The position numbers and the translations under genes were made by a program. The notes below the pieces were generated by a model. That model made no database searches. It was not told where the DNA came from and saw nothing but the letters and a program-made list of their open reading frames with translations. Positions 1 to 64,000 of a DNA stretch of 64,000 bases are shown one piece after another. Positions within the stretch are counted from its first letter, which is position 1, and each line of letters starts with the position of its first letter. This DNA comes from Halorussus salilacus (GTDB lineage: Archaea; Halobacteriota; Halobacteria; Halobacteriales; Haladaptataceae). The stretch spans positions 2,356,001 to 2,420,000 of the forward strand of contig NZ_CP099993.1 of NCBI RefSeq assembly GCF_024138125.1, read 5' to 3'.

Positions 1-1035
1 TTCGAGGGCGACGACAGCGTCGCGATTCCGGCGGTCCTCGAATCGCACTCCGGACCGCGGGTGCTGACCATGGAGTACATCCGCGGGACCAAGATAAACG
101 ACGTCGAGACGCTCGACGAGATGGGGGTCGACCGCCACGAGCTCGCGGTGACCCTCCAGGAGGCGTACCTCCAGATGTTGCTGGAGGACGGCGTGTTCCA
201 CGCCGACCCCCACCCCGGGAATCTGGCGGTCCAGCCCGACGGCACCGTGGTCTTCTACGACTTCGGCATGTCGGGGCGGGTCGACGAGTTCGTCCAGAAC
301 AAGATCGTCGACTTCTACATCGCGGTCGCCAACCGCGACATCGACGGCATCCTCGACGCGCTCGTCGAGATGGGGACCCTGAGCCCGGAGGCCGACCGCG
401 CGACGATGGGGAAGGTGATGGAACTCGCCATCGAGGACGCCCGCGGCGAGGACATCGAGACCTACCGGGTCCAGCAGATAATCGAGCAGGTCGAGGACAC
501 CATCTACGAGTTCCCCCTCCGTCTGCCCTCGAACCTCGCGCTCGTGCTCCGAGTCGCCACGGTCGTCGAGGGGGTCTGCGTGACGCTGGACCCCGACTTC
601 GACTTCATCTCGGTGGCGACCGACTACCTCACCGAGCAGGGCTACCGCGAGGAGTCCATCCGGCAGTTCGCCGAGGAGGCGGGCGACCAGCTCCGGTCGT
701 CGGTCCAGTCGTCGGTCAGACTCGCGCCGAAGGTCGAGGACGCCCTCGACCGCATCGACCGCGACGACTTCTACGTCAGGGCCGACGTCGAGGACGGCAA
801 CGACGTGTTCGACCTGCTCGCCAAGCGACTGGTCTACGGCATGATGCTGGCGTCGGGCGCGTTCTCGACCGCGTTCCTCTACGCGACCGCGGAGGTGCAG
901 GCGGCGGCGGTCGCCGCCGCCTTCTCGACGGGAGTCGCACTCGCGCTCTACCGGACGTTCCGCAAGCGCCGGGGCACGCGAGTCACCCCGCAGTTCACCC
1001 GCCACGAGATGCGCCAGCGACGCGGCGGGGAGTGA
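1..1035 (+). CDS. ABC1/AarF/UbiB-family protein kinase-like protein, C-terminal part
   Basis: The gene enters from the left edge; 344 residues are visible and the true start lies outside the window. The kinase-like fold is shown by HADPHPGN (about residue 67) followed by FYDFGM, the ATP/Mg-binding motifs of the ADCK/UbiB family. The last ~60 residues contain hydrophobic helices, giving membrane anchorage. Family members support quinone biosynthesis or lipid homeostasis; the exact substrate here is unknown. It is followed after 75 bases by a ZIP transporter on the same strand. Confidence 0.9.
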   Translation, partial: FEGDDSVAIPAVLESHSGPRVLTMEYIRGTKINDVETLDEMGVDRHELAVTLQEAYLQMLLEDGVFHADPHPGNLAVQPDGTVVFYDFGMSGRVDEFVQNKIVDFYIAVANRDIDGILDALVEMGTLSPEADRATMGKVMELAIEDARGEDIETYRVQQIIEQVEDTIYEFPLRLPSNLALVLRVATVVEGVCVTLDPDFDFISVATDYLTEQGYREESIRQFAEEAGDQLRSSVQSSVRLAPKVEDALDRIDRDDFYVRADVEDGNDVFDLLAKRLVYGMMLASGAFSTAFLYATAEVQAAAVAAAFSTGVALALYRTFRKRRGTRVTPQFTRHEMRQRRGGE

Positions 1036-1110
1036 GGTCGGTTTTAGGACAACCAAAATAATTTCCCATTAGGCGAAATTCTTTTTACGGGCGGGTGAGT
1101 CGTTTCGACC

Positions 1111-2016
1111 ATGGGACTGGTGGAGAACCTCGTACTCGTGTTCGTCGCAGGGCTGATAACCGCGCTCGCCACCGGTCTCGGCGCGATTCCGTTCTTCGTG
1201 GTCGATGACTTCAGCGACCGGTGGAACGTCGCGCTGTGGGGCGTCGCCTCCGGAATCATGGTGTCGGCGTCGCTGTTCGGACTGGTGAACGAGGGGCTGG
1301 CGTACACCGAGGGACTGCCGACCCTGATGGTCGCCGGACTCCTCGCGGGCGTCGTCCTCGTGGAGGTCTCCGACCGGGCGCTCGACGCCGTCGACCTGAG
1401 TGACGGCGACGGTTCGGGGGACCACGACGACCACGGCCACGACGACGATGACCACGACGACCACGGTCACGACGACGACCACGGCCACAGCCACGCGATG
1501 GAGGCCGAGGCCTTCGCCGAGGGCGACCTCAAGAAGCTCGTGCTCATCCTCGGCATCCTGACGGTCCACAGTTTCCCGGAGGGCGTCGCGGTCGGCGTCT
1601 CGTTCGCGGAGCTCGGGCTGGAGGGCGGCCTCCAGATTCTGGGCTTCTCGGTCCCGCTGCTCGCGGTGTTCATGACCGTCGCCATCTCCATCCACAACGT
1701 CCCGGAGGGGACCGCCATCGCCATCCCGATGCGAGCGATGGGGCTGTCGCGCTGGCGGATGGTCGGCGCGGCGGTGTTCTCCTCGCTCCCCCAGCCAATC
1801 GGCGCGGTCATCGCCTTCGCGTTCGTCCGGTGGGCCCGCGAGTTCCTGCCCTTCGGCTTCGGGTTCGCGGCCGGAGCGATGGTCTACCTCGTCCTCACCG
1901 AGTTCATCCCCGAGGCGCTGGAGACCGGCGCGGACCTGCCGGGCGAGGGTCGGCGCGAGCTCCTCGCGGGGCTGGCGGCGGGCGTGGTGGCGATGGTGCC
2001 GCTGATGTACGTGTAG
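1111..2016 (+). CDS. ZIP-family divalent metal transporter
   Basis: This 301-residue membrane protein has eight predicted hydrophobic helices. The two metal-binding signatures of ZIP permeases are HSFPEG (about residue 153) and HNVPEG (about residue 195), both intact. A long Asp/His-rich loop (about residues 100-130) lies between the third and fourth helices, as in ZIP carriers, and probably binds zinc. It should import Zn2+ or a similar ion into the cytoplasm. Its last codons overlap an inverted repeat that may belong to the operator of the next operon, vapBC. The substrate is inferred from the family. Confidence 0.92.
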   Translation: MGLVENLVLVFVAGLITALATGLGAIPFFVVDDFSDRWNVALWGVASGIMVSASLFGLVNEGLAYTEGLPTLMVAGLLAGVVLVEVSDRALDAVDLSDGDGSGDHDDHGHDDDDHDDHGHDDDHGHSHAMEAEAFAEGDLKKLVLILGILTVHSFPEGVAVGVSFAELGLEGGLQILGFSVPLLAVFMTVAISIHNVPEGTAIAIPMRAMGLSRWRMVGAAVFSSLPQPIGAVIAFAFVRWAREFLPFGFGFAAGAMVYLVLTEFIPEALETGADLPGEGRRELLAGLAAGVVAMVPLMYV

Positions 2017-2058
2017 AATCGTCCAAACTTCTTTGTAGAACACGTACATACACGTACA
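2006..2058. promoter_or_regulatory. candidate VapB operator: three copies of a 10-base motif
   Basis: TACACGTACA occurs at 2049-2058, ACACGTACA at 2040-2048 (nine of the ten bases), and the exact inverse TGTACGTGTA at 2006-2015, overlapping the end of the ZIP gene. The two direct copies sit between a weak TATA-like TTTGTAGA (about 2032-2039) and the vapB ATG at 2064. Ribbon-helix-helix antitoxins commonly bind such short repeats to repress their own operon. Binding is inferred. Confidence 0.5.
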
Positions 2059-2063
2059 CAGGT

Positions 2064-2309
2064 ATGGGGACCAAGACCATCTCGTTGGCCGACGACGCCT
2101 ACGACCGACTCAAAGCGGAAAAGCGAGAGGGAGAGAGCTTCAGCGATGTTGTTCGCCGACTCACCGAGGGCGTCGAGTTGGGTGAGTACTACGGCGTTCT
2201 GAGTGACGAGACCACCGCGGAACTCGAAGCCGCCATCGATGACCGCCGAGCCGAGCGAAACGCGCGCCGACGCGCGCGCATCGACCGCCTCACCGACGAA
2301 CTGGAATGA
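2064..2309 (+). CDS. vapB: VapB-type antitoxin
   Basis: This 81-residue protein starts at the ATG directly behind the repeat cluster. Its N-terminus (MGTKTISLADDAYDRLKA) is typical of haloarchaeal ribbon-helix-helix antitoxins that bind DNA through a short beta strand. The C-terminal half is charged and helical and would wrap the toxin. The stop codon overlaps the ATG of the downstream PIN-domain gene in an ATGA junction, so translation is coupled. It should neutralise the toxin and repress the operon. Confidence 0.88.
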   Translation: MGTKTISLADDAYDRLKAEKREGESFSDVVRRLTEGVELGEYYGVLSDETTAELEAAIDDRRAERNARRRARIDRLTDELE

Positions 2310-2695
2310 TTCTGGACACGACCTTCCTCGTCGACGTGCTGAACAGCGAGGACGACGTCGCGGAACTCGTTGCCGACCTCGACGCCTCGGGTACCTCAAT
2401 GGTCGCCGCGACAACCGTCATGGAACTCTGGGAGGGAATCCACCGCGCCGACGCGATGGAACGCGAGCGCGAGGCCGTCGAGGAACTGCTCGAAGGGCTT
2501 CGGGAAGTGCCGTTCGACCGTGACTGTGCGATGAAGGCGGGCGAGGTACATGCCGACCTTCTGTCCGACGGACGGCGAATCGATGTAGAGGACGTGATGA
2601 TCGGAGCGACTGCGCTCGTCCACGACGTCCCGGTCGCCACTCGAAACGTCTCGCACTTCGAACGAATAGGCGACCTCGAAGTCGTGTCCTACTAG
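2306..2695 (+). CDS. vapC: VapC-type PIN-domain ribonuclease toxin
   Basis: This 129-residue PIN-domain protein carries the acidic metal-binding positions of VapC enzymes: Asp4 in the opening MILDTTFLVD, Glu in VMELWEG (about residue 48), Asp in EDVMIGA (about residue 96), and the closing PVATRNVSHFER motif. VapC toxins are Mg-dependent endoribonucleases, most often acting on tRNA. The gene overlaps vapB by 4 bases. An IS element begins 20 bases after its stop codon and leaves the toxin intact. Confidence 0.9.
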   Translation: MILDTTFLVDVLNSEDDVAELVADLDASGTSMVAATTVMELWEGIHRADAMEREREAVEELLEGLREVPFDRDCAMKAGEVHADLLSDGRRIDVEDVMIGATALVHDVPVATRNVSHFERIGDLEVVSY

Positions 2696-2705
2696 CTTCT
2701 CTCTG

Positions 2706-3420
2706 CCCTGCCCCGGCATTGTTCAGATTAGCTGATTCCATGCGAAGGCGAAGGTTTGCAACCAATTTTCGGCGGAGCGGTGGGTCGCGTGGCGGAAATG
2801 ATTGGCGAACTGTTTGGTTCGGCGTTTTAATTCTTTGAAAACACGTTCGACGCTGTTCCGATTTCCGTGGCGAACATACTGAAATCGGAGGTTTTTCTCG
2901 AAGAGTGCGGCCTGTAACCACGGTGCGCCATCGACGAGAAACACCGCGTCACCGACGCAGTGTTTCTCTTGCAATTCGGTGAGAAACTGCTTCGTCACAA
3001 CGATAGTTCGTGTCGGATAGAGCTTGGCGTGGAGGAATTCGTTAGTTTCGGGATCGACTGCGGCGTACAGCCAGTAGCGTTGATCGTTGAGTTGAATCAC
3101 CGTTTCATCGACCGCAACGTGATTCGGATTTTTGCCGTCAGTCGGCTGTAGATCGGCTTTCTGTACCCAATTGTGGATAGTGGAGCGACACCGTTCGACA
3201 CCGAACTTCTCTAAGACAGAAACAGTATCCGAGAGTGATAATCCTGCCGCATGTAGGTGGATACTGAGCTTCATCAGCGGCTCCGGTGTCGCTTCTCGCT
3301 CCACAAAATCTAACTCGATGCAGTCGCTACATTCGTTGAGGCGGCTGAATTCTGGCATAGACCACTACGAATTCGACCGCCTCATCCTTCAACGCTTATC
3401 TGAACAGTGCCCCCTGCCCC
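2706..3420. mobile_element. complete IS6-family insertion sequence with 9-bp target duplication
   Basis: The element occupies 2715-3411 (697 bp). Its ends are imperfect inverted repeats: left GGCATTGTTCAGATTAGC and right (complement) GGCACTGTTCAGATAAGC, 16 of 18 matching. The 9-bp CCCTGCCCC is present on both sides (2706-2714 and 3412-3420). IS6 elements usually give 8-bp duplications, so the precise border could shift by one base. Intact transposase, ends and duplication suggest a recent insertion. Confidence 0.9.
2723..3358 (-). CDS. IS6-family DDE transposase
   Basis: This 211-residue transposase has an N-terminal zinc/HTH region (CSDC near residue 10, helix-turn-helix about residues 38-70) and a DDE catalytic core: Asp84 in AVDETV, Asp143 in LVDGAPW and Glu171 in SVERVFKELK. 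That length and motif set match haloarchaeal IS6-type transposases. It fills nearly the whole element. Lower GC than its neighbours supports transfer from elsewhere. Confidence 0.93.
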   Translation of the reverse strand: MPEFSRLNECSDCIELDFVEREATPEPLMKLSIHLHAAGLSLSDTVSVLEKFGVERCRSTIHNWVQKADLQPTDGKNPNHVAVDETVIQLNDQRYWLYAAVDPETNEFLHAKLYPTRTIVVTKQFLTELQEKHCVGDAVFLVDGAPWLQAALFEKNLRFQYVRHGNRNSVERVFKELKRRTKQFANHFRHATHRSAENWLQTFAFAWNQLI

Positions 3421-3460
3421 TTTCCGTAGCTTTACCGCCTTCCCCGTGCATCAATCCTCC

Positions 3461-4531
3461 ATGGACATCGCCGAATTCGGACTCGAACGCTGGTTCGCGA
3501 AGTACGAACACGAGGCCGACATCATGCTCGCCGAGAGCGGCATCCGGAGCCTCGACGCGAGCCGGTTCGACCTCGACCCCGGGAAGCTCGGGTACGTCAT
3601 CCCGACCAATGGCGACCCCGAGTTCCGGGCCGAGGTCGGCGAGCGCTACGGTCGGTCGGCCGACGAGGTCCTGTTCACCTGCGGGACTCAGGAGGCCAAC
3701 TTCCTCGCGTTCGCCTCGCTGATGGACGACGACGGCCACGCGATTGTTGTTACCCCAACGTACCAGGCGCTCCACGCCGTTCCGGAGTCGTTCGGCGAGG
3801 TGACCCGCGTGTCGCTCGAACCGCCGTCGTGGGAACTCGACGTGGACGCGGTCGCCGACGCGGTTCGGCCCGAGACCGACGTGATCGTCCTCAACAACCC
3901 CAACAACCCGACCGGCCGCTACCACCCTCGGGAGAAGGTCGAGGCCCTCTACGACCTCGCGGAGGACGCCGACGCCCACCTGCTCTGTGACGAGGTGTAC
4001 CGCCTGCTCGACGACGACCCGATTCCCCCGGCGGCGTCGCTGGGCGAGCGCGCGGTCAGCACGACCAGCCTCACGAAGGCCTACGGCCTCGCTGGCCTCC
4101 GATTCGGGTGGCTCGTGGGGTCCGAGGATGTCGTCGAGGAGGCGTGGAACTGGAAGGACTACACCACCATCTCGCCCGGCATCGTGGGCCAGCACGTCGC
4201 CAAGCAGGCGCTCGGCGACCAGGAGGACGAGATTCTTTCGGAGAACCGCGACCTCGCGAAACGCCACCGCGACCGGGTCCGGGCGTTCGTCGACGACCAC
4301 GACCTCTCGTGGTACGACCCCGTGGGCGTCAACGGCTTCGTCTCGGTTCCCGACGGCTTCGACGGGAGCAGGGAGTTCTGCCGGACGGTCGTCGAGGAGG
4401 AGAGCGTCGTGCTCGCGCCCGGCGACCTGTTCGGGTACGACGACTACTTCCGCATCGGGTTCGGCCTCCCGACCGACGAACTGGAGGAGGGACTGGCCCG
4501 GGTGTCGGCCTGCATCGAGCGCCGGAGATAG
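3461..4531 (+). CDS. PLP-dependent class I/II aminotransferase
   Basis: This 356-residue fold-type I aminotransferase has NNPNNPTG at residues 145-152, DEVY at 177-180, and the PLP Schiff-base lysine Lys206 in SLTKAYGLAG. Alignment with the family favours the ATG at 3461 over an earlier in-frame ATG at 3407 that would begin inside the IS end. The substrate is not evident; relatives include aspartate/alanine-type and capreomycidine-synthase-like enzymes. The IS ends 50 bases before the start codon, so sequences upstream of the TATA-like TTTACC (about 3431) have been replaced. Confidence 0.88.
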   Translation: MDIAEFGLERWFAKYEHEADIMLAESGIRSLDASRFDLDPGKLGYVIPTNGDPEFRAEVGERYGRSADEVLFTCGTQEANFLAFASLMDDDGHAIVVTPTYQALHAVPESFGEVTRVSLEPPSWELDVDAVADAVRPETDVIVLNNPNNPTGRYHPREKVEALYDLAEDADAHLLCDEVYRLLDDDPIPPAASLGERAVSTTSLTKAYGLAGLRFGWLVGSEDVVEEAWNWKDYTTISPGIVGQHVAKQALGDQEDEILSENRDLAKRHRDRVRAFVDDHDLSWYDPVGVNGFVSVPDGFDGSREFCRTVVEEESVVLAPGDLFGYDDYFRIGFGLPTDELEEGLARVSACIERRR

Positions 4532-4549
4532 CTCCCGGGAGGAGTCGCC

Positions 4550-4590
4550 GGGACCCGGGGTCGACCCGACTCGGGTCGACCCCGGGTCCC
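4550..4590. repeat. 18-bp perfect inverted repeat after the aminotransferase gene
   Basis: Arms 4550-4567 and 4573-4590 are exact complements around a 5-base loop, starting 19 bases after the stop codon. No T-run follows, so it does not look like a standard archaeal terminator. Confidence 0.8.
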
Positions 4591-4799
4591 GACAGCCTCG
4601 GTTCTCCCCGTCACAGAAACGGCACCAAAAACGGCGGTAAAACTTCTAACTGTCTCTGGGGCGCTCGTGAAACGTCGGGTCGCTGGCGTGAAACCGGCGT
4701 CGGACTCGATAGGTCGGTGAAACGACGCGAATTTCCCATAGCTCTCTGCCCCTTATATGCTCCCGGGGGTCCTACGGTGGAGTAACGAGGACCCCCATC

Positions 4800-5081
4800 A
4801 TGTCGAACGCTCCCCCCACCCTCCGAACCGACGTCGCCGAACTGCCGACCGACGGCTCGACCGAGACCCCAACCCATCTCACCCGACTGGCCGAGACCGC
4901 GACCCGGTCGCTGACCGCCTCGGTGCGAGGGCTCGGCTTCTGGGCCGCCGTCTCGTTGCCAGCGGTCTACCTCCCCCTGCTGTTCGCGGGGCTCCCGGGC
5001 GTCGAGTGGTCGGCGTTCTCCGCCCTGCTCGTCGCCCACGCCGTCGCGCTGGTGGTCGGCAACGACTACGGTGACGCCTGA
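4800..5081 (+). CDS. small membrane protein of unknown function
   Basis: This 93-residue protein has a polar N-terminal third and two hydrophobic segments (about residues 45-65 and 69-87) separated by a short loop, suggesting a two-helix integral membrane protein. A TATA-like TTATAT lies at 4753-4758, consistent with its own promoter. I do not recognise the family. It stands alone between the aminotransferase and the aIF-5A operon. Confidence 0.65.
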
Positions 5082-5124
5082 ACCGCTCTCGTCGGTCCAT
5101 ACCACCTCGGAGCGTTTCCAAACC

Positions 5125-5131
5125 GTTTATA
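5125..5131 (+). promoter_or_regulatory. TATA box of the aIF-5A/agmatinase operon
   Basis: GTTTATA ends 25 bases before the start codon at 5156, the spacing expected for a leaderless haloarchaeal transcript. Confidence 0.7.
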
Positions 5132-5155
5132 CCCCCGCGAACGCTATCCGGCGGT

Positions 5156-5536
5156 ATGGCAAGAGAGCAGAAGGAAGTGCGAGACCTCCAGGAAGGCAAC
5201 TACGTGATGATCGACGACGCGGCCTGCGAGATCAACTCCTACAGCACCGCCAAGCCCGGCAAACACGGTAGCGCGAAGGCCCGCATCGAGGCCAAGGGCG
5301 TCTTCGACGGCAAGAAGCGCAGTCTCTCCCAGCCCGTCGACGCCAAGATCTGGGTCCCCATCATCAACCGCAAGCAGGGTCAGGTCGTCTCCGTCGAGAG
5401 CGACGAGATCGCGCAGGTGATGGACCTCGAGACCTACGAGACCATCACGGTCAAGACCCCCGAGGACATCGACCTCTCGCCCGACGACGAGATCGAGTAC
5501 CTCGAGATGGACGAACAGCGGAAGATCCTCGGATAG
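5156..5536 (+). CDS. eif5A: translation initiation factor aIF-5A (hypusine-containing)
   Basis: This 126-residue protein matches archaeal aIF-5A/EF-P along its length: an N-terminal SH3-like domain (1-70) and a C-terminal OB domain. The modification loop reads [14 protein letters not shown], and Lys36 in PGKHG is the residue converted to (deoxy)hypusine. The factor relieves ribosome stalling at proline-rich and other difficult sequences. The agmatinase gene starts at the base after its stop codon, and deoxyhypusine synthase lies 1.8 kb away, so factor and modification enzymes are clustered. Confidence 0.97.
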
Positions 5537-6355
5537 ATGTTCCCCGGCGCGTCGGCCGACCGCGACACCGCCGAGTACGTGGTCGTCGGCGCGCCCCTCG
5601 ACGTTTCGACCACGTTCCAGCCCGGTGCGCGGTTCGGTCCCGAACGGGTCCGGCGGTTCGCCCGGACCTTCGACGACTACGACGCCCGAACCGGCCACCA
5701 CTTCTCTGAACTCGCGGTCCACGACCACGGCGACGTGCGCGCGTGGGACGACGCCGCCGAATACCTGGAGTACCTCGAAGGCGTCGCGACCGACGCGGTG
5801 TGGGACGACGCCGTTCCCCTTCTGCTCGGGGGCGAACACACCGTAACGCTGGCGGGGGTCCGGGCGGTCGACCCCGACGTCTTCGTCTGTCTCGACGCCC
5901 ACCTCGACCTCCGCGAGGAGTACGACGGCAATCCGCTGAGCCACGCCACCGTGACCCGCCACGCGCTCGACGTGGCCGACGAGGCCGTGATTCTGGGCGC
6001 ACGAACCGGGAGCGAGGCCGAGTACGAGCGCGCGAGCGAGGCCGACGTGACCGTGGTCCCGCCCGAGGAGGTCGGGAACTGGGACCCCGACTTCGACGCC
6101 GAGACGAGCGTCTACCTCAGCGTGGATATCGACGCCGCCGACCCGGGGTTCGCGCCCGGGACCGGGACGATGGAACCGTTCGGACTGACCCCGCGCGAGA
6201 TGCGCGACGCGGTCCGGGCGGTCGCGCCCCGCGCCGACGGCTTCGACGTCGTCGAGGTCAACGACCGCGACGACGGTCAGGCGGCGACGCTCGCCGGAAA
6301 GCTCTGTCGGGAGTTCGTGTTCTCGCACGCCGACGCGACGGGGTCTACTTCCTAG
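5537..6355 (+). CDS. speB: agmatinase (ureohydrolase family)
   Basis: This 272-residue ureohydrolase has the manganese-binding motifs GGEHTVT (about residue 97), CLDAHLDLR (about 116) and SVDIDAADPGFAPGTG (about 196). Family members hydrolyse agmatine to putrescine and urea. It begins immediately behind aIF-5A without a gap, so it is co-transcribed. In haloarchaea, which generally lack spermidine, an agmatinase-like protein has been linked to forming the aIF-5A side chain, and this context fits that role. Its 3' end overlaps the convergent SprT-like gene by 4 bases. Confidence 0.93.
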   Translation: MFPGASADRDTAEYVVVGAPLDVSTTFQPGARFGPERVRRFARTFDDYDARTGHHFSELAVHDHGDVRAWDDAAEYLEYLEGVATDAVWDDAVPLLLGGEHTVTLAGVRAVDPDVFVCLDAHLDLREEYDGNPLSHATVTRHALDVADEAVILGARTGSEAEYERASEADVTVVPPEEVGNWDPDFDAETSVYLSVDIDAADPGFAPGTGTMEPFGLTPREMRDAVRAVAPRADGFDVVEVNDRDDGQAATLAGKLCREFVFSHADATGSTS

Positions 6356-6972
6356 CCGTCGCCCTCGGAACACGCCACGTCGGCCCCACAGCACGACGAG
6401 CGGTAGTCCCCGGGATTGCGCACGAGCTTGCACTCCCGATACCTGCGGCCCAGCACGGTCCCGCACTCGGCGCACGTCAGGACGTACTTCGGGTCGGCGA
6501 ACGGGCGACACCGGACCGACGCCCCCACCCGCTCGGCGCGCTCCTCGAACCGGGAGCCGTGGTCGGTCGTGCCGAACCGCTGGAACTGCTCGACGTGAAC
6601 CAGTTCGTGGCGGAGCGTCGCGGTCCACTCCGCGCGGTCGAACGCCTCGTAGGCGTCCCACGTCAGCGAGACGGTACACCGCCGGACCGCGGGGTCGCCG
6701 AGTCGCTCGACGACTGCGGTCCAGTCGATGGACTGGCCGACCTCGGCGTCGGGAATCCGCCTGCGCTTGACCGCGGCCGACCGGCGCTTCGCCCGGGTCG
6801 AGACCTCCCAGTCGACCAGCGAGAAGTCCACGTCGAGGTCGTGCTCGCGGGCGGCCTCCCGGCAGTACGCGCGGGAGGCGAGGACGAGTTCGTCGTGTGT
6901 GTCGGCGTGTGAGAGGGCGCGTTCGGTGGGGCTCGGGGGGGATTCCGGTTCGATTCGCTTCGACTCGGACAC
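6352..6972 (-). CDS. SprT-like zinc metalloprotease-domain protein
   Basis: This 206-residue protein carries the zincin motif HELVH within LRHELVHVEQFQ (about residue 121), followed by a C-terminal zinc ribbon with CAEC and a later CC pair (about residues 169-200). SprT/Spartan-like proteins cleave DNA-protein crosslinks or regulate transcription; the haloarchaeal group has no established role. The start was taken at the ATG at 6972, though the first ~25 residues are polar and variable, so a slightly later start is possible. Confidence 0.85.
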   Translation of the reverse strand: MSESKRIEPESPPSPTERALSHADTHDELVLASRAYCREAAREHDLDVDFSLVDWEVSTRAKRRSAAVKRRRIPDAEVGQSIDWTAVVERLGDPAVRRCTVSLTWDAYEAFDRAEWTATLRHELVHVEQFQRFGTTDHGSRFEERAERVGASVRCRPFADPKYVLTCAECGTVLGRRYRECKLVRNPGDYRSSCCGADVACSEGDG

Positions 6973-7098
6973 GGGGGTTCTCGGTCGGTTCGACTCACTC
7001 CTGCCTTATCAGGTTTCGTGACTGGGCCGTTTTTCGTCTTTGAAACTATCTGTCTGCCTGCTGTGAACTGCGAACACTAGAATCGTGAATATCGGGTA

Positions 7099-7246
7099 GA
7101 AAGCCCCGGCGCGCTCGCGGTCGCTGGCGCGACATCTCCGGGCCTCTCGGCACCGCCCGGCCCGGAGAGGGGTCGCGCAGGCGACCACGCAAGCGCGAGC
7201 GCGCCGCCCCTTTCAGTCCCACCCCGTGGCTTGCGTCACCGGCCGA
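7099..7246 (+). repeat. dispersed intergenic element, copy A
   Basis: The element begins GAAAGCCCC (7099) and ends CGCCCCTTTCAGTCCCACCC with GTGG after it (to about 7228). GTCACCGGCCG then follows. Between these ends, GGCGCGCTCGCG (from 7108) pairs with CGCGAGCGCGCC (to 7205). It fills most of the 329-base gap between the deoxyhypusine synthase and SprT-like genes, in which I see no gene. Copies B, C and D lie at 19.3, 37.1 and 36.4 kb. Confidence 0.75.
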
Positions 7247-7301
7247 TTTCTGGCGGCTGTCCCGCTAAGCGACGCTGTCCGACAGCTCCCGGCTCGACAC
7301 G

Positions 7302-8378
7302 TTATTGGATTCGCTCGCGCGCGGCCGCGACCACCAGCGGCAGGGTGATGGTCGCGTCGGCGTAGACGCTGGCGTTCCGGGCGGCCTTCTCCAGCTTGCC
7401 CCACGAGCGCGCCTCGTCGAGGGTCGCGCCCGAGAGGCCGCCGGTCTGGGGCGGGTCCATCGTGAGCTGGACCGCGTAGTCGTAGGCCTCGGGCGCGACG
7501 AGCATCGTCTGGAGGACGTAGTTCTTCGGGACGCCCCCGCCGACCACCATCGCGCCCGACTTCTCGGCGTGGAAGGCGCGGTCGGTGATGTCGGTCATGT
7601 CGGCCAGCGCGTCGAGCGAGAACTCCGAGGTCTGGGAGTACATCCACGCCTGCAGGCCCAGCACCGAGTCCTGAATCGCCGGGCAGTAGATGGGCACGTC
7701 GTTCTCGTATGCCGCCGCCGCGACGCCCGCGCCCTCCTCGATGCCCTCGCGGTCGTTGACCTCGCTGTTGGCGCGACCGAGTTCCTCGGTGAACCGCTGG
7801 ATGCTGACCGTCCCCTCCGACTCGACCGCTGGGAACACCTCCGACCGGAGGTGGTCCTCGAACAGCGCGAAGTGTTCCTGCGGGAGGTAGACGTTGTAGA
7901 TGCGGTCGACGCCCTCGTCGCGCAACTGCTCGTCGTGTTCGCGCTCGGTCTTGCCCTCGGCGTGGACCAAGCCGTGTTCACGCGAGTCGCGCGAGTGTGA
8001 GCAGGAAGGGCTCGCCCTTCCGTGATGGTGCTTGCCGCCGATGGCCTCGATGGCGTCGTGAGTGAGGTTCGCGCCGGTCGTCACCAGCACGTCGATGTGG
8101 CCGTCCCGAATCAGGTCGGCGACGAGTCGGCGCATCCCGGTCGGCACCATCGCGCCCGCGAGTCCGAAGAAGTTGGTCACGTCCTCGCGCCCGAGCATCT
8201 CGGCGTAGATGTCGACCGCCTCGTGGAGGTCGGCCGCCCCGATGCCCGCCGCCCCGTACTCGGAGACGAGGTCGCCGACGGTCATGCCCGCCCGCGCCTC
8301 GGCGTGAGCGATGGGGTCGTGGTGGAACTCCTCGCGGTGTGGGTCGTGAGCGTCGTCTGACTCGTGGTCGTCGGTCAT
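7302..8378 (-). CDS. dys: deoxyhypusine synthase
   Basis: This 358-residue protein matches deoxyhypusine synthase from end to end. The NAD-binding and active-site signatures are TTGANLTHDAIEAIGGKHHHG (about residue 100), GGGVPKNY (280-287) and SWGKLEK, with Lys328 as the catalytic lysine. It attaches the aminobutyl (or agmatine-derived) group to Lys36 of aIF-5A. Relative to the form I expect for haloarchaea, residues 121-137 are an in-frame insertion encoded by a palindromic stretch (7968-8021). It lies near aIF-5A and agmatinase on the opposite strand. Confidence 0.95.
   Translation of the reverse strand: MTDDHESDDAHDPHREEFHHDPIAHAEARAGMTVGDLVSEYGAAGIGAADLHEAVDIYAEMLGREDVTNFFGLAGAMVPTGMRRLVADLIRDGHIDVLVTTGANLTHDAIEAIGGKHHHGRASPSCSHSRDSREHGLVHAEGKTEREHDEQLRDEGVDRIYNVYLPQEHFALFEDHLRSEVFPAVESEGTVSIQRFTEELGRANSEVNDREGIEEGAGVAAAAYENDVPIYCPAIQDSVLGLQAWMYSQTSEFSLDALADMTDITDRAFHAEKSGAMVVGGGVPKNYVLQTMLVAPEAYDYAVQLTMDPPQTGGLSGATLDEARSWGKLEKAARNASVYADATITLPLVVAAARERIQ
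7968..8021. repeat. palindrome-bearing in-frame insertion in deoxyhypusine synthase
   Basis: This stretch encodes residues 121-137 plus the border, Ser/Arg/His-rich and unlike the rest of the protein. It contains the inverted repeat GGAAGGGC/GCCCTTCC (8004-8011 and 8014-8021) and a run of GCGAGT/CGCGAG words. The flanking protein joins smoothly if it is removed. Confidence 0.55.
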
Positions 8379-8458
8379 GTAGGGTGCTGGTCGGTCCAGA
8401 CGCTTGAACGGCGCGATTACGGATTCCCGGGAGGAGAGGACCGACAGTTGTCAGCGCG

Positions 8459-9190
8459 TCAGTCGGCCGCAGGCGCGCGCTCGTCGCTCGCGCCTGCGGG
8501 GTCGGCCAGTGCCGCCCCGGTCCGGAGTTGGTCGAGCGCGTCGGCCCCGTTGACGGCCATGAAGACGAACCCGACCTTACTGATGAGGTCGAGGTAGGTG
8601 ACGACCATCACCTCGGTTCCCGTCTGCAGCAGGCCGACCCCGAGCGGGCCGAGAATCCAGACCACGGGGTAGATGGTCCAGAGGACGACCGTCAGGTTCC
8701 GTAGCTTCTGGAACACCGCGCTCACGCGGTCGCCGTGGAGATTCGCCTGCCGAGGCAGCACGGTCAACAGCAGATACAGCAGGCCGACGTATGCCACGCA
8801 GCCGACCAGATACGCGACGTAGCTGTAGGGCTCGGCGAGCAGGCCCGCGACGACGCCCGCCCCGATGACCAGCACGTCGACGCCGACCAGCGCGGCGTAC
8901 ACCTTCCGTTCGGGGCGACAGAGCATCCCCAGATACAGCACCAGCAACGGCGTCGTCACCATCCAGTCGAGATACCGCGGCAGGAACAGCGAGCCGTCGC
9001 CGACGGTCACTTTCCCGAGGTCGAACGCCATCGCGAGGTACGCCACCGCGGCGAATCCGGTTACCGCCGCCAGCACCGCGTAGTGGCGCGAGTACCGGGG
9101 CTCCGTGAGGAGTCGCCACAGCGGGTAGGCGGTTCCGACCGCCATCCCGAGCGTCCCGAGCCAGAACCAGACCGGGATGAGGTCCATCAT
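8459..9190 (-). CDS. sopII: sensory rhodopsin II (phoborhodopsin)
   Basis: This 243-residue seven-helix retinal protein has retinal lysine Lys205 (LISKVGF), counterion Asp75 and Arg72 in RYLDWMVTTP, and Tyr86 where proton pumps carry the Asp donor. Tyr174 (IYPVVW) and Tyr199 match residues of Natronomonas SRII that contact retinal and transducer. Position 204 is Ser in place of Thr. These features mark a blue-light sensor rather than a pump. The start codon overlaps the stop of the transducer gene by 4 bases, so receptor and transducer are made together. Its terminal codons contain an 11-bp inverted repeat (8467-8499). Confidence 0.95.
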   Translation of the reverse strand: MMDLIPVWFWLGTLGMAVGTAYPLWRLLTEPRYSRHYAVLAAVTGFAAVAYLAMAFDLGKVTVGDGSLFLPRYLDWMVTTPLLVLYLGMLCRPERKVYAALVGVDVLVIGAGVVAGLLAEPYSYVAYLVGCVAYVGLLYLLLTVLPRQANLHGDRVSAVFQKLRNLTVVLWTIYPVVWILGPLGVGLLQTGTEVMVVTYLDLISKVGFVFMAVNGADALDQLRTGAALADPAGASDERAPAAD

Positions 9191-11511
9191 CGGTCGCTCA
9201 CCTCCGCGCTCTCGAAGTCGGTGTCGTCCAACGGCCCGGCCCCGCGAGTCACGCGGAAGTCATCGAGCAGGCGCGACAGTTCGGCCGCGCGCTCCGCGAG
9301 ATCGTCGGCGTCGTCCCGGACCTCCGTCAGCGTCTCGGTCTGGGCGTCGGCCGCCTCCGAGACCGACTCGGCCTGACTCGTCGTCTCCTCGCTGATGGAT
9401 GCGACGTCGTCGACCATCTGGACGACCGCGGTCGAGGACTCGGCCTGGTCCTCGGTCGCTTCCTGTATCTCTTGGATTCGGGCGTCGGTCTCCTCGACGT
9501 ACGCCGCGATCTCCTCCAGCGCATCGATTGCGCCCTCGACCGTCTCGACTCCGGCGCTGATGCGGTCGCTGGTCTCGGACATGCCCTCGACGGACTGGCC
9601 GGTCTTCTCCTGGACGGCCTCGATGCGCCCCTCGATTTCGGCCGCCGACTCCTTGGTCTCCTCCGCGAGGTTCTTCACCTCGTCGGCGACGACGGCGAAG
9701 CCGTCGCCCTCGGCGTCGGTACGGGCGGCCTCGATGGAGGCGTTGAGCGCGAGCATGTTCGTCTGCTCGGCGATCTCGGTGATGACCTCGACGATGTCGC
9801 CGATGGCCTCCATCTCGTCGTCGAGTTCCTCGATTTCGGCGGCGGTCCGCTCGGTCGCGGCCTCGACCGCGTCCATCTCCGAGAGGGCCTCCTCGGCGGC
9901 GTCCTTACCGAGTTCGCCCGCGGCCGCCGCCTGCTGGGAGGTCGCGGCCACGTCGTCGACGGTGGCGGCGACCTCTTCGGCGCTGGCCGAGAGGGTGTTC
10001 ATCTCGCTGGCGACCTCGCCGAGTTGGTCGGTCTGGCGGCCCGCGCCCTCCGAGATTTCGCCCATCGAATCGCTGACCTCCTCGCCGGTCGCCATCACCT
10101 GTTCTGCGCTCTCCTCGACGTCCACGACGGCGTTCGAGACGTGGGAGGCGAACCGCTTGACGTTCGCCACCGTGCGCTCGATGTCGTCGAGCATGTCGTT
10201 GAGCGACTCGCCGATGGCGACCATCGCCTCGCTGCGGCTCTCGGGGTCGACCCGGACGCCGAGGTCGCCGTCGGCCGCGGCGTTCATCACCTCCTCGTAG
10301 TGGTTCGCCTTCGTTTCGAGGTGGACCGAGAGCTCCTCGGCGACTTCCCGGCGGTCCTCGGCGGCTTCCCGGGCGGCTTCGGCCTCGGCTTTGGCCTCCT
10401 CGGCCGACTCGCGGGCCCGCTCGGCTTCGGCGATCTGGTCGCGGAGGGAGTCGCGCATCCGGGCGAACGAGTCGTACAGCGACCCGAACTCGTCGGTCCG
10501 CGCGGTATCGAGTTCGACTCCGAGGTCGCCGCCCGCCATCTCGTCGGCCTTCTCCGAGAGCTGGCGAAGCGAGATGACCGTGTTGCTCCCGATGGTCACG
10601 CCGACCAGCGCGAGGCTTACCACGGCCAGCAGGATGATGCCGAGGATGTTCGAGGTCACCGCCGCCCCCAGCGCGTAGGCCTCGTCTGCGGGGGCGCGGA
10701 CGACGACGACCCAGTCGGTCGACTCCATCGGCGCGAATGCCATCAACGTCCCGTCGTTCATCTCCATGAAGCCGGCTTCACCCGCGATACCTCGCTCTAC
10801 CGCGGGACTGTCGCTCCCGCCCTCGTGGCTGGTCAGGAGCTTCTCGTCGTCCGGGTGCGCGAGAAATCTCCCCTCCGAGTCGAGGACCACCGTGTGTCCG
10901 CCGCTTTCACCCTCGGTGAGCGAGTCGGTGTACTCCTCGATGTTCACCATGTAGATAACCCGCTCGTCCGGCCGGTCGGGGATCGGCGCGATGACCGCGA
11001 CGACCGGGAAGTCGGCGACCGGAACCTCGAACGGGTCGGAGACGTGAACGTCGTTCCGTCCGTCGAACGTCGGCGGGTCGGTCGCGAACGGCGCGCCCTG
11101 CTCGTCGGGTTCGACGCCGACCATCTCGTCACTCGAACTCGTCACGATCTCCTTCGTGTCGGCGTCGTAGTAGTGGACAGCCACGACGCCGTCAGGGACG
11201 TTCTCGCCTTCGACCAATTCCCGGAGGTGCGACCGAATACGCTCGGTGTCACCGCTCTGGAAGACCGGATGGTTTGCACTACGTTTCGTCTGGGTCTGCA
11301 CGCTCGACAGCCACGTATCGATGCTCTCGGCTCGGGACTCCGAGAGCGTCGTGAGTTCCTCCTCCACGTCGGCCTCCAGCTGGTCGGCCGTCTGAGCCTG
11401 CACGAGCGCCCCCACTGCGACGATCAGCGCGACGACCGAGATCAGCGCGAGCGCCAACTTGAGCGCGTAGCTCTGCCGGATTCGTTTCACAAAGTCCCAT
11501 CTGTGTACCAT
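9187..11511 (-). CDS. htrII: sensory rhodopsin II transducer HtrII (methyl-accepting)
   Basis: This 774-residue chemotaxis transducer has TM1 at about 15-38, a large extracellular Cache-like domain (~40-275), TM2 at about 283-305, HAMP segments (~306-360 and ~400-455) and a long cytoplasmic methyl-accepting coiled coil. The signalling hairpin is centred on EQTNMLALNASIEAARTDAE. The large external domain resembles the Halobacterium HtrII type, which also senses a small molecule, more than the short Natronomonas form. It should couple SRII to CheA/CheW for photophobic responses. A TATA-like ACATATC lies about 25 bases before the start. Confidence 0.94.
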   Translation of the reverse strand: MVHRWDFVKRIRQSYALKLALALISVVALIVAVGALVQAQTADQLEADVEEELTTLSESRAESIDTWLSSVQTQTKRSANHPVFQSGDTERIRSHLRELVEGENVPDGVVAVHYYDADTKEIVTSSSDEMVGVEPDEQGAPFATDPPTFDGRNDVHVSDPFEVPVADFPVVAVIAPIPDRPDERVIYMVNIEEYTDSLTEGESGGHTVVLDSEGRFLAHPDDEKLLTSHEGGSDSPAVERGIAGEAGFMEMNDGTLMAFAPMESTDWVVVVRAPADEAYALGAAVTSNILGIILLAVVSLALVGVTIGSNTVISLRQLSEKADEMAGGDLGVELDTARTDEFGSLYDSFARMRDSLRDQIAEAERARESAEEAKAEAEAAREAAEDRREVAEELSVHLETKANHYEEVMNAAADGDLGVRVDPESRSEAMVAIGESLNDMLDDIERTVANVKRFASHVSNAVVDVEESAEQVMATGEEVSDSMGEISEGAGRQTDQLGEVASEMNTLSASAEEVAATVDDVAATSQQAAAAGELGKDAAEEALSEMDAVEAATERTAAEIEELDDEMEAIGDIVEVITEIAEQTNMLALNASIEAARTDAEGDGFAVVADEVKNLAEETKESAAEIEGRIEAVQEKTGQSVEGMSETSDRISAGVETVEGAIDALEEIAAYVEETDARIQEIQEATEDQAESSTAVVQMVDDVASISEETTSQAESVSEAADAQTETLTEVRDDADDLAERAAELSRLLDDFRVTRGAGPLDDTDFESAEVSDR

Positions 11512-11870
11512 CTAGTGCTCTCTCCTACGGATATGTACTTAGACACGATAAGTTTTGGTCGCCGTATCAACGCTGATAATCTGACCTCATCGCTCGTCGG
11601 GTCGAGTCGCGCAGAATCGGTGGTGCCAACTACCGCATGGGCCCGCGTGGCGGCGGTCGGACGCCAGCGGCGGTTCAATTAGCCGCAACCGCGAGGCTCG
11701 GCTGTCGGGGCCGGTTGGCCGCGGCCCGTGTCCGTCGAGAACCGTCGCGTGACCGATGGCTTCGGCAACCGCGTGGGTTGTTGAAACCCGCCGGACACGT
11801 CATTCAAGTTGAACGGAGGGGTTTTAATAGTACCTATTCCTGCGAGCGAAAACGCGATACTCCCGGGGGG
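11512..11870. other. intergenic region with a plus-strand promoter-like site
   Basis: No convincing gene is seen between htrII and the Tat-exported protein gene. AT-rich DNA at 11520-11590 is the htrII upstream region. TTTTAATAG at 11822-11830 looks like a TATA box reading rightward, although no plus-strand gene follows. A perfect hairpin sits 40 bases farther on. Confidence 0.5.
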
Positions 11871-11904
11871 TCGCGCGGAGCGAACTGGCGTTCGCTCCGC
11901 GCGA
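11871..11904. repeat. 15-bp perfect inverted repeat after the Tat-protein gene
   Basis: Arms 11871-11885 and 11890-11904 are exact complements around TGGC. It starts 6 bases beyond the stop codon of the minus-strand gene and has no following T-run. Confidence 0.8.
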
Positions 11905-11910
11905 CTCGCG

Positions 11911-12351
11911 TCACCCGCGCTCGGGGCGGAATCGCACCCGATGCAGGGCGTCGCCGTCGCAGGCCGGGGCCGCCCCGCCGCACCGCTCGACCCCCGCGAA
12001 ACGGTAGGTCCCCGGTCGGATGGCCCCGGTCCGGTCGTCGGTCGGGGTCACCCAGACGGTCGGGTCGGTACCGTGGAGGTCGACGTAGATGTCCTCGCGC
12101 CCGCCCGAGCAGTCGGGCGCGAGCCCGGTCGCCCGGATGACCTCGCAGTCGCCGTCGCAGCGCGGTTCGACGGTGAACGTCTCGCCTTCGGTCGGGTCCG
12201 ACCCGCAGACGAACCCCTCGAACTCCTCGCTCTGGGTCTCGCTGGTGCGAGCGCTCGCGCTCGCACCAGCGAGACCGATTCCGGCCAGTCCCGTGGCTCC
12301 CCTGAGGACGCTCCGCCGCGAAACTCGCGCGTCGTCTTCGTTGCCCACCAT
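11911..12351 (-). CDS. small Tat-exported protein of unknown function
   Basis: This protein of 146 residues starts at the ATG at 12351, which places the twin-arginine motif SRRSVLRG at residues 11-18, before a hydrophobic Ala/Gly stretch. An earlier in-frame ATG would bury that signal. The mature part (~110 residues) has four Cys in CGSDP, RCDGDC and CSGG-type settings and several Asp/Glu, suggesting a compact disulfide or metal-stabilised surface domain. I do not recognise the family. The signal region is encoded by a 17-bp perfect inverted repeat (12238-12273). Confidence 0.75.
   Translation of the reverse strand: MVGNEDDARVSRRSVLRGATGLAGIGLAGASASARTSETQSEEFEGFVCGSDPTEGETFTVEPRCDGDCEVIRATGLAPDCSGGREDIYVDLHGTDPTVWVTPTDDRTGAIRPGTYRFAGVERCGGAAPACDGDALHRVRFRPERG
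12238..12273. repeat. 17-bp perfect inverted repeat inside the Tat signal coding region
   Basis: Arms 12238-12254 and 12257-12273 pair exactly around a 2-base centre and encode the GAGASASA part of the signal peptide. Confidence 0.8.
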
Positions 12352-12447
12352 CCGGCCGAACCACGGGACGGTCGTTCTTAGTTCTTGTTTGCGGGAGGCG
12401 ATAGGTCCGAAGCGAGTCGATGGCCTCGGAGCCACCACCCGCTCGGA

Positions 12448-12488
12448 CCGCCGGTCGCTCGCGGCCGAGGGCCGCGAGCGACCGGCGG
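12448..12488. repeat. 19-bp perfect inverted repeat after the Nif3-like gene
   Basis: Arms 12448-12466 and 12470-12488 are exact complements around GAG, 31 bases beyond the stop codon at 12520. Confidence 0.8.
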
Positions 12489-12519
12489 AAACCGGGGGTC
12501 GGCGGTCACGCGACCGGAC

Positions 12520-13287
12520 TCACAGCCCGGTGGGCGCGTCGATGAACGTCGTCTCCAGTCCCCACTCGTCGGCGAGCGCCTGCAACGATTGCACGCCGAA
12601 GGTCTCGGTCGCGTAGTGGCCCGCGAGGAACACCGTGAGCCCCTCCTCGCGAGCGACGTGGTAGGCCTTCCCCTTTCCCTCCCCGGTTATCAGGGCGTCG
12701 ACGCCCGTCTCGGCCGCCTCGTCGAGCCAGTCGACGCCGCTGCCGGTGACGACCGCCACGTCCTCGATCTCCTCGGGGCCGAAGTCGAGGACCCGGACGC
12801 CCTGCCCGAAGTGGTCGAGTTCGGATTCGAGGGTCGCGCGCAGGCGGTCGGTCGCGACGGGGTCGGGCGCGCGGCCGCGCTGGCCGACGTGTTCCGGGCC
12901 CAACTCGGCGAACGGTTCGCGGTCCTCCAGCCCCAGCAGGTCGGCGATTCCCGCCGCGTTCCCGAGTTCGGGGTGGGCGTCGAGCGGGAGGTGGGAGACG
13001 TACAGCGCCACGTCGTTCTCGACGAGGGGCGCGATGCGGCCGTACTCCCGGCCGGTGACGCGCTCGATGCCGCCCCACGAGACGCCGTGGTGGACCACCA
13101 GCACGTCGGCGTCGCGGTCGGCCGCGACTTCGGCGGTCTGCTCGGCGGCGTCGACCGCGAACGCCGCGGTCTCGACCTCGCTGTGGTCGGGACCGACCTG
13201 CAGGCCGTTCGCGCTGGCGTCCACGTCGGCGAAGTCGCTCGTCCGGAGTCTGTCGTCGTACCGCGCGGTGAGTTCGGCGAGGTCCAT
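12520..13287 (-). CDS. Nif3-like dinuclear metal centre protein
   Basis: This 255-residue protein begins at MDLAELTARYDDRLR (ATG at 13287). It shows the paired-histidine motif VVHHGVSWGG (about residue 64), HLPLDAHPELGN (about 98) and a C-terminal AGHYATETFG, the metal ligands of the NIF3/YbgI/DUF34 family. Members form hexameric rings with two metal ions and have been associated with GTP cyclohydrolase-like or metal-insertion functions; the activity here is unknown. The upstream codons carrying other Met residues lie in repeat DNA and are excluded. Confidence 0.9.
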   Translation of the reverse strand: MDLAELTARYDDRLRTSDFADVDASANGLQVGPDHSEVETAAFAVDAAEQTAEVAADRDADVLVVHHGVSWGGIERVTGREYGRIAPLVENDVALYVSHLPLDAHPELGNAAGIADLLGLEDREPFAELGPEHVGQRGRAPDPVATDRLRATLESELDHFGQGVRVLDFGPEEIEDVAVVTGSGVDWLDEAAETGVDALITGEGKGKAYHVAREEGLTVFLAGHYATETFGVQSLQALADEWGLETTFIDAPTGL

Positions 13288-13326
13288 GTCCCGGCGTTGG
13301 TCGGGCGGTGGCTTGTATCTGTATCT

Positions 13327-13443
13327 CTCGGTCGGGTGCGCGCGGCCGCGCGCACCCGACCGAGCGCGCCGGGTCGGCCGACGCGTTCGGGGCCAGTCGA
13401 CGCGTTCGAGCCAGCCGACGCGTCCGGGGCCAGCCGACGCGCC
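13327..13443. repeat. 38-bp perfect palindrome followed by a four-unit tandem array
   Basis: 13327-13364 is a perfect 38-bp palindrome without a loop, with a GCGGCCGC centre. About 13373-13443 holds four imperfect 18-19 bp units of the type GCCAGTCGACGCGTTCG. Both lie between the Nif3-like gene and the glycosyltransferase stop codon. Confidence 0.75.
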
Positions 13444-13445
13444 GG

Positions 13446-14108
13446 TCAGTACTCCGCCCGAATCCGTCGCCAGTCGAGACGCAGGTAGTGGTACAGCGTT
13501 CCCGTCAGTCCCGACCGCGCGATTCGGCGCGCGGAGGTCTCGACGAGCGCCTCGGGATGGTAGCCCGTCGGCTCCTCGCGGGCGAGTCGCCGACTGAACG
13601 CGGTGTCCTCGTTGGGCACGTCCGGGAACCCGCCGACCCGGAAGTAGGCGTCCCGGGCCACGACGCAGTTGAACCCCGGCAGGACGGGGCGGGCGAGTCG
13701 CGGGAAGACGTGGTTGATGGTGGCCTCCATCACCCTCGCCCGCGCGGGACCCCGCATGCGACACCGCGAGGATGCCGCCGCGAGCCCCTCCGAGCGCGCG
13801 AAGTCGAGCATCGAGTCGAGGTAGTCGGGCCGGACCGCGGTGTCGGCGTCCACGAACGCCAGCCACTCCCCGCGGGAGCGCTCGGCCCCGCGGTGGCGCG
13901 CGTCGCCGATGCCGGTTCCGGACTGTTCGACGACCGCGGCGTCGTACTGCCGTGCGACCTCGGCGGTCGCGTCGTCGCTGTCGCCGTCCACGACGAGGAG
14001 TTCGTACGGGCGGTCGCTCCGCTGGGCGCGGATGCTGTCGAGCGTCTCGGGCAGGTAGGCGGCTTCGTCCCTCGCGGGAACGACGAAGCTCGCGACTGGA
14101 CGGGTCAT
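13446..14108 (-). CDS. family 2 glycosyltransferase
   Basis: This 220-residue GT-A fold protein starts with VASFVVPARDEAAYLPETL, the nucleotide-sugar binding strand. It has VVDGDSDD (about residue 39) and the metal-binding FVDADTAV (about residue 85). It lacks long C-terminal membrane helices, so it is probably a cytoplasmic or peripheral transferase acting on lipid-linked glycans. It lies in a minus-strand group with VTT, GtrA and sulfatase-family genes, suggesting envelope glycan or lipid assembly. Confidence 0.88.
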   Translation of the reverse strand: MTRPVASFVVPARDEAAYLPETLDSIRAQRSDRPYELLVVDGDSDDATAEVARQYDAAVVEQSGTGIGDARHRGAERSRGEWLAFVDADTAVRPDYLDSMLDFARSEGLAAASSRCRMRGPARARVMEATINHVFPRLARPVLPGFNCVVARDAYFRVGGFPDVPNEDTAFSRRLAREEPTGYHPEALVETSARRIARSGLTGTLYHYLRLDWRRIRAEY

Positions 14109-14328
14109 CGGTCGGGGGTGATGGTCGACCGCGACGGTTCGACCGCGAGGAGTAAGGGTCTTTCCGCCCGAGCGAGTAGGTCGAGGTGGCCGATGACGAG
14201 GCGCGTGCTCCGAACTGGTCTCGGCAGCCAGTCGTGACGAGCCCTATGAGTGCCGAGGCCGGAAATCCGACCGCGGATTTCCGAACGCAAGCGTTGCCGA
14301 CCCTATTCCGAACGCAAGCGTCGCCGAC

Positions 14329-14913
14329 TCAGAACACCGCGAAGAGACCACCGAAGAACCCGACCGTGACGACGAGCCGACCCAGACTCCCGAGGAACGT
14401 CGCCACGGCGAACCGCGTGTAGTTCTTCTCCAGCACGGCGAACGCGTAGATCGAGATGGTGTCGGGGAAGAACGGGACCGACAGCGCGATGGCGAGGCCG
14501 CCGTAGCCGTACTGCTGGGCGAGCTGGACCGAGCGGGCCTCCGACCACTCCAGCACGTTCCACCGGGACCGGCGCAACCACCGGGTCACTGGCCCGGAGT
14601 GCTTGACCTCCTGACCGATGTGGAACGCGAACAGGCTTCCGACGGCCTTTCCGACCGCGCTGACGAGCATGATGGCCCCGAGGTTCCCCCATTGGGGCAG
14701 GCCCAAATCGACCGGCGCGACCAGCACGACCTCGCTGGGTCCGGGGAGCACGAACGCGATGAGAAACGAGTACACGAAGATGACGCCCATGCCGGGCCAG
14801 CCGGTCGCCGAGGCGACGATTCGCTCGACGAAGTCGCCACCGGAGACCACGAGCGGTTCGACGGCCAGCGACGCGAACTGTGCTATCGGAATCGAGTGTA
14901 CTTCGGGAATCAT
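14329..14913 (-). CDS. VTT/DedA-family membrane protein
   Basis: This 194-residue protein has several membrane helices and the VTT (SNARE-associated/DedA) signatures: FVLPGPSEVVLVAP (about residue 54), G-rich helices around VSAVGKAVGS and FFPDTISIYAFA (about 147). DedA proteins scramble or transport phospholipids and polyprenyl phosphates, which fits its position beside GtrA and a glycosyltransferase. Substrate is inferred only from family and context. Confidence 0.85.
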   Translation of the reverse strand: MIPEVHSIPIAQFASLAVEPLVVSGGDFVERIVASATGWPGMGVIFVYSFLIAFVLPGPSEVVLVAPVDLGLPQWGNLGAIMLVSAVGKAVGSLFAFHIGQEVKHSGPVTRWLRRSRWNVLEWSEARSVQLAQQYGYGGLAIALSVPFFPDTISIYAFAVLEKNYTRFAVATFLGSLGRLVVTVGFFGGLFAVF

Positions 14914-14956
14914 GTGTCCCTCCAGCGTCTCGTCGGAATCGGGCGTACTCCCCCGG

Positions 14957-15385
14957 TCATGTGTGCCCCCACGTCCATCGTGCGTCGAGGACGTACCTGT
15001 AGATTCCGCTGATGACGATTGCGACCGCGTTGGCGAGCAGGTACGGGACGTGTCGCCACTCCACGAGCACGAACAGCACCCCGAGCTGTATCGGAATCGC
15101 GGTGCCGCGGACCACGTTCGTCTTGAGCAGTCCGGCCAGATACTCGAGCCCGCCGGTCCGGCGGGACTCGCGGAAGGTCCAGGCGTTGTTCAGGACGTAC
15201 GACAGCACGATGGTTATCTCGATGGCGAAGAACGCGCCGACGAGGTAGTTCAGACCCGCCACGTCGACGAACAGCCACAGCAGGACCATCTGGACCCCCG
15301 CCGTGAAGATTCCGACGGTGACGAACCGCCGGAGTTGCGTGGCGATCGGCCCGTCGACGAGGTTCCGGAGGAATGCTCGGACCAT
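14957..15385 (-). CDS. GtrA-family membrane protein
   Basis: This 142-residue protein has four predicted membrane helices. The family signature is the segment RRFVTVGIFTAGVQ, followed by the Asn-Asn-Trp motif in SYVLNNAWTF (about residue 65). The C-terminus resembles RYVLDARWTW. GtrA proteins flip or position lipid-linked sugars for envelope glycosylation. Its ATG directly abuts the stop codon of the upstream sulfatase-family gene, so the two are one transcription unit. Confidence 0.9.
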   Translation of the reverse strand: MVRAFLRNLVDGPIATQLRRFVTVGIFTAGVQMVLLWLFVDVAGLNYLVGAFFAIEITIVLSYVLNNAWTFRESRRTGGLEYLAGLLKTNVVRGTAIPIQLGVLFVLVEWRHVPYLLANAVAIVISGIYRYVLDARWTWGHT

Positions 15386-16816
15386 CTATCGGTAACCGAG
15401 GGCTTCCAGGCGAGCTTCGAGCCCGGCGTCGATGTCGTCGTCGTCCGTCGCACTCTCCGTCCGGTCGCGCAACGCGGCGGCGTGGCCCTCGGCGAGCCGA
15501 CCGAAGCGCTCGATTACGCGCCGTTGCTCGGCGGTCGGGTCGGTCGAGAGGTCCTCCTGCTGGTCCGGGTCGGAGGGCCGGTAGTACAGCTCCGTCGAGC
15601 CCTCGTCGACGTTCTCGATGTAGGTCCAGTCCCGGTCGCGGACGCTCACCAGCAGGTCGCCGTCCGAGAGCGACCGGGGGATGGGCTGGGCGGTCACCTC
15701 CTCGCCGCGGACGGCCACCGAGACCACCGGTTCGTCGACCGGCGGTTCGTCGCCGAGGACGCTCGGCACGAGCGTCTCGCCCCGCCAGTCCGGCGCGGGG
15801 TCGACGTCCAGCAGGTCGGTCACCGTCGGCGGAATCGCGTCCAGCCCCACCTGCCGTTCGACCCGGCCGCCCGAGTCTCCGGGGACGTCGACGACCAGCG
15901 GGACCCGGATCAGCTCGTCGTACAGCTTCGGGTAGTGGGCGAGGTGGCCGTGTTCCTGGAACTCCTCGCCGTGGTCGCCCGCGAGGACGACGGCGGTCTC
16001 GTCGGCGACGCCGTTGGCCGACAGTGTGTCTAGGAGCCGACCGATGCTCGCGTCGACCTGCCGGACCGCCGCCTGATAGAGCGTCCGGAGGTCGGCGAGC
16101 GTCCGCTCGCCGACCTCCAGCCCCAGTCCGGTCCGGGTGTGTGCGTGGAGCATCCGGTGGGTCCCGAGCAGGTTCGAGGACACCTCCCGGATGTAGCGAG
16201 GCGCGGGGACGTACGGCGTGTGGGTGTCCATGTAGTGGACCCACAGGAAGAACGGCGAGTCCCGGTCCTCGATGAACGACCTCGCGGCGTGCTCGACGTC
16301 GAACATCCTGGAGGTGTCGAGAAACGGCCGGTCGTCGGTGTTCCCGCGGAGCTTCGAGCCGAGGCGTCGAATCGGAGCGGTCGCCAGTTGTATCCACGCC
16401 TCGACGGTGGGATGGGTCGCGAGATAGCGACTGTAGATGCTCGACCCGACGCTGGCGACGAACGGCTCGAACTCGTCGAACCCGTCGTCGTACCCCCAGT
16501 GGGAGGTGAGAAAGCCGTTCGCGGCGTTGAATCCGCCGGTCGAGACGCCGGTCTCCGACAGCGCCGTCGGGAGCGTCGTCGACTCGTCGACGCCGATTCG
16601 CCCCGTATCCGCGAACACGGGGCGCGAGGCGAGGATCGACGGGAACGAGAACGGCGTCCAGTTGCCGGTCGCGAACGCGTGGTCGAACACGGTACCGCGG
16701 TCGGCGAGGGAGTCAATCACCGGCGTGTGGCGCTCGGGCGCGTACGGACCGATTGCGTCGGCCCGGAGCGAATCGACCGTGATGAGGACGACGTTCGAGG
16801 TGTCGGTGGTGTCCAT
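15386..16816 (-). CDS. sulfatase/alkaline phosphatase-superfamily hydrolase
   Basis: This 476-residue protein has the metal-binding start VVLITVDSLRAD (Asp16), a nucleophile region in GNWTPFSFPSILAS with Thr/Ser instead of the Cys of formylglycine sulfatases, and AGDHGEEFQEHG (about residue 293) for the second metal. It therefore resembles archaeal phosphoglycerol- or phosphoethanolamine-transferase-like sulfatase homologues more than true sulfatases. No membrane helices or signal are evident. It leads the GtrA-VTT-GT2 envelope group. Confidence 0.85.
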   Translation of the reverse strand: MDTTDTSNVVLITVDSLRADAIGPYAPERHTPVIDSLADRGTVFDHAFATGNWTPFSFPSILASRPVFADTGRIGVDESTTLPTALSETGVSTGGFNAANGFLTSHWGYDDGFDEFEPFVASVGSSIYSRYLATHPTVEAWIQLATAPIRRLGSKLRGNTDDRPFLDTSRMFDVEHAARSFIEDRDSPFFLWVHYMDTHTPYVPAPRYIREVSSNLLGTHRMLHAHTRTGLGLEVGERTLADLRTLYQAAVRQVDASIGRLLDTLSANGVADETAVVLAGDHGEEFQEHGHLAHYPKLYDELIRVPLVVDVPGDSGGRVERQVGLDAIPPTVTDLLDVDPAPDWRGETLVPSVLGDEPPVDEPVVSVAVRGEEVTAQPIPRSLSDGDLLVSVRDRDWTYIENVDEGSTELYYRPSDPDQQEDLSTDPTAEQRRVIERFGRLAEGHAAALRDRTESATDDDDIDAGLEARLEALGYR

Positions 16817-17254
16817 GCGAGTCGGTAGTGCCTCCGTTCTCCTCGGCTCGCCTCCGGCCTCCCCGCAGTGGGTCGGGCCCTCGGCCGGTCTCCGGGGGGA
16901 GCGGTTCCGAGGGGCTCTCGATTGGTCCGGTTCAGCCGAGAGAGCGCCGCAATATTAACTGAGCGGTTAGTTACCTACTTCATCGTTTCGATTTCTTGGA
17001 GGGTCGGGCGTCCGTCGTGACGTTTCGAGTCGAGGGCCGGTCTGAAGTGTCGGTCAGCGCGGTCCCATCCCTCCGCTCTCGGGTGAGACGACGCCAACGC
17101 CGAGAGCCCCGTCAGAATCGGGCTGGCGGCCCGAAGCGTCGTCGAGCGCGCACGCGTCGATTCGAAGTTCGTCGATCGACGAAAACCGAGCGCGAAAAAC
17201 TATGAGTTATCCGTCCGGGGTCCAGTAGTCGAAACGTACGACACCTTCCAAAAC
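16817..17254. other. 438-base divergent intergenic region
   Basis: I see no gene here. An AT-rich patch at 16951-16974 contains the inverted pair TAACT...AGTTA (16956-16960 and 16969-16973) and could hold a promoter for the sulfatase-family gene. The stretch before mqo (17190-17210, AAAAACTATGAG) is a plausible promoter for that gene. Confidence 0.4.
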
Positions 17255-18637
17255 ATGTCCGGAAAGTACGACCTCGTCATCGTCGGCGGCGGAATCAGCG
17301 GCGCATCGCTCCTGTACACCACCGCGAAGTTCTCCGACATCGACTCCATCGCGCTGGTCGAGAAGGAGCCGGAGATCGCGGCGATAAACACCGACCACAC
17401 GAACAACTCCCAGACGCTCCACTTCGGAGACATCGAGACCAACTACACGCTCGAAAAGGCCGAGGAGGTAAAGGAGGGCGCGGAGCTCCTCGCGGGGTAT
17501 CTGGAGAACCACGACCCCGACCGGGAGATGCACGACCGGCGGAGCAAGATGGTCCTCGGCGTCGGCGACGAGGAGGTGGAAAAGCTCGAACGCCGCTACG
17601 AGGACGAGGGGTTCGGCGACCTCTTCCCGAAGCTGCGGGCCATCGGGCGCGAGGAGATCGCCGAGTACGAACCGAAGGTCGTGGAGGGCCGCGACCCGTC
17701 CACGGAGATGCTCGCGCTCCAGACGCCCGACGGCTACGTCGTCGACTACGGCCAGACCGCGAAGTCGATGGTCGAGCGCGCCGACGAGGAGGACCACGTC
17801 GACGTGTTCACCGGCACCGAAGTCCGGGACATCACGCCCACGCTCGACGGCTACACCATCGAGACGACGGAGGGTCGGTTCGACTGCGACGCGACCGTGG
17901 TCGCCGCGGGTTCCCACAGCCTCCAGATGGCCAAGGAACTCGGCTACGGGCAGGACAAGGTCCTGCTCCCGGTCGCCGGGAGCTTCTTCCTCGCCGAGGA
18001 CTTCCTCAACGGGAAGGTCTACACCCTCCAGATGAAGAAACTGCCCTTCGCAGCGGTCCACGGCGACGCCGACGTTCACGACCCCTCCATCACGCGGTTC
18101 GGGCCGACCGCGAAGCTCGTGCCCGCGCTCGAACGCGGCCGCATCTCGACCGTCCGGGACTTCCTCGACGTGTTCGGGCTGAACGCCGCGGCGTTCCTGA
18201 GCTACGCCAACATCCTCGCCGACCGCATCCTCCTGCCGTACGTGCTCCGGAACCTCGTCTACGACCTGCCCAACGTCGGGCCCAAGCAGTTCCTCCCGCA
18301 CGTCCAGAAGGTCGTCCCGACCGCGACCCTCGACGACATCGAGCGCGCAAAGGGCTACGGCGGGGTCCGGCCCCAGATCGTCGACACGAGCGCGAAGTCC
18401 CTCGACATGGGCGAGGCCAAGATCGTCGGCGACGACATCATCTTCAACATCACGCCGTCGCCGGGCGCGTCGACCTGCCTCAAGAACGCGATGCGAGACG
18501 CCGAGAAGGTCGTCGAGTTCCTCGACGGCGACTACGAGTTCGACGAGGCCGCTTTCCGCGCCGAGACCATCGACAACTTCCCGCACGAAGAGGACGAAGA
18601 AGAGGGAGAGTCGACCCCGCCCCAGCCCGCGCAGTAG
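17255..18637 (+). CDS. mqo: malate:quinone oxidoreductase
   Basis: This 460-residue FAD protein begins with the dinucleotide fold YDLVIVGGGISGASLLY, followed by NTDHTNNSQTLHFGDIETNY (about residue 50), a strong signature of Mqo. A C-terminal flavin motif lies near SPGASTCLKNAM. The enzyme oxidises malate to oxaloacetate at the membrane and passes electrons to menaquinone, bypassing NAD-dependent malate dehydrogenase. It has no membrane helix, consistent with peripheral attachment. The tail is strongly acidic. Confidence 0.92.
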   Translation: MSGKYDLVIVGGGISGASLLYTTAKFSDIDSIALVEKEPEIAAINTDHTNNSQTLHFGDIETNYTLEKAEEVKEGAELLAGYLENHDPDREMHDRRSKMVLGVGDEEVEKLERRYEDEGFGDLFPKLRAIGREEIAEYEPKVVEGRDPSTEMLALQTPDGYVVDYGQTAKSMVERADEEDHVDVFTGTEVRDITPTLDGYTIETTEGRFDCDATVVAAGSHSLQMAKELGYGQDKVLLPVAGSFFLAEDFLNGKVYTLQMKKLPFAAVHGDADVHDPSITRFGPTAKLVPALERGRISTVRDFLDVFGLNAAAFLSYANILADRILLPYVLRNLVYDLPNVGPKQFLPHVQKVVPTATLDDIERAKGYGGVRPQIVDTSAKSLDMGEAKIVGDDIIFNITPSPGASTCLKNAMRDAEKVVEFLDGDYEFDEAAFRAETIDNFPHEEDEEEGESTPPQPAQ

Positions 18638-18691
18638 TCGCGCTCGGACCGAGAACGAACCGCTTTTCCTCCGTTTGCCCCAACGGACGCC

Positions 18692-19237
18692 ATGGAGCGA
18701 CTCCACGACTCGTTACACGAGGCCCCGATAATCGACAAGGACGGCTACCAGTACCTCGTCCACCCCATCAGCAACGGCGTGCCGATGCTCGAACCCGAAC
18801 TCCTCCGGGAGGTCGTGGTCGAGATCATCCGCGCGGCCGACCTCGACGTCGACAAGATCGTCGCGCCCGAGGCGATGGGCATCCACATCGCCACCGCGCT
18901 CTCGCTCCAGACCGACGTTCCGCTCGTGGTCATCCGCAAGCGCGAGTACGGACTGGAGGGCGAGGTCGCGCTCCACCAGACCACCGGCTACTCCGAATCC
19001 GAGATGTACATCAACGACATCGAGGAGGGCGACCGCGTGCTCATCGTCGACGACCTGCTCAGCACGGGCGGGACGCTCGCGGCCATCACGGGCGCGCTCG
19101 ACGACATCGGTGCCGAAATCGCCGACATCGTGGTCGTCATCCGGAAGGTCGGTGGGTCGGCGCTCGACGACACGGAGTACGAGGCGACGAGTCTGGTGGA
19201 CGTCTCGGTCGAGGACTTCGAAGTCACGATTCACTAG
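18692..19237 (+). CDS. hpt: hypoxanthine/guanine phosphoribosyltransferase-like protein
   Basis: This 181-residue type I PRTase carries the PRPP-binding loop [13 protein letters not shown] (about residue 109) and the PPi loop [11 protein letters not shown] (about residue 55). It matches archaeal HGPRTase-like proteins in length. It should salvage hypoxanthine or related purines. The next gene on the strand, 411 bases on, is an NCS2 nucleobase permease, so uptake and salvage are neighbours. Confidence 0.92.
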
Positions 19238-19304
19238 GTCGTCCGTCGGTCGTTTCGGTCTGTTTTTCGAGAACTGCTGGAGAGAGGGCCGAGAATATCT
19301 CCTC

Positions 19305-19505
19305 GAAAGCCCCGGCCCGCTCGCGGTCGCTCCGACGGATATTCTCGCGCTTTCCGCGCCGTCGGACCGCAGGTCCGACGGGCCTTCGCTCGCTCCGCTC
19401 GCGAAGACACCGCCCGCGCGAGAATAGGGCCGCCGGAGACGACTGAAGTGAACGCGAGCGCGCCGCCCCTTTCATTCCCGCCCGGTGGTCTGTGTCACCG
19501 GCCGT
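19305..19505 (+). repeat. dispersed intergenic element, copy B
   Basis: It begins GAAAGCCCCGG (19305) and ends GCGAGCGCGCCGCCCCTTTC followed by ATTCCCGCCCGGTGG and GTCACCGGCCG, nearly identical to the end of copy A. The middle is longer and holds its own inverted repeats, including CGTCGGACC/GGTCCGACG (about 19360-19380). It fills the gap between hpt and the permease promoter; no gene is seen in it. Confidence 0.75.
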
Positions 19506-19559
19506 TTCCGTGATTCGTGTCACCGAGCTACGCGTTCACTCCGGCCATTTCGGCACACG

Positions 19560-19619
19560 AATATGCATATTTCATACCGATAAAGGTCAAATATGGGCTC
19601 GAACGCGAAACTATTATCT
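19560..19619 (+). promoter_or_regulatory. permease promoter with a 12-bp palindrome
   Basis: AATATGCATATT (19560-19571) is a perfect palindrome in an AT-rich patch. A TATA-like CTATTATCT (19611-19619) lies about 30 bases before the permease start at 19649. The palindrome could be an operator for a purine-responsive regulator; that is inference. Confidence 0.5.
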
Positions 19620-19648
19620 GCCGGGGGTCTCTCGGTGGGTCGTATAGA

Positions 19649-21031
19649 ATGACGACCGACACGGACGGGGAGATAGACCTCGAGTACGAACTCGACGACC
19701 GGCCGCCGTGGCCCAAGTCGCTCCTGCTGGGGCTCCAGCACGTCGCGGTCATGATAGTCCCGGCGACCGCGGTGGCGTACATCGTCGCGGGCGACGTGGG
19801 TCTGGGCGCGGCCGACACCGCCTACATCGTCCAGATGGTCCTGCTGTTCTCCGGGCTGGCGACCGTGGTACAGGCCTACGCCGTCGGCCCGGTCGGGGCG
19901 AAGCTCCCCATCGTGATGGGAACGAGCTTCACCTTCGTGGGGGCCGCGTCGTCCATCGGCATGAGTCACGGCTTGGGAGCCGTCTTCGGCGCGATACTCG
20001 TCACCGGCTTCGCGGTCGAGGGACTCATCGGCTGGCAGTTCAAGCGCATCAAGCCGTTCTTCCCGCCGCTGGTCACCGGACTGGTCGTCATCATCATCGG
20101 CCTCTACCTCGTGCCGGTCGCGATGGACTACTCGGCTGGCGGGGTCGGCGCGAGCGACTACGGCGCGGCCCACAACGTCGGGCTCGCCGCGCTCGTGCTG
20201 TTCGTCGCTGTCGCGCTCAACCTCTTCACCGGCGGGGTCGCCCGGCTCCTCAGCACGCTCGTCGGCCTCGCGGTCGGCTACGTCGTCGCGCTCCCGCTGG
20301 GTCTCGTCGACTTCTCGGCGGTCGGGCAGGCGGCGTGGGTCGCGTTCCCGACGCCCGGCGGGTTCGGCTTCGAGTTCCGGCCCGTCGCCATCGTCACCTT
20401 CGCGTTCCTCTTTCTGGTCTCGGCGATGGAGACCGTCGGCGACATGTCGGGCATCACCGCCGCCGAGGGCCGCAACCCCGACGCCGAGGAGCTCCGGGGC
20501 GGGCTGTTCACCGACGGCCTCCTCAGCTCGCTCGGCGCGGCGTTCGCGGCGTTCCCGGTCACGTCGTTCTCCCAGAACGCGGGCATCGTCAACTTCACGG
20601 GCGTGATGAGCCGCCACGTCGTCGGCGTCGCCGGGGCCATCCTCGCGGTGCTGGGCCTCAGCCCGAAGGTCGGCGCGGCGGTCGCCACCATCCCGAGCGC
20701 CGTCTTCGGCGGCGCGGTCCTGCTGATGGCCGGGATGGTCGCCGCCAGCGGCGCGCGCCTCGTGTTCCTCCACGTCGACCTCGACCGCCGGAACATGGTC
20801 ATCCTCGCGACCTCCCTCGGCCTCGGCCTCGGGGTCGCCACCCGCCCGGACGCCATCGGCGGACTCCCCTCGGCCGCCGAGACCTTCTTCGGCCAGCCGG
20901 TCGTCGTGACGGCGCTCACCGCGCTCGTCCTCAACACGTTCACGCCCGGCGACCAGAGCCCGCTGTTCGACGCGCCGCCGGGCGAGGCGGCAGACGACTC
21001 GCAGGGCGCGCCAGCCCCGACCGACGACTGA
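19649..21031 (+). CDS. NCS2-family nucleobase (xanthine/uracil) permease
   Basis: This 460-residue protein has about 12-14 membrane helices. The ATG at 19649 is chosen because it follows the TATA box and opens the acidic N-terminus MTTDTDGEIDLEYELDDRPP; earlier codons run through the promoter. NCS2 signatures include LQHVAVMIVPATAV, MGTSFTFVGAAS and the SAMETVGDMSGI segment with the substrate-binding Glu (about residue 267). It should import xanthine, uracil or related bases with protons or sodium. It lies downstream of hpt. Confidence 0.92.
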   Translation: MTTDTDGEIDLEYELDDRPPWPKSLLLGLQHVAVMIVPATAVAYIVAGDVGLGAADTAYIVQMVLLFSGLATVVQAYAVGPVGAKLPIVMGTSFTFVGAASSIGMSHGLGAVFGAILVTGFAVEGLIGWQFKRIKPFFPPLVTGLVVIIIGLYLVPVAMDYSAGGVGASDYGAAHNVGLAALVLFVAVALNLFTGGVARLLSTLVGLAVGYVVALPLGLVDFSAVGQAAWVAFPTPGGFGFEFRPVAIVTFAFLFLVSAMETVGDMSGITAAEGRNPDAEELRGGLFTDGLLSSLGAAFAAFPVTSFSQNAGIVNFTGVMSRHVVGVAGAILAVLGLSPKVGAAVATIPSAVFGGAVLLMAGMVAASGARLVFLHVDLDRRNMVILATSLGLGLGVATRPDAIGGLPSAAETFFGQPVVVTALTALVLNTFTPGDQSPLFDAPPGEAADDSQGAPAPTDD

Positions 21032-21061
21032 CCGGGGCTCGGCCCTCCCTCGCTTCCTGCG

Positions 21062-21223
21062 TTAGCGCCGGAGCGTGACGTTCGTGCTCCCGCACTCGGG
21101 GCAACTGGTCATCCGTCCCAGCGACGGCGATTCGACGAACTCCCAGTCGTCGCCGCCCGTCGCGGCCTCGTACCCGCAACTCACGCAGTGGGATTGTGGC
21201 TGGCGCGATGGCTCGTGAGACAT
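21062..21223 (-). CDS. small double-CxxC zinc-finger protein
   Basis: This 53-residue protein has CVSCGYE (about residue 13) and CPECGSTN (about residue 41), two CxxC knuckles that would hold one zinc ion. A polar N-terminus and the final residues NVTLRR surround them. Haloarchaea encode many such zinc mini-proteins, several affecting motility, biofilm or stress in genetic screens. The particular role is unknown. It is convergent with the permease gene. Confidence 0.7.
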   Translation of the reverse strand: MSHEPSRQPQSHCVSCGYEAATGGDDWEFVESPSLGRMTSCPECGSTNVTLRR

Positions 21224-21406
21224 GTGCGAACGTACAGCAAGGAACGGGAAAGGTGTTGTTGCGACGCGGGTCGGCGGCCGCGGCGCGGCCGCCGACCGCT
21301 CGCGATTCGCGTTTTCGACCGCCACCGATTTTCCGACCCGCGGTCGGTTCCGAACCCCGCCCGTTCGCCCGAAAGCCATGAGCGTCCGGAGACCAAACCT
21401 CCGACG

Positions 21407-22612
21407 ATGGCACGGGGGGTTCGCTCGGCCGGGTTCGTCGCCTACTACCGTCGGTACACCAAGACGTGGGTCCACGCGCTCGCGACCGCGATGCTCACCA
21501 TCTTCGGCATCCTCACCTTCGTCCACCCGGGGTTCGCCGCGGTCGCGGTCGCGTCCTACGTCCTCCCGCCGGTCCTGCTCTACGCCGCCGGGCGCGACCC
21601 GACTCCGGCAGGAGTCGGGTCGCGCGGGACGGCGACCGACGAACCGGGAATCGGCGACTCCGACCCCGACCCCGGAGCGACTACCGACCCCGAACCGGGC
21701 CGCGACGGCGAGGGCGACTCCGCCGACCGCGGGGACCGACCCGCCCGGTGGACCGCGGTCGAGACCCCGACCGACGCCGACCTCTTCGACGCGGTCCTCG
21801 CCGACGACCGCGCCTTCGCGGTGGGCGACGACGGCGTCGTCCTCACGGCCTCCGGCGAGGGCTGGCGCGTCGTCCTCGAAGACGGGCCGGGCGCGAACGA
21901 GGAGGCGCTCTGGGGCGCTGACGCCACCGACGACGGCCGGGCGGTCTGGGCCGCGGGCGACGGCGGCGCGCTCGCCCGCCTCGACGCCGAGACCGGCCGC
22001 CACGTCGACCACTCCGCGCCGCGCGGCATCACCGACAACTGGACCGACGTGGCGGTCGGCGGGGAGGGCGGCGACGAGGCCGTCCTGCTCGCCAACGGTT
22101 CGGGCGAGGTCCTCCGGGGTCGCTACCGCGAGGGCGAAGTCGCGTGGGACGCCCCGACGAAGCCCGGAAGCGGGTCGAGCATCGCCGCAGTCGCGCTCGA
22201 AGGCGGGGCGGGATTCGTCTGCGACACCAACGACGACGTGTTCGAGACGACCGACGGCGGCGAGAGCTTCCGCCGAATCGGCATCGACGACGTGGACGGC
22301 ACCCTGACCGACCTCGCGGTGACCGACTCGGGCGACCCGGCCGCGAGCGGGGACGACGGCGTCGTCTATCGGTCGGACGCGGGCAACTGGACGCCGGTCC
22401 GGGTCGACGACGACGCGATTCTGGCGCTGGCCTTCCGGGACGGACGGGGGGTCGCGTGCGGCGACGAGGGAGTCGTCTACGAGTCGGCGGGCGGGGCCAC
22501 CGACTGGGAACGAATCGCGACGCCCGCGACCGGAACCCTGCGGGGAATCGCAATCGGCGCGCAACGGGCGGTCGCGGTGGGCGACGACGGCCTCGCGGTC
22601 GAGCGCGGGTAG
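21407..22612 (+). CDS. membrane-anchored beta-propeller (BNR/Ycf48-like) protein
   Basis: This 401-residue protein has a short N-terminal cytoplasmic stretch, two hydrophobic segments (about residues 20-38 and 42-60), a Pro/Asp/Gly linker (62-110), and then repeated blades with the pattern AVGDDGVVL...W..V. Blades are marked by TTDGGESFRRI, GDDGVVYRSD and GDEGVVYES, as in photosynthesis-assembly and sialidase-like propellers. It probably displays a propeller on the membrane surface. Function unknown. The linker is encoded by a perfect 15-bp inverted repeat (21592-21625). Confidence 0.8.
   Translation: MARGVRSAGFVAYYRRYTKTWVHALATAMLTIFGILTFVHPGFAAVAVASYVLPPVLLYAAGRDPTPAGVGSRGTATDEPGIGDSDPDPGATTDPEPGRDGEGDSADRGDRPARWTAVETPTDADLFDAVLADDRAFAVGDDGVVLTASGEGWRVVLEDGPGANEEALWGADATDDGRAVWAAGDGGALARLDAETGRHVDHSAPRGITDNWTDVAVGGEGGDEAVLLANGSGEVLRGRYREGEVAWDAPTKPGSGSSIAAVALEGGAGFVCDTNDDVFETTDGGESFRRIGIDDVDGTLTDLAVTDSGDPAASGDDGVVYRSDAGNWTPVRVDDDAILALAFRDGRGVACGDEGVVYESAGGATDWERIATPATGTLRGIAIGAQRAVAVGDDGLAVERG
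21592..21625. repeat. 15-bp perfect inverted repeat inside the propeller gene linker
   Basis: Arms 21592-21606 and 21611-21625 pair exactly around GGCA, in frame in the low-complexity linker. Confidence 0.8.
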
Positions 22613-22692
22613 CGATTCCGGTCCCGGTTCGACGACGCCCCGCCGAGCTATCCGGCAGCAGAGTTTTCAGCCCGCGGCCGTTCTTGGAGGGC

Positions 22693-23045
22693 ATGCCGGT
22701 CACTCCGAACGTGCTGGAGCGGTTCGTCCTCTTTCGACTCAACAGGGGACCAGCCCCCATGCTCGACCTGTTCGGCGCGGGGAGTTTCGAGGCGGTCGCA
22801 ATCGCGCTCGACGTGGGGCTGTTCGATGCGCTCGCCGAGCGAGCGCGCTTCGGCCGAACTCGCCGAGCGACTCGACGCCGACCCGACCGGTCTCGACGCG
22901 GGCGGCGGCCACGGTCCACTCCTACGAGGAGGTCGCCGAGTGGCTCGGCGCTGCGAGCTTCGAGGACGTGAGCCGGACCCCGATTCGGCGGGCCGGACCC
23001 GGCAACACCCTCGTCGAGGCGACCAAGGCGGCGCACGCGAGGTGA
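22693..23045 (+). pseudogene. decayed SAM-dependent methyltransferase gene
   Basis: The first ~50 codons (22693-22845) encode a normal start of the haloarchaeal O-methyltransferase-like family (MPVTPNVLERFVLFRLNRGP, then AGSFEAVAIALDVGLFDAL). The frame then shifts; a SAELAERLDADPTGLD segment follows in another frame, the central SAM-binding domain is missing, and the C-terminal piece EEVAEWLGAASFEDVSRTP reappears in a third frame and ends at 23045. Internal deletion and two frameshifts make a functional product unlikely. Confidence 0.8.
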
Positions 23046-23096
23046 GTCGGGCTACGCCTCGTCGCCGTGTTCGCGCTCGCTTCCGTCGGCCTGGCG

Positions 23097-23240
23097 GAGG
23101 ACTGGAGCGCCACAGGCGACAGCGGAATCGACGAGGTGGACCCGACGGTCGCGGCGGTCGCGGACGTGTTCGGTGAGCCGGTCGTGACCGACAACGTCGG
23201 CGACTTCGAGGCGCTCGGTGTCGATATCGAGGGCTACTAA
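23097..23240 (+). pseudogene. fragment of a VapC-like PIN-domain gene (3' end)
   Basis: The codons ending at the TAA at 23238-23240 read VDPTVAAVADVFGEPVVTDN and then VGDFEALGVDIEGY, the last third of a PIN-domain toxin. No start or N-terminal acidic motifs are present upstream. It overlaps the convergent flavin-binding protein gene by 4 bases. It is probably debris from a second vapBC locus. Confidence 0.6.
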
Positions 23241-23626
23241 TACGTCTGGTAGTGGGCCGACCCCACCGCCACCCGGACCAGCACGTTCTCGGGGTACTCC
23301 TCTGCCGGAGCGCCGTACTTGGGGTTGATGCGCGCGGCGGCCTCCCGCCGGGCCTCCTCGTCCTCGACCACGGTCGCGGTGCCCCGCAGGCTCACCATCC
23401 ACTCGGCGCGCCCGCGGTCGTCCTTCTGGACCGACACCGCGACCCGGGGGTTCTCCCGGACGTTCGCCAGCTTCCGGCCGGTCGTGAGCACCTCCAGCAC
23501 GCCGTCGTGGTAGTGGTACCACACCGGCGCGACGTGCGGGCGGCCCTCGGCGCACGTCGCGAAGTGGGCCATGAGGGGTTCGCTCGTGAGCAGTTCCTCG
23601 GCCTCGGTCGGAACCGGGTTCGCCAT
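23237..23626 (-). CDS. pyridoxamine 5'-phosphate oxidase-family (flavin/F420-type) protein
   Basis: This 129-residue split-barrel protein follows the PNPOx-like pattern: an N-terminal helix with LLTSEPLMAHFATC, strand VAPVWYHYHDGVLEVLTTG, RENPRVAVSVQKD and a closing NVLVRVAVGSAHYQTY. Such small proteins bind FMN, F420 or heme and reduce various substrates. The cofactor cannot be assigned from sequence. The ATG at 23626 is the only strong start. Confidence 0.82.
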   Translation of the reverse strand: MANPVPTEAEELLTSEPLMAHFATCAEGRPHVAPVWYHYHDGVLEVLTTGRKLANVRENPRVAVSVQKDDRGRAEWMVSLRGTATVVEDEEARREAAARINPKYGAPAEEYPENVLVRVAVGSAHYQTY

Positions 23627-23800
23627 GGCGGACGGACGGCCGACCGGGCCAAAACGGTTTCCGCCGGGTCAGGCCACCAGCCAGACCGACGGCGCGACGA
23701 CGCGGAGTCTCCGAGGACCACCGCGACGATGAAGTCTCTGGTGGTCATCCCGCCGACGAACTCGCCGACTCGCACCCGGAGTGTAGATGACGTCGGCGAC
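23627..23800. other. non-coding stretch, probably decayed sequence
   Basis: Reading frames such as GEFVGGMTTRDFIVAVVLGD on the minus strand look protein-like for about 25 residues but stop matching any family I know and have no consistent frame. I treat it as debris between the PNPOx-like and PKD genes. Confidence 0.35.
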
Positions 23801-23824
23801 CGCGCCGCGCCTCAGCGCGGCGCG
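23801..23824. repeat. 10-bp perfect inverted repeat after the PKD-protein gene
   Basis: CGCGCCGCGC (23801-23810) and GCGCGGCGCG (23815-23824) flank CTCA, 17 bases past the stop codon at 23842. Confidence 0.7.
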
Positions 23825-23841
23825 GTCGTCCGAAGACCGAG

Positions 23842-24495
23842 CTACCGGTCCTCGACGCGGTCGTTCGCGGTCCCGACGAGGGGTACGCCGTCGGCGGCCC
23901 GCCCGGCAAGACGCATCTTCGCGCCGCGCTCGGTCATGCCGGTCTCGGTCGCGGGGAACCACGCACGGAGACCGTCGCTGCGGGCCTCGGTCCGGACCGG
24001 CGTCGCGCCGCCGCCCATCGCTACCGCGGCGGGCGACCCGAGGCGCAGGGACGCGCCCGCGCTCGGGCCGAAGCCATCGGCGCGAACGTCGACCGGAAGG
24101 AGAACGTCGCCATCTCGTCGCTCGAACTCGTGGAGTTCGAGCGCGACCTCGCGGTAGACGGTCACCGACCGCCGGACCGAGTCGACGCCCTCCTCGCCGG
24201 TGACGGTCAGCGTCACCTCCTTCCTGCCGCCGGAGTCGTAGGTGTGAGCGACCCGCTCGCCCTCGGCGGTGTCACCGTCGCCGAGCGACCACTCACAGCG
24301 GCGGCCCGACTCGCGAGACGGTGCCGCCGCGACGAAGGAGACGGCGTCACCGGCCACCGGGACGGACGGCGCGTACTCGAATCCCACGACGGGCGACTCG
24401 ATTCCGTCGGCCGACGGCGGGCCGGTCTCGCGGCGTTCGTGTGTCGTTCGTATCGCTGTCGTTCGGCCAGCGCGTCCCTCGGAGTGTTCGGCCAT
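23842..24495 (-). CDS. PKD-domain protein
   Basis: This 217-residue protein contains one PKD (Ig-like) domain at about residues 37-115, with the hallmark WSLGDGDTAEGERVAHTYDS and a following KEVTLTVTG strand. The rest (~115-217) is beta-rich and ends in a charged tail. No signal peptide, Tat motif or membrane helix is seen, unusual for a PKD protein, so the start may be misjudged or export may be indirect. Role unknown. Confidence 0.7.
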   Translation of the reverse strand: MAEHSEGRAGRTTAIRTTHERRETGPPSADGIESPVVGFEYAPSVPVAGDAVSFVAAAPSRESGRRCEWSLGDGDTAEGERVAHTYDSGGRKEVTLTVTGEEGVDSVRRSVTVYREVALELHEFERRDGDVLLPVDVRADGFGPSAGASLRLGSPAAVAMGGGATPVRTEARSDGLRAWFPATETGMTERGAKMRLAGRAADGVPLVGTANDRVEDR

Positions 24496-24561
24496 AGGAT
24501 TCCAATGAAATGCCAGTAAAATAAAACAATCGGTCCCGTTACAGAACGGTCCTCTCTCGCC

Positions 24562-24972
24562 CTACTCGTCGTCGAAGTCGAGCGCGGCCGAGTTGATGCA
24601 GTAGCGCTTGCCGGTCGGCTGCGGGCCGTCGTCGAAGACGTGGCCGAGGTGACCGCCGCAGTTCGCGCAGACGACTTCGGTCCGGACCATGCCGTGACTC
24701 CGGTCCTCCAGGGTCTCGATGCGGTCGTCGTCGGTGTCGTAGAAGCTCGGCCACCCGCACCCGGCGTCGAACTTGGTGTCCGAGTCGAACAGCTCCGCGC
24801 CGCATCCCGCACAGACGTAGGTGCCGTCGTCGGTGCGGTCGACGTGCTCGCCCGAGAACGGGCGCTCGGTTCCCCGCTCGCGGAGGACGCGGTACTCCTC
24901 GTCGGAGAGTCGCTCGCGCCACTCGGTCTCGGTTTCTGGGAGGTCGTCGGCCTCGCCGGTCTCCTGGCTCAT
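24562..24972 (-). CDS. msrB: peptide-methionine (R)-S-oxide reductase MsrB
   Basis: This 136-residue enzyme starts at the ATG at 24972. It has two zinc-binding CxxC pairs, CAGCGAELF (about residue 54) and [10 protein letters not shown] (about 102), and the catalytic cysteine in [11 protein letters not shown] (about residue 124). It reduces methionine-R-sulfoxide in oxidised proteins. Upstream in-frame codons run through a GC-rich palindrome and are not part of the protein. Confidence 0.95.
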
Positions 24973-25008
24973 GGGAGTGACTTGGGGCGCGGGGCGGTTA
25001 GGGCTTGC

Positions 25009-25044
25009 GCGAGAGCGGGCGACCGCGCGGTCGCCCGCTCTCGC
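25009..25044. repeat. 36-bp perfect palindrome between two gene ends
   Basis: GCGAGAGCGGGCGACCGC (25009-25026) is directly followed by its exact complement (to 25044). It starts 2 bases beyond the stop codon of the minus-strand flavin-binding gene (25047) and lies upstream of msrB. Confidence 0.85.
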
Positions 25045-25046
25045 AG

Positions 25047-25466
25047 TCACTCGGCCCGCCGTCCCGTCACCTCGTCCATCTCCAGTTCGTACACGACTGC
25101 CTCCATCTCGTCTATCTCCTCGCCGAAGACACGGATGTCGGGGAAGCGCTCGTCGACCCGCGTCTCGTCGAACCCCTCGCGCTCGCGTAGCGGCCCTCGG
25201 ACTATCACGCTCCACGAGGGCGTTTCGGCGTCGTAGAGGACGAACGTCGCCGTCCCGGTCGTTTCGAGGTGCTCGATCTTCGCGCTCTCGTCGCGCGAAT
25301 CGAGTCGGACGAGCAGCGACTCGCCGTCGTAGTCGTACGCGACCGGAACCGCGTAGGCGTCCCCTGCGTCGGCGAGCGCGAGGACGCCGACTCGCCGCGT
25401 GCGGAGCAGTTCGTTCAGTTCCCCTTCGCCCATCCCGAACGTGTTGACGTATTCGACGTGCTTCAC
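25047..25466 (-). CDS. pyridoxamine 5'-phosphate oxidase-family (flavin-binding) protein
   Basis: This 139-residue protein probably starts at the GTG at 25466 (read [20 protein letters not shown]). The split-barrel pattern follows: [39 protein letters not shown] and [12 protein letters not shown], like nitroimidazole-resistance and FMN-binding proteins of haloarchaea. It would bind FMN; the substrate is unknown. It is not closely similar to the other PNPOx-like protein at 23.2 kb. Confidence 0.83.
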
Positions 25467-25510
25467 GGTTGGTCCCCCGACCGAAGGACGACCCCGACCG
25501 ACATAACCGC

Positions 25511-26362
25511 TCACCCCAGCGTGACGTCCAGATACAGCATCACCGCCACGCCGAGCATCGTCCCCATCGTCGCGATGCGCTCGTGGCCGCGGGCGTGGGT
25601 CTCGGGCACGATCTCGTCGCTGATGACGAACAGCATCCCGCCCGCGGCGAACCCCATCGCGTAGGGGAGCAGGGGCGCGGCGACCCCGACCGCCACCGCG
25701 CCGAACACCGCCACCGGGATCTCGACGAGTCCGGCCCGGACGCCCGCGAGGGTGGCGTAGAACAGCGACCCGAACCCGGCGTTGACCGCGGCGACCGACA
25801 CCGCCAGCCCCTCGGGTACGTTCTGGATACCGATTGCGAGCATGAGCGACAGGGCGTTGCCGAGGTTCTCCCCGGAGCCGAACGCGACCCCGACTGCGAG
25901 CCCCTCGGGCACGTTGTGGAGCGTGATGGCGACGATGAACAGCAGGACCGAGGCGGTCCGGGCGTCGTCGGGGTCGACGCGCTCGCGGCCGGTCGCGGCG
26001 TCCTCCTCGATGCGGGCGTCGCCGTCGGCCCGCGCGGCGTTCCGGCCGGTGATGACGACGTGGACGTGGGGCACCCACTGGTCGGCCCGGTCGAGGACGA
26101 CGACGCCGAGCCCGAACCCCGCGAGGACCGGCCAGATGCCGCCCGCCTCGATGCCGGGGAGGATGAGGCTGGTGAAGCTCGCCGACAGCATGATTCCGGC
26201 GGCGAACCCGAGCGCGGCGTCGAGCGACTTCTCGGAGGGGTTCGGCCAGACGAGGACCAGCATCGCGCCGAGCGTGTTCATCGCCGCGATGACGATGCCG
26301 CCCGCGAGCCCCTGCATCACGGGGTCGGTCCCGACCAGTTCGACGAACAGCCGCGTCACCAT
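25511..26362 (-). CDS. ZIP-family divalent metal transporter
   Basis: This 283-residue eight-helix protein retains both ZIP metal sites, [11 protein letters not shown] (about residue 151) and [11 protein letters not shown] (about residue 181), with Gln in place of the second His. The helix 3-4 loop is Asp/Arg-rich rather than His-rich. It probably imports Zn2+ or Fe2+/Mn2+. It is one of three ZIP-family proteins in this window and differs clearly from the copy at 1.1 kb. Confidence 0.9.
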
Positions 26363-26503
26363 CCGCTGGTCGCCCTCCCGTCGACGGCGCTGGCGCGAGG
26401 CCCCGTCACGGTCGGTTCGTCGGCCGACCGGGACAAAAAGCCTCGGCCCGCTCTCGACCGGTCGGCCGGGGAATTGAAACCCTCACGACGCGAACGACGT
26501 GGC

Positions 26504-26650
26504 ATGCGGGTGTGTGACATCTGCGAGGCGCGCAAGTCCGAGGGCACCCGACTGGTCGCGCGCACTTGCCGGGACGTGTGGGTGTGTCATGGGTGCATGA
26601 TGCGCGCGGTCACGACCAAGGCCGACGAGCTCACGTACCGCGAGTGGTGA
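26504..26650 (+). CDS. small zinc-ribbon protein
   Basis: This 48-residue protein has CDICEARK at residue 4 and CHGCMMRA at residue 28, two CxxC pairs that form a single zinc site. The ATG at 26504 is the only suitable start. It resembles the many short, basic/acidic zinc mini-proteins of haloarchaea. Role unknown. Confidence 0.65.
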   Translation: MRVCDICEARKSEGTRLVARTCRDVWVCHGCMMRAVTTKADELTYREW

Positions 26651-26721
26651 GTCGAGCGCTCGCGGTGGCACCGCCCATCATATATTTTGACATTCACCCG
26701 ATTCCGGGGAATCTAACTAGG

Positions 26722-26729
26722 TTTATAAT
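26722..26729 (+). promoter_or_regulatory. TATA box of the HTH gene
   Basis: TTTATAAT lies 28-35 bases before the start at 26757 in otherwise GC-rich DNA; a clear archaeal box A. Confidence 0.75.
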
Positions 26730-26756
26730 GTAGGTCTGAGTACCCTCCATCGGGTC

Positions 26757-27167
26757 ATGAGTCAACAGTCGAACAATTTGGCCGGGGAACAGCCCGCGAA
26801 CGCCCTGCCGAGGGAGGACCATGGCTCGCGCGCTCGCTCGCTCGACGCGATTTTCGAGCTGCTGGTGACCGAGCGCCGCCGGAACGCGCTGTACGTGCTG
26901 TATCGGTCGCCCGGGCCCCTGTCGGTCTCGGCGCTCGCCGAGGAGGTCGCCGCGCTCGAAGGGGCCGACCCCGAGCGCGTCGCCACCGCCCTCCACCACG
27001 TCCACCTGCCGAAGCTCGCCGACGCCGGGGTCGTCGAGTACGACGGCGACGCGGTACGGCTCGACGACCTCTCCGAGCGGTTCCGTCGCTACCTCGCCAC
27101 CGCCGCCGAGGACGAGCAGCGACGACTCCGCGCGACCGGAGAGAGCGCGACCCTCTCGGAGTTCTAG
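26757..27167 (+). CDS. winged-helix transcription regulator-like protein (DUF7344 type)
   Basis: This 136-residue protein is centred on a winged helix: FELLVTERRRNALYVLYRSP (about residues 32-51), SVSALAEEVAALEG, then the recognition and wing region HHVHLPKLADAGVVEYDGDA and VRLDDL. That architecture is common in haloarchaeal DUF7344 regulators. The N-terminal 28 residues are disordered. Targets are unknown; it stands alone behind a strong TATA box. Confidence 0.82.
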   Translation: MSQQSNNLAGEQPANALPREDHGSRARSLDAIFELLVTERRRNALYVLYRSPGPLSVSALAEEVAALEGADPERVATALHHVHLPKLADAGVVEYDGDAVRLDDLSERFRRYLATAAEDEQRRLRATGESATLSEF

Positions 27168-27183
27168 TCGCGGTCCTCCCTTC

Positions 27184-27690
27184 TCACGCACCGCCGTTCG
27201 CGAACAGCATCGTCCCGAGGTACGCCGCGCTCGCGGTCGCGAACACGCCGAGCGCGAACAGCAGGGCGTTGGCCACGCGGTTGTCGGCCCGGCACACCGA
27301 CAGCGTGTACCGCCGCCCCGACACCGGCCACAGCAGGGCCACGCCCATCGGGGTCAGCACGTCGGCCGCGAGATGCGAGAGGACCGCCAGCGCCGCGATT
27401 CCCGCGGCGAACGCCCGGATTTCGACGGGACCGACCGGCCGGACGCCGTGGCCGGTCGCGGTCGCGGCGGCCCACGCCGCGACCGCGACCAGCGCGACGA
27501 AGGGGAGGGTGTGGGTCGGTCCCCGGTGGGGGACGAACGGGAGCCGGGTATCGAGGTCGGGGAGCATCGACAGCCAGAGCGCGAGTGCGCCGCCAGCGAG
27601 CGCGGCAGTCGTCTGGCCGGTCGCGAGGAGCCACCCCCCGACCGGCGCGTACAGCGCGAGCGAGACACCGTAGTGGCCGGGTCGGAACAT
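27184..27690 (-). CDS. YdjM/LexA-binding-type membrane metal-dependent hydrolase
   Basis: This 168-residue protein begins MFRPGHYGVSLALYAPVGGW (ATG at 27690). It has a Pro-Asp motif LSMLPDLDTRLP (about residue 40), HRGPTHTLPFV (about 55) and LSHLAADVLTPMGVALLWP (about 105), the His/Asp pattern of the DUF457/YdjM family, embedded in four helices. Members are inner-membrane metalloproteins of uncertain substrate. It is divergent from the adjacent SDR gene. Confidence 0.85.
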   Translation of the reverse strand: MFRPGHYGVSLALYAPVGGWLLATGQTTAALAGGALALWLSMLPDLDTRLPFVPHRGPTHTLPFVALVAVAAWAAATATGHGVRPVGPVEIRAFAAGIAALAVLSHLAADVLTPMGVALLWPVSGRRYTLSVCRADNRVANALLFALGVFATASAAYLGTMLFANGGA

Positions 27691-27750
27691 ACCCTCCCGA
27701 AGCCACTCGATGCAGAAACCGGTTTGGGTCCGGAGCGCCACAGGTCGAGT

Positions 27751-28437
27751 ATGGACGACTATACCGCGGTCGTGACCGGCGCGAGTCGGGGCATCGGCGA
27801 GGCGGTCGCCCGGCGGTTCGCCGCCGAGGGAGCGCGCGTCGTCGCCTGCGCGCGAGACACCGACGCCCTCGACGAGGCCGTCGCGAGCATCGACGGCGAG
27901 GTCGAGGCCGTCCGCGCCGACGTGCGCGACGAGTTCGACGTGGAGCGACTGATGGAGACGGCGGCCCGCGCGAGCGCGGGCGGCCTCGACGCGGTGGTCG
28001 CCTGCGCGGGCGTCTACCACGGCGACCCTGGGGAGACCCCCCTCCCCGGAGAGGCCTACTCGGCGTTCGACGACACCCTCCGGACCAACGTCCGGGGAGT
28101 GTTCGCGACGGTTCGGGAGGCCCTGCCCCACCTCGCCGACGACGCCCGGGTGCTGGTCCCCTCCGGCGGCGTGGCCCGCGAGGCCACGTCGGGCTACGGC
28201 TCCTACGCCGTCTCGAAGGCGGCGGCCGAGGCGGTGGTCCGGGGGTTCGCCGTCGACCTCGACCTGACGGTCGGCGTCGTCGACCCCGGAGTGGTCGCGA
28301 CCGACCTGACCGGCGGGCGGGGCCGCGACCCCGCGGACGCCGCCGACCTGTGCTACTGGGCCGCGACCGACGCGCCCGCCGAGGCCCTCGACGGCGAGGT
28401 CGTCGGACTGGGTGACTACCGGAGCGCGACGGCCTGA
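27751..28437 (+). CDS. short-chain dehydrogenase/reductase
   Basis: This 228-residue protein has the classical SDR cofactor motif TGASRGIG (residues 9-16), ACAGVYHGD (about 90), and the catalytic triad represented by Ser in VPSGGVAR and YxxxK in YGSYAVSKAAAE (about 149-153). Arg in the ACARDTD loop suggests NADP preference. Substrate unknown. It is divergent from the YdjM-like gene, with 60 bases between the start codons. Confidence 0.9.
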   Translation: MDDYTAVVTGASRGIGEAVARRFAAEGARVVACARDTDALDEAVASIDGEVEAVRADVRDEFDVERLMETAARASAGGLDAVVACAGVYHGDPGETPLPGEAYSAFDDTLRTNVRGVFATVREALPHLADDARVLVPSGGVAREATSGYGSYAVSKAAAEAVVRGFAVDLDLTVGVVDPGVVATDLTGGRGRDPADAADLCYWAATDAPAEALDGEVVGLGDYRSATA

Positions 28438-28477
28438 GACCGACTCCCTCGGTCCCTCGACAAGAGTGGGCTCGCGG

Positions 28478-28564
28478 CGTTCGTGGCTCGTCTCGTCGCG
28501 GTCGGGCGTCGTGGCTCGTCTCGTCGCGGTCGGGCGTCGTGGCTCGTCTCGCTCGGCGGGGAAT
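28478..28564. repeat. three-unit 29-bp tandem repeat
   Basis: Units begin at 28478, 28507 and 28536, each of the form CGTCGTGGCTCGTCTCGTCG plus CGGTCGGG; the last is degenerate. The array starts 40 bases after the SDR stop codon. Confidence 0.8.
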
Positions 28565-28579
28565 CCGCGACCGACGGGC

Positions 28580-28586
28580 TTATTAA
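28580..28586 (+). promoter_or_regulatory. TATA box of the ZIP-like gene
   Basis: TTATTAA lies 24-30 bases before the start at 28610 at the end of the tandem array. Confidence 0.65.
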
Positions 28587-28609
28587 CCGTTCGTTCTCGA
28601 TTAATAAGC

Positions 28610-29440
28610 ATGCGACTCTCCCGACTCGGGCTTCTGGGTCTCCTCTCGCTGGCCGTCCTCACGCCCATCGCGTTGCGGGCGGGCACGACGAAGGTCGTCC
28701 TCATCGCGTGGGTGGCGTTCGCCGCGATGGCGGGCGCGGCCCTCCTCGGCGGTCGGACCGGCGCGTCGACCGACGCCGGGCGACTCGTCTGGGGATACGG
28801 CCTCGCGAGCGGCGCGATGATCACGAGCGCGGCGGTGTTCATCGTGCCCGACGCCATCGCTCACCACCCGAAGTACGGCGGGTTCGGCATCGCGTTCGGC
28901 GTGCTGGCGGGGTTCGGTGCGCACACCCTCGGCCACCGCGCGATGCACGCAGACCTCCCGTTCGACCACACCGCGGTCGAGCTCACCGCCCACTCGCTGT
29001 CGGCGGGAGCCATCATCGGCCTCGTCTACGGCAACATGCCCGACCTCGGTCTCCTGCTCGGTCTGGCCATCGTCTCCCACAAGGGCCCGGCGGGCTACGC
29101 GGCGGCCGACCGCCTCCGGCGGTCGGGCAAGCCGGTCTCGGTCATCCTGCTGCCCGCGGCGGGCGTGGGTCTGACCGCGATTCCCGCCGCACTCCTCGAA
29201 CTCCCGTCCAGCGACCCGGTCAACGGCCTCGTGTTCGGGTTCGCGGCCGGGGTCTTCCTCCACGTCGCCATGGACTTCCTGCCGCGCTGCGAACTCGGCG
29301 GCGAGGTGTACGAGGTCGCGCAGGTGACCGACGACGCCCACTCACTGCTCGACCGCCTCCGGACGCAGGCGGTGGTGAGCACGGGACTGGGCGGTGCGGT
29401 CGTCTTCGCGGCGTGGTTCGTGTTGCAGGGCGGCGCGTAG
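28610..29440 (+). CDS. atypical ZIP-family membrane protein lacking canonical metal glutamates
   Basis: This 276-residue protein has the eight-helix ZIP layout, but the two metal motifs are altered: HSLSAG (about residue 126) where HSxPEG is expected and HKGPAG (about residue 158) where HNxPEG is expected, so both conserved Glu residues are absent. A third His appears in FLHVAMDFLPRCE. It may carry another substrate or act as a sensor or regulator. The start ATG at 28610 follows a TATA box and precedes the first helix. Confidence 0.8.
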   Translation: MRLSRLGLLGLLSLAVLTPIALRAGTTKVVLIAWVAFAAMAGAALLGGRTGASTDAGRLVWGYGLASGAMITSAAVFIVPDAIAHHPKYGGFGIAFGVLAGFGAHTLGHRAMHADLPFDHTAVELTAHSLSAGAIIGLVYGNMPDLGLLLGLAIVSHKGPAGYAAADRLRRSGKPVSVILLPAAGVGLTAIPAALLELPSSDPVNGLVFGFAAGVFLHVAMDFLPRCELGGEVYEVAQVTDDAHSLLDRLRTQAVVSTGLGGAVVFAAWFVLQGGA

Positions 29441-29473
29441 CCCGGCGGTTCGGAAGCCGGGTTCGCCGCTGTT

Positions 29474-29602
29474 TTCGCGACCCTCCGCCAACCGCGAGTT
29501 CCGCGACCCTCCGCCGACCGCGAGTTTCGCGACCCTCCGCCAACCGCGAGTTCCGCGACCCTCCGCCGACCGCGAGTTTCGCGACCCTCCGCCAACTGCG
29601 GG
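29474..29602. repeat. five-unit 26-bp tandem array with alternating variants
   Basis: Units alternate strictly: TTCGCGACCCTCCGCCAACC in units 1, 3 and 5, and TCCGCGACCCTCCGCCGACC in units 2 and 4, each then CGCGAGT. The real period is therefore a 52-bp dimer. It starts 34 bases after the ZIP-like gene. Confidence 0.85.
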
Positions 29603-29659
29603 ACGCGCCGCGTTCGCGCTCGCACTGCGAGCGCGAACGCACGCGGGGAGGCACGGGGG

Positions 29660-29701
29660 CGCGGTGCGGTGCGGAGCGGTCGCGGTGCGGTGCGGAGCGG
29701 T
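29660..29701. repeat. two-unit 21-bp tandem repeat
   Basis: Two exact 21-bp copies (29660-29680 and 29681-29701) beginning CGCGGTGCGGTGCGGAGCGG, with a partial third copy after them. Confidence 0.8.
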
Positions 29702-29746
29702 CGCGGTGGCGGTTTCTCACAGGTACCGGGAGTAGCTAGCGTCTCC

Positions 29747-29860
29747 GAGCCGTCGGTAGCGCCCTGAGCCGTCGGTAGCGCCCTGAGCCGTCGGTAGCGC
29801 CCTGAGCCGCCGATAGTGTTTCTGAGCCGCCGATAGCGTCTTCGAGCCGTCGGTGTCCGT
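29747..29860. repeat. six-unit 19-20 bp tandem array
   Basis: Three exact units GAGCCGTCGGTAGCGCCCT start at 29747, 29766 and 29785; three diverged units follow at 29804, 29824 and 29844. Confidence 0.85.
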
Positions 29861-30059
29861 CCCTCGACCCGACGAACGAACCGCGTTTCTCGGTGAACGA
29901 ACTACAAATCGGCCGAACCGCGGAACCGAACCACCCCCGAACACGACGAATCGCGAACACGACGGACCCCGAAATCCCCCCGAATCCCCGGTCACTCGGT
30001 CCGTACATGTCGTTACCGCCACACCGACCTTTAAGCCCTCCTGCCGCAACGCTTCACCC

Positions 30060-31073
30060 ATGAGAGTCGCCGTACTCGCTCACGAGATGTTCCCCGACCG
30101 CGCGAAGACCGCGGTCGGCCTGTTGCGCTACTCCGACTACGAGGTCGAGGCCGTGCTGGACCGCGAGAACGCCGGGACGCAGGTCTCGGACTTCATCGCC
30201 GACGTACAGGACGCGCCCATCGTCGCGGGGATGGACGACGCCCCCGAGGTCGACGCCCTCATCATCGGCATCGCGCCCATCGGCGGCGGCTTCGACGAGT
30301 CGTGGCGGCCCGACGTGCGGACCGCGCTCGAACGCGGTTGCGACCTCGTCTCGGGGCTCCACTACTTCCTCGAAGACGACGAGGAGTTCGCCGACCTCGC
30401 GGCCGAGAACGACGCCGACATCTGGGACGTGCGCAGGCCCCACGACGACCTCACGGTCGCACAGGGCGTCGCCGACGAGGTGGACGCCGAGGTCGTGCTC
30501 ACGGTCGGCACCGACTGCTCGGTCGGCAAGATGACCGCGACGTGCGAACTCCTCGAAGCCGCCGAAGACCGGGGCGTCGACGCCGGGTTCGTCCCGACCG
30601 GCCAGACCGGCATCATGATCGAGGGGTGGGGCAACCCCATCGACCGCGTGGTCAGCGACTTCACCGCGGGAGCCGTCGAGGAGATGATCGTCGAGAAGGG
30701 CGACGACCACGACTACCTGTTCGTGGAGGGTCAGGGCAGCATCGTCCACCCGGCCTACTCGGCGGTCACCTGCGGCATCCTCCACGGCGCGATGGCCGAC
30801 AAACTGGTGCTGTGTCACGCCGCCGGTCGGGAGGCCATCCACGGCTACGAGGACACCGCCATCCCGCCGATTTCGACGTACGTCGACCTCTACGAGGACC
30901 TCGCTCGGCCGGTCCACGAGACCGAGGTCGTCGCGGGGGCGCTGAACACGCGGGCCGTCGACGACGACGCGGCGGCCCGCGACGCGGTCGAGGAGTTCGG
31001 CGGCCAGCTGGGCGGTCCCGCGACCGACCCGGTACGTTTCGACGCCGACGAGGTACTGGAGGCGATCCTGTGA
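30060..31073 (+). CDS. DUF1611/DgcN-family N-acyltransferase-like protein
   Basis: This 337-residue protein begins MRVAVLAHEMFPDRAKTAVG at the ATG at 30060. The P-loop-like VGTDCSVGKMTATCEL (about residue 149), PTGQTGIMIEGWG and VEGQGSIVHPAYSAVTCGIL match the DUF1611 family, now named DgcN in D-glutamate catabolism (N-acetylation). It overlaps the following epimerase/racemase gene by 4 bases, so the two form a unit. In other organisms DgcN acetylates D-glutamate and DgcA racemises the product. Substrate in this archaeon is inferred. Confidence 0.85.
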   Translation: MRVAVLAHEMFPDRAKTAVGLLRYSDYEVEAVLDRENAGTQVSDFIADVQDAPIVAGMDDAPEVDALIIGIAPIGGGFDESWRPDVRTALERGCDLVSGLHYFLEDDEEFADLAAENDADIWDVRRPHDDLTVAQGVADEVDAEVVLTVGTDCSVGKMTATCELLEAAEDRGVDAGFVPTGQTGIMIEGWGNPIDRVVSDFTAGAVEEMIVEKGDDHDYLFVEGQGSIVHPAYSAVTCGILHGAMADKLVLCHAAGREAIHGYEDTAIPPISTYVDLYEDLARPVHETEVVAGALNTRAVDDDAAARDAVEEFGGQLGGPATDPVRFDADEVLEAIL

Positions 31074-32110
31074 GCCTCGGCGCCGAGTTCGAGCGGGTGT
31101 CGCTCCCGCTCGAAGACGCCTTCACCATCTCGCGGGCCACCCAAGAGGTCGCCGAGAACGTCGTCGTCCGGGTCTCGGACGACGAGGGGAACGTCGGCGT
31201 CGGCGGGGCCGCACCCTCCGCCCACTACGGCGAGACCGCCGACACCGTCGAGGCGGTCCTGCCCGACCTCCTCGACGCCGTCGAGGAGGTCGGCGACCCC
31301 CACCAGTTAGAGCGAATCGAGCGCCGGATGCGCGAGACCGTCGAGCGCAACGCCGCCGCCCGGTGTGCGGTCAGCATCGCGCTCCACGACTTGGTCTGCA
31401 AGCGCCTCGACGTTCCCCTCTACCGCTACTGGGGCCTCGACCCCACCGAGTCGGTCGAGACCTCCTACACCGTCGGCATCGACACCACCGAGACGATGCG
31501 CGAGAAGACAGAGCGCGCGGTCGAGGCCGGATACTCGACGCTGAAGGTCAAGGTCGGAACCGACCGCGACGAGGAGATAATCCGGACCGTCCGAGACGCC
31601 GCGCCCGACGCGACGATTCGCGTCGACGCGAATCAGGCGTGGACGCCCCGCGAGGCGGTCCGGAAGATAGCGGTGCTGGACGACTACGACATCGAGTTCG
31701 TCGAACAGCCGATTCCGGCCGAGGACCCTGAAGGACTCAAATTCGTCCGCGACCGGTCGGCCCTGCCCATCGCGGCCGACGAATCGTGTATCACCCTCGA
31801 CGACATTCCCCGAATCGCCGACCGGGCCGACATCGCGAATCTGAAGCTGATGAAGTGCGGCGGCCTCCGGGAGGCGACCCGGATGGTCCACGCCGCCCGC
31901 GCCCACGGGCTGGAGGTCATGCTCGGTTGCATGATCGAGTCGAACGCCTCCATCGCGGCGGCGGCCCACCTCGCGCCACTGCTCGACTACGCCGACCTCG
32001 ACGGCTCCTTACTGCTCGCGGAGGACCCCTACGCGGGCGTCCCGATGCCGAACGGGGAAATCGACCTCGCGTCGGTGGACCGGCCCGGTACCGGTGTGCG
32101 GGAGGAGTGA
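31070..32110 (+). CDS. enolase-superfamily dipeptide epimerase/N-acyl amino acid racemase (DgcA-like)
   Basis: This 346-residue enzyme starts at a GTG that overlaps the previous stop codon. It has the MLE-subgroup catalytic set: Lys159 and Lys161 (LKVKVG), metal ligands Asp186 (VDANQAW), Glu212 (EFVEQP) and Asp237 (AADESC), and Lys262 (LKLMKCGG). Relatives racemise L-Ala-D/L-Glu or N-acetyl-Glu. Haloarchaea have no murein, so murein-peptide recycling is unlikely and the DgcN neighbour points to N-acyl amino acids. Confidence 0.9.
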   Translation: MSLGAEFERVSLPLEDAFTISRATQEVAENVVVRVSDDEGNVGVGGAAPSAHYGETADTVEAVLPDLLDAVEEVGDPHQLERIERRMRETVERNAAARCAVSIALHDLVCKRLDVPLYRYWGLDPTESVETSYTVGIDTTETMREKTERAVEAGYSTLKVKVGTDRDEEIIRTVRDAAPDATIRVDANQAWTPREAVRKIAVLDDYDIEFVEQPIPAEDPEGLKFVRDRSALPIAADESCITLDDIPRIADRADIANLKLMKCGGLREATRMVHAARAHGLEVMLGCMIESNASIAAAAHLAPLLDYADLDGSLLLAEDPYAGVPMPNGEIDLASVDRPGTGVREE

Positions 32111-32131
32111 GGGCCGTCGGGCGGCCGACGG

Positions 32132-32671
32132 TCACACCTCCGAGTGTCGCCCCTCGGAGTTCTCCGTCTCGTCGGCGACAGCAGCGTCCTCTACCGGCAC
32201 TTCGCGGGGCTCGTCTCGCCGAATGGGGACGGTGATTTCGAGTTCGTCGAACCGGACGACCGGACGCTTTGACCGACCCGATTCGACCAACTCCACGACT
32301 CCGAGAGCCTCTAACTCCCGCAGATTCCGATGCACCTCCTTGTGGTCGCGTCCGACGATTTCCTCGACCTGTCGCATGCTCTCGGGGTCCCGATTGGCGA
32401 TGGCTCGAAGCAACTCCAGATTCGTCTCGCTCACGAGTCGAGCGAGGTCGGCTTCGTCCTCGAAGTTGAGGACGTGGCGCTCGTCGAGGTCCTCGCCGCG
32501 CTCGGCCGCCCGGACTCGCTCGCGGGCCTCCCGGTGGAGTTCGTCGGCGTCACCGACGCGAACCGAGAGCGTTCTGGTCGGCCCGTCCTCGGTGTCCGGG
32601 TCCGGGTCTGGGTCGGGGTCGCTGGGGTGCTGTTCGTCACGGGCGGCGTTCGGGTCGGTATCTGGACACAT
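32132..32671 (-). CDS. HTH antitoxin of a TumE-type toxin-antitoxin pair
   Basis: This 179-residue protein has an acidic N-terminal tail (Asp/Pro-rich, ~1-30), a central winged helix (NLELLRAIANRDPESMRQVE with recognition helix HKEVHRNLRELEALG, about 83-122) and a charged C-terminus. It resembles HVO_A0114-type putative DNA-binding antitoxins. It follows the toxin gene with 3 bases between stop and start, and would repress the shared promoter whose TATA box lies in a palindrome. Confidence 0.75.
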   Translation of the reverse strand: MCPDTDPNAARDEQHPSDPDPDPDPDTEDGPTRTLSVRVGDADELHREARERVRAAERGEDLDERHVLNFEDEADLARLVSETNLELLRAIANRDPESMRQVEEIVGRDHKEVHRNLRELEALGVVELVESGRSKRPVVRFDELEITVPIRRDEPREVPVEDAAVADETENSEGRHSEV

Positions 32672-32674
32672 GGG

Positions 32675-32995
32675 TTATCGAACCTCCGAATCGCGGGTGG
32701 CAGGCCGGGTGTTACGGTAGTTCGTCACTTCTCGCTGAAACCGGGCGAGTAGGTCGAACATCCCGGGAAACTCGATTTCTTCGATTCCGTCGGCCGTGTG
32801 GCGCTCGCGGCCTTTCGTCGGCTCGTGAGCGTTGTCGAAGCGGACTATCAGGTCGCCTCCGAGAGACCCGAAGTGGAGCGAGTAGTCCCACCCGCTCGGA
32901 TACTTCGGGTCGTCCGTCTTCCGGACGGTGACCGCTTCGACGAGGTCTCCGGGGTAGTAGTTCGTGTACTCTTCGACTTCCGTGTAGCCTGCCAT
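32675..32995 (-). CDS. TumE-family toxin (DUF6516)
   Basis: This 106-residue protein starts at the ATG at 32995 (MAGYTEVEEYTNYYPGDLVE). The pattern GWDYSLHFGSLGGDLIVRFD (about residues 35-54) followed by a conserved His and FPGMFDLLARFQREV matches DUF6516/TumE toxins. These proteins pair with HTH antitoxins in archaea and bacteria; the mode of action is poorly known. An upstream ATG would read through the promoter and is rejected. Confidence 0.75.
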   Translation of the reverse strand: MAGYTEVEEYTNYYPGDLVEAVTVRKTDDPKYPSGWDYSLHFGSLGGDLIVRFDNAHEPTKGRERHTADGIEEIEFPGMFDLLARFQREVTNYRNTRPATRDSEVR

Positions 32996-33031
32996 CCGCA
33001 CGAATTGGTTCCGTTCCCGTTCAAATAAGTT

Positions 33032-33051
33032 TGGTGGGTATAAACCCACCA
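33032..33051. promoter_or_regulatory. palindromic operator over the TATA box of the TumE operon
   Basis: TGGTGGGT (33032-33039) and ACCCACCA (33044-33051) are exact complements around ATAA. On the minus strand the box reads TTTATA within the palindrome, about 45 bases before the toxin start. A dimeric HTH repressor bound here would block TBP directly. Confidence 0.65.
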
Positions 33052-33083
33052 TGGACCGACCGACCACCAATAGAACGTCCGAG

Positions 33084-34538
33084 TCAGTCGTCGGCGGCCG
33101 CGACGACCCCGGATTCGGTACCGGCCCGCTTCTCGGTGATGCCCCACCCGGTTAGCCCCATCGCAAACAGGACGGCGGGCGAGAGGAACGCGAAGAAGTA
33201 GTAGGGCGCGTACTCCAGCGTCGCGACGCCGAACACGCCGGACATGTACACCGCTCCGGCGTGCCACGGGATGAGCGCGCCGGTCGGGGTGCCAGCGGCC
33301 TCGACCGCCCGCGAGAGGTTCTCGCTGTCGAGTCCGTACTCGTCGTAGAGGTTCCGAAGCGACATCCCCGGAACCACGATGGACATGTACTGCTGGGCCG
33401 ACAGCGCGTTGACGGCGAACGCGCCCACGCCGGTGCTGACGACGAGCCCCGACCGGCTCCGGATGCCGCTGGCGAGGTGGTGGGCCAGCACCGCGAGGAT
33501 GCCCGTGCCTTCGAGCAGGCCGCCCAGTGCCAGCGCCGCGACCACGACCGCGATGGTCCACGCCGACCCTTCGAGGCCGCCCGCGGCCAGCAGGTCGTTG
33601 ACCAGTCCCATTCCCGTCTCGGGTTGGGTGCCGCTCAGGAAGACCTCCCAACCGGCGACGAACGACCGGCCCTGCAGGAGGACGGTCGTGAACACGCCAG
33701 CGAACACCCCCGCGACCAGCGACGGGAGCGCCGGATAGCCGTACAGCGCGAGGCCGAAGGTCGCGACCAGCGGCAGGAAGACGAGCACCGAGAGGTCGTA
33801 GGTCCCCGCGAGCGCCGACTGTATCTCGCCGACCTGTCCGGCGGGAATCGCGCCCCCGGCCCGGAGGCCGAGCGCGGCGTAGAGCGCCAGCGAGACGCCG
33901 AGCGCGAGCAGGGTGCCCCACCGCATCGCCCGGATGTGGTCGTAGAGGTCGGTGTTGGTGACCGCGGCCGCGAGGTTGGTGGTGTCCGACAGCGGCGACT
34001 GCTTGTCACCGGCGTACGCGCCCGACAGGATGGCCCCGGCGGTCATCGGTTCGGGGATGCCGAGTCCCGACCCGATGCCGACGAACGCCACGCCGAGCGT
34101 CCCGGCGGTGGTCCACGACGACCCGATGGAGAAGGCGACGGCGGCCGCGAGCGCGGCCGTCACGGGCAGGAACACCTCGGGCGTGAGCACCGACAGGCCG
34201 TAGTACATCAGCCCCGGAATCGTCCCGGCGCTGACCCACGTCGCGATGAGCGCGTAGATGGTGAACAGGATGAGAAGCGCCTGCAAGCCCATCAGCAGGC
34301 CCTTGGCGAGCCCGTCGTAGACGTCGTCCCACGACAGCCCCATCCAGTACTTCGCGACCAGTCCGGTCAGCACGATACTCCAGAGGAGCGGGGCGTGGGG
34401 CGCGAGCTTGAGGTACCCCGACCCGATTCCCAGGAAGACGACGACGCCGAGCACGGGCACGAGCGCCTGCGCGAGCGACGGTCGTCGCTCCGGTGAGAGC
34501 TCCTCGTACGTCTGCGGTTCGAAGTTCAGCGAAGGCAT
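33084..34538 (-). CDS. nhaC: NhaC-family Na+/H+ antiporter
   Basis: This 484-residue protein has about 11-12 helices and the NhaC pattern: GSSWTTAGTLGVAFVGIGSG (about residue 150), AGDKQSPLSDTTNLAAAVT (about 186) and SAQQYMSIVVPGM (about 390). The start ATG at 34538 follows TTTTAATA (34562-34569), a TATA box on the minus strand. It should exchange Na+ for H+ across the membrane; haloarchaea keep several such antiporters. Confidence 0.9.
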   Translation of the reverse strand: MPSLNFEPQTYEELSPERRPSLAQALVPVLGVVVFLGIGSGYLKLAPHAPLLWSIVLTGLVAKYWMGLSWDDVYDGLAKGLLMGLQALLILFTIYALIATWVSAGTIPGLMYYGLSVLTPEVFLPVTAALAAAVAFSIGSSWTTAGTLGVAFVGIGSGLGIPEPMTAGAILSGAYAGDKQSPLSDTTNLAAAVTNTDLYDHIRAMRWGTLLALGVSLALYAALGLRAGGAIPAGQVGEIQSALAGTYDLSVLVFLPLVATFGLALYGYPALPSLVAGVFAGVFTTVLLQGRSFVAGWEVFLSGTQPETGMGLVNDLLAAGGLEGSAWTIAVVVAALALGGLLEGTGILAVLAHHLASGIRSRSGLVVSTGVGAFAVNALSAQQYMSIVVPGMSLRNLYDEYGLDSENLSRAVEAAGTPTGALIPWHAGAVYMSGVFGVATLEYAPYYFFAFLSPAVLFAMGLTGWGITEKRAGTESGVVAAADD

Positions 34539-34655
34539 TCGCCCCGAGGTAATGCACACGAGTATTAAAATTCGCTGTTCTTATTCGCATAAGGAATATT
34601 GAACGTGACTCCTGTTACTGTGGAACACGCCAGCATCGACCACCCGATTCCGGAA

Positions 34656-36365
34656 CTATCGACTCGCGAACCCCGGGCGCTCGCCGACCCGCTTCGGGAG
34701 GTAGCGGGGCGGGTTCGGCAGGTCGCCCACGTCTTCGAGGACCGCCTCGCGAAGTTGCTCGACCGTGAGTTCGCGCTCGGCGTTCTCGCCCCGGACGGAG
34801 ACCGCGAGCGCGGTCTCCTCGCCGTCCTCCGCCCCGCCGCGCTCGACCTCGCGGTCGCCGACGACCGCGTAGTAGGGGACCCGGTCGGTCTCGGCGCTCG
34901 CGAGTCGCTCGCCGACCGTCCGGTCGCGGTCGTCAACGTCGACCCGGATTCGGGCCGCTTCGAGGCCCTCGGCGAGGGCGTCGCAGTACGCGGCGTGACG
35001 CCCGTCGACCGGGACGAACCGGACCTGCGTCGGCGCGAGCCACGTCGGCAGGCGCGACGGAGCCGATTGCCCCGCCGCGGGCGCGCCGGTCGCGACCAGC
35101 GCGTCGACCGCGCGCTCGTTCACCGGCGAACCGCGGACGACGGCCGACGGCGTTCCCTCGCCGCCGGTCCGGTCGTCGGGTTCCGCCGCGGCGGTCCGGT
35201 CGTCGAGTTCCACCTTCGCGGTCCCGACCGGTCGCCCGCCCGCGTCGAGGGCGGCGAACTCGACCGCGACCGACGGCCGCCCCGGGCGCTCGGGACGGAG
35301 TTCGAGCAGGGCGGGCGCGCCGAGGTCCTCGACCAGCGACGCGACCCACGATGTCTCGGCGTCGTGGAACTCCAGGGTCGCTCGGACCACGGGGAGCCGT
35401 TCGAGACCGAGGTCCTCGCCCGCCCGCACGGCGAGTCGAGCCTGCGCGCGGAACTCCTCGCGAGCTTCGTCGGCGTCGCGGGTCGCGGCGCGTATCGTCC
35501 CGAACCCCCCAGCGGCGTCCGTCTCGTACAGTCGCACCCGACCCCCGCGCTCGCGGGCGTCGGCGACGCCCGCGAGCGCGAGACCGTCGTTCCCGAACGG
35601 GTCGGCGTCGCCCGGCGTCTCGACCGGCGTCGCACCGTACTCGACCGCGAGGTCACGGGCGTACGCCGCGAGCGCGTCCCGAACCAGCGTCTCGCGGGGG
35701 GACCTCCGGGACGCCTCGGTCGCGCTCGGCGCGTCGTCCTCCGTCTCGGTTCTCTGCTCGGTCCTCTGTGCGGTTCTCTGCTCGGTCCTCTGTGCGGTTC
35801 TCTGCTCGGCTCCCATCTCGGCCTCGACGAGCGCGCGCACCTCGTCGCTCACGCGGTCGTCGTCGGCCGCTCCGGGGAGGTCGCCGACCTCGCCGCCGGG
35901 AAAGACCAGTCGCCACTCGCTCGGGTCGCGCTCGGCGGGGCGCTCGGCCGTGACGCGCCGGGAGAACGCCGAGAACGGGTGGCCCTTGTCTCGCACTTCG
36001 AACGCCGTGTGCCAGCCGACGGGCGCGCGCAGGACCTCGTACTCGCCGTCCAGCGCGGCGGCGAGGTCCCGGAGGGCTGTCGCCGCGGTCTCGGAGTCGG
36101 CGGGGTCGTCGCTCAGATGGGCGGAGGGATAGAGGACCACCTCCCGGGCGTTGAGTCGGTCGGTCGCGTCCCGGACCGCCTCGGCGGCGTTCGCGACGAC
36201 CGCACCGAGGTCGGCGCGGTCCTCGCCCTCGACGGTGACGAACGCGACCACGCAGTCCTCCGTCCGGCCCTCCGCGGGGGCGTCCTCGGTCTCGGCGAGT
36301 TCCTCGTCGGCCGCCGTGGTCGCCTCGAACGCCAAGTAATCGGCGTGGACGAACACCAGTCTCAT
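34656..36365 (-). CDS. editing-only threonyl-tRNA synthetase paralogue (catalytic core degenerate)
   Basis: This 569-residue protein has the archaeal ThrRS N-terminal editing domain (MRLVFVHADYLAFEATTAAD..., about 1-140, with VLYPSAHLSDD) and a recognisable C-terminal anticodon-binding domain (LPTWLAPTQVRFVPV to the end, about 470-569). Between them the class II core is shortened: the zinc-ligand Cys and two His and the motif 2 Arg expected in ThrRS are absent. A repetitive AEQRTAQRTEQRT linker separates the domains. It probably removes serine from tRNA-Thr in trans. Confidence 0.78.
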   Translation of the reverse strand: MRLVFVHADYLAFEATTAADEELAETEDAPAEGRTEDCVVAFVTVEGEDRADLGAVVANAAEAVRDATDRLNAREVVLYPSAHLSDDPADSETAATALRDLAAALDGEYEVLRAPVGWHTAFEVRDKGHPFSAFSRRVTAERPAERDPSEWRLVFPGGEVGDLPGAADDDRVSDEVRALVEAEMGAEQRTAQRTEQRTAQRTEQRTETEDDAPSATEASRRSPRETLVRDALAAYARDLAVEYGATPVETPGDADPFGNDGLALAGVADARERGGRVRLYETDAAGGFGTIRAATRDADEAREEFRAQARLAVRAGEDLGLERLPVVRATLEFHDAETSWVASLVEDLGAPALLELRPERPGRPSVAVEFAALDAGGRPVGTAKVELDDRTAAAEPDDRTGGEGTPSAVVRGSPVNERAVDALVATGAPAAGQSAPSRLPTWLAPTQVRFVPVDGRHAAYCDALAEGLEAARIRVDVDDRDRTVGERLASAETDRVPYYAVVGDREVERGGAEDGEETALAVSVRGENAERELTVEQLREAVLEDVGDLPNPPRYLPKRVGERPGFASR

Positions 36366-36442
36366 GCCCGGAACGACCCGCTCGGAGGTGAAAAGGATGC
36401 CGAGGTTTCGAGAGGGAAGTTCGGAGGTGTACGTAGCTGAGT

Positions 36443-36496
36443 ACCCGAACCACGTCGGGCGGGACTGAAAGGGGCCGGGGGCTTTCTGGCGGTTCA
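36443..36496 (-). repeat. dispersed intergenic element, copy D (minimal, minus orientation)
   Basis: On the minus strand it reads AGAAAGCCCCCGGCCCCTTT followed by CAGTCCCGCCCGACGTGG. Both conserved ends are present with no hairpin between them. It lies between the ThrRS paralogue and the DUF5812-like gene. Confidence 0.7.
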
Positions 36497-36539
36497 CGGT
36501 GACGAAGACAGCACTGCTGAAAACGAAGACACTCCTGAT

Positions 36540-37013
36540 TCAAGGCATGTACCGGACGCTCACGACGCCGTCCTCCGCCCGGACCTCCACCCGGGAGACG
36601 CCGAGGCGGGCCGCCCGCGAGAGGGTCCCCTCGTCGTCGAGCACGTCGGCGACCGCGTCCTCGGTGTCCCCGGGCGGCACCGTGAGGACGTGGATTTCGC
36701 CGGTCCCGGCGCGCTCGGTCCGGGCGACCTCGCCGACCGGTCGGTCGGCGGCCATCTCCCGCTCCTGCTGGGTGGGCGGTTCCTCGCTGCGCTCGGTCGT
36801 GAGTTCGCGTCGCTCCTCGACCTCGACCACCGACCACGTTACGTTCATCGGCGGGTCGGGCGCGACGGTCGCCTCGACCGCGTCGTGCTCCTCGACGCCG
36901 GGGTTCGACGAGAGGGTGTGGACCTGCCCGTGTCGCACGTCCTTCAGGACCGCGGAGTCCTCGTCGGCGTGGGTGACGAGGAACGTGCTCGTCTTCTCGG
37001 CTTCGTCGGTCAT
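36540..37013 (-). CDS. DUF5812-like haloarchaeal protein
   Basis: This 157-residue acidic protein opens MTDEAEKTSTFLVTHADEDS and contains an N-terminal OB/barrel-like segment (about 10-70, VLKDVRHGQVHTLSSNPG) and a C-terminal part ending EVRAEDGVVSVRYMP. It corresponds to a haloarchaea-restricted family I believe is DUF5812; function unknown. Copies C and D of the dispersed element flank it in opposite orientations. Confidence 0.72.
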   Translation of the reverse strand: MTDEAEKTSTFLVTHADEDSAVLKDVRHGQVHTLSSNPGVEEHDAVEATVAPDPPMNVTWSVVEVEERRELTTERSEEPPTQQEREMAADRPVGEVARTERAGTGEIHVLTVPPGDTEDAVADVLDDEGTLSRAARLGVSRVEVRAEDGVVSVRYMP

Positions 37014-37104
37014 GGGCGGAGGTAGGGAATCGCGGCTTTTCCCGGTTGCGCTTGGAGGTGATGGAGCTGTGACTTCAGTCGTTGGAGAAGGAACTGCGCA
37101 GTGT

Positions 37105-37295
37105 CAGAAAGCCCCCGCCCGGTCGCTACGAGAGGGTGCAGATGCGAGTGTGAACGCCCAGAAAGCCCCCGCCCGCTCGCTACGAGAGAGTGCAGATGCG
37201 AGTGTGAACGCCCAGAAAGCCCCCGCCCGGTCGCGGGCCGAAGGCCCGCGACCGGGCGGCCCCTTTCAGTCCCACCCCACGGTGGTCTGTCGGGG
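37105..37295 (+). repeat. dispersed intergenic element, copy C, with a triplicated 5' module and perfect hairpin
   Basis: The 54-bp module beginning CAGAAAGCCCCCGCCCGGTC occurs at 37105, 37159 and 37213; the first two are near-identical and the third enters the element body. A perfect 15-bp hairpin follows (37225-37239 with 37243-37257, loop GAA), then GGCCCCTTTCAGTCCCACCC and GGTGGTCTG. No gene is seen in this 308-base gap. Confidence 0.85.
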
Positions 37296-37321
37296 AGTGC
37301 CGTCACGCCCGGAAAACCCAC

Positions 37322-37846
37322 CTACGGCGCGAACCGGTGGACGGCCCACATCGCCGCGGCCGCCAGCAGGGGCGGCGCGACCGCGTAGGTCGCCGGGAGC
37401 GCGTAGAGGAACTCCACGACCGGCGCGAGTGCGGCGGGCGGCGCGTCGCGGGCGTCCGGCGGCGCGGAGATTACCAGCGAGAGGTACAGCGACCCGACGA
37501 ACAGGTAGCCCGTCGAGGCGAGCAGGAAGTCGGTCCGGGCGCTCGCCTCGCCCCGGCGGTGGCGGCGCGCGGCCGAGAGCACGGGCGCGACCAGTCCGAC
37601 GACCAGCAGGGCGGCCCCGACCAGCAGGAACGCCCGCGAGAAGGTCGCGAACTCCGACCCGCCCAGCGTGTTGAACACCCAGACCGGGAGCGCGAGCAGG
37701 AGGAAGACGACCAGCAGGGCTCCGACGAGGCCGCTGACCACGACGTACGACCGCAGGAGCCGCGAGTCGCTCTCGGCGAACGCTCGTCGGAACGACCCCG
37801 CGAGGACGCTCCGGGAGCCGTCGGTGTCGCTCGTCGCGGTGCTCAT
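37322..37846 (-). CDS. four-helix membrane protein (DUF8056-like)
   Basis: This 174-residue protein starts at the ATG at 37846 with a 30-residue polar segment and then four hydrophobic helices (about 34-55, 68-88, 105-125 and 145-170). It ends AAAMWAVHRFAP. I believe it belongs to a haloarchaeal membrane-protein family of unknown function. It lies on the opposite strand to pgi, with 114 bases between the starts. Confidence 0.7.
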   Translation of the reverse strand: MSTATSDTDGSRSVLAGSFRRAFAESDSRLLRSYVVVSGLVGALLVVFLLLALPVWVFNTLGGSEFATFSRAFLLVGAALLVVGLVAPVLSAARRHRRGEASARTDFLLASTGYLFVGSLYLSLVISAPPDARDAPPAALAPVVEFLYALPATYAVAPPLLAAAAMWAVHRFAP

Positions 37847-37960
37847 CGGTCGAGGGTTGGACCGGGCCGGTGATAAGGCGTGCGACTTCCCGGAGCGCGG
37901 ACCGAGCGCCTCGGACCGCGAGAGACAAGGGTTTAGTCGCCCGACCTCGCGAATCGAGAC

Positions 37961-39253
37961 ATGCGAGTAGACATCGGCAACGCGCTCTCGGAAGTCGCCG
38001 ACCCCGGCATCTCCCGCGGGGACCTCGACGACCTCGACGACCGAGTCGCCGACGCCCACGAGCGCATCGAGCGGGGACGCGCCGACGACGAGCACGGCTA
38101 CGCCGCGCTGGACCTCCCCGAGACCGCCGACCCCGACGCCATCCGGTCGGCGGTCGAACCCTTCGCCGACGCCGAGGCGGTCCTGACCGTCGGCATCGGC
38201 GGGTCGGCGCTCGGCGCGGCCACCGTCGCGAACGCCCTGCCCGCCGAGACTTCTGCCTACTTCCTCGACAACGTCGACCCCGAACACGTCGCCCGACTGC
38301 TCGACTCCCTCCCGCTGGAATCGACCGCGGTCAACGTGGTCTCGCGGTCGGGCACCACCGCCGAGACGCTGGCGAACTTCCTCGCGGTCCGGGAGGCGAT
38401 GGCCGACGCCGGGGTCGACTGGACCGACCGAACCTTCGTCACCACGGGCGAGGAGGGCAACCTCCGGCGGCTCGCCGAGAAGCACGACCTGCCCGCGCTC
38501 GACGTGCCCGCTGGCGTGCCGGGGCGGTTCTCGGCGCTCTCGACCGTCGGGCTGGCGTGCGCCGCGATTCAGGGACGCGACCTCGACGCCATCCTCCGGG
38601 GCGCGAGCGACGAGGCCGACCGCCTCGCTGGCTCGCTCTACGAGTCGCCCGCCTACGCCTACGGCGCGGTCAGCTACGCCCTCGAAGAGCGCGGAGCGAC
38701 CGTGAACGCGATGATGCCCTACGCCGAGTCGCTGGAGACGTTCGCGGAGTGGTTCGCCCAGCTGTGGGCCGAGAGCCTCGGCAAGGACGGCCGCGGCCAG
38801 ACCCCCGCCCGCGCGCTCGGGGCGACCGACCAGCACTCCCAGCTCCAGCTCTATCGGGCCGGGCCCCGCGACAAGCTGGTGACCCTCCTCCGACCCGAGT
38901 CGCGGGCCGACCGCGCGATTCCGGAGACCGACCTCGACGGGCTCGCGTATCTGGGCGGCTCCTCGCTGGGCGACCTGCTCGACGCTGAGTTCGAGGCCAC
39001 CGAGGCCAGCCTCGCGGCGGCCGGACGACCCAACGTCCGGGTCGAGATCGACCGCGTCGACGAGCGGAGCCTCGGCGAACTCCTCTACGGCATGGAGGCC
39101 GCCTGCGTCCTGTACGGCGAACTCGCGGAAATCGAGACGTTCACCCAGCCCGCGGTCGAGTGGGGAAAGCGGGCGGCTCGCGGCCTTCTGGGCGGGGGGG
39201 ACTTCGAGGAGGCCGACGCCGTGGCCGAGAAGACCGAACTGACCGTCGAGTGA
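37961..39253 (+). CDS. pgi: glucose-6-phosphate isomerase
   Basis: This 430-residue enzyme has the phosphosugar-binding signatures TVGIGGSALGAATV (about residue 76), VVSRSGTTAETLANF (about residue 126) and GATDQHSQLQLYRAGPRDKL (about residue 287). It interconverts glucose-6-phosphate and fructose-6-phosphate; in haloarchaea this serves mainly gluconeogenesis and fructose catabolism. The start ATG at 37961 follows closely on the divergent membrane gene. Confidence 0.95.
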   Translation: MRVDIGNALSEVADPGISRGDLDDLDDRVADAHERIERGRADDEHGYAALDLPETADPDAIRSAVEPFADAEAVLTVGIGGSALGAATVANALPAETSAYFLDNVDPEHVARLLDSLPLESTAVNVVSRSGTTAETLANFLAVREAMADAGVDWTDRTFVTTGEEGNLRRLAEKHDLPALDVPAGVPGRFSALSTVGLACAAIQGRDLDAILRGASDEADRLAGSLYESPAYAYGAVSYALEERGATVNAMMPYAESLETFAEWFAQLWAESLGKDGRGQTPARALGATDQHSQLQLYRAGPRDKLVTLLRPESRADRAIPETDLDGLAYLGGSSLGDLLDAEFEATEASLAAAGRPNVRVEIDRVDERSLGELLYGMEAACVLYGELAEIETFTQPAVEWGKRAARGLLGGGDFEEADAVAEKTELTVE

Positions 39254-39308
39254 ATCCTCGACGGGCGCAAACACAGGGACTTTAGCCCGTGCGCCCCTTC
39301 GTCGGGAC

Positions 39309-40397
39309 ATGGAAGACCGTTCGCTCGCGACCGCCGGGGTCGTGCTCGCTGGTATCGCGTTCGCCGCGGCCGCACTCCCGTGGGAAGCCACGGGCGTCGG
39401 CCCGGTCGAGAACGTCGCTCTCGGGGTCCTCGGTGCGGCCGCGTTCGGTGCGTTCTCACTGCGCCGACACGGACTGCTCGCTCGCGCGCCCGGCGCGCTG
39501 GCGGCGGGCGCGGCGAGCCTCGCGGTCGTCGGCTACATCGGCCTCTCGGCGGTCGGCGTCCTCCCGGGGCCGCGGTCGCCGTTGGCCGCGACGCTGGCGT
39601 TCGTCGGCGGCTTCGGCGGCGTCATCGCGGCGTACGGCGACGGGAGGGGCCTCCCGGACCGCGCCGGGGAGATGGCCCGGGCGTTCGGTCGGAGCCTCGC
39701 CATCGGGTTCGCCGGGCTGTTCGCCATCGCGGTCTGGTCGAACGTCGCGGTCGTGGCGGTCGCACCGTTCGTCTCCGGCGAGATCACCCAGCTCCACACG
39801 CTCGCCATCGGCGCGGTCGCGCTCGGTCTCGGCACCGGCACGGTCGCGCTGGTGTACTTCCGGCTGACCGACACCGACCTCTCGTACCTCGACTTCCGGC
39901 TCCCGACGCTCCGGGACTGGGGATACGTCGCGGTCGGGGTCGTCGCACTGTTCGGCCTCCAGTTGGTGCTCGGACTCCTGTTCCAGCAGCTGGGGGTCGA
40001 CACGGCGAGCCACAGCATCGAGCAGGCCGCCCGCGGGGGCGACCCCACCATCCTGCTGTGGCTCATCCCCGTGTCGTGGCTGATAATCGGGCCGGGCGAG
40101 GAACTGCTCTACCGTAACATCATCCAGAAGTCGCTGTACGACCACTTCTCGGAGCGGGGCGCGGTCGTCGTCGCCAGCGTCGTGTTCGCGCTCGTCCACA
40201 TCCCGGCGTACTACACCCCCGACCTCGCGGCGATGGCGGTGACGCTCGTCGTCATCCTCGGCCTGTCGCTGATACTCGGCGCGACCTACCTCAAGACCGA
40301 CAACGTCACCGTCCCGGCCATCGTTCACGGCACCTTCGACGCGATAATCTTCGGCGCGCTGTACGTCCAGATCACCGGCGGCGTCCCCGGGGCGTAG
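39309..40397 (+). CDS. CPBP-family intramembrane metalloprotease
   Basis: This 362-residue protein has about ten helices. The CPBP (Rce1-like) active-site set is present: EELLYRNIIQ (about residue 264, EExxxR), FALVHIPAYY (about residue 297) and IVHGTFDAI (about residue 341). Members cleave prenylated or small hydrophobic substrates, or protect against bacteriocins; the archaeal role is not established. It follows pgi by 55 bases on the same strand. Confidence 0.88.
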   Translation: MEDRSLATAGVVLAGIAFAAAALPWEATGVGPVENVALGVLGAAAFGAFSLRRHGLLARAPGALAAGAASLAVVGYIGLSAVGVLPGPRSPLAATLAFVGGFGGVIAAYGDGRGLPDRAGEMARAFGRSLAIGFAGLFAIAVWSNVAVVAVAPFVSGEITQLHTLAIGAVALGLGTGTVALVYFRLTDTDLSYLDFRLPTLRDWGYVAVGVVALFGLQLVLGLLFQQLGVDTASHSIEQAARGGDPTILLWLIPVSWLIIGPGEELLYRNIIQKSLYDHFSERGAVVVASVVFALVHIPAYYTPDLAAMAVTLVVILGLSLILGATYLKTDNVTVPAIVHGTFDAIIFGALYVQITGGVPGA

Positions 40398-40421
40398 CCG
40401 GGCCCCGGCGGGGCGCGTCCC

Positions 40422-40531
40422 CCGGGCGTCTCGGTCGCGTCGGCCGGGCGTCCCGGTCGCGTCCACCGGGCGTCTCGGTCGCGTCCACCGTACGTCCCGG
40501 TCGCGTCCGCCGGGCGTCCGTCCCGCGTCTG
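40422..40531. repeat. five-unit 22-bp tandem array
   Basis: Five units of the form CCGGGCGTCTCGGTCGCGTC plus two variable bases, starting 24 bases after the protease stop codon and ending just before the CopG-like gene promoter (TTTAATAA, 40550-40557). Confidence 0.85.
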
Positions 40532-40581
40532 CTTTTCGTCTGACGAAACTTTAATAACCGCGACCACATCCGGAAAAAGCG

Positions 40582-40722
40582 ATGGAGCGTCGCTACTCGG
40601 TCACCTGCGACCGTGACCTCGCCAAGCGAATCGACGCGCTGGCTCACGACTACGACCTGACGACTCAGGAAGTGCTCCAGCAACTCATCGTGCTCGGGCT
40701 CGAAGAAATCGACGACGAGTGA
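40582..40722 (+). CDS. ribbon-helix-helix (CopG-like) DNA-binding mini-protein
   Basis: This 46-residue protein reads MERRYSVTCDRDLAKRIDAL then a short turn and TTQEVLQQLIVLGLEEI. It has the strand-helix-helix layout of CopG/Arc repressors. A TATA box, TTTAATAA, ends 24 bases upstream. The stop codon sits inside a perfect 22-bp inverted repeat. It would bind DNA as a dimer; targets are unknown. Confidence 0.7.
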   Translation: MERRYSVTCDRDLAKRIDALAHDYDLTTQEVLQQLIVLGLEEIDDE

Positions 40723-40755
40723 GTCCGAGTCGCCGACTCGGACTCACTCGTCGTC
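40711..40755. repeat. 22-bp perfect inverted repeat spanning the CopG-like stop codon
   Basis: Arm 40711-40732 includes the last three codons and the stop; arm 40734-40755 is its exact complement, separated by one base. A 45-base inverted duplication of a gene end. Confidence 0.85.
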
Positions 40756-40797
40756 GGTCGGGAATCCGTGATGTCGACCGGGAATCCCCGTCGTCGG

Positions 40798-41262
40798 TCA
40801 GGGGTTCGAGGGGTTCTTGCGCGAGAGTTCGCTGCCGCAGATGGGACACCGGTCTTTGTTCTCGTCGAACTCGCGGCCACAGCCCTGACACTGGAACAGC
40901 CAGTCGCGCTGCTCGGAGATGCCCTCCTTGGCGATGACCTCGACGGTCACGTCCATGTGTTCGGCGACGTTCTGCATGGCGTAGTCGTCGGTGACGAGCG
41001 TGGCGTCGAGTTCGAAGGCGGCGGCCACGAGTCGAACGTCGGTGATCGAGAGCGTCTCGAAGTCGCCGGTCTCCTTCGCAGCGCGGCGGACCCGCTCGAC
41101 CGCGCCGTCCTGCGGGATGTGGATGTGCATCCCCGAGCCCTCCATCGCGTCGTAGCGATAGGCGCTCTCGTCTTCGAGTTCCTCGCGGACCATCGGGATG
41201 GTCGCGGTGTCCTCGTCGGTGTGGTACTCGTCGATGAAGGCGGAGGCGTCAAGAACGTACAT
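40798..41262 (-). CDS. nob1: Nob1-type rRNA maturation endonuclease
   Basis: This 154-residue protein has an N-terminal PIN domain (MYVLDASAFIDEY with Asp5; ITDVRLVAAAFELDATLVTDD, about 73-93) and a C-terminal zinc ribbon with CQGC and CPIC (about 124 and 139). The PIN-plus-ribbon order is characteristic of archaeal Nob1, which cuts the 3' end of 16S rRNA precursor. It lies next to the PRC-barrel gene and across from aIF-5B, a recurring haloarchaeal neighbourhood. Confidence 0.92.
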   Translation of the reverse strand: MYVLDASAFIDEYHTDEDTATIPMVREELEDESAYRYDAMEGSGMHIHIPQDGAVERVRRAAKETGDFETLSITDVRLVAAAFELDATLVTDDYAMQNVAEHMDVTVEVIAKEGISEQRDWLFQCQGCGREFDENKDRCPICGSELSRKNPSNP

Positions 41263-41280
41263 TTACCCTAGAAGAGACGT

Positions 41281-41526
41281 TTAGCGTTGGACGACGATGT
41301 AGTCTTTTACCGCCTGCACTCGCGTGACCGGCACCTGGAATCGGCCCTGCTCGTCGGAGCCGAACGCCACCGACCCGGGGTCGAGCTGCTCGTCGGGTTC
41401 GACGAGCAGGTCGGCGAGTTCGCCGGTCTTCAGGTCCATCGTGATGTTGTACAGCATCCCGAGTTCGGTTCCGTCGGACCCCATGACGGCCTTCCCCGAG
41501 AGGTTTTCGGCGAGGATTTCGGACAT
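41281..41526 (-). CDS. PRC-barrel domain protein
   Basis: This 81-residue protein, started at the ATG at 41526 (MSEILAENLSGKAVMGSDG), is a single PRC-barrel: beta strands with GTELGMLYNITMDLKTGELA and VPVTRVQAVKDYIVV. Such proteins in archaea are linked to RNA processing or, as the CdpB family, to FtsZ-based division. Which applies here cannot be decided from this sequence alone. It shares the strand with nob1, 18 bases upstream. Confidence 0.88.
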   Translation of the reverse strand: MSEILAENLSGKAVMGSDGTELGMLYNITMDLKTGELADLLVEPDEQLDPGSVAFGSDEQGRFQVPVTRVQAVKDYIVVQR

Positions 41527-41723
41527 ACGCGGGCTTACTAAGTGCATCTACATAAAGTGTTTGGGGAAGCGGTCCCGGCGACGGGGACGTTCCAGACGCG
41601 GGGTGAGCGTCGGGACGACGCGAGGGACCGTGCGGTCGCTCGGACCGCGCGCGTGGCGATGGAGTTAAATGCCGCGCGCAGTACCTCTACAGTAAGAAAC
41701 CTTTTCCCCCGGGTGGTAGCCTT

Positions 41724-43526
41724 ATGTCTGACACAGATGCGCGCGAGAACGCGCAAGGACTCCGAACGCCTATCGTCGCGGTACTGGGCCACGTCGACCA
41801 CGGCAAGACCAGTTTGCTCGACAAGATTCGCGGCTCGACCGTCATCGAGGGCGAGGCGGGCGCGATTACCCAGCACATCGGCGCGACCGCCATCCCGCTG
41901 GACGTGGTCTCGAAGGTCGCGGGTCGGCTCGTCGACCCCGAGGACTTCGACCTGCCCGGCCTGCTGTTCATCGACACGCCGGGCCACCACTCCTTTACGA
42001 CCCTGCGGTCGCGCGGCGGCGCGCTGGCCGACATCGCCATCCTCGTGGTCGACGTCAACGACGGCTTCCAGCCCCAGACGCTCGAAGCCATCAACATCCT
42101 CAAGCAGTCCCAGACGCCGTTCGTGGTCGCCGCGAACAAGATAGACACCGTCCCGGGGTGGAACCCCAACGAGGACGCGCCGGTCCAGCAGACCAAGGAG
42201 GCCCAGAGCGACCGCGTGCAGGCCGACCTCGACGAGGCGCTCTACGAGATAATCGGCGAACTCAGCGACGAGGGCTTCTCGGCCGACATGTACTGGCGCG
42301 TCCAGGACTTCCGCGGGAACATCGGCGTCGTGCCGGTCAGCGCCGAGACCGGCGAGGGCGTCCCGGACCTCCTCACCGTGCTGATGGGACTCGCCCAGCG
42401 CTACCTCAAGGAGGACATGGCCATCGACGTGACGGGTCCCGGCGCGGGCACCGTCCTCGAAGTCAAAGAGGAGAAGGGCTTCGGGACCACCCTCGACGTG
42501 GTGCTGTACGACGGCACGGTCCGGGAGGACGAGACCATCGTGGTCGGCGGCAAGAACGAACCCATCGTGACCGACGTGCGCGCCCTGCTCAAGCCCCGAC
42601 CGCTCGCGGAGATTCGGACCGAGGACCGCTTCGAGAACGTCGAGGAAATATCGGCCGCCGCCGGGGTCAAGATCGCCGCGCCCGGCCTCGACGACGCGAT
42701 GGCGGGCGCGCCGGTCCGGGTGGTCCGGGACCGCGACATCGAGGAGGTCATCGAGGAGGTCGAGGCCGAACTCTCCGAAATCGAGGTCCCGACCCAGGAG
42801 CAGGGCGTGGTCGTGAAGGCCGACACCCTCGGGAGTCTGGAGGCCATCGCGAACGCGCTCGGAGAGGCAGAAATCCCCATCATGCGTGCGGAGGTCGGTG
42901 ACGTGGCACCGCGGGACGTGAGCGTCGCCTCCACCGCCGAGGAGGGCAAGCACAAGACCATCCTCGCGTTCAACGTGGACGTGCTGGCCGACGCCGAGCG
43001 CGAGGTCGAGGACTCGGACGTGAAGCTGTTCGAGAGCGACGTCATCTATCGGCTCATCGAGGAGTACGAGGAGTACGTCGAGGAACTCGAACGCGCCCAG
43101 CAGGAGACGGTGCTGGAGAACATCACCCGGCCCGCGCGGTTCAACATCCTGCCCGACCACACCTTCCGGCAGAACGACCCCGCGGTCGTCGGCGTCGAAA
43201 TCCTCTCGGGCACCATCCGGAAGAACAGCCACGTCGTGAAGTTCGAGGGCAACAAGCCCACCCGCGTCGGCGAACTCAAAGGGATACAGGACCAAGGCGA
43301 GGACGTAGACGAGGCCCGCAGCGGCGACCGGGTCAGCGTCGCCATCGACGGCCCGACGGTCGGCAGACAGATCGAGGAGGGCGACGAGCTCTGGATAGAG
43401 ATTCCCGAGAAGCACGCCAAGATACTGGAGCAGGAGCTCGCCGACGACATCCCGGGCGACGAACTCGAATCGCTCCAGATGTACCTCGACAAACAGCGCA
43501 AGCGCGACCCCTTCTGGGGCAAGTAG
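41724..43526 (+). CDS. infB: translation initiation factor aIF-5B (IF-2)
   Basis: This 600-residue GTPase has GHVDHGKTSLLD (P-loop, about residue 22), the switch II segment FIDTPGHHSFTTLRSRGG (about 85) and NKID (about 142), then domains II-IV. The short N-terminus is typical of archaeal eIF5B. It joins ribosomal subunits during initiation. No intein is seen, although archaeal infB genes often carry one. It is divergent from the PRC-barrel and nob1 genes. Confidence 0.96.
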   Translation: MSDTDARENAQGLRTPIVAVLGHVDHGKTSLLDKIRGSTVIEGEAGAITQHIGATAIPLDVVSKVAGRLVDPEDFDLPGLLFIDTPGHHSFTTLRSRGGALADIAILVVDVNDGFQPQTLEAINILKQSQTPFVVAANKIDTVPGWNPNEDAPVQQTKEAQSDRVQADLDEALYEIIGELSDEGFSADMYWRVQDFRGNIGVVPVSAETGEGVPDLLTVLMGLAQRYLKEDMAIDVTGPGAGTVLEVKEEKGFGTTLDVVLYDGTVREDETIVVGGKNEPIVTDVRALLKPRPLAEIRTEDRFENVEEISAAAGVKIAAPGLDDAMAGAPVRVVRDRDIEEVIEEVEAELSEIEVPTQEQGVVVKADTLGSLEAIANALGEAEIPIMRAEVGDVAPRDVSVASTAEEGKHKTILAFNVDVLADAEREVEDSDVKLFESDVIYRLIEEYEEYVEELERAQQETVLENITRPARFNILPDHTFRQNDPAVVGVEILSGTIRKNSHVVKFEGNKPTRVGELKGIQDQGEDVDEARSGDRVSVAIDGPTVGRQIEEGDELWIEIPEKHAKILEQELADDIPGDELESLQMYLDKQRKRDPFWGK

Positions 43527-43574
43527 GACCGCCGGACCCGGTATCTTCTTGGGGACCCGGCGTCGAACGGGGGT

Positions 43575-43763
43575 ATGGTCTCCCGCCAGAACAAGGTCGT
43601 GGTCGGGTTCGCGCTCGCCGCGCTCGCGCTGAGCCTCGGCGGGTCCGCGTTCACGGACCTCTCTTCGGAGGCCCTGCTGGGGATTCTCCTGCTCGGTGGC
43701 GTCGTCGCGCCCGTCATCGTGAACGACCTGCTCGACGACAGGGACGCCACGCGAGACGAGTGA
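43575..43763 (+). CDS. small two-helix membrane protein
   Basis: This 62-residue protein has two hydrophobic segments (about residues 8-26 and 33-50) and a short acidic tail. It follows infB by 48 bases on the same strand and may be co-transcribed. The family is not recognised. Confidence 0.6.
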   Translation: MVSRQNKVVVGFALAALALSLGGSAFTDLSSEALLGILLLGGVVAPVIVNDLLDDRDATRDE

Positions 43764-43903
43764 CGTACGGCGAGCGACGACATCCCGTCTGCCGGAGCGA
43801 CGACCGGAGGCAGTCCGAACGCCCGACCGCCTCCGAATCGGCTACCACTCACCAATAATTTTTAGTCGGAATCGAACAAAGGGTGCTACTGGAGGGTGAT
43901 TTC

Positions 43904-44170
43904 ATGATGGGTCGCGTTCGACCACGCAGTGGTATCGCCGTCTTCGCTGGCGTATCGTACTACGACCTCGTCCTGCTCCTCGTGCCGCTTCCGCTGGTAC
44001 TCGGTCTGCTGGCGGACAGATTCCTCGCCGTCTCGCGGATGGGACTCGTCGCGGGCGCACTGCTGTCTGCGCTCGTCGTGGCCCACGTCCTGTTCCGGCG
44101 GCCGCCGACCCGGGGCGGTCGGAACGGTCCGGACGGCCCGCGCGGCCCGGCGAACGGACCCTCGGCGTGA
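43904..44170 (+). CDS. small membrane protein with a Shine-Dalgarno-like leader
   Basis: This 88-residue protein starts at the ATG at 43904 (or 43907). GGAGGGTGAT at 43891-43900 is a near-perfect anti-16S sequence just upstream, unusual here because most genes look leaderless. TATA-like TTTTTAG lies near 43858. Two hydrophobic segments (about 22-40 and 45-62) precede a Gly/Pro/Arg-rich tail. Function unknown. A GTG at 43883 is rejected because it lies upstream of the Shine-Dalgarno site. Confidence 0.65.
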   Translation: MMGRVRPRSGIAVFAGVSYYDLVLLLVPLPLVLGLLADRFLAVSRMGLVAGALLSALVVAHVLFRRPPTRGGRNGPDGPRGPANGPSA

Positions 44171-44171
44171 G

Positions 44172-44564
44172 CTATCGAGCGGTCGGGGTGATGTCGTCGC
44201 CCATCGCCTGCTTGACCTGCAGGGCGGCGCTCGCGGCGAGACCCCGGGCGACCTCGCTCTCCTCGTGGGAGACGAGGTCGTCGCCGTCGAAGTCGTCGAT
44301 GTCGGGTTGGAACCCGGCGCTGACCGGGTGGCCGACCGGCGGTTGGACCGCGACCTGCGCCCGGGGGCCGTCGGAGTCGTCGGCGACCTGCGAGCCGACG
44401 ACGTACTCGTCCGGGAGGAAGTCGCGGGTCCGCGCCGCGATGGCCGCCACGCTGTCGCGCAACGACTCCTTCTGCTCGGGGGAGAGTTCGGGGACGTCGG
44501 CGTTCGCGCGGTGGCCCGCTTCGGTCACGCCGGGGGTACCCGCGTAGGGGGTGTTGCCGTTCAT
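44172..44564 (-). CDS. DUF5811-like haloarchaeal protein
   Basis: This 130-residue soluble protein begins MNGNTPYAGTPGVTEAGHRA and continues with a helix (LSPEQKESLRDSVAAIAART), a strand-rich middle (YVVGSQVADDSDGPRAQVAV, PPVGHPVSAGF) and a helical end. It is a haloarchaea-specific family I believe is DUF5811. Function unknown. Its promoter has a TATA box inside a palindrome, suggesting specific control. Confidence 0.72.
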   Translation of the reverse strand: MNGNTPYAGTPGVTEAGHRANADVPELSPEQKESLRDSVAAIAARTRDFLPDEYVVGSQVADDSDGPRAQVAVQPPVGHPVSAGFQPDIDDFDGDDLVSHEESEVARGLAASAALQVKQAMGDDITPTAR

Positions 44565-44587
44565 CTGACGCCCATGGTTTCGGGCCC

Positions 44588-44603
44588 GAGGTTATAAAAC
44601 CTC
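44588..44603. promoter_or_regulatory. palindrome enclosing the TATA box of the DUF5811-like gene
   Basis: GAGGTT (44588-44593) and AACCTC (44598-44603) pair exactly around ATAA. Read leftward, TTTTATAA lies about 25-35 bases before the start codon at 44564. The layout is the same as at the TumE operon. Confidence 0.55.
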
Positions 44604-44623
44604 TCGCCTCCGGAAACCCTCAG

Positions 44624-44729
44624 AGGGTCGTGCGTAACTTTTCTCGGCACGTCTTCGACGGTCTGGCGTCTCGGGAGTCCAGAACACGCGTCGATGACGG
44701 CATGGCGGAGAAGAATTACGCACGACCCT
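44624..44729. mobile_element. 106-bp MITE-like element with 22-bp terminal inverted repeats
   Basis: AGGGTCGTGCGTAACTTTTC with its next bases (44624-44645) is matched inverted at 44708-44729 in 20 of 22 positions. The 62-base core has no open frame. TCAG occurs next to both ends (44620-44623; 44731-44734), a possible target duplication. The right end abuts the stop codon of pdaD (44731-44733). Confidence 0.7.
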
Positions 44730-44730
44730 A

Positions 44731-45204
44731 TCAGCAGATGGGTTCGCTCTCGCCGTAGACCGCCAGCACGACCGCCGTGGCGTAGGTCCCGGGCTCGGCC
44801 TCGGCGGTCGCGGTCTCGATTCGCTCGTCGGTGAACGTCCACTCGCGGAGGTCTCGGCCCGCTTCGAGTCCGGCCGCGACGCGCGCTCGCACGTCGTCGG
44901 GGTCGGACTCGTCCGCGGCCTCGTAGAACAGGCCCGGTCCCGGTCCGGTGGTCCACCCGAGTCCCGCGGTGACGCTCCCGGGCCCGGCCGTGGTCGCGCG
45001 CGCCTCGACGACCGTGAGACGCTCGCCTGCGGGACCGAGGTCGGGCGCGGTCCCGACCGCCTCGACCGCGGCGTCGGCGGGGACGACCGACGAGACGGCC
45101 ACGAGGTTGTAGTTGTGGACGTTCGCCTCCGCGAGGGCGGCGTCGTACGAGGACATCTCCGTGGGGCCGGTGGCGGTCCCCCACACGACCCGGATGCTGC
45201 TCAT
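44731..45204 (-). CDS. pdaD: pyruvoyl-dependent arginine decarboxylase
   Basis: This 157-residue protein starts at the ATG at 45204 (MSSIRVVWGTATGPTEMSSY). It has the self-cleavage site VAVSSVVPA, where Ser38-Ser39 is cut to create the pyruvoyl group, and GPGLFYEA with GTYATAVVLAVYG near the end, as in archaeal PvlArgDC. It makes agmatine, needed for agmatidine in tRNA-Ile and probably for aIF-5A modification by the enzymes at 5-8 kb. Confidence 0.92.
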   Translation of the reverse strand: MSSIRVVWGTATGPTEMSSYDAALAEANVHNYNLVAVSSVVPADAAVEAVGTAPDLGPAGERLTVVEARATTAGPGSVTAGLGWTTGPGPGLFYEAADESDPDDVRARVAAGLEAGRDLREWTFTDERIETATAEAEPGTYATAVVLAVYGESEPIC

Positions 45205-45257
45205 GTCCGATGGGAGTGGGCGAGTCGGGTAAGGGGTTGCGATTTCGCGATTCCGAG

Positions 45258-45292
45258 CGGGTGGATTCGTCTCGCGGAGACGAATCCACCCG
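45258..45292. repeat. 16-bp perfect inverted repeat and short direct repeats
   Basis: Arms 45258-45273 and 45277-45292 pair exactly around GCG. GAATCCACTCGCGTCC-type words repeat three times through 45346, in the gap between the DUF4397 and pdaD genes. Confidence 0.8.
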
Positions 45293-45401
45293 CGTCCAGA
45301 TGAATCCACTCGCGTCCGAGAAATCGCGCGAATCCACTCGCGTCCAAAAAATCGCGCGACGGCCGCCTCCGGGTCTCGGTCGTCGGCCGTCGCTCTCGGT
45401 G

Positions 45402-46082
45402 CTACTCGTGGGGTTCGTCGGCCTCTACCTGTAGCCTGAACGGCGGGTCCCCCGCGACGGTCCCCACCGCGAACGCCGAGTAGGTCGTCGCGGGCGCGAC
45501 CGCGATGTCCTCGAAGACCGCCACGCGGTCGCCGCTCTCGGACACCCGGACTTCGAGGTCGTAGCTCCCCGGCTGCACCGACACGTAGTCGGTGGCCTCA
45601 CCGAACTCGACGCCCTCGAACAGGACCGGACCGTCACAGACGGCCACGTCGACCGCTGGCGCGTCGGGTGCGAAGTGAACCGCCCGGACCCGCGAGACGT
45701 TGTCCTCCAAGACCGCGGCCTCTATCTGGTCGAGCGTGCCGATAGCGGCGACGGTGTAGAACCTCGCCGCGCTGACGGCGGCGCTCGCTTCGAGGACCGC
45801 CGCGCCTCGGCCCTCGCCCGCGGGTGCCACCGCGAACGTGTACTCGCCGGGGTCGAGTTCGAGATAGCCGCTGACCGTGCCGAACTCGACGCCCTCCAGA
45901 ACCGCCTTGTCGTTCACGAACACGTCCACCGCCGGTGCGTCGGGTGACGCGTGGGCGACACGAACGTAGGCGTGTTGGTCGTCTGCCACCACCGAGCCGG
46001 TGGCGCTCCCCCCGACGAGTGCCGCGGAACCGGCGATGCCGAGTGCTTTCAGTACTGTTCGACGGGATTGGTCTCCTCTCAT
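45402..46082 (-). CDS. Tat-exported DUF4397 protein
   Basis: This 226-residue protein starts at the ATG at 46082 with a Tat signal (QSRRTVLKALGIAGSAALVG). The mature part holds two DUF4397 repeats, AYVRVAHASPDAPAVDVFVN (about 38-57) and VRAVHFAPDAPAVDVAVCDG (about 131-150), each a beta-sandwich of about 90 residues. It is probably a lipid-linked or free extracellular protein; ligand unknown. Confidence 0.88.
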   Translation of the reverse strand: MRGDQSRRTVLKALGIAGSAALVGGSATGSVVADDQHAYVRVAHASPDAPAVDVFVNDKAVLEGVEFGTVSGYLELDPGEYTFAVAPAGEGRGAAVLEASAAVSAARFYTVAAIGTLDQIEAAVLEDNVSRVRAVHFAPDAPAVDVAVCDGPVLFEGVEFGEATDYVSVQPGSYDLEVRVSESGDRVAVFEDIAVAPATTYSAFAVGTVAGDPPFRLQVEADEPHE

Positions 46083-46245
46083 GTTCCCCCCGACTATCAC
46101 TTCGGAGAGGAGTAAGGTAACCTCGGTGCCTAACTAGCTAGTGTCGGAGTCTCTGCCCGGCCACGCTGGCGTCTGGGACCATCGACGCCCACCCTCTCGA
46201 ACATCAACGCCTATTTCCTCGCGCTCGCGAAGGGACCATCAAGGG

Positions 46246-46788
46246 ATGACCATCCGATTCGTGACGAGCAACGACGGGAAGGTCCGCGAGGCCCGCGAGT
46301 ACCTCGCCGAGGACGTCGAGCAGATAAACTACGACTACACCGAGATACAGAGCGACGACCTCGCGGAGATCGCGCTCGCTGGCGCGGCGGAGGCCTTCGA
46401 GGAGACCGGCGGCGACGACCCCGTCATCGTCGACGATTCGGGGCTGTTCGTGGACTCGCTCGGGGGCTTTCCCGGTCCCTACTCCTCGTACGTCGAGGAC
46501 ACCGTGGGCGTCGAACGCGTCTGGAACGTGGTAGAGAACGAGGAGAACCGCCGGGCGCGGTTCCGGTGCGTCGTCGCCTACTACGACGGCGAGACCGCAG
46601 AGACGTTCGACGGCGCGGTGCCGGGCCGCATCGTCGCGCCCCGGGGAGAGGGCGGGTTCGGCTACGACCCCATCTTCGAACACGAGGGCGAGACGCTGGC
46701 CGAGATGTCCACCGAGCGCAAGAACGCCATCTCCCACCGCGGGCGGGCGCTGGCGAAGTTCGCCGACTGGCTGGCCCAGCGGGACTGA
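46246..46788 (+). CDS. rdgB: XTP/dITP pyrophosphatase (RdgB/HAM1)
   Basis: This 180-residue enzyme starts [20 protein letters not shown] and has [20 protein letters not shown] (about residue 64) and [13 protein letters not shown] (about residue 134), the substrate and metal motifs of the Ham1 family. It hydrolyses deaminated purine triphosphates (ITP, XTP) to keep them out of DNA and RNA. It is followed by cmk and truB on the same strand. Confidence 0.94.
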
Positions 46789-46814
46789 CCCGGCCCGCGG
46801 AAGTTCAAAACCTC

Positions 46815-46821
46815 TTTTATA
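46815..46821 (+). promoter_or_regulatory. TATA box of the cmk-truB operon
   Basis: TTTTATA lies 21-27 bases before the cmk start at 46842. Confidence 0.65.
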
Positions 46822-46841
46822 CACCCGCCCGGAGTTGGAGT

Positions 46842-47417
46842 ATGTTGATAACCGTCTCCGGACCGCCGGGTAGCGGCAAGAGCACGACCGCCTCCGAACT
46901 GGCGGAGACGCTGGGTCTCGAACACATCAGCGGCGGCGACATCTTCCGCGAGCTGGCCGACGAGCGGGGCTACTCCGCGCTGGAGTTCAACAAGCTCGCC
47001 GAGGAGAACGACCAGATAGACCGCGACCTCGACCGCAGACTCCGCGACATCGCCGCCGAGCGCGACGATGTGGTGCTCGAATCCCGGCTCGCGGGGTGGC
47101 TCGCGGGCGACCACGCCGACTTCCGGGTGTGGCTCGACGCCCCCCTCGACGTGCGGGCCGAGCGGATCGCCGACCGCGAGGACAAGTCGGCCGAGGACGC
47201 CCGCGAGGAGACGGCGGCACGGCAGGGGAGCGAGGCCGACCGATACGCGGAGTACTACGGCATCGACGTGACCGACCTCACCATCTACGACCTCTCGGTC
47301 AACACCGCGCGGTGGGACGCAGACGCGGTGCTCGACATGCTCGTGACCGCGGTCGAGGTCTACGACCCCGACCGCGACGAGGGCAAGTATCCGGTCGAGG
47401 CCGACTACGACTTCTGA
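46842..47417 (+). CDS. cmk: cytidylate kinase (archaeal type)
   Basis: This 191-residue kinase has the P-loop [10 protein letters not shown] (residues 6-15), the CMP-site segment [17 protein letters not shown] and a flexible lid with [16 protein letters not shown] (about residue 110). It phosphorylates CMP/dCMP. It ends two bases before truB begins, and the pair is a recurring unit in archaea. Confidence 0.93.
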
Positions 47418-47418
47418 C

Positions 47419-48288
47419 ATGCTTCGGGCACCCCCCGAGGAGCGGTCGCCCGCCGAACTCCTCGAATTCGGCGTCGTGAACCTCGACAAACCGCCCGGTC
47501 CCTCGGCTCATCAGGTCGCCGGGTGGGTGCGAGACGCCGCCGAGGTCGAGCAGGCCGCCCACGCCGGAACCCTCGACCCGAAGGTCACGGGGTGTCTGCC
47601 CGTCCTCACCGGGGCCGCGACCCGGCTCTCGCAGGTGTTCCTAGAGGGAGCCAAGGAGTACGTCGCGGTGCTGGAACTCCACGACGACCCGCCCGCCGAC
47701 CTCGACGCCATCGCCGCGGAGTTCGAAGGGCCGCTCTACCAGAAGCCCCCGCGAAAGAGCGCGGTGGCCCGACGGTTGCGGGTCCGAGAGATACACGACC
47801 TCGACGTGCTGGAGGTCCAAGACCGGCAGGCGCTCCTCCGAATCCGGTGCGAGAGCGGCACCTACATCCGGAAGCTCTGTCACGACCTCGGCCTCGCGCT
47901 CGGGACGGGCGCGCACATGGGCGACCTCCGCCGGACCGCGACCGACCCCTTCGAGGACTCGACGCTGGTGACGATGGAGGACCTCACCGACGCGCTGGCG
48001 CGGTGGCGCGAGGACGGCGAGGACGACCGGCTCCGCGAGGTCGTCGCCCCCGCCGAGCGCGCGCTGACCCACCTGCCGGAGGTCACCGTCGCCCCGAGCG
48101 CGGCCGAGCAGGTCGCGCAGGGCGCGCAGGTGTACGCGCCGGGCGTCATCGAGGCCGACGACGCCGGGGAGGGCCAACTGGTCGCGTGCTTCACGCCCGA
48201 CGGGTCGGCGGTGTGTCTCGGGCGGATGGCCGGGGACCCCGACGCCGAGGAGGGCGTCGTGGTGGAGTTAGAACGGGTGTTGGTGTGA
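47419..48288 (+). CDS. truB: tRNA/rRNA pseudouridine synthase Cbf5/TruB
   Basis: This 289-residue enzyme has the catalytic Asp53 in AHAGTLDPKVTGCLPV, the segment LYQKPPRKSAVARRLR, and the motif GTYIRKLCHDLG (about residue 150). It ends with a PUA domain (about 210-289). Archaeal Cbf5 is the H/ACA guide pseudouridine synthase and also modifies U55 of tRNA. It is translationally coupled to cmk. Confidence 0.94.
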   Translation: MLRAPPEERSPAELLEFGVVNLDKPPGPSAHQVAGWVRDAAEVEQAAHAGTLDPKVTGCLPVLTGAATRLSQVFLEGAKEYVAVLELHDDPPADLDAIAAEFEGPLYQKPPRKSAVARRLRVREIHDLDVLEVQDRQALLRIRCESGTYIRKLCHDLGLALGTGAHMGDLRRTATDPFEDSTLVTMEDLTDALARWREDGEDDRLREVVAPAERALTHLPEVTVAPSAAEQVAQGAQVYAPGVIEADDAGEGQLVACFTPDGSAVCLGRMAGDPDAEEGVVVELERVLV

Positions 48289-48336
48289 AACGTCGGAATC
48301 GGCACACATACAGGATTCGAGTCGACAGCGGAAACT

Positions 48337-49056
48337 GTGATAGATAACCTGGAACCCGAACTCTCAGATGCGGTACAGTGGTACTGGGAAACTCGGTCGG
48401 GACAAGGCAAAAACCAACGCGAATCCGAAAACAGTACCCGAGGGCGTCGAGCCGAGGTTCTCGGCGGGACCCAGATGGACGGCTTCGCCGGACTTGTCGA
48501 GGACTTGTTGGTCGACGCTGGAGTACCACGCGAGTCCGTAAAGCACGATTACTACGGGACGCTCCCGGGCTACTATCGACACGAGAAAGAGTGGGATACG
48601 GCCGTCGTTCACGACGACGAACTCCTCGCCGTCGTCGAATACAAGTCTCAAGCCAGTAGCTTCGGAAACAATCTGAACAACCGAGCCGAGGAAGCAATCG
48701 GGAACAACACCGACCTGTTACAGGCGTACGAAGACGGCGTGTTCGAACCGAGTCCTGCACCTTGGATCGGATATCTCATGCTCATGGCCGACAACGAGAA
48801 GTCACGGAACGTTCCGACCCTTCGAGAGCCAAACTTCCCCGTCGACGATGCGTTTCAGAATGCGACGTACGTCGACCGGATGGAACTGCTCTGTCTACGA
48901 ATGGTACGTCAACGTCTCGTGAACAGCGCGGCGTTCGTCCTCAGCGACGAGGAACGCGGGATGGAGGGTGAGTACTGGCAGCCGAACGAAGAACTGGAGT
49001 TCCGGAGGTTCGCACGGTCGCTTACATCGTACGTCCGTGGGCACATCGAACTGTAG
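48337..49056 (+). CDS. XhoI/PaeR7I-type restriction endonuclease
   Basis: This 239-residue protein starts at a GTG at 48337. It matches the XhoI/PaeR7I family: GGTQMDGFAGLVEDLLVDAG (about 43-62), GYYRHEKEWDTAVV, the nuclease core Asp87...Glu101-Tyr-Lys103 (EYKSQ), FGNNLNNRAEEAIG and PWIGYLMLM. XhoI-type enzymes cleave CTCGAG, a specificity that is inferred here. The gene has lower GC and more varied codons than its neighbours, as expected of an acquired R-M locus. Confidence 0.85.
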   Translation: MIDNLEPELSDAVQWYWETRSGQGKNQRESENSTRGRRAEVLGGTQMDGFAGLVEDLLVDAGVPRESVKHDYYGTLPGYYRHEKEWDTAVVHDDELLAVVEYKSQASSFGNNLNNRAEEAIGNNTDLLQAYEDGVFEPSPAPWIGYLMLMADNEKSRNVPTLREPNFPVDDAFQNATYVDRMELLCLRMVRQRLVNSAAFVLSDEERGMEGEYWQPNEELEFRRFARSLTSYVRGHIEL

Positions 49057-49089
49057 GGAGCGGGACACACGCCCACTGGCAATACGCAA

Positions 49090-49097
49090 TTTAAAGT
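49090..49097 (+). promoter_or_regulatory. TATA box of the methyltransferase gene
   Basis: TTTAAAGT lies 24-31 bases before the GTG at 49121; this placement decides that start. Confidence 0.6.
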
Positions 49098-49120
49098 ATT
49101 CGAGGGCGATACTCAGGGCT

Positions 49121-50485
49121 GTGAAAGGACACGTCCCGACTCCGGCCGATCTCGCCGAGAAGATGGTCCGTCGGCTGTTCCGCGATGGCCCACCGGAGTC
49201 CGGCGATACGATACTGTATCCGGGTTGTGGGACCGGGCCGTTCCCGGCGGCGGTCGAGCGAATCTGTGACGCGAACGGGTGGGCGTACCCGGACGGACTG
49301 GGGGTCGAAACGAATCCGGAACATCTCGTAGATGCCCGCGACCGGGGACTGACCCACGTCGAGTTTCGGAAGCGAGACTTCTTGGCCGACGATATGCTCG
49401 ACGTGGAGGAATTCGATTACATCGTCGGGAACCCTCCGTACGTTCCAATCGAGGGTCTCAGCGAGGAGGAGAAACGGCGATACAAGGCGAGGTTCAGTAC
49501 TGCTGTCGAGCGATTCGACCTCTATCTCCTATTTTTCGAACGGGCGTTGGAACTGCTTGCCCCGGGCGGAATCCTGTCGTTCGTCACACCCGAGAAATTC
49601 GAATACGTGCAGACTGCCGGACCGTTGAGGCGGTTACTGACCCAGAACGGCGTACACGTCGAGGAGATAGAACACATCGCCGAGGACGCGTTTACCGGAC
49701 TGGTCACCTTTCCCTGCATCACGACCGTTCGGAACGACGACCGTCGCACAGAAACGGACGTCGTCCTTCGAGACGGGTCGGTTCACAGTACGACGTTACC
49801 GACGAACGGGGACAGTTGGGCCCCGAGTATACGCAACGCGGATTTCGGCGACATGGAAACCGGAGCGACGCTGGACGACGCGAGCGTCCGAATCTCGCCG
49901 GGGATAGCGACAGGTGCGGATTCGGTGTTCGTGATGAAGCGGGAGGCTGTCCCGGACGGACTCGACTCGAGGTGGGTTCGCAGGACGGTTTCGGGGCGGC
50001 AGTTGCGCGAGAACGACGGTCCGTACACCGACACAGTGTTCGTCTGTCCGTATCGCGACGACGGGTCGCTCCCCGACGAAGACGAACTCGGCACGTTCGG
50101 AGATTGGGCCGAGAACCATCGCGACCGATTGGAGGACCGGTCGTGCGTAGAGAACGGAAAGCGATGGTACGCGTGGCACGAGCGGCCACCGATGCAGGAC
50201 ATTCTACAACCGAAAATCGTGTTCAAAGACATCGCGAAAGAACCCGCGTTCTGGCCGGAAACCCACGGTGACGTGGTACCGAAACACTCGGTGTACTATC
50301 TGGTGCCGAACGACGGCGTTCCGCTCGAGGAACTCCTGGAGTATCTCAACAGTCCGAAGGCGCAAATGTGGATGAAAGCCAACTGTCAGAAGGCGGCGAA
50401 CGGTTTCTACAGACTTCAGAGCCGTGTCCTCCGGGATTTGCCCGTTCCCAAGAAGTGGGCCGAAACGTATCAGGCGACGCTTTGA
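49121..50485 (+). CDS. DNA adenine methyltransferase of the XhoI-type system
   Basis: This 454-residue protein starts at GTG 49121 (VKGHVPTPADLAEKMVRRLF). Motif I is YPGCGTGPF (33-41) and motif IV is VGNPPYVP (102-109), identifying an N6-adenine (gamma/alpha-type) methyltransferase. The C-terminal half is a target-recognition region. It should protect the sites cut by the adjacent endonuclease, which it follows with its own promoter. Codon use is less GC-biased than in flanking genes. Confidence 0.88.
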   Translation: MKGHVPTPADLAEKMVRRLFRDGPPESGDTILYPGCGTGPFPAAVERICDANGWAYPDGLGVETNPEHLVDARDRGLTHVEFRKRDFLADDMLDVEEFDYIVGNPPYVPIEGLSEEEKRRYKARFSTAVERFDLYLLFFERALELLAPGGILSFVTPEKFEYVQTAGPLRRLLTQNGVHVEEIEHIAEDAFTGLVTFPCITTVRNDDRRTETDVVLRDGSVHSTTLPTNGDSWAPSIRNADFGDMETGATLDDASVRISPGIATGADSVFVMKREAVPDGLDSRWVRRTVSGRQLRENDGPYTDTVFVCPYRDDGSLPDEDELGTFGDWAENHRDRLEDRSCVENGKRWYAWHERPPMQDILQPKIVFKDIAKEPAFWPETHGDVVPKHSVYYLVPNDGVPLEELLEYLNSPKAQMWMKANCQKAANGFYRLQSRVLRDLPVPKKWAETYQATL

Positions 50486-50554
50486 AACACGGAACGACGA
50501 ACGCCACTTCGCCGCCAAACCCAGCTTTTTCACCCCGCCACGACACCCCCAACT

Positions 50555-51631
50555 ATGCAACTCGGAACCGCCGACTCCGAACCCGGCGAACTCGCGACCG
50601 GGTGGCTCGACGTGACCGACCTCCCCACCGGCACCCCAGAGCGCCTCCCCGTGATAATCGCGGAGGGCGAGGACGAGGGCCCGACGCTCTGGATAACCGC
50701 CGCCATCCACGGCAACGAGGTCACCGGCCTCGCGGTCGCGCAGGACGTGATGACCGACGACCTCGCTGCGGAGATTCGGGGGACGGTCGTCTGCGTCCCC
50801 ACTCTCAATCCCGCGGGCCTGCGGCGCAACGCCCGGACCTCCTACTACGACGACGAGGACCCGAACCGCTACTTCCCCGACGCCGACGCCGAGAGTTCGC
50901 GGCCGCCGAGCGTCCAGCAGCTCATCGACGAGCGCGTCTACGAGGCGTTCGCCGATTCGGCCGACGCGCTCGTGGACCTCCACACCGCCCACGTCGGGTC
51001 GATGCCGTTCCTGATTCGGGACCGGGTCCTCTACGGCAAAAATCGGACCGAAGCCGAGGCCCGCGACCTCGCCGAGGACCTCGAATCGCTCGTCGAGGCG
51101 TTCGGGATGCCCGTGGTCAACGAGTACGCCGCCGAGGAGTACACCGAGCAGAACCTCCAGCGCTCGACCGCGGGCGCGGCGCTCAACGACGCCGGAATCC
51201 CCGCGTTCACCGCGGAACTCGGCGGCCACGAGGTCGTCGACGAGGCGGTCCGCGAGGACGCCGTCGTCGGCGTCCGGAACGTCATGCGCGAACTCGGTGT
51301 CCTGCCGGGCGACCCCGACCCGGACGCGGTCGGTCCCGACGCGCCGGTCGACTTTCCGGTCAAGCGCGCGGTCCACCCCCACACCGAGACGCCGGGAATC
51401 GCCCGCCACCGCGTGGACGCGGGCGACGTGGTCGAGGAGGGCGACCCAGTCGCCGACATCGTCACGCCCCACGGCGACGTGAAAGCGACCGTCGAGTCCG
51501 ACCACGACGGCTACGTCCTCGGGCGGAGCCACGGCGTCGCCGCCTACGAGAACGACGCGCTGGCGAGCATGGCGGTCGCCGACGACGGCGACCTCGTCGT
51601 CCCGCGGAATCCGCCCGACGACGACGAGTGA
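50555..51631 (+). CDS. succinylglutamate desuccinylase/aspartoacylase-family deacylase
   Basis: This 358-residue zinc hydrolase has the family zinc set: HGNEVTG (His53, Glu56) and DLHTAHVG (about residue 149). The core runs to about residue 230, followed by a C-terminal beta domain with HPHTETPGIARHRVDAGD. The family removes acyl groups from N-acyl amino acids or cofactors (including ectoine-related and aspartoacylase substrates). The substrate is not evident. Confidence 0.88.
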   Translation: MQLGTADSEPGELATGWLDVTDLPTGTPERLPVIIAEGEDEGPTLWITAAIHGNEVTGLAVAQDVMTDDLAAEIRGTVVCVPTLNPAGLRRNARTSYYDDEDPNRYFPDADAESSRPPSVQQLIDERVYEAFADSADALVDLHTAHVGSMPFLIRDRVLYGKNRTEAEARDLAEDLESLVEAFGMPVVNEYAAEEYTEQNLQRSTAGAALNDAGIPAFTAELGGHEVVDEAVREDAVVGVRNVMRELGVLPGDPDPDAVGPDAPVDFPVKRAVHPHTETPGIARHRVDAGDVVEEGDPVADIVTPHGDVKATVESDHDGYVLGRSHGVAAYENDALASMAVADDGDLVVPRNPPDDDE

Positions 51632-51692
51632 AACGAAGCGCTTAACACGGGGACGGCCCTTCTTCAGATTGCACGCCGAAACGTGCCACCAC

Positions 51693-51763
51693 GGGACCGT
51701 AGGGTAGCGGTATCCTCTGCCGATGGGGTCGGTAGGACCTGAGTTCGAATCTCGGCGGTCCCA
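51693..51763 (+). tRNA. tRNA-Pro (GGG)
   Basis: The sequence folds as a 71-base tRNA: acceptor GGGACCG pairs with CGGTCCC, anticodon stem TGCCG/CGGTA encloses the loop ATGGGGT with anticodon GGG, and the T arm CTGAG-TTCGAAT-CTCGG is canonical. No intron and no encoded CCA. GGG reads CCC and CCT proline codons. A TATA-like TTAACAC (51641-51647) precedes it. Confidence 0.95.
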
Positions 51764-51887
51764 TACCAAGTTCTTCGACCACAGCGACCGATAGCCGAGC
51801 GCGCTCCTCTCGCCCCTTCGCTCGACCGACCTCCCGAGGTCGGCCGACCGCTGTCGTCCCGCCGGATGGACGGCGCGCCCGAAACGA

Positions 51888-52313
51888 CTACTCCAGCGTC
51901 GCGTCGAGCGTTATCTCCGGCCCGGCGAGCGCCTTCGACACGGGGCAGTTCTCCTTGGCGCGCTGGGCGAGGTCGTCGAACTCGCCCCGTTCGATGTCGG
52001 GTATCTCGGCCGCCAGCGTCAGGTCGATTCGCGAAATCTCGAACCCGCCGCCGTCGGCGCGGTCGAGGTGGACGTCGGCCTCGGTGTGGAGTCGCTCTGG
52101 CTCGTAGCCCTCGTCTTCGAGGAAGGCCGCGAGTTGCATCGAGAAACACCCCGAGTGGGCCGCGCCGATGAGTTCCTCGGGGTTGGTCCCGGGTTCGTCC
52201 TCGAAGCGGGTCGGGAACCGGAAGGTCCCCTCGACCTGCCCGCTCTCGGTCTCGAAGTCGCCGCGTCCCTCTTTTCCGTCCTGCCATGTGGTCTCGGCCT
52301 GTCTCGTGGGCAT
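51888..52313 (-). CDS. OsmC-family peroxiredoxin/hydroperoxide resistance protein
   Basis: This 141-residue protein starts MPTRQAETTWQDGKEGRGDF. The peroxidatic Cys lies in IGAAHSGCFSMQLAAFLED (about residue 56) and the resolving Cys in KENCPVSKAL (about residue 125), the two-cysteine arrangement of OsmC/Ohr. It reduces organic peroxides. It is followed by an AEC-type transporter gene upstream on the same strand. Confidence 0.92.
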   Translation of the reverse strand: MPTRQAETTWQDGKEGRGDFETESGQVEGTFRFPTRFEDEPGTNPEELIGAAHSGCFSMQLAAFLEDEGYEPERLHTEADVHLDRADGGGFEISRIDLTLAAEIPDIERGEFDDLAQRAKENCPVSKALAGPEITLDATLE

Positions 52314-52362
52314 GTCGTCACGGGGTACGACGTCCGGCCGTATGGAACTACTGGCGGCCCGC

Positions 52363-53271
52363 TCAGCCCACCAGCGAGATGAGGACGAACAGCGTTCCGA
52401 TGGACGCCAGCGTCGTGGCGAAGACGTTGAGCGACGCGAACTCGGCGTCGCCGCCGAGTTCGCTCGCGAAGACGAACGTCGAGACCGCGGTCGGGGTGCC
52501 GAGCATGACGACGCTCGCGGTGAACGTGGCGGTATCGACCCCGAGGACCGAGAAGACCGCCCACGCCAGCGCGGGCATCGCGCCGATCTTGAGCGCCACG
52601 ACCGACCCGGTCGCGCCGAGGTCGACCCCGGGGAGGTCGATTCGGAGTGACGCGCCGACGCAGACCAGCGCGAGGGGGAGCGCGAGCGACCCCACCGCGT
52701 CGAGGCCGGTGGCGACTGGAGCAGGGACCGCGAGCCCGGCCGACCCGACGAGGAGGCCAGCGACCAGCGTCGCCAGCACGGGGTTTCGCGCGAGTCCGGC
52801 CAGTTCGCGGCCGAGCGAGGCGTCGGCACCGTTGACGGTCGAGAGGACGACGACCGTCAGGGGCACCTGAGCCAGCGAGAGCACGCCCAGTATGACGCTC
52901 GCGACCGCGGTCACCTCGGCGTCGAACGTCGCGGCCACGAGCGGCAGGCCGAGGTACCCGAGGTTCGAGTGATACGACTGGACGACCGCGACGCTCCGGC
53001 GGGGTCGCGACGACCGGTTCCGGTGGATGGCCCACGCGAGTCCCGCGGTCGCGGTCAGAACCACGAGGAGGCCCGCGAGCAGCGTCGGCGTGAGGAGGTC
53101 GGCGACCGACCGGTCGTACGTCGAGACGAAGATGAGCGCCGGGAGCGCGACGTAGTAGGCGAGGGCGTTGAGTCGCTCGGTCCGGCGCTCGTCGAGCGCG
53201 CCGGTCGCCCGCAGGCCGGTCCCCGCCAGCAGTATCGCGAGCAGTGCGAGCAGTCGACCGAGGACCTCCAT
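52363..53271 (-). CDS. AEC-family (auxin efflux carrier-like) transporter
   Basis: This 302-residue protein has ten predicted helices in the duplicated five-helix layout of AEC/PIN carriers. Signatures include YYVALPALIFVST (about residue 39) and the SYHSNLGYLGLPLV segment (about residue 97) with its Asn-Gly-Pro bend. Relatives export malate, organic acids or auxin-like anions. The start is the ATG at 53271. The gene is divergent from BKACE. Confidence 0.85.
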   Translation of the reverse strand: MEVLGRLLALLAILLAGTGLRATGALDERRTERLNALAYYVALPALIFVSTYDRSVADLLTPTLLAGLLVVLTATAGLAWAIHRNRSSRPRRSVAVVQSYHSNLGYLGLPLVAATFDAEVTAVASVILGVLSLAQVPLTVVVLSTVNGADASLGRELAGLARNPVLATLVAGLLVGSAGLAVPAPVATGLDAVGSLALPLALVCVGASLRIDLPGVDLGATGSVVALKIGAMPALAWAVFSVLGVDTATFTASVVMLGTPTAVSTFVFASELGGDAEFASLNVFATTLASIGTLFVLISLVG

Positions 53272-53374
53272 ACCGCTCCCCAATCGAGTCGGGACCTTTT
53301 AGCGTTCGGATGCGGCAACGCGGGTCGGTCGGCGCGGGTCGGTGACCGCGGGCCGGTGACCGCGAACCCGCCGT

Positions 53375-53410
53375 GCGGGTGGTCGTCCGTCACGACGGAC
53401 GACCACCCGC
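53375..53410. repeat. 17-bp perfect inverted repeat in the AEC/BKACE divergent promoter region
   Basis: Arms 53375-53391 and 53394-53410 pair exactly around AC. Unlike most such repeats here, it lies between two gene starts. Confidence 0.8.
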
Positions 53411-53422
53411 GGAGATATATTC

Positions 53423-53442
53423 AATATCATATAATATTTAAG
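53423..53442 (+). promoter_or_regulatory. BKACE promoter with AT-rich palindrome
   Basis: AATAT...ATATT (53423-53438) is inverted around CATATA, and TTTAAG (53437-53442) lies 26-31 bases before the start at 53468 as the TATA box. Confidence 0.5.
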
Positions 53443-53467
53443 TGATTATGATTGTGATATCGATACA

Positions 53468-54535
53468 ATGGGCCCGAACGGTTCGACATCCGACGACGAC
53501 CGCGCTACCGGACGAGACGAGTCCCTTCACGGGAACCTCTACGACGACCTCCCGTTCGACGAACTCGAGCAGTCGGGGACCTTCACCCCGGAGGCCGCAA
53601 AGCGGTTCTTCCCCGTCCACGAGGAGGACCCCATCGACACGATGGACAGTCCCGTGGTCATCGAATGTGCATATCCCGGGTGGCAACCCGGCGGCGACCA
53701 CTACCCGGCGGTCCCCGATACGAGAGGAGAGCAGATACAGGAGCTCGTCGACAGCGTCGAGGCCGGAGCGGCCGCGGTCCACGTCCACCCGCGCGACGAG
53801 AACCGCCGCCCGCAGTGGAACGACAACGACCTGCTGGTCGACGTTCTCGACCCGGTGTTCGAGGAGTGTGGCGACGTGGTCACGCTGAGTCAGGGGTGGT
53901 CGGTCGGCCCCCACGCCGACTACGTGTCGGGGGTCGCCGACCTGCTCGAACGCGGCGACGGCAACAAGTACTGTCAGGGCGGGGTCGTCCTCCCCATCGG
54001 GCTGTTCGGCGCGGGGACCTACCACTCGCCGTCGAGCGTCAAAGAAGCGGTCCGCTACTACGAGGACAACGGCGTGAAACCCATCTTCCAGCTCTACGAC
54101 ACCCACGTCGTACGCGACGTCAAGCGCCACCTCATCGACGAGAACGAGGCGGTCTGGGACCCCTTCGTGCTGTGCATCCGCGCTGGCTCGCACCACTCGA
54201 TGACCACCACCAACGACCCGTGGTCGTACTTCAAGGTCATCTCGCAACTCTACGACGTGCGCCAGACCGTCGAGAACAGCATCGTCGGACTCTACCCCGG
54301 CGGGCGCAACTGGCTCCCGATGCTCGCGGTCGGGCTCCTCGCGGGCGCGAACGTCGTCCGCGTCGGCATCGAGGACGCCTACTGGCGGTATCCCCACGGG
54401 GACGAACTCATCGAGAAGAACTCCGAAGTGGTCGAACTCACCGTCGAACTCGCGGAGATGCTCGGTCGCGAGGTCATCACCGACCCCGAGCGCGCCCGCG
54501 AGTTCCTCGGGATGGAGTACACCTCACCGCGGTAG
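53468..54535 (+). CDS. BKACE (beta-keto acid cleavage) family enzyme, DUF849
   Basis: This 355-residue TIM-barrel protein has AGAAAVHVHPRDENRRPQWN (about residue 98, metal-binding His pair), the central DTHVVRDVKRHL, and the segment NVVRVGIEDAYWRYPHGDEL (about 298) typical of the DUF849 family. Members condense a beta-keto acid with acetyl-CoA, giving a new acetoacetate and CoA ester; relatives act on 3-keto-5-aminohexanoate, dehydrocarnitine and others. The N-terminal ~50 residues are an extension. Confidence 0.88.
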   Translation: MGPNGSTSDDDRATGRDESLHGNLYDDLPFDELEQSGTFTPEAAKRFFPVHEEDPIDTMDSPVVIECAYPGWQPGGDHYPAVPDTRGEQIQELVDSVEAGAAAVHVHPRDENRRPQWNDNDLLVDVLDPVFEECGDVVTLSQGWSVGPHADYVSGVADLLERGDGNKYCQGGVVLPIGLFGAGTYHSPSSVKEAVRYYEDNGVKPIFQLYDTHVVRDVKRHLIDENEAVWDPFVLCIRAGSHHSMTTTNDPWSYFKVISQLYDVRQTVENSIVGLYPGGRNWLPMLAVGLLAGANVVRVGIEDAYWRYPHGDELIEKNSEVVELTVELAEMLGREVITDPERAREFLGMEYTSPR

Positions 54536-54564
54536 CCGCTCGTGGCGAGACGCCACCCCGACGC

Positions 54565-55095
54565 TCACCACGAAATCTGGAAGGTGGTGACCTCGCCGTC
54601 GCTGGTCTGTTCGACGCGAACGAACGCGCCGTCATCGCTGAACTTCTCGGCGGTGGCCTTGAGCAGTCCCTCGTCGAGCGCCGAGGGGTAGGGGTTCTTC
54701 GACTCCATCACGCCGCCGGTGTCGCCGGTCTTCTCGAAGTCGTAGTAGCCGATATCGTCGCCGCGGTGGGTGGCGTTGTACTGCTCGTCGAGCGCGTCCA
54801 TCGCCTCCTTGACGGTGTCGACCGTCGGCGGCCAGTCGACGAGGTCGGGAATCTCCGACCCGATCTTGGTCACGGTCTTCGGTCCGATGGTGTCGGCGAG
54901 CTCCTCGAAGGCGTCGATGTAGGCCTGCCAGGGGTACCACTCGTCCTCCTGCGGTTCGGGGAGGCCGTGGCTGTCGAGGACATCGAGCGCCCGTTGCTTG
55001 TACGCGCTGGAGAACTGACCGACGCCTTCGACGACCGACCGGACGGTCTGCCCGCTTACTTCCGCATCGTCGTTGACTACCTTGTGTTGTGGCAT
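54565..55095 (-). CDS. uncharacterised soluble protein, V4R/heme-binding-like pattern
   Basis: This 176-residue protein has helices (SSAYKQRALDVLDSHGLP, about 29-46), YPWQAYIDAFEELADTIGPK and a C-terminal strand region with THRGDDIGYYDFEKTG and MESKNPYPSALDEGLLKATA. That pattern recurs in small archaeal and bacterial proteins of unknown role; I recall no named function. It is flanked by AT-rich promoter DNA (55096-55145) on the BKACE strand side and has its own minus-strand promoter there. Confidence 0.7.
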   Translation of the reverse strand: MPQHKVVNDDAEVSGQTVRSVVEGVGQFSSAYKQRALDVLDSHGLPEPQEDEWYPWQAYIDAFEELADTIGPKTVTKIGSEIPDLVDWPPTVDTVKEAMDALDEQYNATHRGDDIGYYDFEKTGDTGGVMESKNPYPSALDEGLLKATAEKFSDDGAFVRVEQTSDGEVTTFQISW

Positions 55096-55291
55096 ATAAT
55101 CCGATACCTGTTTAGTTTACTTAACATTGTTGTTATGTTTTTATCAAATATGATAATCGGCGGCGGATTCAACGCGCCGACTCGGGACGGAGATCGACGG
55201 GGAGACGCTCCGAAACGCGCCTGAACCCGGCGAACCGCTCGCCCGCGCGCTCGCCACAGCTTTATTACTTCTCGTAGTCACTGGAATATCC

Positions 55292-55990
55292 ATGGAGGAG
55301 TCGGATCGATACACGATAGACGACGTGGCGTTCATCGGTCGAACGGTCCGGGAGTACGAGCGGATGTTCGACCTCGACCTCGGCGAGTGGACCGGGAAGT
55401 CGGTGCTCGACTGCCCCGGCGGGGCCTGCGCGTTCGTTCCCGTGGCGAACGGCCGCGGTATCGACGCAGTCGGTGCCGACGTGCTCTACGACACCCCGCC
55501 GGAGCGCCTCCGCGAGAAGTGCGAGGCCGACGTCGACGCCGCCATCGCGGGGTTCGACGGCGTCGAGGACCAGTTCGTCTGGTCGTTCTACGACGACGTC
55601 GCCGACGTACGCGACCACTGGACCGCGGCCTACCGGACCTTCGTCCCCGACTACGCGGAGTGGTTCGACTCCGACCGCTACGTCCACGCCGAACTCCCCG
55701 ACCTGCCGTTCGCCGACGACTCGTTCTCGCTGGTGCTCTCGGCTCACCTCATGTTCCTGTACAGCGACGACCTGAGCCACGAGTTCCACGCCGAGTCACT
55801 GCGCGAACTCGCCCGCGTCGCCGACGAGGAAGTTCGCATCTATCCCCTCGCCCGGTTCGACGGGCAGGAGTACCCCCGACTCGACGAACTCCGAGAGATG
55901 CTGGCCGACGAGGGGTACGCGACCGAGCGCCGGTCGGTCTCCTTCGAGTTCCAGCGGGGGGCCGACGAGATGCTCCGAATCGAGGTCTGA
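55292..55990 (+). CDS. class I SAM-dependent methyltransferase-like protein
   Basis: This 232-residue protein has a Rossmann motif SVLDCPGGACAFVPVANGRG (about residue 37), DAVGADVLYD (about residue 59), and the motif LPDLPFADDSFSLVLSAHLM (about 136-155), which contains the aromatic/acidic pocket of methyltransferases. It ends with strands RIYPLARFDGQ and SVSFEFQRGADEML. Substrate unknown. It stands convergent with ilvD. Confidence 0.83.
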   Translation: MEESDRYTIDDVAFIGRTVREYERMFDLDLGEWTGKSVLDCPGGACAFVPVANGRGIDAVGADVLYDTPPERLREKCEADVDAAIAGFDGVEDQFVWSFYDDVADVRDHWTAAYRTFVPDYAEWFDSDRYVHAELPDLPFADDSFSLVLSAHLMFLYSDDLSHEFHAESLRELARVADEEVRIYPLARFDGQEYPRLDELREMLADEGYATERRSVSFEFQRGADEMLRIEV

Positions 55991-56028
55991 TCACCGGGTT
56001 GAGGTCAGTCGCCACCGTCGCCGCCCCG

Positions 56029-57735
56029 CTACTCGCGCTTGACCCCGGGATTCGTCACCGCGCCCTCGGCGGCCGACCCGAACGTCGCGCCGTACTTCGC
56101 CAGCACGCCGTTCTCGTAGGCCGGTTCCGGCGTCTCGCGGGCGTCGAGGCGCGACTCGATCTCGTCGTCTGCGAGGTCGACCGCGAGGGTGCGGTCGGGG
56201 ATGTCGACGACGATGTGGTCGCCGTCCTCGACCGCGCCGATGGGGCCGCCGACGAACGACTCGGGCGCGACGTGACCGATCATCGGCCCGCGGGTCGCCC
56301 CGGAGAACCGGCCGTCGGTCAGCAGGGCGACGTCGTCCTCGTGGCCCGCCCCGACGACCGCGGCGGTGACCCCGAGCATCTCGCGCATTCCCGGACCGCC
56401 CGCTGGCCCCTCGTTGCGGATGACGACGACGTCGCCCGACTCGATGTGGCCCTCTTGGACGTACTTCATCGCGTCCTCCTCGGACTCGAACACGCGGGCC
56501 GGACCCTCGTGGTGGAAGTCGTCCTCGCCGGTGACTTTCAGGACCGCGCCGTCGGGCGCGAGGTTGCCGGTGAGTATCTTGATGGCTCCCTCCTCGTGGA
56601 AGGGGTCGTCCACCGGGCGGACGAACTCGGCGTCGATGTCGCCGTCGTCCGGCAGGTCCAGTTGTTCCAGTTCCTCCGAAATCGTCCGGCCCGTGACGGT
56701 CGCGGCGTCGCCGTCGAACAGCCCCGCCTCGACGAGCCGACGGACGACGACCGGGACGCCGCCCTGCTCGTAGAGGTCGTACATCGTCTTCTGGCCGCCC
56801 GGCTGGAGGTTGGCTATCTTGGGCGTCCGGCGCGAGATTGCGTCGAACTCCTCGATGTCGAGGTCGATTCCGGCCTCCGCGGCCAGCGCGAGCAGGTGGA
56901 GGACGCCGTTGGTCGACCCGCCGATGGCGACCTGGAGCGCGATGGCGTTCTCGAACGACCGCTTTTCGAGGAGGTCCGAGGGTCTGCGGTCGGCCTCGAT
57001 GCACTCGACCGCGAGTTCGCCCGCGCGCTCGGCGACCTCGTAGCGCTCTTCGAACTCGGCGGGCGCGCCCGCGCTCCCGAGTGGCGCGAGCCCGAGCGCC
57101 TCGGAGATGGAGGCCATCGTATTCGCGGTGAACATCCCGCCACACGAGCCCGCGCCCGGGCAGGCGTGGCGTTCGAGGCCGTCGAGTTCGTCCTCGGTCA
57201 TGTCGCCCTCCGCGACCGCGCCGACGCCCTCGAAGACGTTCTGGACGGTGACCTCCCGACCGTCGTGTTCGCCGGGCATGATGGACCCGCCGTAGAGGAA
57301 GACCGAGGGCAGGTCGGTCCGGATGGCGGCCATCATCATCCCCGGGAGGTTCTTGTCACAGCCAGCGACCGTCACGAGACCGTCGAGTCGCTCGCCGAAC
57401 GCCACCAGCTCCACCGAGTCGGCGATGACCTCTCGCGATATCAGGGAGGCCCGCATCCCCTCGGTCCCCATCGAGATGGCGTCGGAGATGGTGATGGTGC
57501 CGAACTCGATTGGCATGCCCGCCGCGTCGTCGACGCCCTCGTAGGCCGCGGCCGCCACGTCGTCGAGGTGGACGTTGCACGGCGTCACGTCGGCCGCGGG
57601 GTTGGCCACGCCCACCATCGGCGAGGAGAGGTCCTCGTCGTCGTAGCCCATGGCGCGGAACATCGCTCGATGCGGGGCGCGTTCGACCCCCTCCGTGACT
57701 TCGCTACTCCGCAGTCCCTCGGATTTCTCGGTCAT
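56029..57735 (-). CDS. ilvD: dihydroxyacid dehydratase
   Basis: This 568-residue enzyme has the iron-sulfur cysteines in TPCNVHLDD (about residue 55), [14 protein letters not shown] (about 122) and [20 protein letters not shown] (about 193). It converts 2,3-dihydroxy acids to 2-oxo acids in the valine, leucine and isoleucine pathway. The gene stands alone here, away from the other ilv genes. Confidence 0.96.
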
Positions 57736-57815
57736 ACGCGGGGGTAGCCCCGGAGCGGCTTAAGTCACCCTGCTCGGGCAGACGTTGCTGTCGGATGCGA
57801 ACGCGTTCGGGAGGC

Positions 57816-58868
57816 TCACTCGACGGGTTCGAGGACGACCGACTCGGCCTCGTAGTCCTCGACGAACGCGCCCTCGCCGCCGACCACGTACCGGCTCGCA
57901 CCGGTCTCGACCACCAGCGCGGCCTCGACGGGGAAGGAGTTGTTCGCGGGCTCGACCAGCCCCTGTCGGACCGCGACGACCCGCCCCGTTATCTCCTCGG
58001 CGTCGTCGGCGTCGTCGACCGGCCGTCCCCGGACGGTGGCGGCGAGGTCGCCCCCCGACCGGAGCCGCAACGTCGCCTGGAGGACGGCCTGCCGGAAATC
58101 GGTGTACGTCGCCGGGAGGTCGCGGGGGTCGGCCACGTATGCCTCCTCGGCCATCGGCCAGTAGTTGCCGAAAAAGGAGCCGACGAGCACCGGCGCGAGC
58201 TGGCGCTGGGTGAACGCGATGGCGCGCTCGCCGCTGTTCGAGCGCGCGATCATCCCGGGCGGCGCGACGAGGCTGTGGGTCCGGTCGACCGTGACCATCG
58301 TCGGCATCGGCTCCTCCCACACCCGGGCCACGGTGGCGAGTCCGTCGAGGTCGAGGTCGTCGTCGGGGCCGACCTCGGTCACGACGAGCAACACCAGCAC
58401 CCCGCGGTCGACCGCGCTCCGGAGTTCGTCGGCGACCTCCGGGAGGTGGTCGTAGGGGACCGACACCGCCACCTCCTCGGCGGCGTCGGCGACCAGCGCG
58501 GTGACGCGCTTGAGCACGGTCACCCGGGACTTGATGACCTCGAACTGGTCGGACTCGGGAACGTCCCGTGAGTAGCGGGCTTCGAGCGCGGGCCCCATCT
58601 GGTCGACGTTCTGGGAGAGCCTGTCGACGACCTCCGCGGGCGGCACCGCCCGGATGGTCGTGGGCACCGAGTAGTCGTTGACCGAGACGAACCCCCGCTC
58701 TTCGAGGTCCTCGCTGACGCTGTAGACGTACCGTTTCGAGACGCCAGCGTCGTCGGCGACGACGCTGGCCTTCGCTTCGCCGTGGTCGAGGATGGTCAGG
58801 TAGGTGTCTATCTCCTTCTCCGAGAGGCCGAACTCCCGGAGCAGGCGCGTGAGCGTCGGGTCGTCCAT
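57816..58868 (-). CDS. trmB: TrmB-family sugar-responsive transcription regulator
   Basis: This 350-residue protein begins MDDPTLTRLLREFGLSEKEI (ATG at 58868). The winged helix spans about 1-75 (SEKEIDTYLTILDHGEAKAS, then AGVSKRYVYSVSEDLEERGF) and the rest is the TrmB effector-binding domain, ending VVGGEGAFVEDYEAESVVL. It closely resembles Halobacterium TrmB, a glucose-responsive activator/repressor of gluconeogenesis and sugar genes. It neighbours a GH13 enzyme and its own promoter carries a TrmB-like site. Confidence 0.9.
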   Translation of the reverse strand: MDDPTLTRLLREFGLSEKEIDTYLTILDHGEAKASVVADDAGVSKRYVYSVSEDLEERGFVSVNDYSVPTTIRAVPPAEVVDRLSQNVDQMGPALEARYSRDVPESDQFEVIKSRVTVLKRVTALVADAAEEVAVSVPYDHLPEVADELRSAVDRGVLVLLVVTEVGPDDDLDLDGLATVARVWEEPMPTMVTVDRTHSLVAPPGMIARSNSGERAIAFTQRQLAPVLVGSFFGNYWPMAEEAYVADPRDLPATYTDFRQAVLQATLRLRSGGDLAATVRGRPVDDADDAEEITGRVVAVRQGLVEPANNSFPVEAALVVETGASRYVVGGEGAFVEDYEAESVVLEPVE

Positions 58869-58891
58869 CGTTCCTACGTCCACGGTGACAC

Positions 58892-58908
58892 TACTTAAGG
58901 CCCGCGTA
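58892..58908. promoter_or_regulatory. candidate TrmB-binding site in the trmB promoter
   Basis: TACT (58892-58895), 8 bases, then GCGTA (58904-58908) matches the Halobacterium TrmB motif TACT-N(7-8)-GAGTA except for one base. It overlaps the CTTAAG box (58896-58901) about 28-33 bases before the trmB start. Consistent with autoregulation. Confidence 0.45.
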
Positions 58909-58940
58909 CGAGCGGTGTCCGGGGCCGACCGCTCGGCCGA

Positions 58941-59004
58941 CCTGCACGCGAGTCAGGGCCCGCTCTCGACGACCTGCACGCGAGTCAGACCCTGCTCTCG
59001 ACGA
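58941..59004. repeat. tandem duplication of the GH13 gene end
   Basis: Two near-identical 32-bp units (58941-58972 and 58973-59004). The second includes the last six codons and stop of the GH13 gene (stop 58985-58987); the first is an untranslated copy just beyond it. Confidence 0.8.
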
Positions 59005-61120
59005 CCACCACGTCCGAGACCGCGAGTCGGTCGCCGTCGGCGACCGACTCGCCGGTCAGGAGGTCGGTGGCCTCGACGGGTTCGCCGACCGCGACCTCCC
59101 GGGGCTCCTCGCCGAAGTTGAGGGCGACCACCAGCCGCGAATCGCCGTCGTCGCGGGCGTACGCGACGGTCCGGTCGTCGCCCTCGAAATCGACGCGCTC
59201 GACCGCGCCGGTCCGGAGGACGGCGCGGTCGCCCCGGAGTTCCGAGAGGCGGCGGTGCAGCGCGGTCAGGTCGTCGTCGCCGTCGTGCCACTTCATCTCG
59301 CCGCGTTGCTCGGTGACCCCGCGCTCCTGTCCGTAGTATATCATCGGCGCGCCCGGCAGGGTGAACGTCGCGCCCGCGGCCGCCCGGAGCGGGGCCGTCC
59401 CGCACTCCTCGACGTAGCGGGTCTCGTCGTGGTTCTCGACGTACCGCAGCAGCAGCGACGAGTCGGGGAACCCCTCGCGGTGGTTGGCGTCGAGCGCGTC
59501 GAACAACGACTCGGCCGGGGCCTCGCCCGCGCCGATGTCGCGGAGCGCGCCGTACAGCGCGGTGTCGTAGTGGGCGTCGAACTCGTTCTCGTGGAACTGG
59601 GGGTCCCGCGGGATGGTCTCGTCGAGCAGGAGGAACTCGGAGTCGGCGGCCTTCACTCGCTCGCGGACCTCCTTCCAGAAGCCGTGGGGGACCCCCCACG
59701 CCACGTCGGCCCGGAAGCCGTCGACGAGGGGTGCCCACTCGTCGACCACGTCTAGCATCCACGACCGGACCGCGGGCGAGTCGTAATCGACGTTCGGGAT
59801 GCGGGTCCAGTTGAAGTAGTAGCCCGGCCTGCCGGGTCCGGCCCAGTCGAGGTCGTCCACGTCGACCGCGTCGCGGTCGGTCAGCGCCGGGTCGTCGGGC
59901 ACCCGCTCGTAGTGGTCTGCGTACGCGGGCACGCCCGCCGAGTGCATCTGGAACGCGGGGTGGTCCCGTGAGGTGTGGTTTATCACGAGGTCGAAGACCA
60001 CCCGGATGCCCGCCTCGTGGAGGCGCTCGACCAGCGACTCGAACTCCGCGCGGGTGCCGAGGTCGTCGGCGGTGTCGAAGTAGTCGGTGACGTGGTAGCC
60101 GTGGTCGGTGGGGCTGGCGACCACCGGGGTGAGCCACAGGCAGTCGACGTCGAGCGATTCGAGGTACGGGACCCGCCGCGCGAGCTCCTCGAAGGTGGTG
60201 TCGACCGTCTCGCCCGCGAACCGCCTGACGAATATCTGGTAGACGGTTGCGTGGCGCGCCCACTCGGGCGGGTCGTTGGGCCGGGAAATCGCGACCGCGG
60301 CGTCGCCGACGCCGCGGTCGCCGTCGCCCCCGCGCTCGACGACGAGGGTGTCGCCGACGCCGCGGTCGCCGTCGCCCCCGCGCTCGACGACGAGGGTGTC
60401 GGCGACGCCGTGGCGCTCGGCGACCGGAACCGCGTGGATTCGGGCGCTGTCGGGCAGGTCGGCGACCGGGACCCGAAGCTCCGGGCCCTCGACGGTCACC
60501 GCCGACTCGGCGAGGTCGTCGCGGTCGTCGAGGTGGAACTCCACGTCGGGGTCGACCCCGTCGGGGGCGGCCTCGGCGTGGGCGCTCGCGACCAGCGTCC
60601 CGTCCTCGACGCGGCCGTCGAGGTGAACGCGGGGGCGACCGGGACCCGGGACGGTCACGTCGACGGTGTGGGACCGCTCGAAGTCGTCGTCTGCGACGCA
60701 GATGCCCTCGTGGTCGCCCGGCGGGAGGGGGACCTCGGCGACGTAGGCGTCGCCCTCGCGGGTCATCCGCTCGCGACCGAGGGTGTACTCGTTGAACGGG
60801 CCGACCAGCGAGACCACGTCGGGGTCGTCGTCCCCCGGGAGGTCGGCGACCGGGACCGAGAACCGCGCGTCCTCGCGCGGGTCGGGGAACGCCCGGACGG
60901 TCTGGGCGTGGGTCCCGTCCGGCGCGTCGAGTTCGAGGCGGTAGCGGCCGGGCGCGTCGGGTTCGAGGTGAACGACCGCGCCCCCGCCGACCGCAACGTC
61001 GCTTTCGTCGGGGCGTTCGACGAGTCGCCACGAGAAGTCGGCGTCGGGGTCCGGGTCGCGCGGCGCGAGCGAGACCGACTCGCCGACGTGGGCGAACCGA
61101 GGTGGGCCGGGTTCGTGCAT
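58985..61120 (-). CDS. GH13 alpha-amylase-family maltodextrin hydrolase
   Basis: This 711-residue protein starts at the ATG at 61120. An N-terminal beta-rich region with a carbohydrate-binding-like fold (about 1-250) precedes the GH13 barrel (about 270-630). Conserved regions are DLVINHTSRDHP (region I), GFRADVAWG (Asp nucleophile), LLLDETIP (Glu acid) and YVENHDETR (third Asp). A 16-residue linker unit, VGDTLVVERGGDGDRG, is duplicated exactly (48-bp DNA repeat near 60303-60398). It lacks a signal peptide, so it acts on imported maltodextrins. Confidence 0.9.
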   Translation of the reverse strand: MHEPGPPRFAHVGESVSLAPRDPDPDADFSWRLVERPDESDVAVGGGAVVHLEPDAPGRYRLELDAPDGTHAQTVRAFPDPREDARFSVPVADLPGDDDPDVVSLVGPFNEYTLGRERMTREGDAYVAEVPLPPGDHEGICVADDDFERSHTVDVTVPGPGRPRVHLDGRVEDGTLVASAHAEAAPDGVDPDVEFHLDDRDDLAESAVTVEGPELRVPVADLPDSARIHAVPVAERHGVADTLVVERGGDGDRGVGDTLVVERGGDGDRGVGDAAVAISRPNDPPEWARHATVYQIFVRRFAGETVDTTFEELARRVPYLESLDVDCLWLTPVVASPTDHGYHVTDYFDTADDLGTRAEFESLVERLHEAGIRVVFDLVINHTSRDHPAFQMHSAGVPAYADHYERVPDDPALTDRDAVDVDDLDWAGPGRPGYYFNWTRIPNVDYDSPAVRSWMLDVVDEWAPLVDGFRADVAWGVPHGFWKEVRERVKAADSEFLLLDETIPRDPQFHENEFDAHYDTALYGALRDIGAGEAPAESLFDALDANHREGFPDSSLLLRYVENHDETRYVEECGTAPLRAAAGATFTLPGAPMIYYGQERGVTEQRGEMKWHDGDDDLTALHRRLSELRGDRAVLRTGAVERVDFEGDDRTVAYARDDGDSRLVVALNFGEEPREVAVGEPVEATDLLTGESVADGDRLAVSDVVVVESRV

Positions 61121-61194
61121 ACCCTCACGGGGCGGGCCGACCCACTTCACTGTTGCGCTATTTCTGAATCTATGAACGACAATTACACCAAAGG

Positions 61195-61202
61195 TTATTA
61201 AT
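61195..61202 (+). promoter_or_regulatory. TATA box of the GH15 gene
   Basis: TTATTAAT lies 25-32 bases before the GH15 start at 61227 in AT-richer DNA between the divergent GH13 and GH15 genes. Confidence 0.65.
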
Positions 61203-61226
61203 CGGCTCGTTGCATGCGTTCGCCCA

Positions 61227-63351
61227 ATGCAACTCCGCGACGCTCTCGACGACTTCAAGCGTCACGAGGGCCACGACACTCGCTTCCCGGGCGAGCGCCG
61301 CACGACCGACGGACTGTTCTCGGGGGTCCCCGACGCGTCGAGCGGGCGGCTCGTCCACGTCGGCCCCGACGGCGCGCCCCGGGACTTCGGCTACCCCCTG
61401 ACCGGACGCAACGGCCTCGACGCCGCCCGACTGGGCGTCCGGCGCGACGGCGACGTGACGTGGTTCGACGACTGCGAGACGACCCAGCGCTACCGCGGGG
61501 ACACCGCGCTCGTGGTCTCCGAGCACCGACTCCCGGGCGGTGGGACGGTCACCCAGCGGGACTGCACCCTCGGGAACGGCCACGTCACGCGGGTCGAGTG
61601 TTCGGAGGGCGAGGCGACCGAACTGGTCGCCTACCTCAGCTTCGCGCCCGAGGGCCGGGACACCGGCGTCGCACAGCTCCACCACGACGACGCGGTCGAG
61701 GTCTATCACGACGCCGAGCGCGACTACGTCGCCAGCGCGACCGGGTTCGACCTCGTCCGCGGCTGTCTCCCGGCCGACTTCGCGGAACTGCTCGATTCGA
61801 CCCCGGTCGAGCGGCCCCGGACCGGCGACGGGGGCCGCCGCGAGGAGTCCAGCCTCAGCGGCGACCTCTACTGCGAACTCCCTCTCGACGGCGGCTCCAG
61901 CGCGCTCGCGACCCTGGTGGCCGACGCCAGCGAGACCGACCGCGAGGCCGCGCTCGCCCGACTCGCGGAGCTCGCCGACCGGGGGCTTCCCCGGCGCGCT
62001 CTCGGCGGCGGCCGCCGAGAGCGCGCCGTCGGTGCCCGACGACGCCCCCGAGGCCGACGCGGTCGCCGCCGACCTGCGCGCGCTCGGCCTGCTGTCGGCC
62101 CCCACGGGCCTGCGCATCGCGGGCCCCGACTTCGACCCCTACTACGTCCACTCGGGCGGGTACGGCTACACCTGGTTCCGCGACGACGCCGAGATATCGC
62201 GGTTCCTCCTCCGGGCCGACCGACGCCTCGACCTCGGGCTGTCGGGGTGGCACGAGCGAAGCGCCCGCAACTACTGTGAGACCCAGCTCGACGACGGGAC
62301 GTGGCCCCACCGGGTCTGGCCGCACAACCGACGGCTGGCTCCCGGCTGGGCCAACAGCCACCTCGCGGTCGGCGACGACCGCGAGTACGGCGACTACCAG
62401 GCCGACCAGACCGCGAGCGTCGTCGCGTACCTCGCCGACGCGCTCGCCGACCTCGACGGCGACCTCGCCGACCGGACCGAGGCGACACTCCGCGCGGGAC
62501 TCGACGGCCTCGACCGGACGCTCGCCGACGACGGCCTGCCGGTCGCCTGTCAGAACGCGTGGGAGGACGCCGTCGGCCGGTTCTCTCATACCGCGGCGAC
62601 GTTCCTCGAAGCCTACGCGACCGCGGCAGGGGCCGACGCCGAGTTCGCCGGACGCGCCCGCGACCGCGCCGACCGGGTGTACGCGGCGCTCGACGACCTC
62701 TGGCTGCCCGAGCGCGGAGTCTACGGCTACCGGCTCGCCTCCGAGGCGGCGGTCGTCGAGACCGAACTCGGCGGCGGGTCCCTCGGACTCGACCCGGGGG
62801 AGTCCCTCGAACTCGCCCCGGGCGACCTCGACCCGCGGTGTGACTCTGGGGCGCTCGCGCTCGCGAGCGCCCACCTCGCGTACGACCGCGTCGCCGGGGT
62901 CGACGACGAGCGCCTCGACCGACTGGTCTCGCACGTCCGGACGGTCGTCGACGAACTCCACCGCGACCCCGATGCGAGCGCGGTCCGGGGGCTGGTCCGG
63001 TACGAGGGCGACGACTGGCGGACCCGCTCGCAGGACCACGAGAAGATATGGACCGTCTCGACCGCGTGGGGCGCGTTCGCGGCCGCGAACCTCGCGCAGC
63101 TACTGGCCGACCGCGGCGACGACCGGGCCGGGGAGCTCGCGGCGACCGCCCGCGACCTCCTTGGGCTGGTCCTCCCCGAGGGACCGCTGTGTCCGGGCGG
63201 GGAGTCGCTTCCCGAGCAGGTGTTCGACGACGGGACGCCCGACAGCGCCACGCCGCTGGGGTGGCCCCACGCGCTCCGGACGACCACGGTGGCGCTGCTG
63301 GACGAGGGAGACCTGCTGGCAGAAGACCGGCGGGCGGTCGCCGAGGACTGA
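61227..63351 (+). pseudogene. GH15 glucoamylase gene interrupted by one frameshift
   Basis: The N-terminal frame (61227 to about 61985) starts MQLRDALDDFKRHEGHDTRF and gives the GH15 beta-sandwich domain. The C-terminal frame continues from about 61985 to 63351 with the (alpha/alpha)6 barrel: GYTWFRDDAEISRF, YCETQLDDGTWPHR and EKIWTVSTAWGAFAAANLAQ. The shift is at the five-G run 61981-61985; removing one G joins the two parts. It may be a true mutation or a sequencing error. Intact, it would release glucose from maltodextrins. Confidence 0.85.
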
Positions 63352-63404
63352 CCGCGTGGCAGAGAACTGACCGCGTGGCAGAGAACCGACCGCGTGGCAG
63401 AGAA
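63348..63404. repeat. three-unit 19-bp tandem array starting at the GH15 stop codon
   Basis: Units CTGACCGCGTGGCAGAGAA begin at 63348, 63367 and 63386; the first contains the TGA stop codon (63349-63351). Confidence 0.85.
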
Positions 63405-63411
63405 CCGGTGT

Positions 63412-63453
63412 CGGCGTCGCGCGGCCGACCGGTAGGTCGGCCGCGCGACGCCG
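63412..63453. repeat. 19-bp perfect inverted repeat between GH15 and the MalK-type gene
   Basis: Arms 63412-63430 and 63435-63453 pair exactly around GGTA, 18 bases beyond the stop codon of the minus-strand ATPase gene (63472). Confidence 0.85.
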
Positions 63454-63471
63454 TGGGTGGGGCCGACCGCG

Positions 63472-64000
63472 CTACGCCGTGGGTGGGGTCGACATTTCGG
63501 CGTCGTGCAACAGCGATTCGCCGCCGTCGGCGTCGAAGAGGTGGAGGTCCGACTGGGCGAACGTCACCTCGACGACCTCGCCGTACTCGGGTTCGACCCT
63601 GGAGCCGACGCGCGCGATGAAGTCGGGGCCCAGATCGAGGTGGAGGTAGTTGTCCGAGCCGACGGGCTCGACCACCTCGACGGTGGTCTCGACCGCGTTC
63701 TCGCCGCGCTCGGCCATCTCTACGTCCTCGGGACGGACGCCCAGCCGCACGCTCGTTCGACCCGCGACCGCGTTGCGGAGGCGCTCGTCGGTGAGGTCGT
63801 AGGCGAACCCGCGGTCGTCGACGAGCCGGGTCGCGCCCCCCGAGTCCTCGACGTCGAGGTCGAGGAAGTTCATGCTCGGTGACCCGATGAATCCGCCCAC
63901 GAACTCGTTGACGGGGTCGGTGTACACCTCGGTCGGGACCCCGGCCTGCTGGAGTTCGCCGCCGTCGAGGATGACGATGCGGTCGCCCATCGTCATCGCC
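63472..64000 (-). CDS. sugar ABC transporter ATP-binding protein (MalK/UgpC type), C-terminal part
   Basis: The visible part (about 175 residues) runs off the right edge. It holds the H-loop-following segment MTMGDRIVILDGGELQQAGV with TEVYTDPVNEFVGGFIGSPS, then the TOBE/OB-like regulatory domain (SVRLGVRPEDVEMAER, YLHLDLGPDFIARV). That C-terminal domain distinguishes MalK-like ATPases of oligosaccharide importers. The neighbouring GH13 and GH15 genes fit maltodextrin uptake. Confidence 0.88.
   Translation of the reverse strand, partial: AMTMGDRIVILDGGELQQAGVPTEVYTDPVNEFVGGFIGSPSMNFLDLDVEDSGGATRLVDDRGFAYDLTDERLRNAVAGRTSVRLGVRPEDVEMAERGENAVETTVEVVEPVGSDNYLHLDLGPDFIARVGSRVEPEYGEVVEVTFAQSDLHLFDADGGESLLHDAEMSTPPTA

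Follow-up and report, generated by a model that had tools for sequence, protein, structure and literature searches.

Two forms of ThrRS, the bacterial-type ThrRS-C and the archaeal-type ThrRS-R, have been described as homeoalleles (PMC3191353). Replacement of one form by the other was earlier inferred from trees; in 2011, no genome was reported to have both, and a period of coexistence before loss was proposed (PMC3191353). The crenarchaeal ThrRS-ed proteins (for example, Aeropyrum pernix ThrRS-2; model NF011500) combine a DTD-like domain and an anticodon-binding domain with no working synthetase; they keep the editing Lys and are active (PMC4491819). Duplicated synthetases that have largely given up catalysis are known from other families. 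LeuRS2 of Halobacteria and LeuRS-I of Sulfolobaceae show little or no aminoacylation and still bind tRNA, and HisZ, a class II HisRS paralogue without adenylation activity, has a regulatory role (all reviewed in PMC9437257). A search of the open-access literature turned up no account of a degenerate ThrRS-R in haloarchaea.

A gene of this kind lies in the window, the whole 64,000-nucleotide stretch of Halorussus salilacus DNA analysed here (Table 1). Its 569 codons run on the minus strand from an ATG at 36365, a start Met common to all homologues compared, to a TAG at 34656-34658. A plus-strand reading of 34656-36365 was discarded, as the resulting protein matched only itself. The plus strand opposite the gene holds an antisense reading frame of 613 codons, which illustrates how cheaply open frames arise in a GC-rich genome. 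Pfam assigns tRNA-Thr_ED to residues 1-137 (114.7 bits) and HGTP_anticodon to residues 447-544 (54.6 bits), and no recognisable domain in between (from 137 to 447), where the core remnant is predicted to retain a residual class II fold.

Table 1. Features of the pseudo-ThrRS gene in the window
Feature	Position	Strand	Remark
Pseudo-ThrRS gene (degenerate archaeal-type ThrRS-R)	34656..36365	-	569 aa; translation
N-terminal DTD-like editing domain, residues 1-137	35955..36365	-	PF08915; fold kept, pocket dismantled
Linker, residues 138-217	35715..35954	-	model confidence low from residue 192
Perfect 24-bp tandem repeat, 2.6 copies, encoding EQRTAQRT, in the linker	35747..35809	.	in-frame expansion
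Synthetase-core remnant, residues 218-437	35055..35714	-	motif 2 and the zinc-binding residues lost, motif 3 Arg retained
Anticodon-binding domain, residues 438-544	34734..35054	-	PF03129, 54.6 bits
Codon of Thr120, at the place of the critical Lys121 in the P. abyssi domain	36006..36008	-	alignment
Codon of His83, the only reactive pocket residue kept	36117..36119	-	alignment
TATA-like element CTTTT, 26-30 nt before the start codon	36391..36395	-	leaderless-type promoter spacing

The 569-residue protein descends from ThrRS-R. It is collinear with the synthetase over its full length, and its start, locus and promoter element match those of intact members in the same genus. The direct ancestor differs in having the zinc ligands, motif 2 and the editing Lys. 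The earlier note had described a full-length ThrRS paralogue with a shortened core and no synthetase site, and alignment with intact haloarchaeal ThrRS-R bears this out. The zinc Cys is deleted, both zinc His residues are replaced by Arg, and motif 2 is deleted together with its Arg, while the motif 3 Arg is still present; the reference for these losses was a set of 26 ThrRS-R sequences with their synthetase residues kept. The length is 569 residues, compared with about 619 in the intact proteins. With all three zinc ligands and the motif 2 Arg gone, the protein also falls below the curated cut-offs for a functional ThrRS, scoring 323.3 against 484 for the NCBIfam ThrRS model NF003068 (intact relatives, 755-841) and 112.2 against 383.65 for TIGR00418. 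It would probably be inactive as a synthetase in the test tube.

A second, complete thrS, whose existence the earlier note proposed to check, is present in the same genome (99.95% complete), but the only other ThrRS is a bacterial-type ThrRS-C at C1:2027.6 kb, which carries an N2 editing domain and a serine-editing site of its own. Its synthetase and editing residues are intact here and in the other 19 genomes with a degenerate ThrRS-R (20/20). We take the key positions (E. coli numbering) to be H73, H77, C182 and H186 for editing, C334, H385 and H511 for zinc, and R363. Since ThrRS-C keeps H73, H77, C182 and H186, serine editing appears to be provided in cis, and a separate trans-editor would not be needed.

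The latter point bears directly on the function proposed in the earlier note, namely a freestanding trans-editor that removes serine from Ser-tRNA-Thr, like the crenarchaeal ThrRS-ed. The layout of editing and anticodon domains without a synthetase site is indeed that of ThrRS-ed, and the fold of the editing domain is well kept. It scores 114.7 bits against a threshold of 30.2 for PF08915, which places it in the fold family, and its model (pLDDT 81) matches the M. jannaschii editing domain 4rrf with a Foldseek TM of 0.94. The claim that the domain is well preserved holds for the fold, but not for the pocket, in which Tyr120 is replaced by His, Lys121 by Thr and Glu134 by Ala (P. abyssi numbering) and His83 is retained. 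Within 6 Å of the scissile bond there are seven side chains, and deacylation by the editing domains of three archaea is severely impaired when the critical Lys is mutated (Lys121 in P. abyssi, Lys116 in A. pernix) (PMC4491819). The P. abyssi domain requires His83, the A. pernix domain only in part, and Tyr120 and Glu134 can each be dispensed with in P. abyssi (PMC4491819). Lys121 is the only functionally important editing residue that is clearly lost in the window's protein, and the chemistry of the fold, which relies on the tRNA 2'-OH (PMC4491819), needs few side chains. Both facts count against a mostly or wholly non-catalytic protein. The retained His83, the dispensability of Tyr120 and Glu134 and the dependence on the 2'-OH speak for trans-editing, and the degenerate domain may have residual or altered activity.

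Comparison across the family nevertheless argues against serine editing in trans. Among the 18 complete degenerate proteins, Lys121 and Tyr120 are kept in none, Glu134 in three and His83 in eight. The editing pocket has been lost preferentially over the rest of the domain: 26% of residues are kept in the seven pocket columns versus 60% in the other conserved editing-domain columns (permutation p about 0.009). Damage to motif 2 and to the editing Lys came at about the same stage in early relatives, unlike in ThrRS-ed, where editing remained. The protein scores 141.8 with the NCBIfam Ser-tRNA(Thr) hydrolase model NF011500, far below the cut-off of 362, and its partner synthetase has an editing site of its own. 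Trans-editing of mis-serylated tRNA-Thr is therefore not supported, and we consider it quite improbable.

An altered deacylase is also improbable, if somewhat less so. In such a protein, the DTD-like fold would have been re-specialised for a differently charged tRNA-Thr (carrying, for example, glycine or a D-amino acid), and the anticodon domain would supply specificity for tRNA-Thr. The position of the critical Lys is occupied by Met in DTD (PMC4491819), and in 14 of the 18 degenerates the Lys has become Leu, Ile, Val or Ala. The His-Pro of the KGHP motif is present in all 18, and Gly117 and Trp118, in the stretch facing the terminal adenosine, are kept in 15. However, the substitutions at the Lys position are not uniform, and the residues of the P. 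abyssi oxyanion hole (81 and 82) vary freely. The domain has lost most of its editing pocket and would probably show no serine-editing activity in the test tube.

The distribution of the gene indicates how this state arose. In a class-level sample of 392 haloarchaeal genomes, PF08915 was found in 46, of which 20 have a degenerate ThrRS-R, 15 an intact ThrRS-R without ThrRS-C and 11 both forms. A degenerate ThrRS-R never occurs alone and is always accompanied by a complete ThrRS-C (20/20). In the 11 genomes with both forms, the zinc and motif 2 Arg residues of ThrRS-R are present, and one motif 2 residue is already missing in two of them (G172 and G374) and in G399 of the same genus. This coexistence contradicts the statement in PMC3191353, which reflected the genomes available at that time. 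Both enzyme types are those of the homeoallele system, but here many genomes have both, all stages of decay are found, and the losing form appears to persist as a maintained protein.

The window's genus shows the whole path, so that the tempo of each active-site loss becomes measurable. All 18 of its genomes carry the gene. Eight copies are intact, four show early lesions (G395, G374, G172 and G399), and five are demolished (G000, G396, G394, G024 and G162); the copy in G400 is cut short and was left out of the series. The early lesions include a motif 2 deletion in G374, G172 and G399 and the change of Lys121 to Thr in G172 and G399. In most members, a Na+/H+ antiporter gene follows ThrRS-R, and in G024, G394 and the contig-split G162 the neighbourhood is partly different or truncated. 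The decay has thus occurred in place.

Outside this genus, the degenerate genes of families f7 and f4 lie mostly behind the gene order 6-2-5 or 2, which is common to the intact ThrRS-R of f8 (and partly f3). Their partner ThrRS-C is of another subtype than that of the window's genus; the two subtypes separate in the ThrRS-C tree at 100/100. With two ancestral loci and two ThrRS-C subtypes involved, at least two separate decays are most likely. A tree built from both end domains conflicts with this evidence, as it groups every degenerate into a single clade inside the grade of the window's genus (100/100). We consider long branches and convergence the likelier cause of this topology. A single origin followed by lateral spread, as the tree would suggest, was set aside in view of the different locus and ThrRS-C subtype in f7 and f4.

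Two further arrangements were observed around ThrRS-C. Two genomes of the sister genus g2 (G123 and G325; L143-L146) have no PF08915 match and carry two ThrRS-C genes, one of each subtype. In genus g40 (G356, L148/L105; also G125 and G070), an intact ThrRS-R and a ThrRS-C are arranged head to head with a few hundred bases between them, and the newcomer ThrRS-C may have landed next to the resident ThrRS-R.

The pseudo-ThrRS could also be redundant and slowly disappearing since its displacement, without any function today; the residual constraint would then reflect only the avoidance of harmful products or a recent loss. The graded decay inside one genus fits such a course. The gene was not found in 4 of 6 g68 genomes and 12 of 18 g48 genomes (the latter mostly incomplete), which makes it dispensable. 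One copy, in G327 (L054), has an in-frame TAA in the core with the rest of the frame intact, which may reflect an assembly error or mark a true pseudogene. The protein evolves rapidly: close pairs share 37-87% identity in the degenerate protein where their ThrRS-C share 86-97%. Selection is relaxed, with YN00 whole-gene omega, obtainable for two degenerate pairs, at 0.27 and 0.13, compared with 0.01-0.06 in intact pairs and 0.09 in the early-lesion pair G172/G374.

Nevertheless, these omega values lie below 1, and codon-position differences, used for the diverged pairs, agree, with the third position differing most in the remaining degenerate pairs. Purifying selection thus acts in the relatives. 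Between the window's gene and that of G172, the core and linker look nearly unconstrained and both end domains constrained. No stop codon occurs in the 18 complete degenerates, compared with a mean of 2.7-5.4 each in a neutral simulation at half the divergence; for the window's gene alone, the simulated probability of no stop is 0.12. In seven close degenerate pairs, all 63 gap blocks are in frame, a count conditional on a surviving frame as these proteins were already known to be open. In family f7, the gene is kept in all nine genomes, which belong to three genera.

The start codon and the promoter element are kept as well. A CTTTT placed 26-30 nt before the ATG has the spacing of a leaderless haloarchaeal promoter. 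Within the 60 nt upstream that were scored, a TTTT begins at -31 to -24 in 18 of 20 degenerates and in 17 of 26 non-degenerates, and none was found at the scored background positions. The gene is presumably expressed. With an open frame, omega below 1 in relatives and a retained promoter element, the remnants are not ordinary pseudogenes, and we regard slow decay as unlikely, although it is the most likely of the rivals, ahead of an altered deacylase and then of trans-editing.

The pattern of conservation points to what may be retained. Mean identity among the degenerates falls from 51% (anticodon domain) and 40% (editing domain) to 30% (core) and 24% (linker), and the retention of conserved columns follows the same order, at 75%, 56%, 33% and 28%. 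The earlier note's view that the anticodon-binding domain is well kept (PF03129, 54.6 bits) is upheld, as it is the best conserved region of the degenerate family. The Glu at the position of E. coli Glu600 (residues 439-511 aligned on 533-605 of 1qf6) is kept in 16 of 18. This conservation suggests that binding of tRNA-Thr is likely still present. A homologue only 33% identical to the window's protein is also predicted to fold (pLDDT 83).

We propose that the bacterial-type ThrRS-C displaced the haloarchaeal ThrRS-R and now charges and proofreads tRNA-Thr alone. ThrRS-R, freed from catalysis, would have lost the zinc site, motif 2 and most of the editing pocket, but would have persisted at full length and folded, promoter included. 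Its function would require the anticodon domain and the overall fold; the simplest role would be to bind tRNA-Thr with no synthetase catalysis, for instance as a pseudo-synthetase that holds tRNA-Thr or acts in regulation. Such a fate of a displaced synthetase, now a putative tRNA-Thr-binding protein that is largely or entirely non-catalytic, is consistent with the complete ThrRS-C in all 20 genomes, the graded series, purifying selection, retention throughout f7 and anticodon-domain conservation. The absence from some relatives, the TAA in G327, the fast evolution and the single-clade end-domain tree count against it, and we see its chances as evenly balanced.

LeuRS2 and LeuRS-I are precedents for tRNA binding without aminoacylation, which the pseudo-ThrRS would share; unlike it, they are class I, their active sites are less stripped, and they are not remnants of a displaced synthetase. 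HisZ resembles it as a class II synthetase-like protein without adenylation activity, but derives from a different synthetase and has a known partner, HisG. Selection keeps the losing form in separate lineages, which suggests that displaced synthetases can take on tRNA roles that need no catalysis. As a tentative suggestion, displacement may repeatedly, in at least two lineages, have turned the loser into a maintained pseudo-synthetase of like final form (no synthetase site, a rebuilt editing pocket and a conserved anticodon domain), and these lineages would then share an undescribed function directed at tRNA-Thr.

Two features of the neighbouring sequence were also observed. A 54-bp tandem repeat of 2.4 copies at 37105-37234 has the core CAGAAAGCCCCCGSCC, which recurs in the opposite orientation at 36473-36488 (minus strand), a short way upstream of the pseudo-ThrRS gene. 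Genome-wide, this core was counted 61 times (0 for the reversed control), frequently in 54- or 57-bp arrays of up to six copies. At 32132-33070 on the minus strand, beside the antiporter gene, adjacent genes match the TumE toxin (PF20126) and the HVO_A0114 regulator family (PF25212) and likely form a toxin-antitoxin pair.
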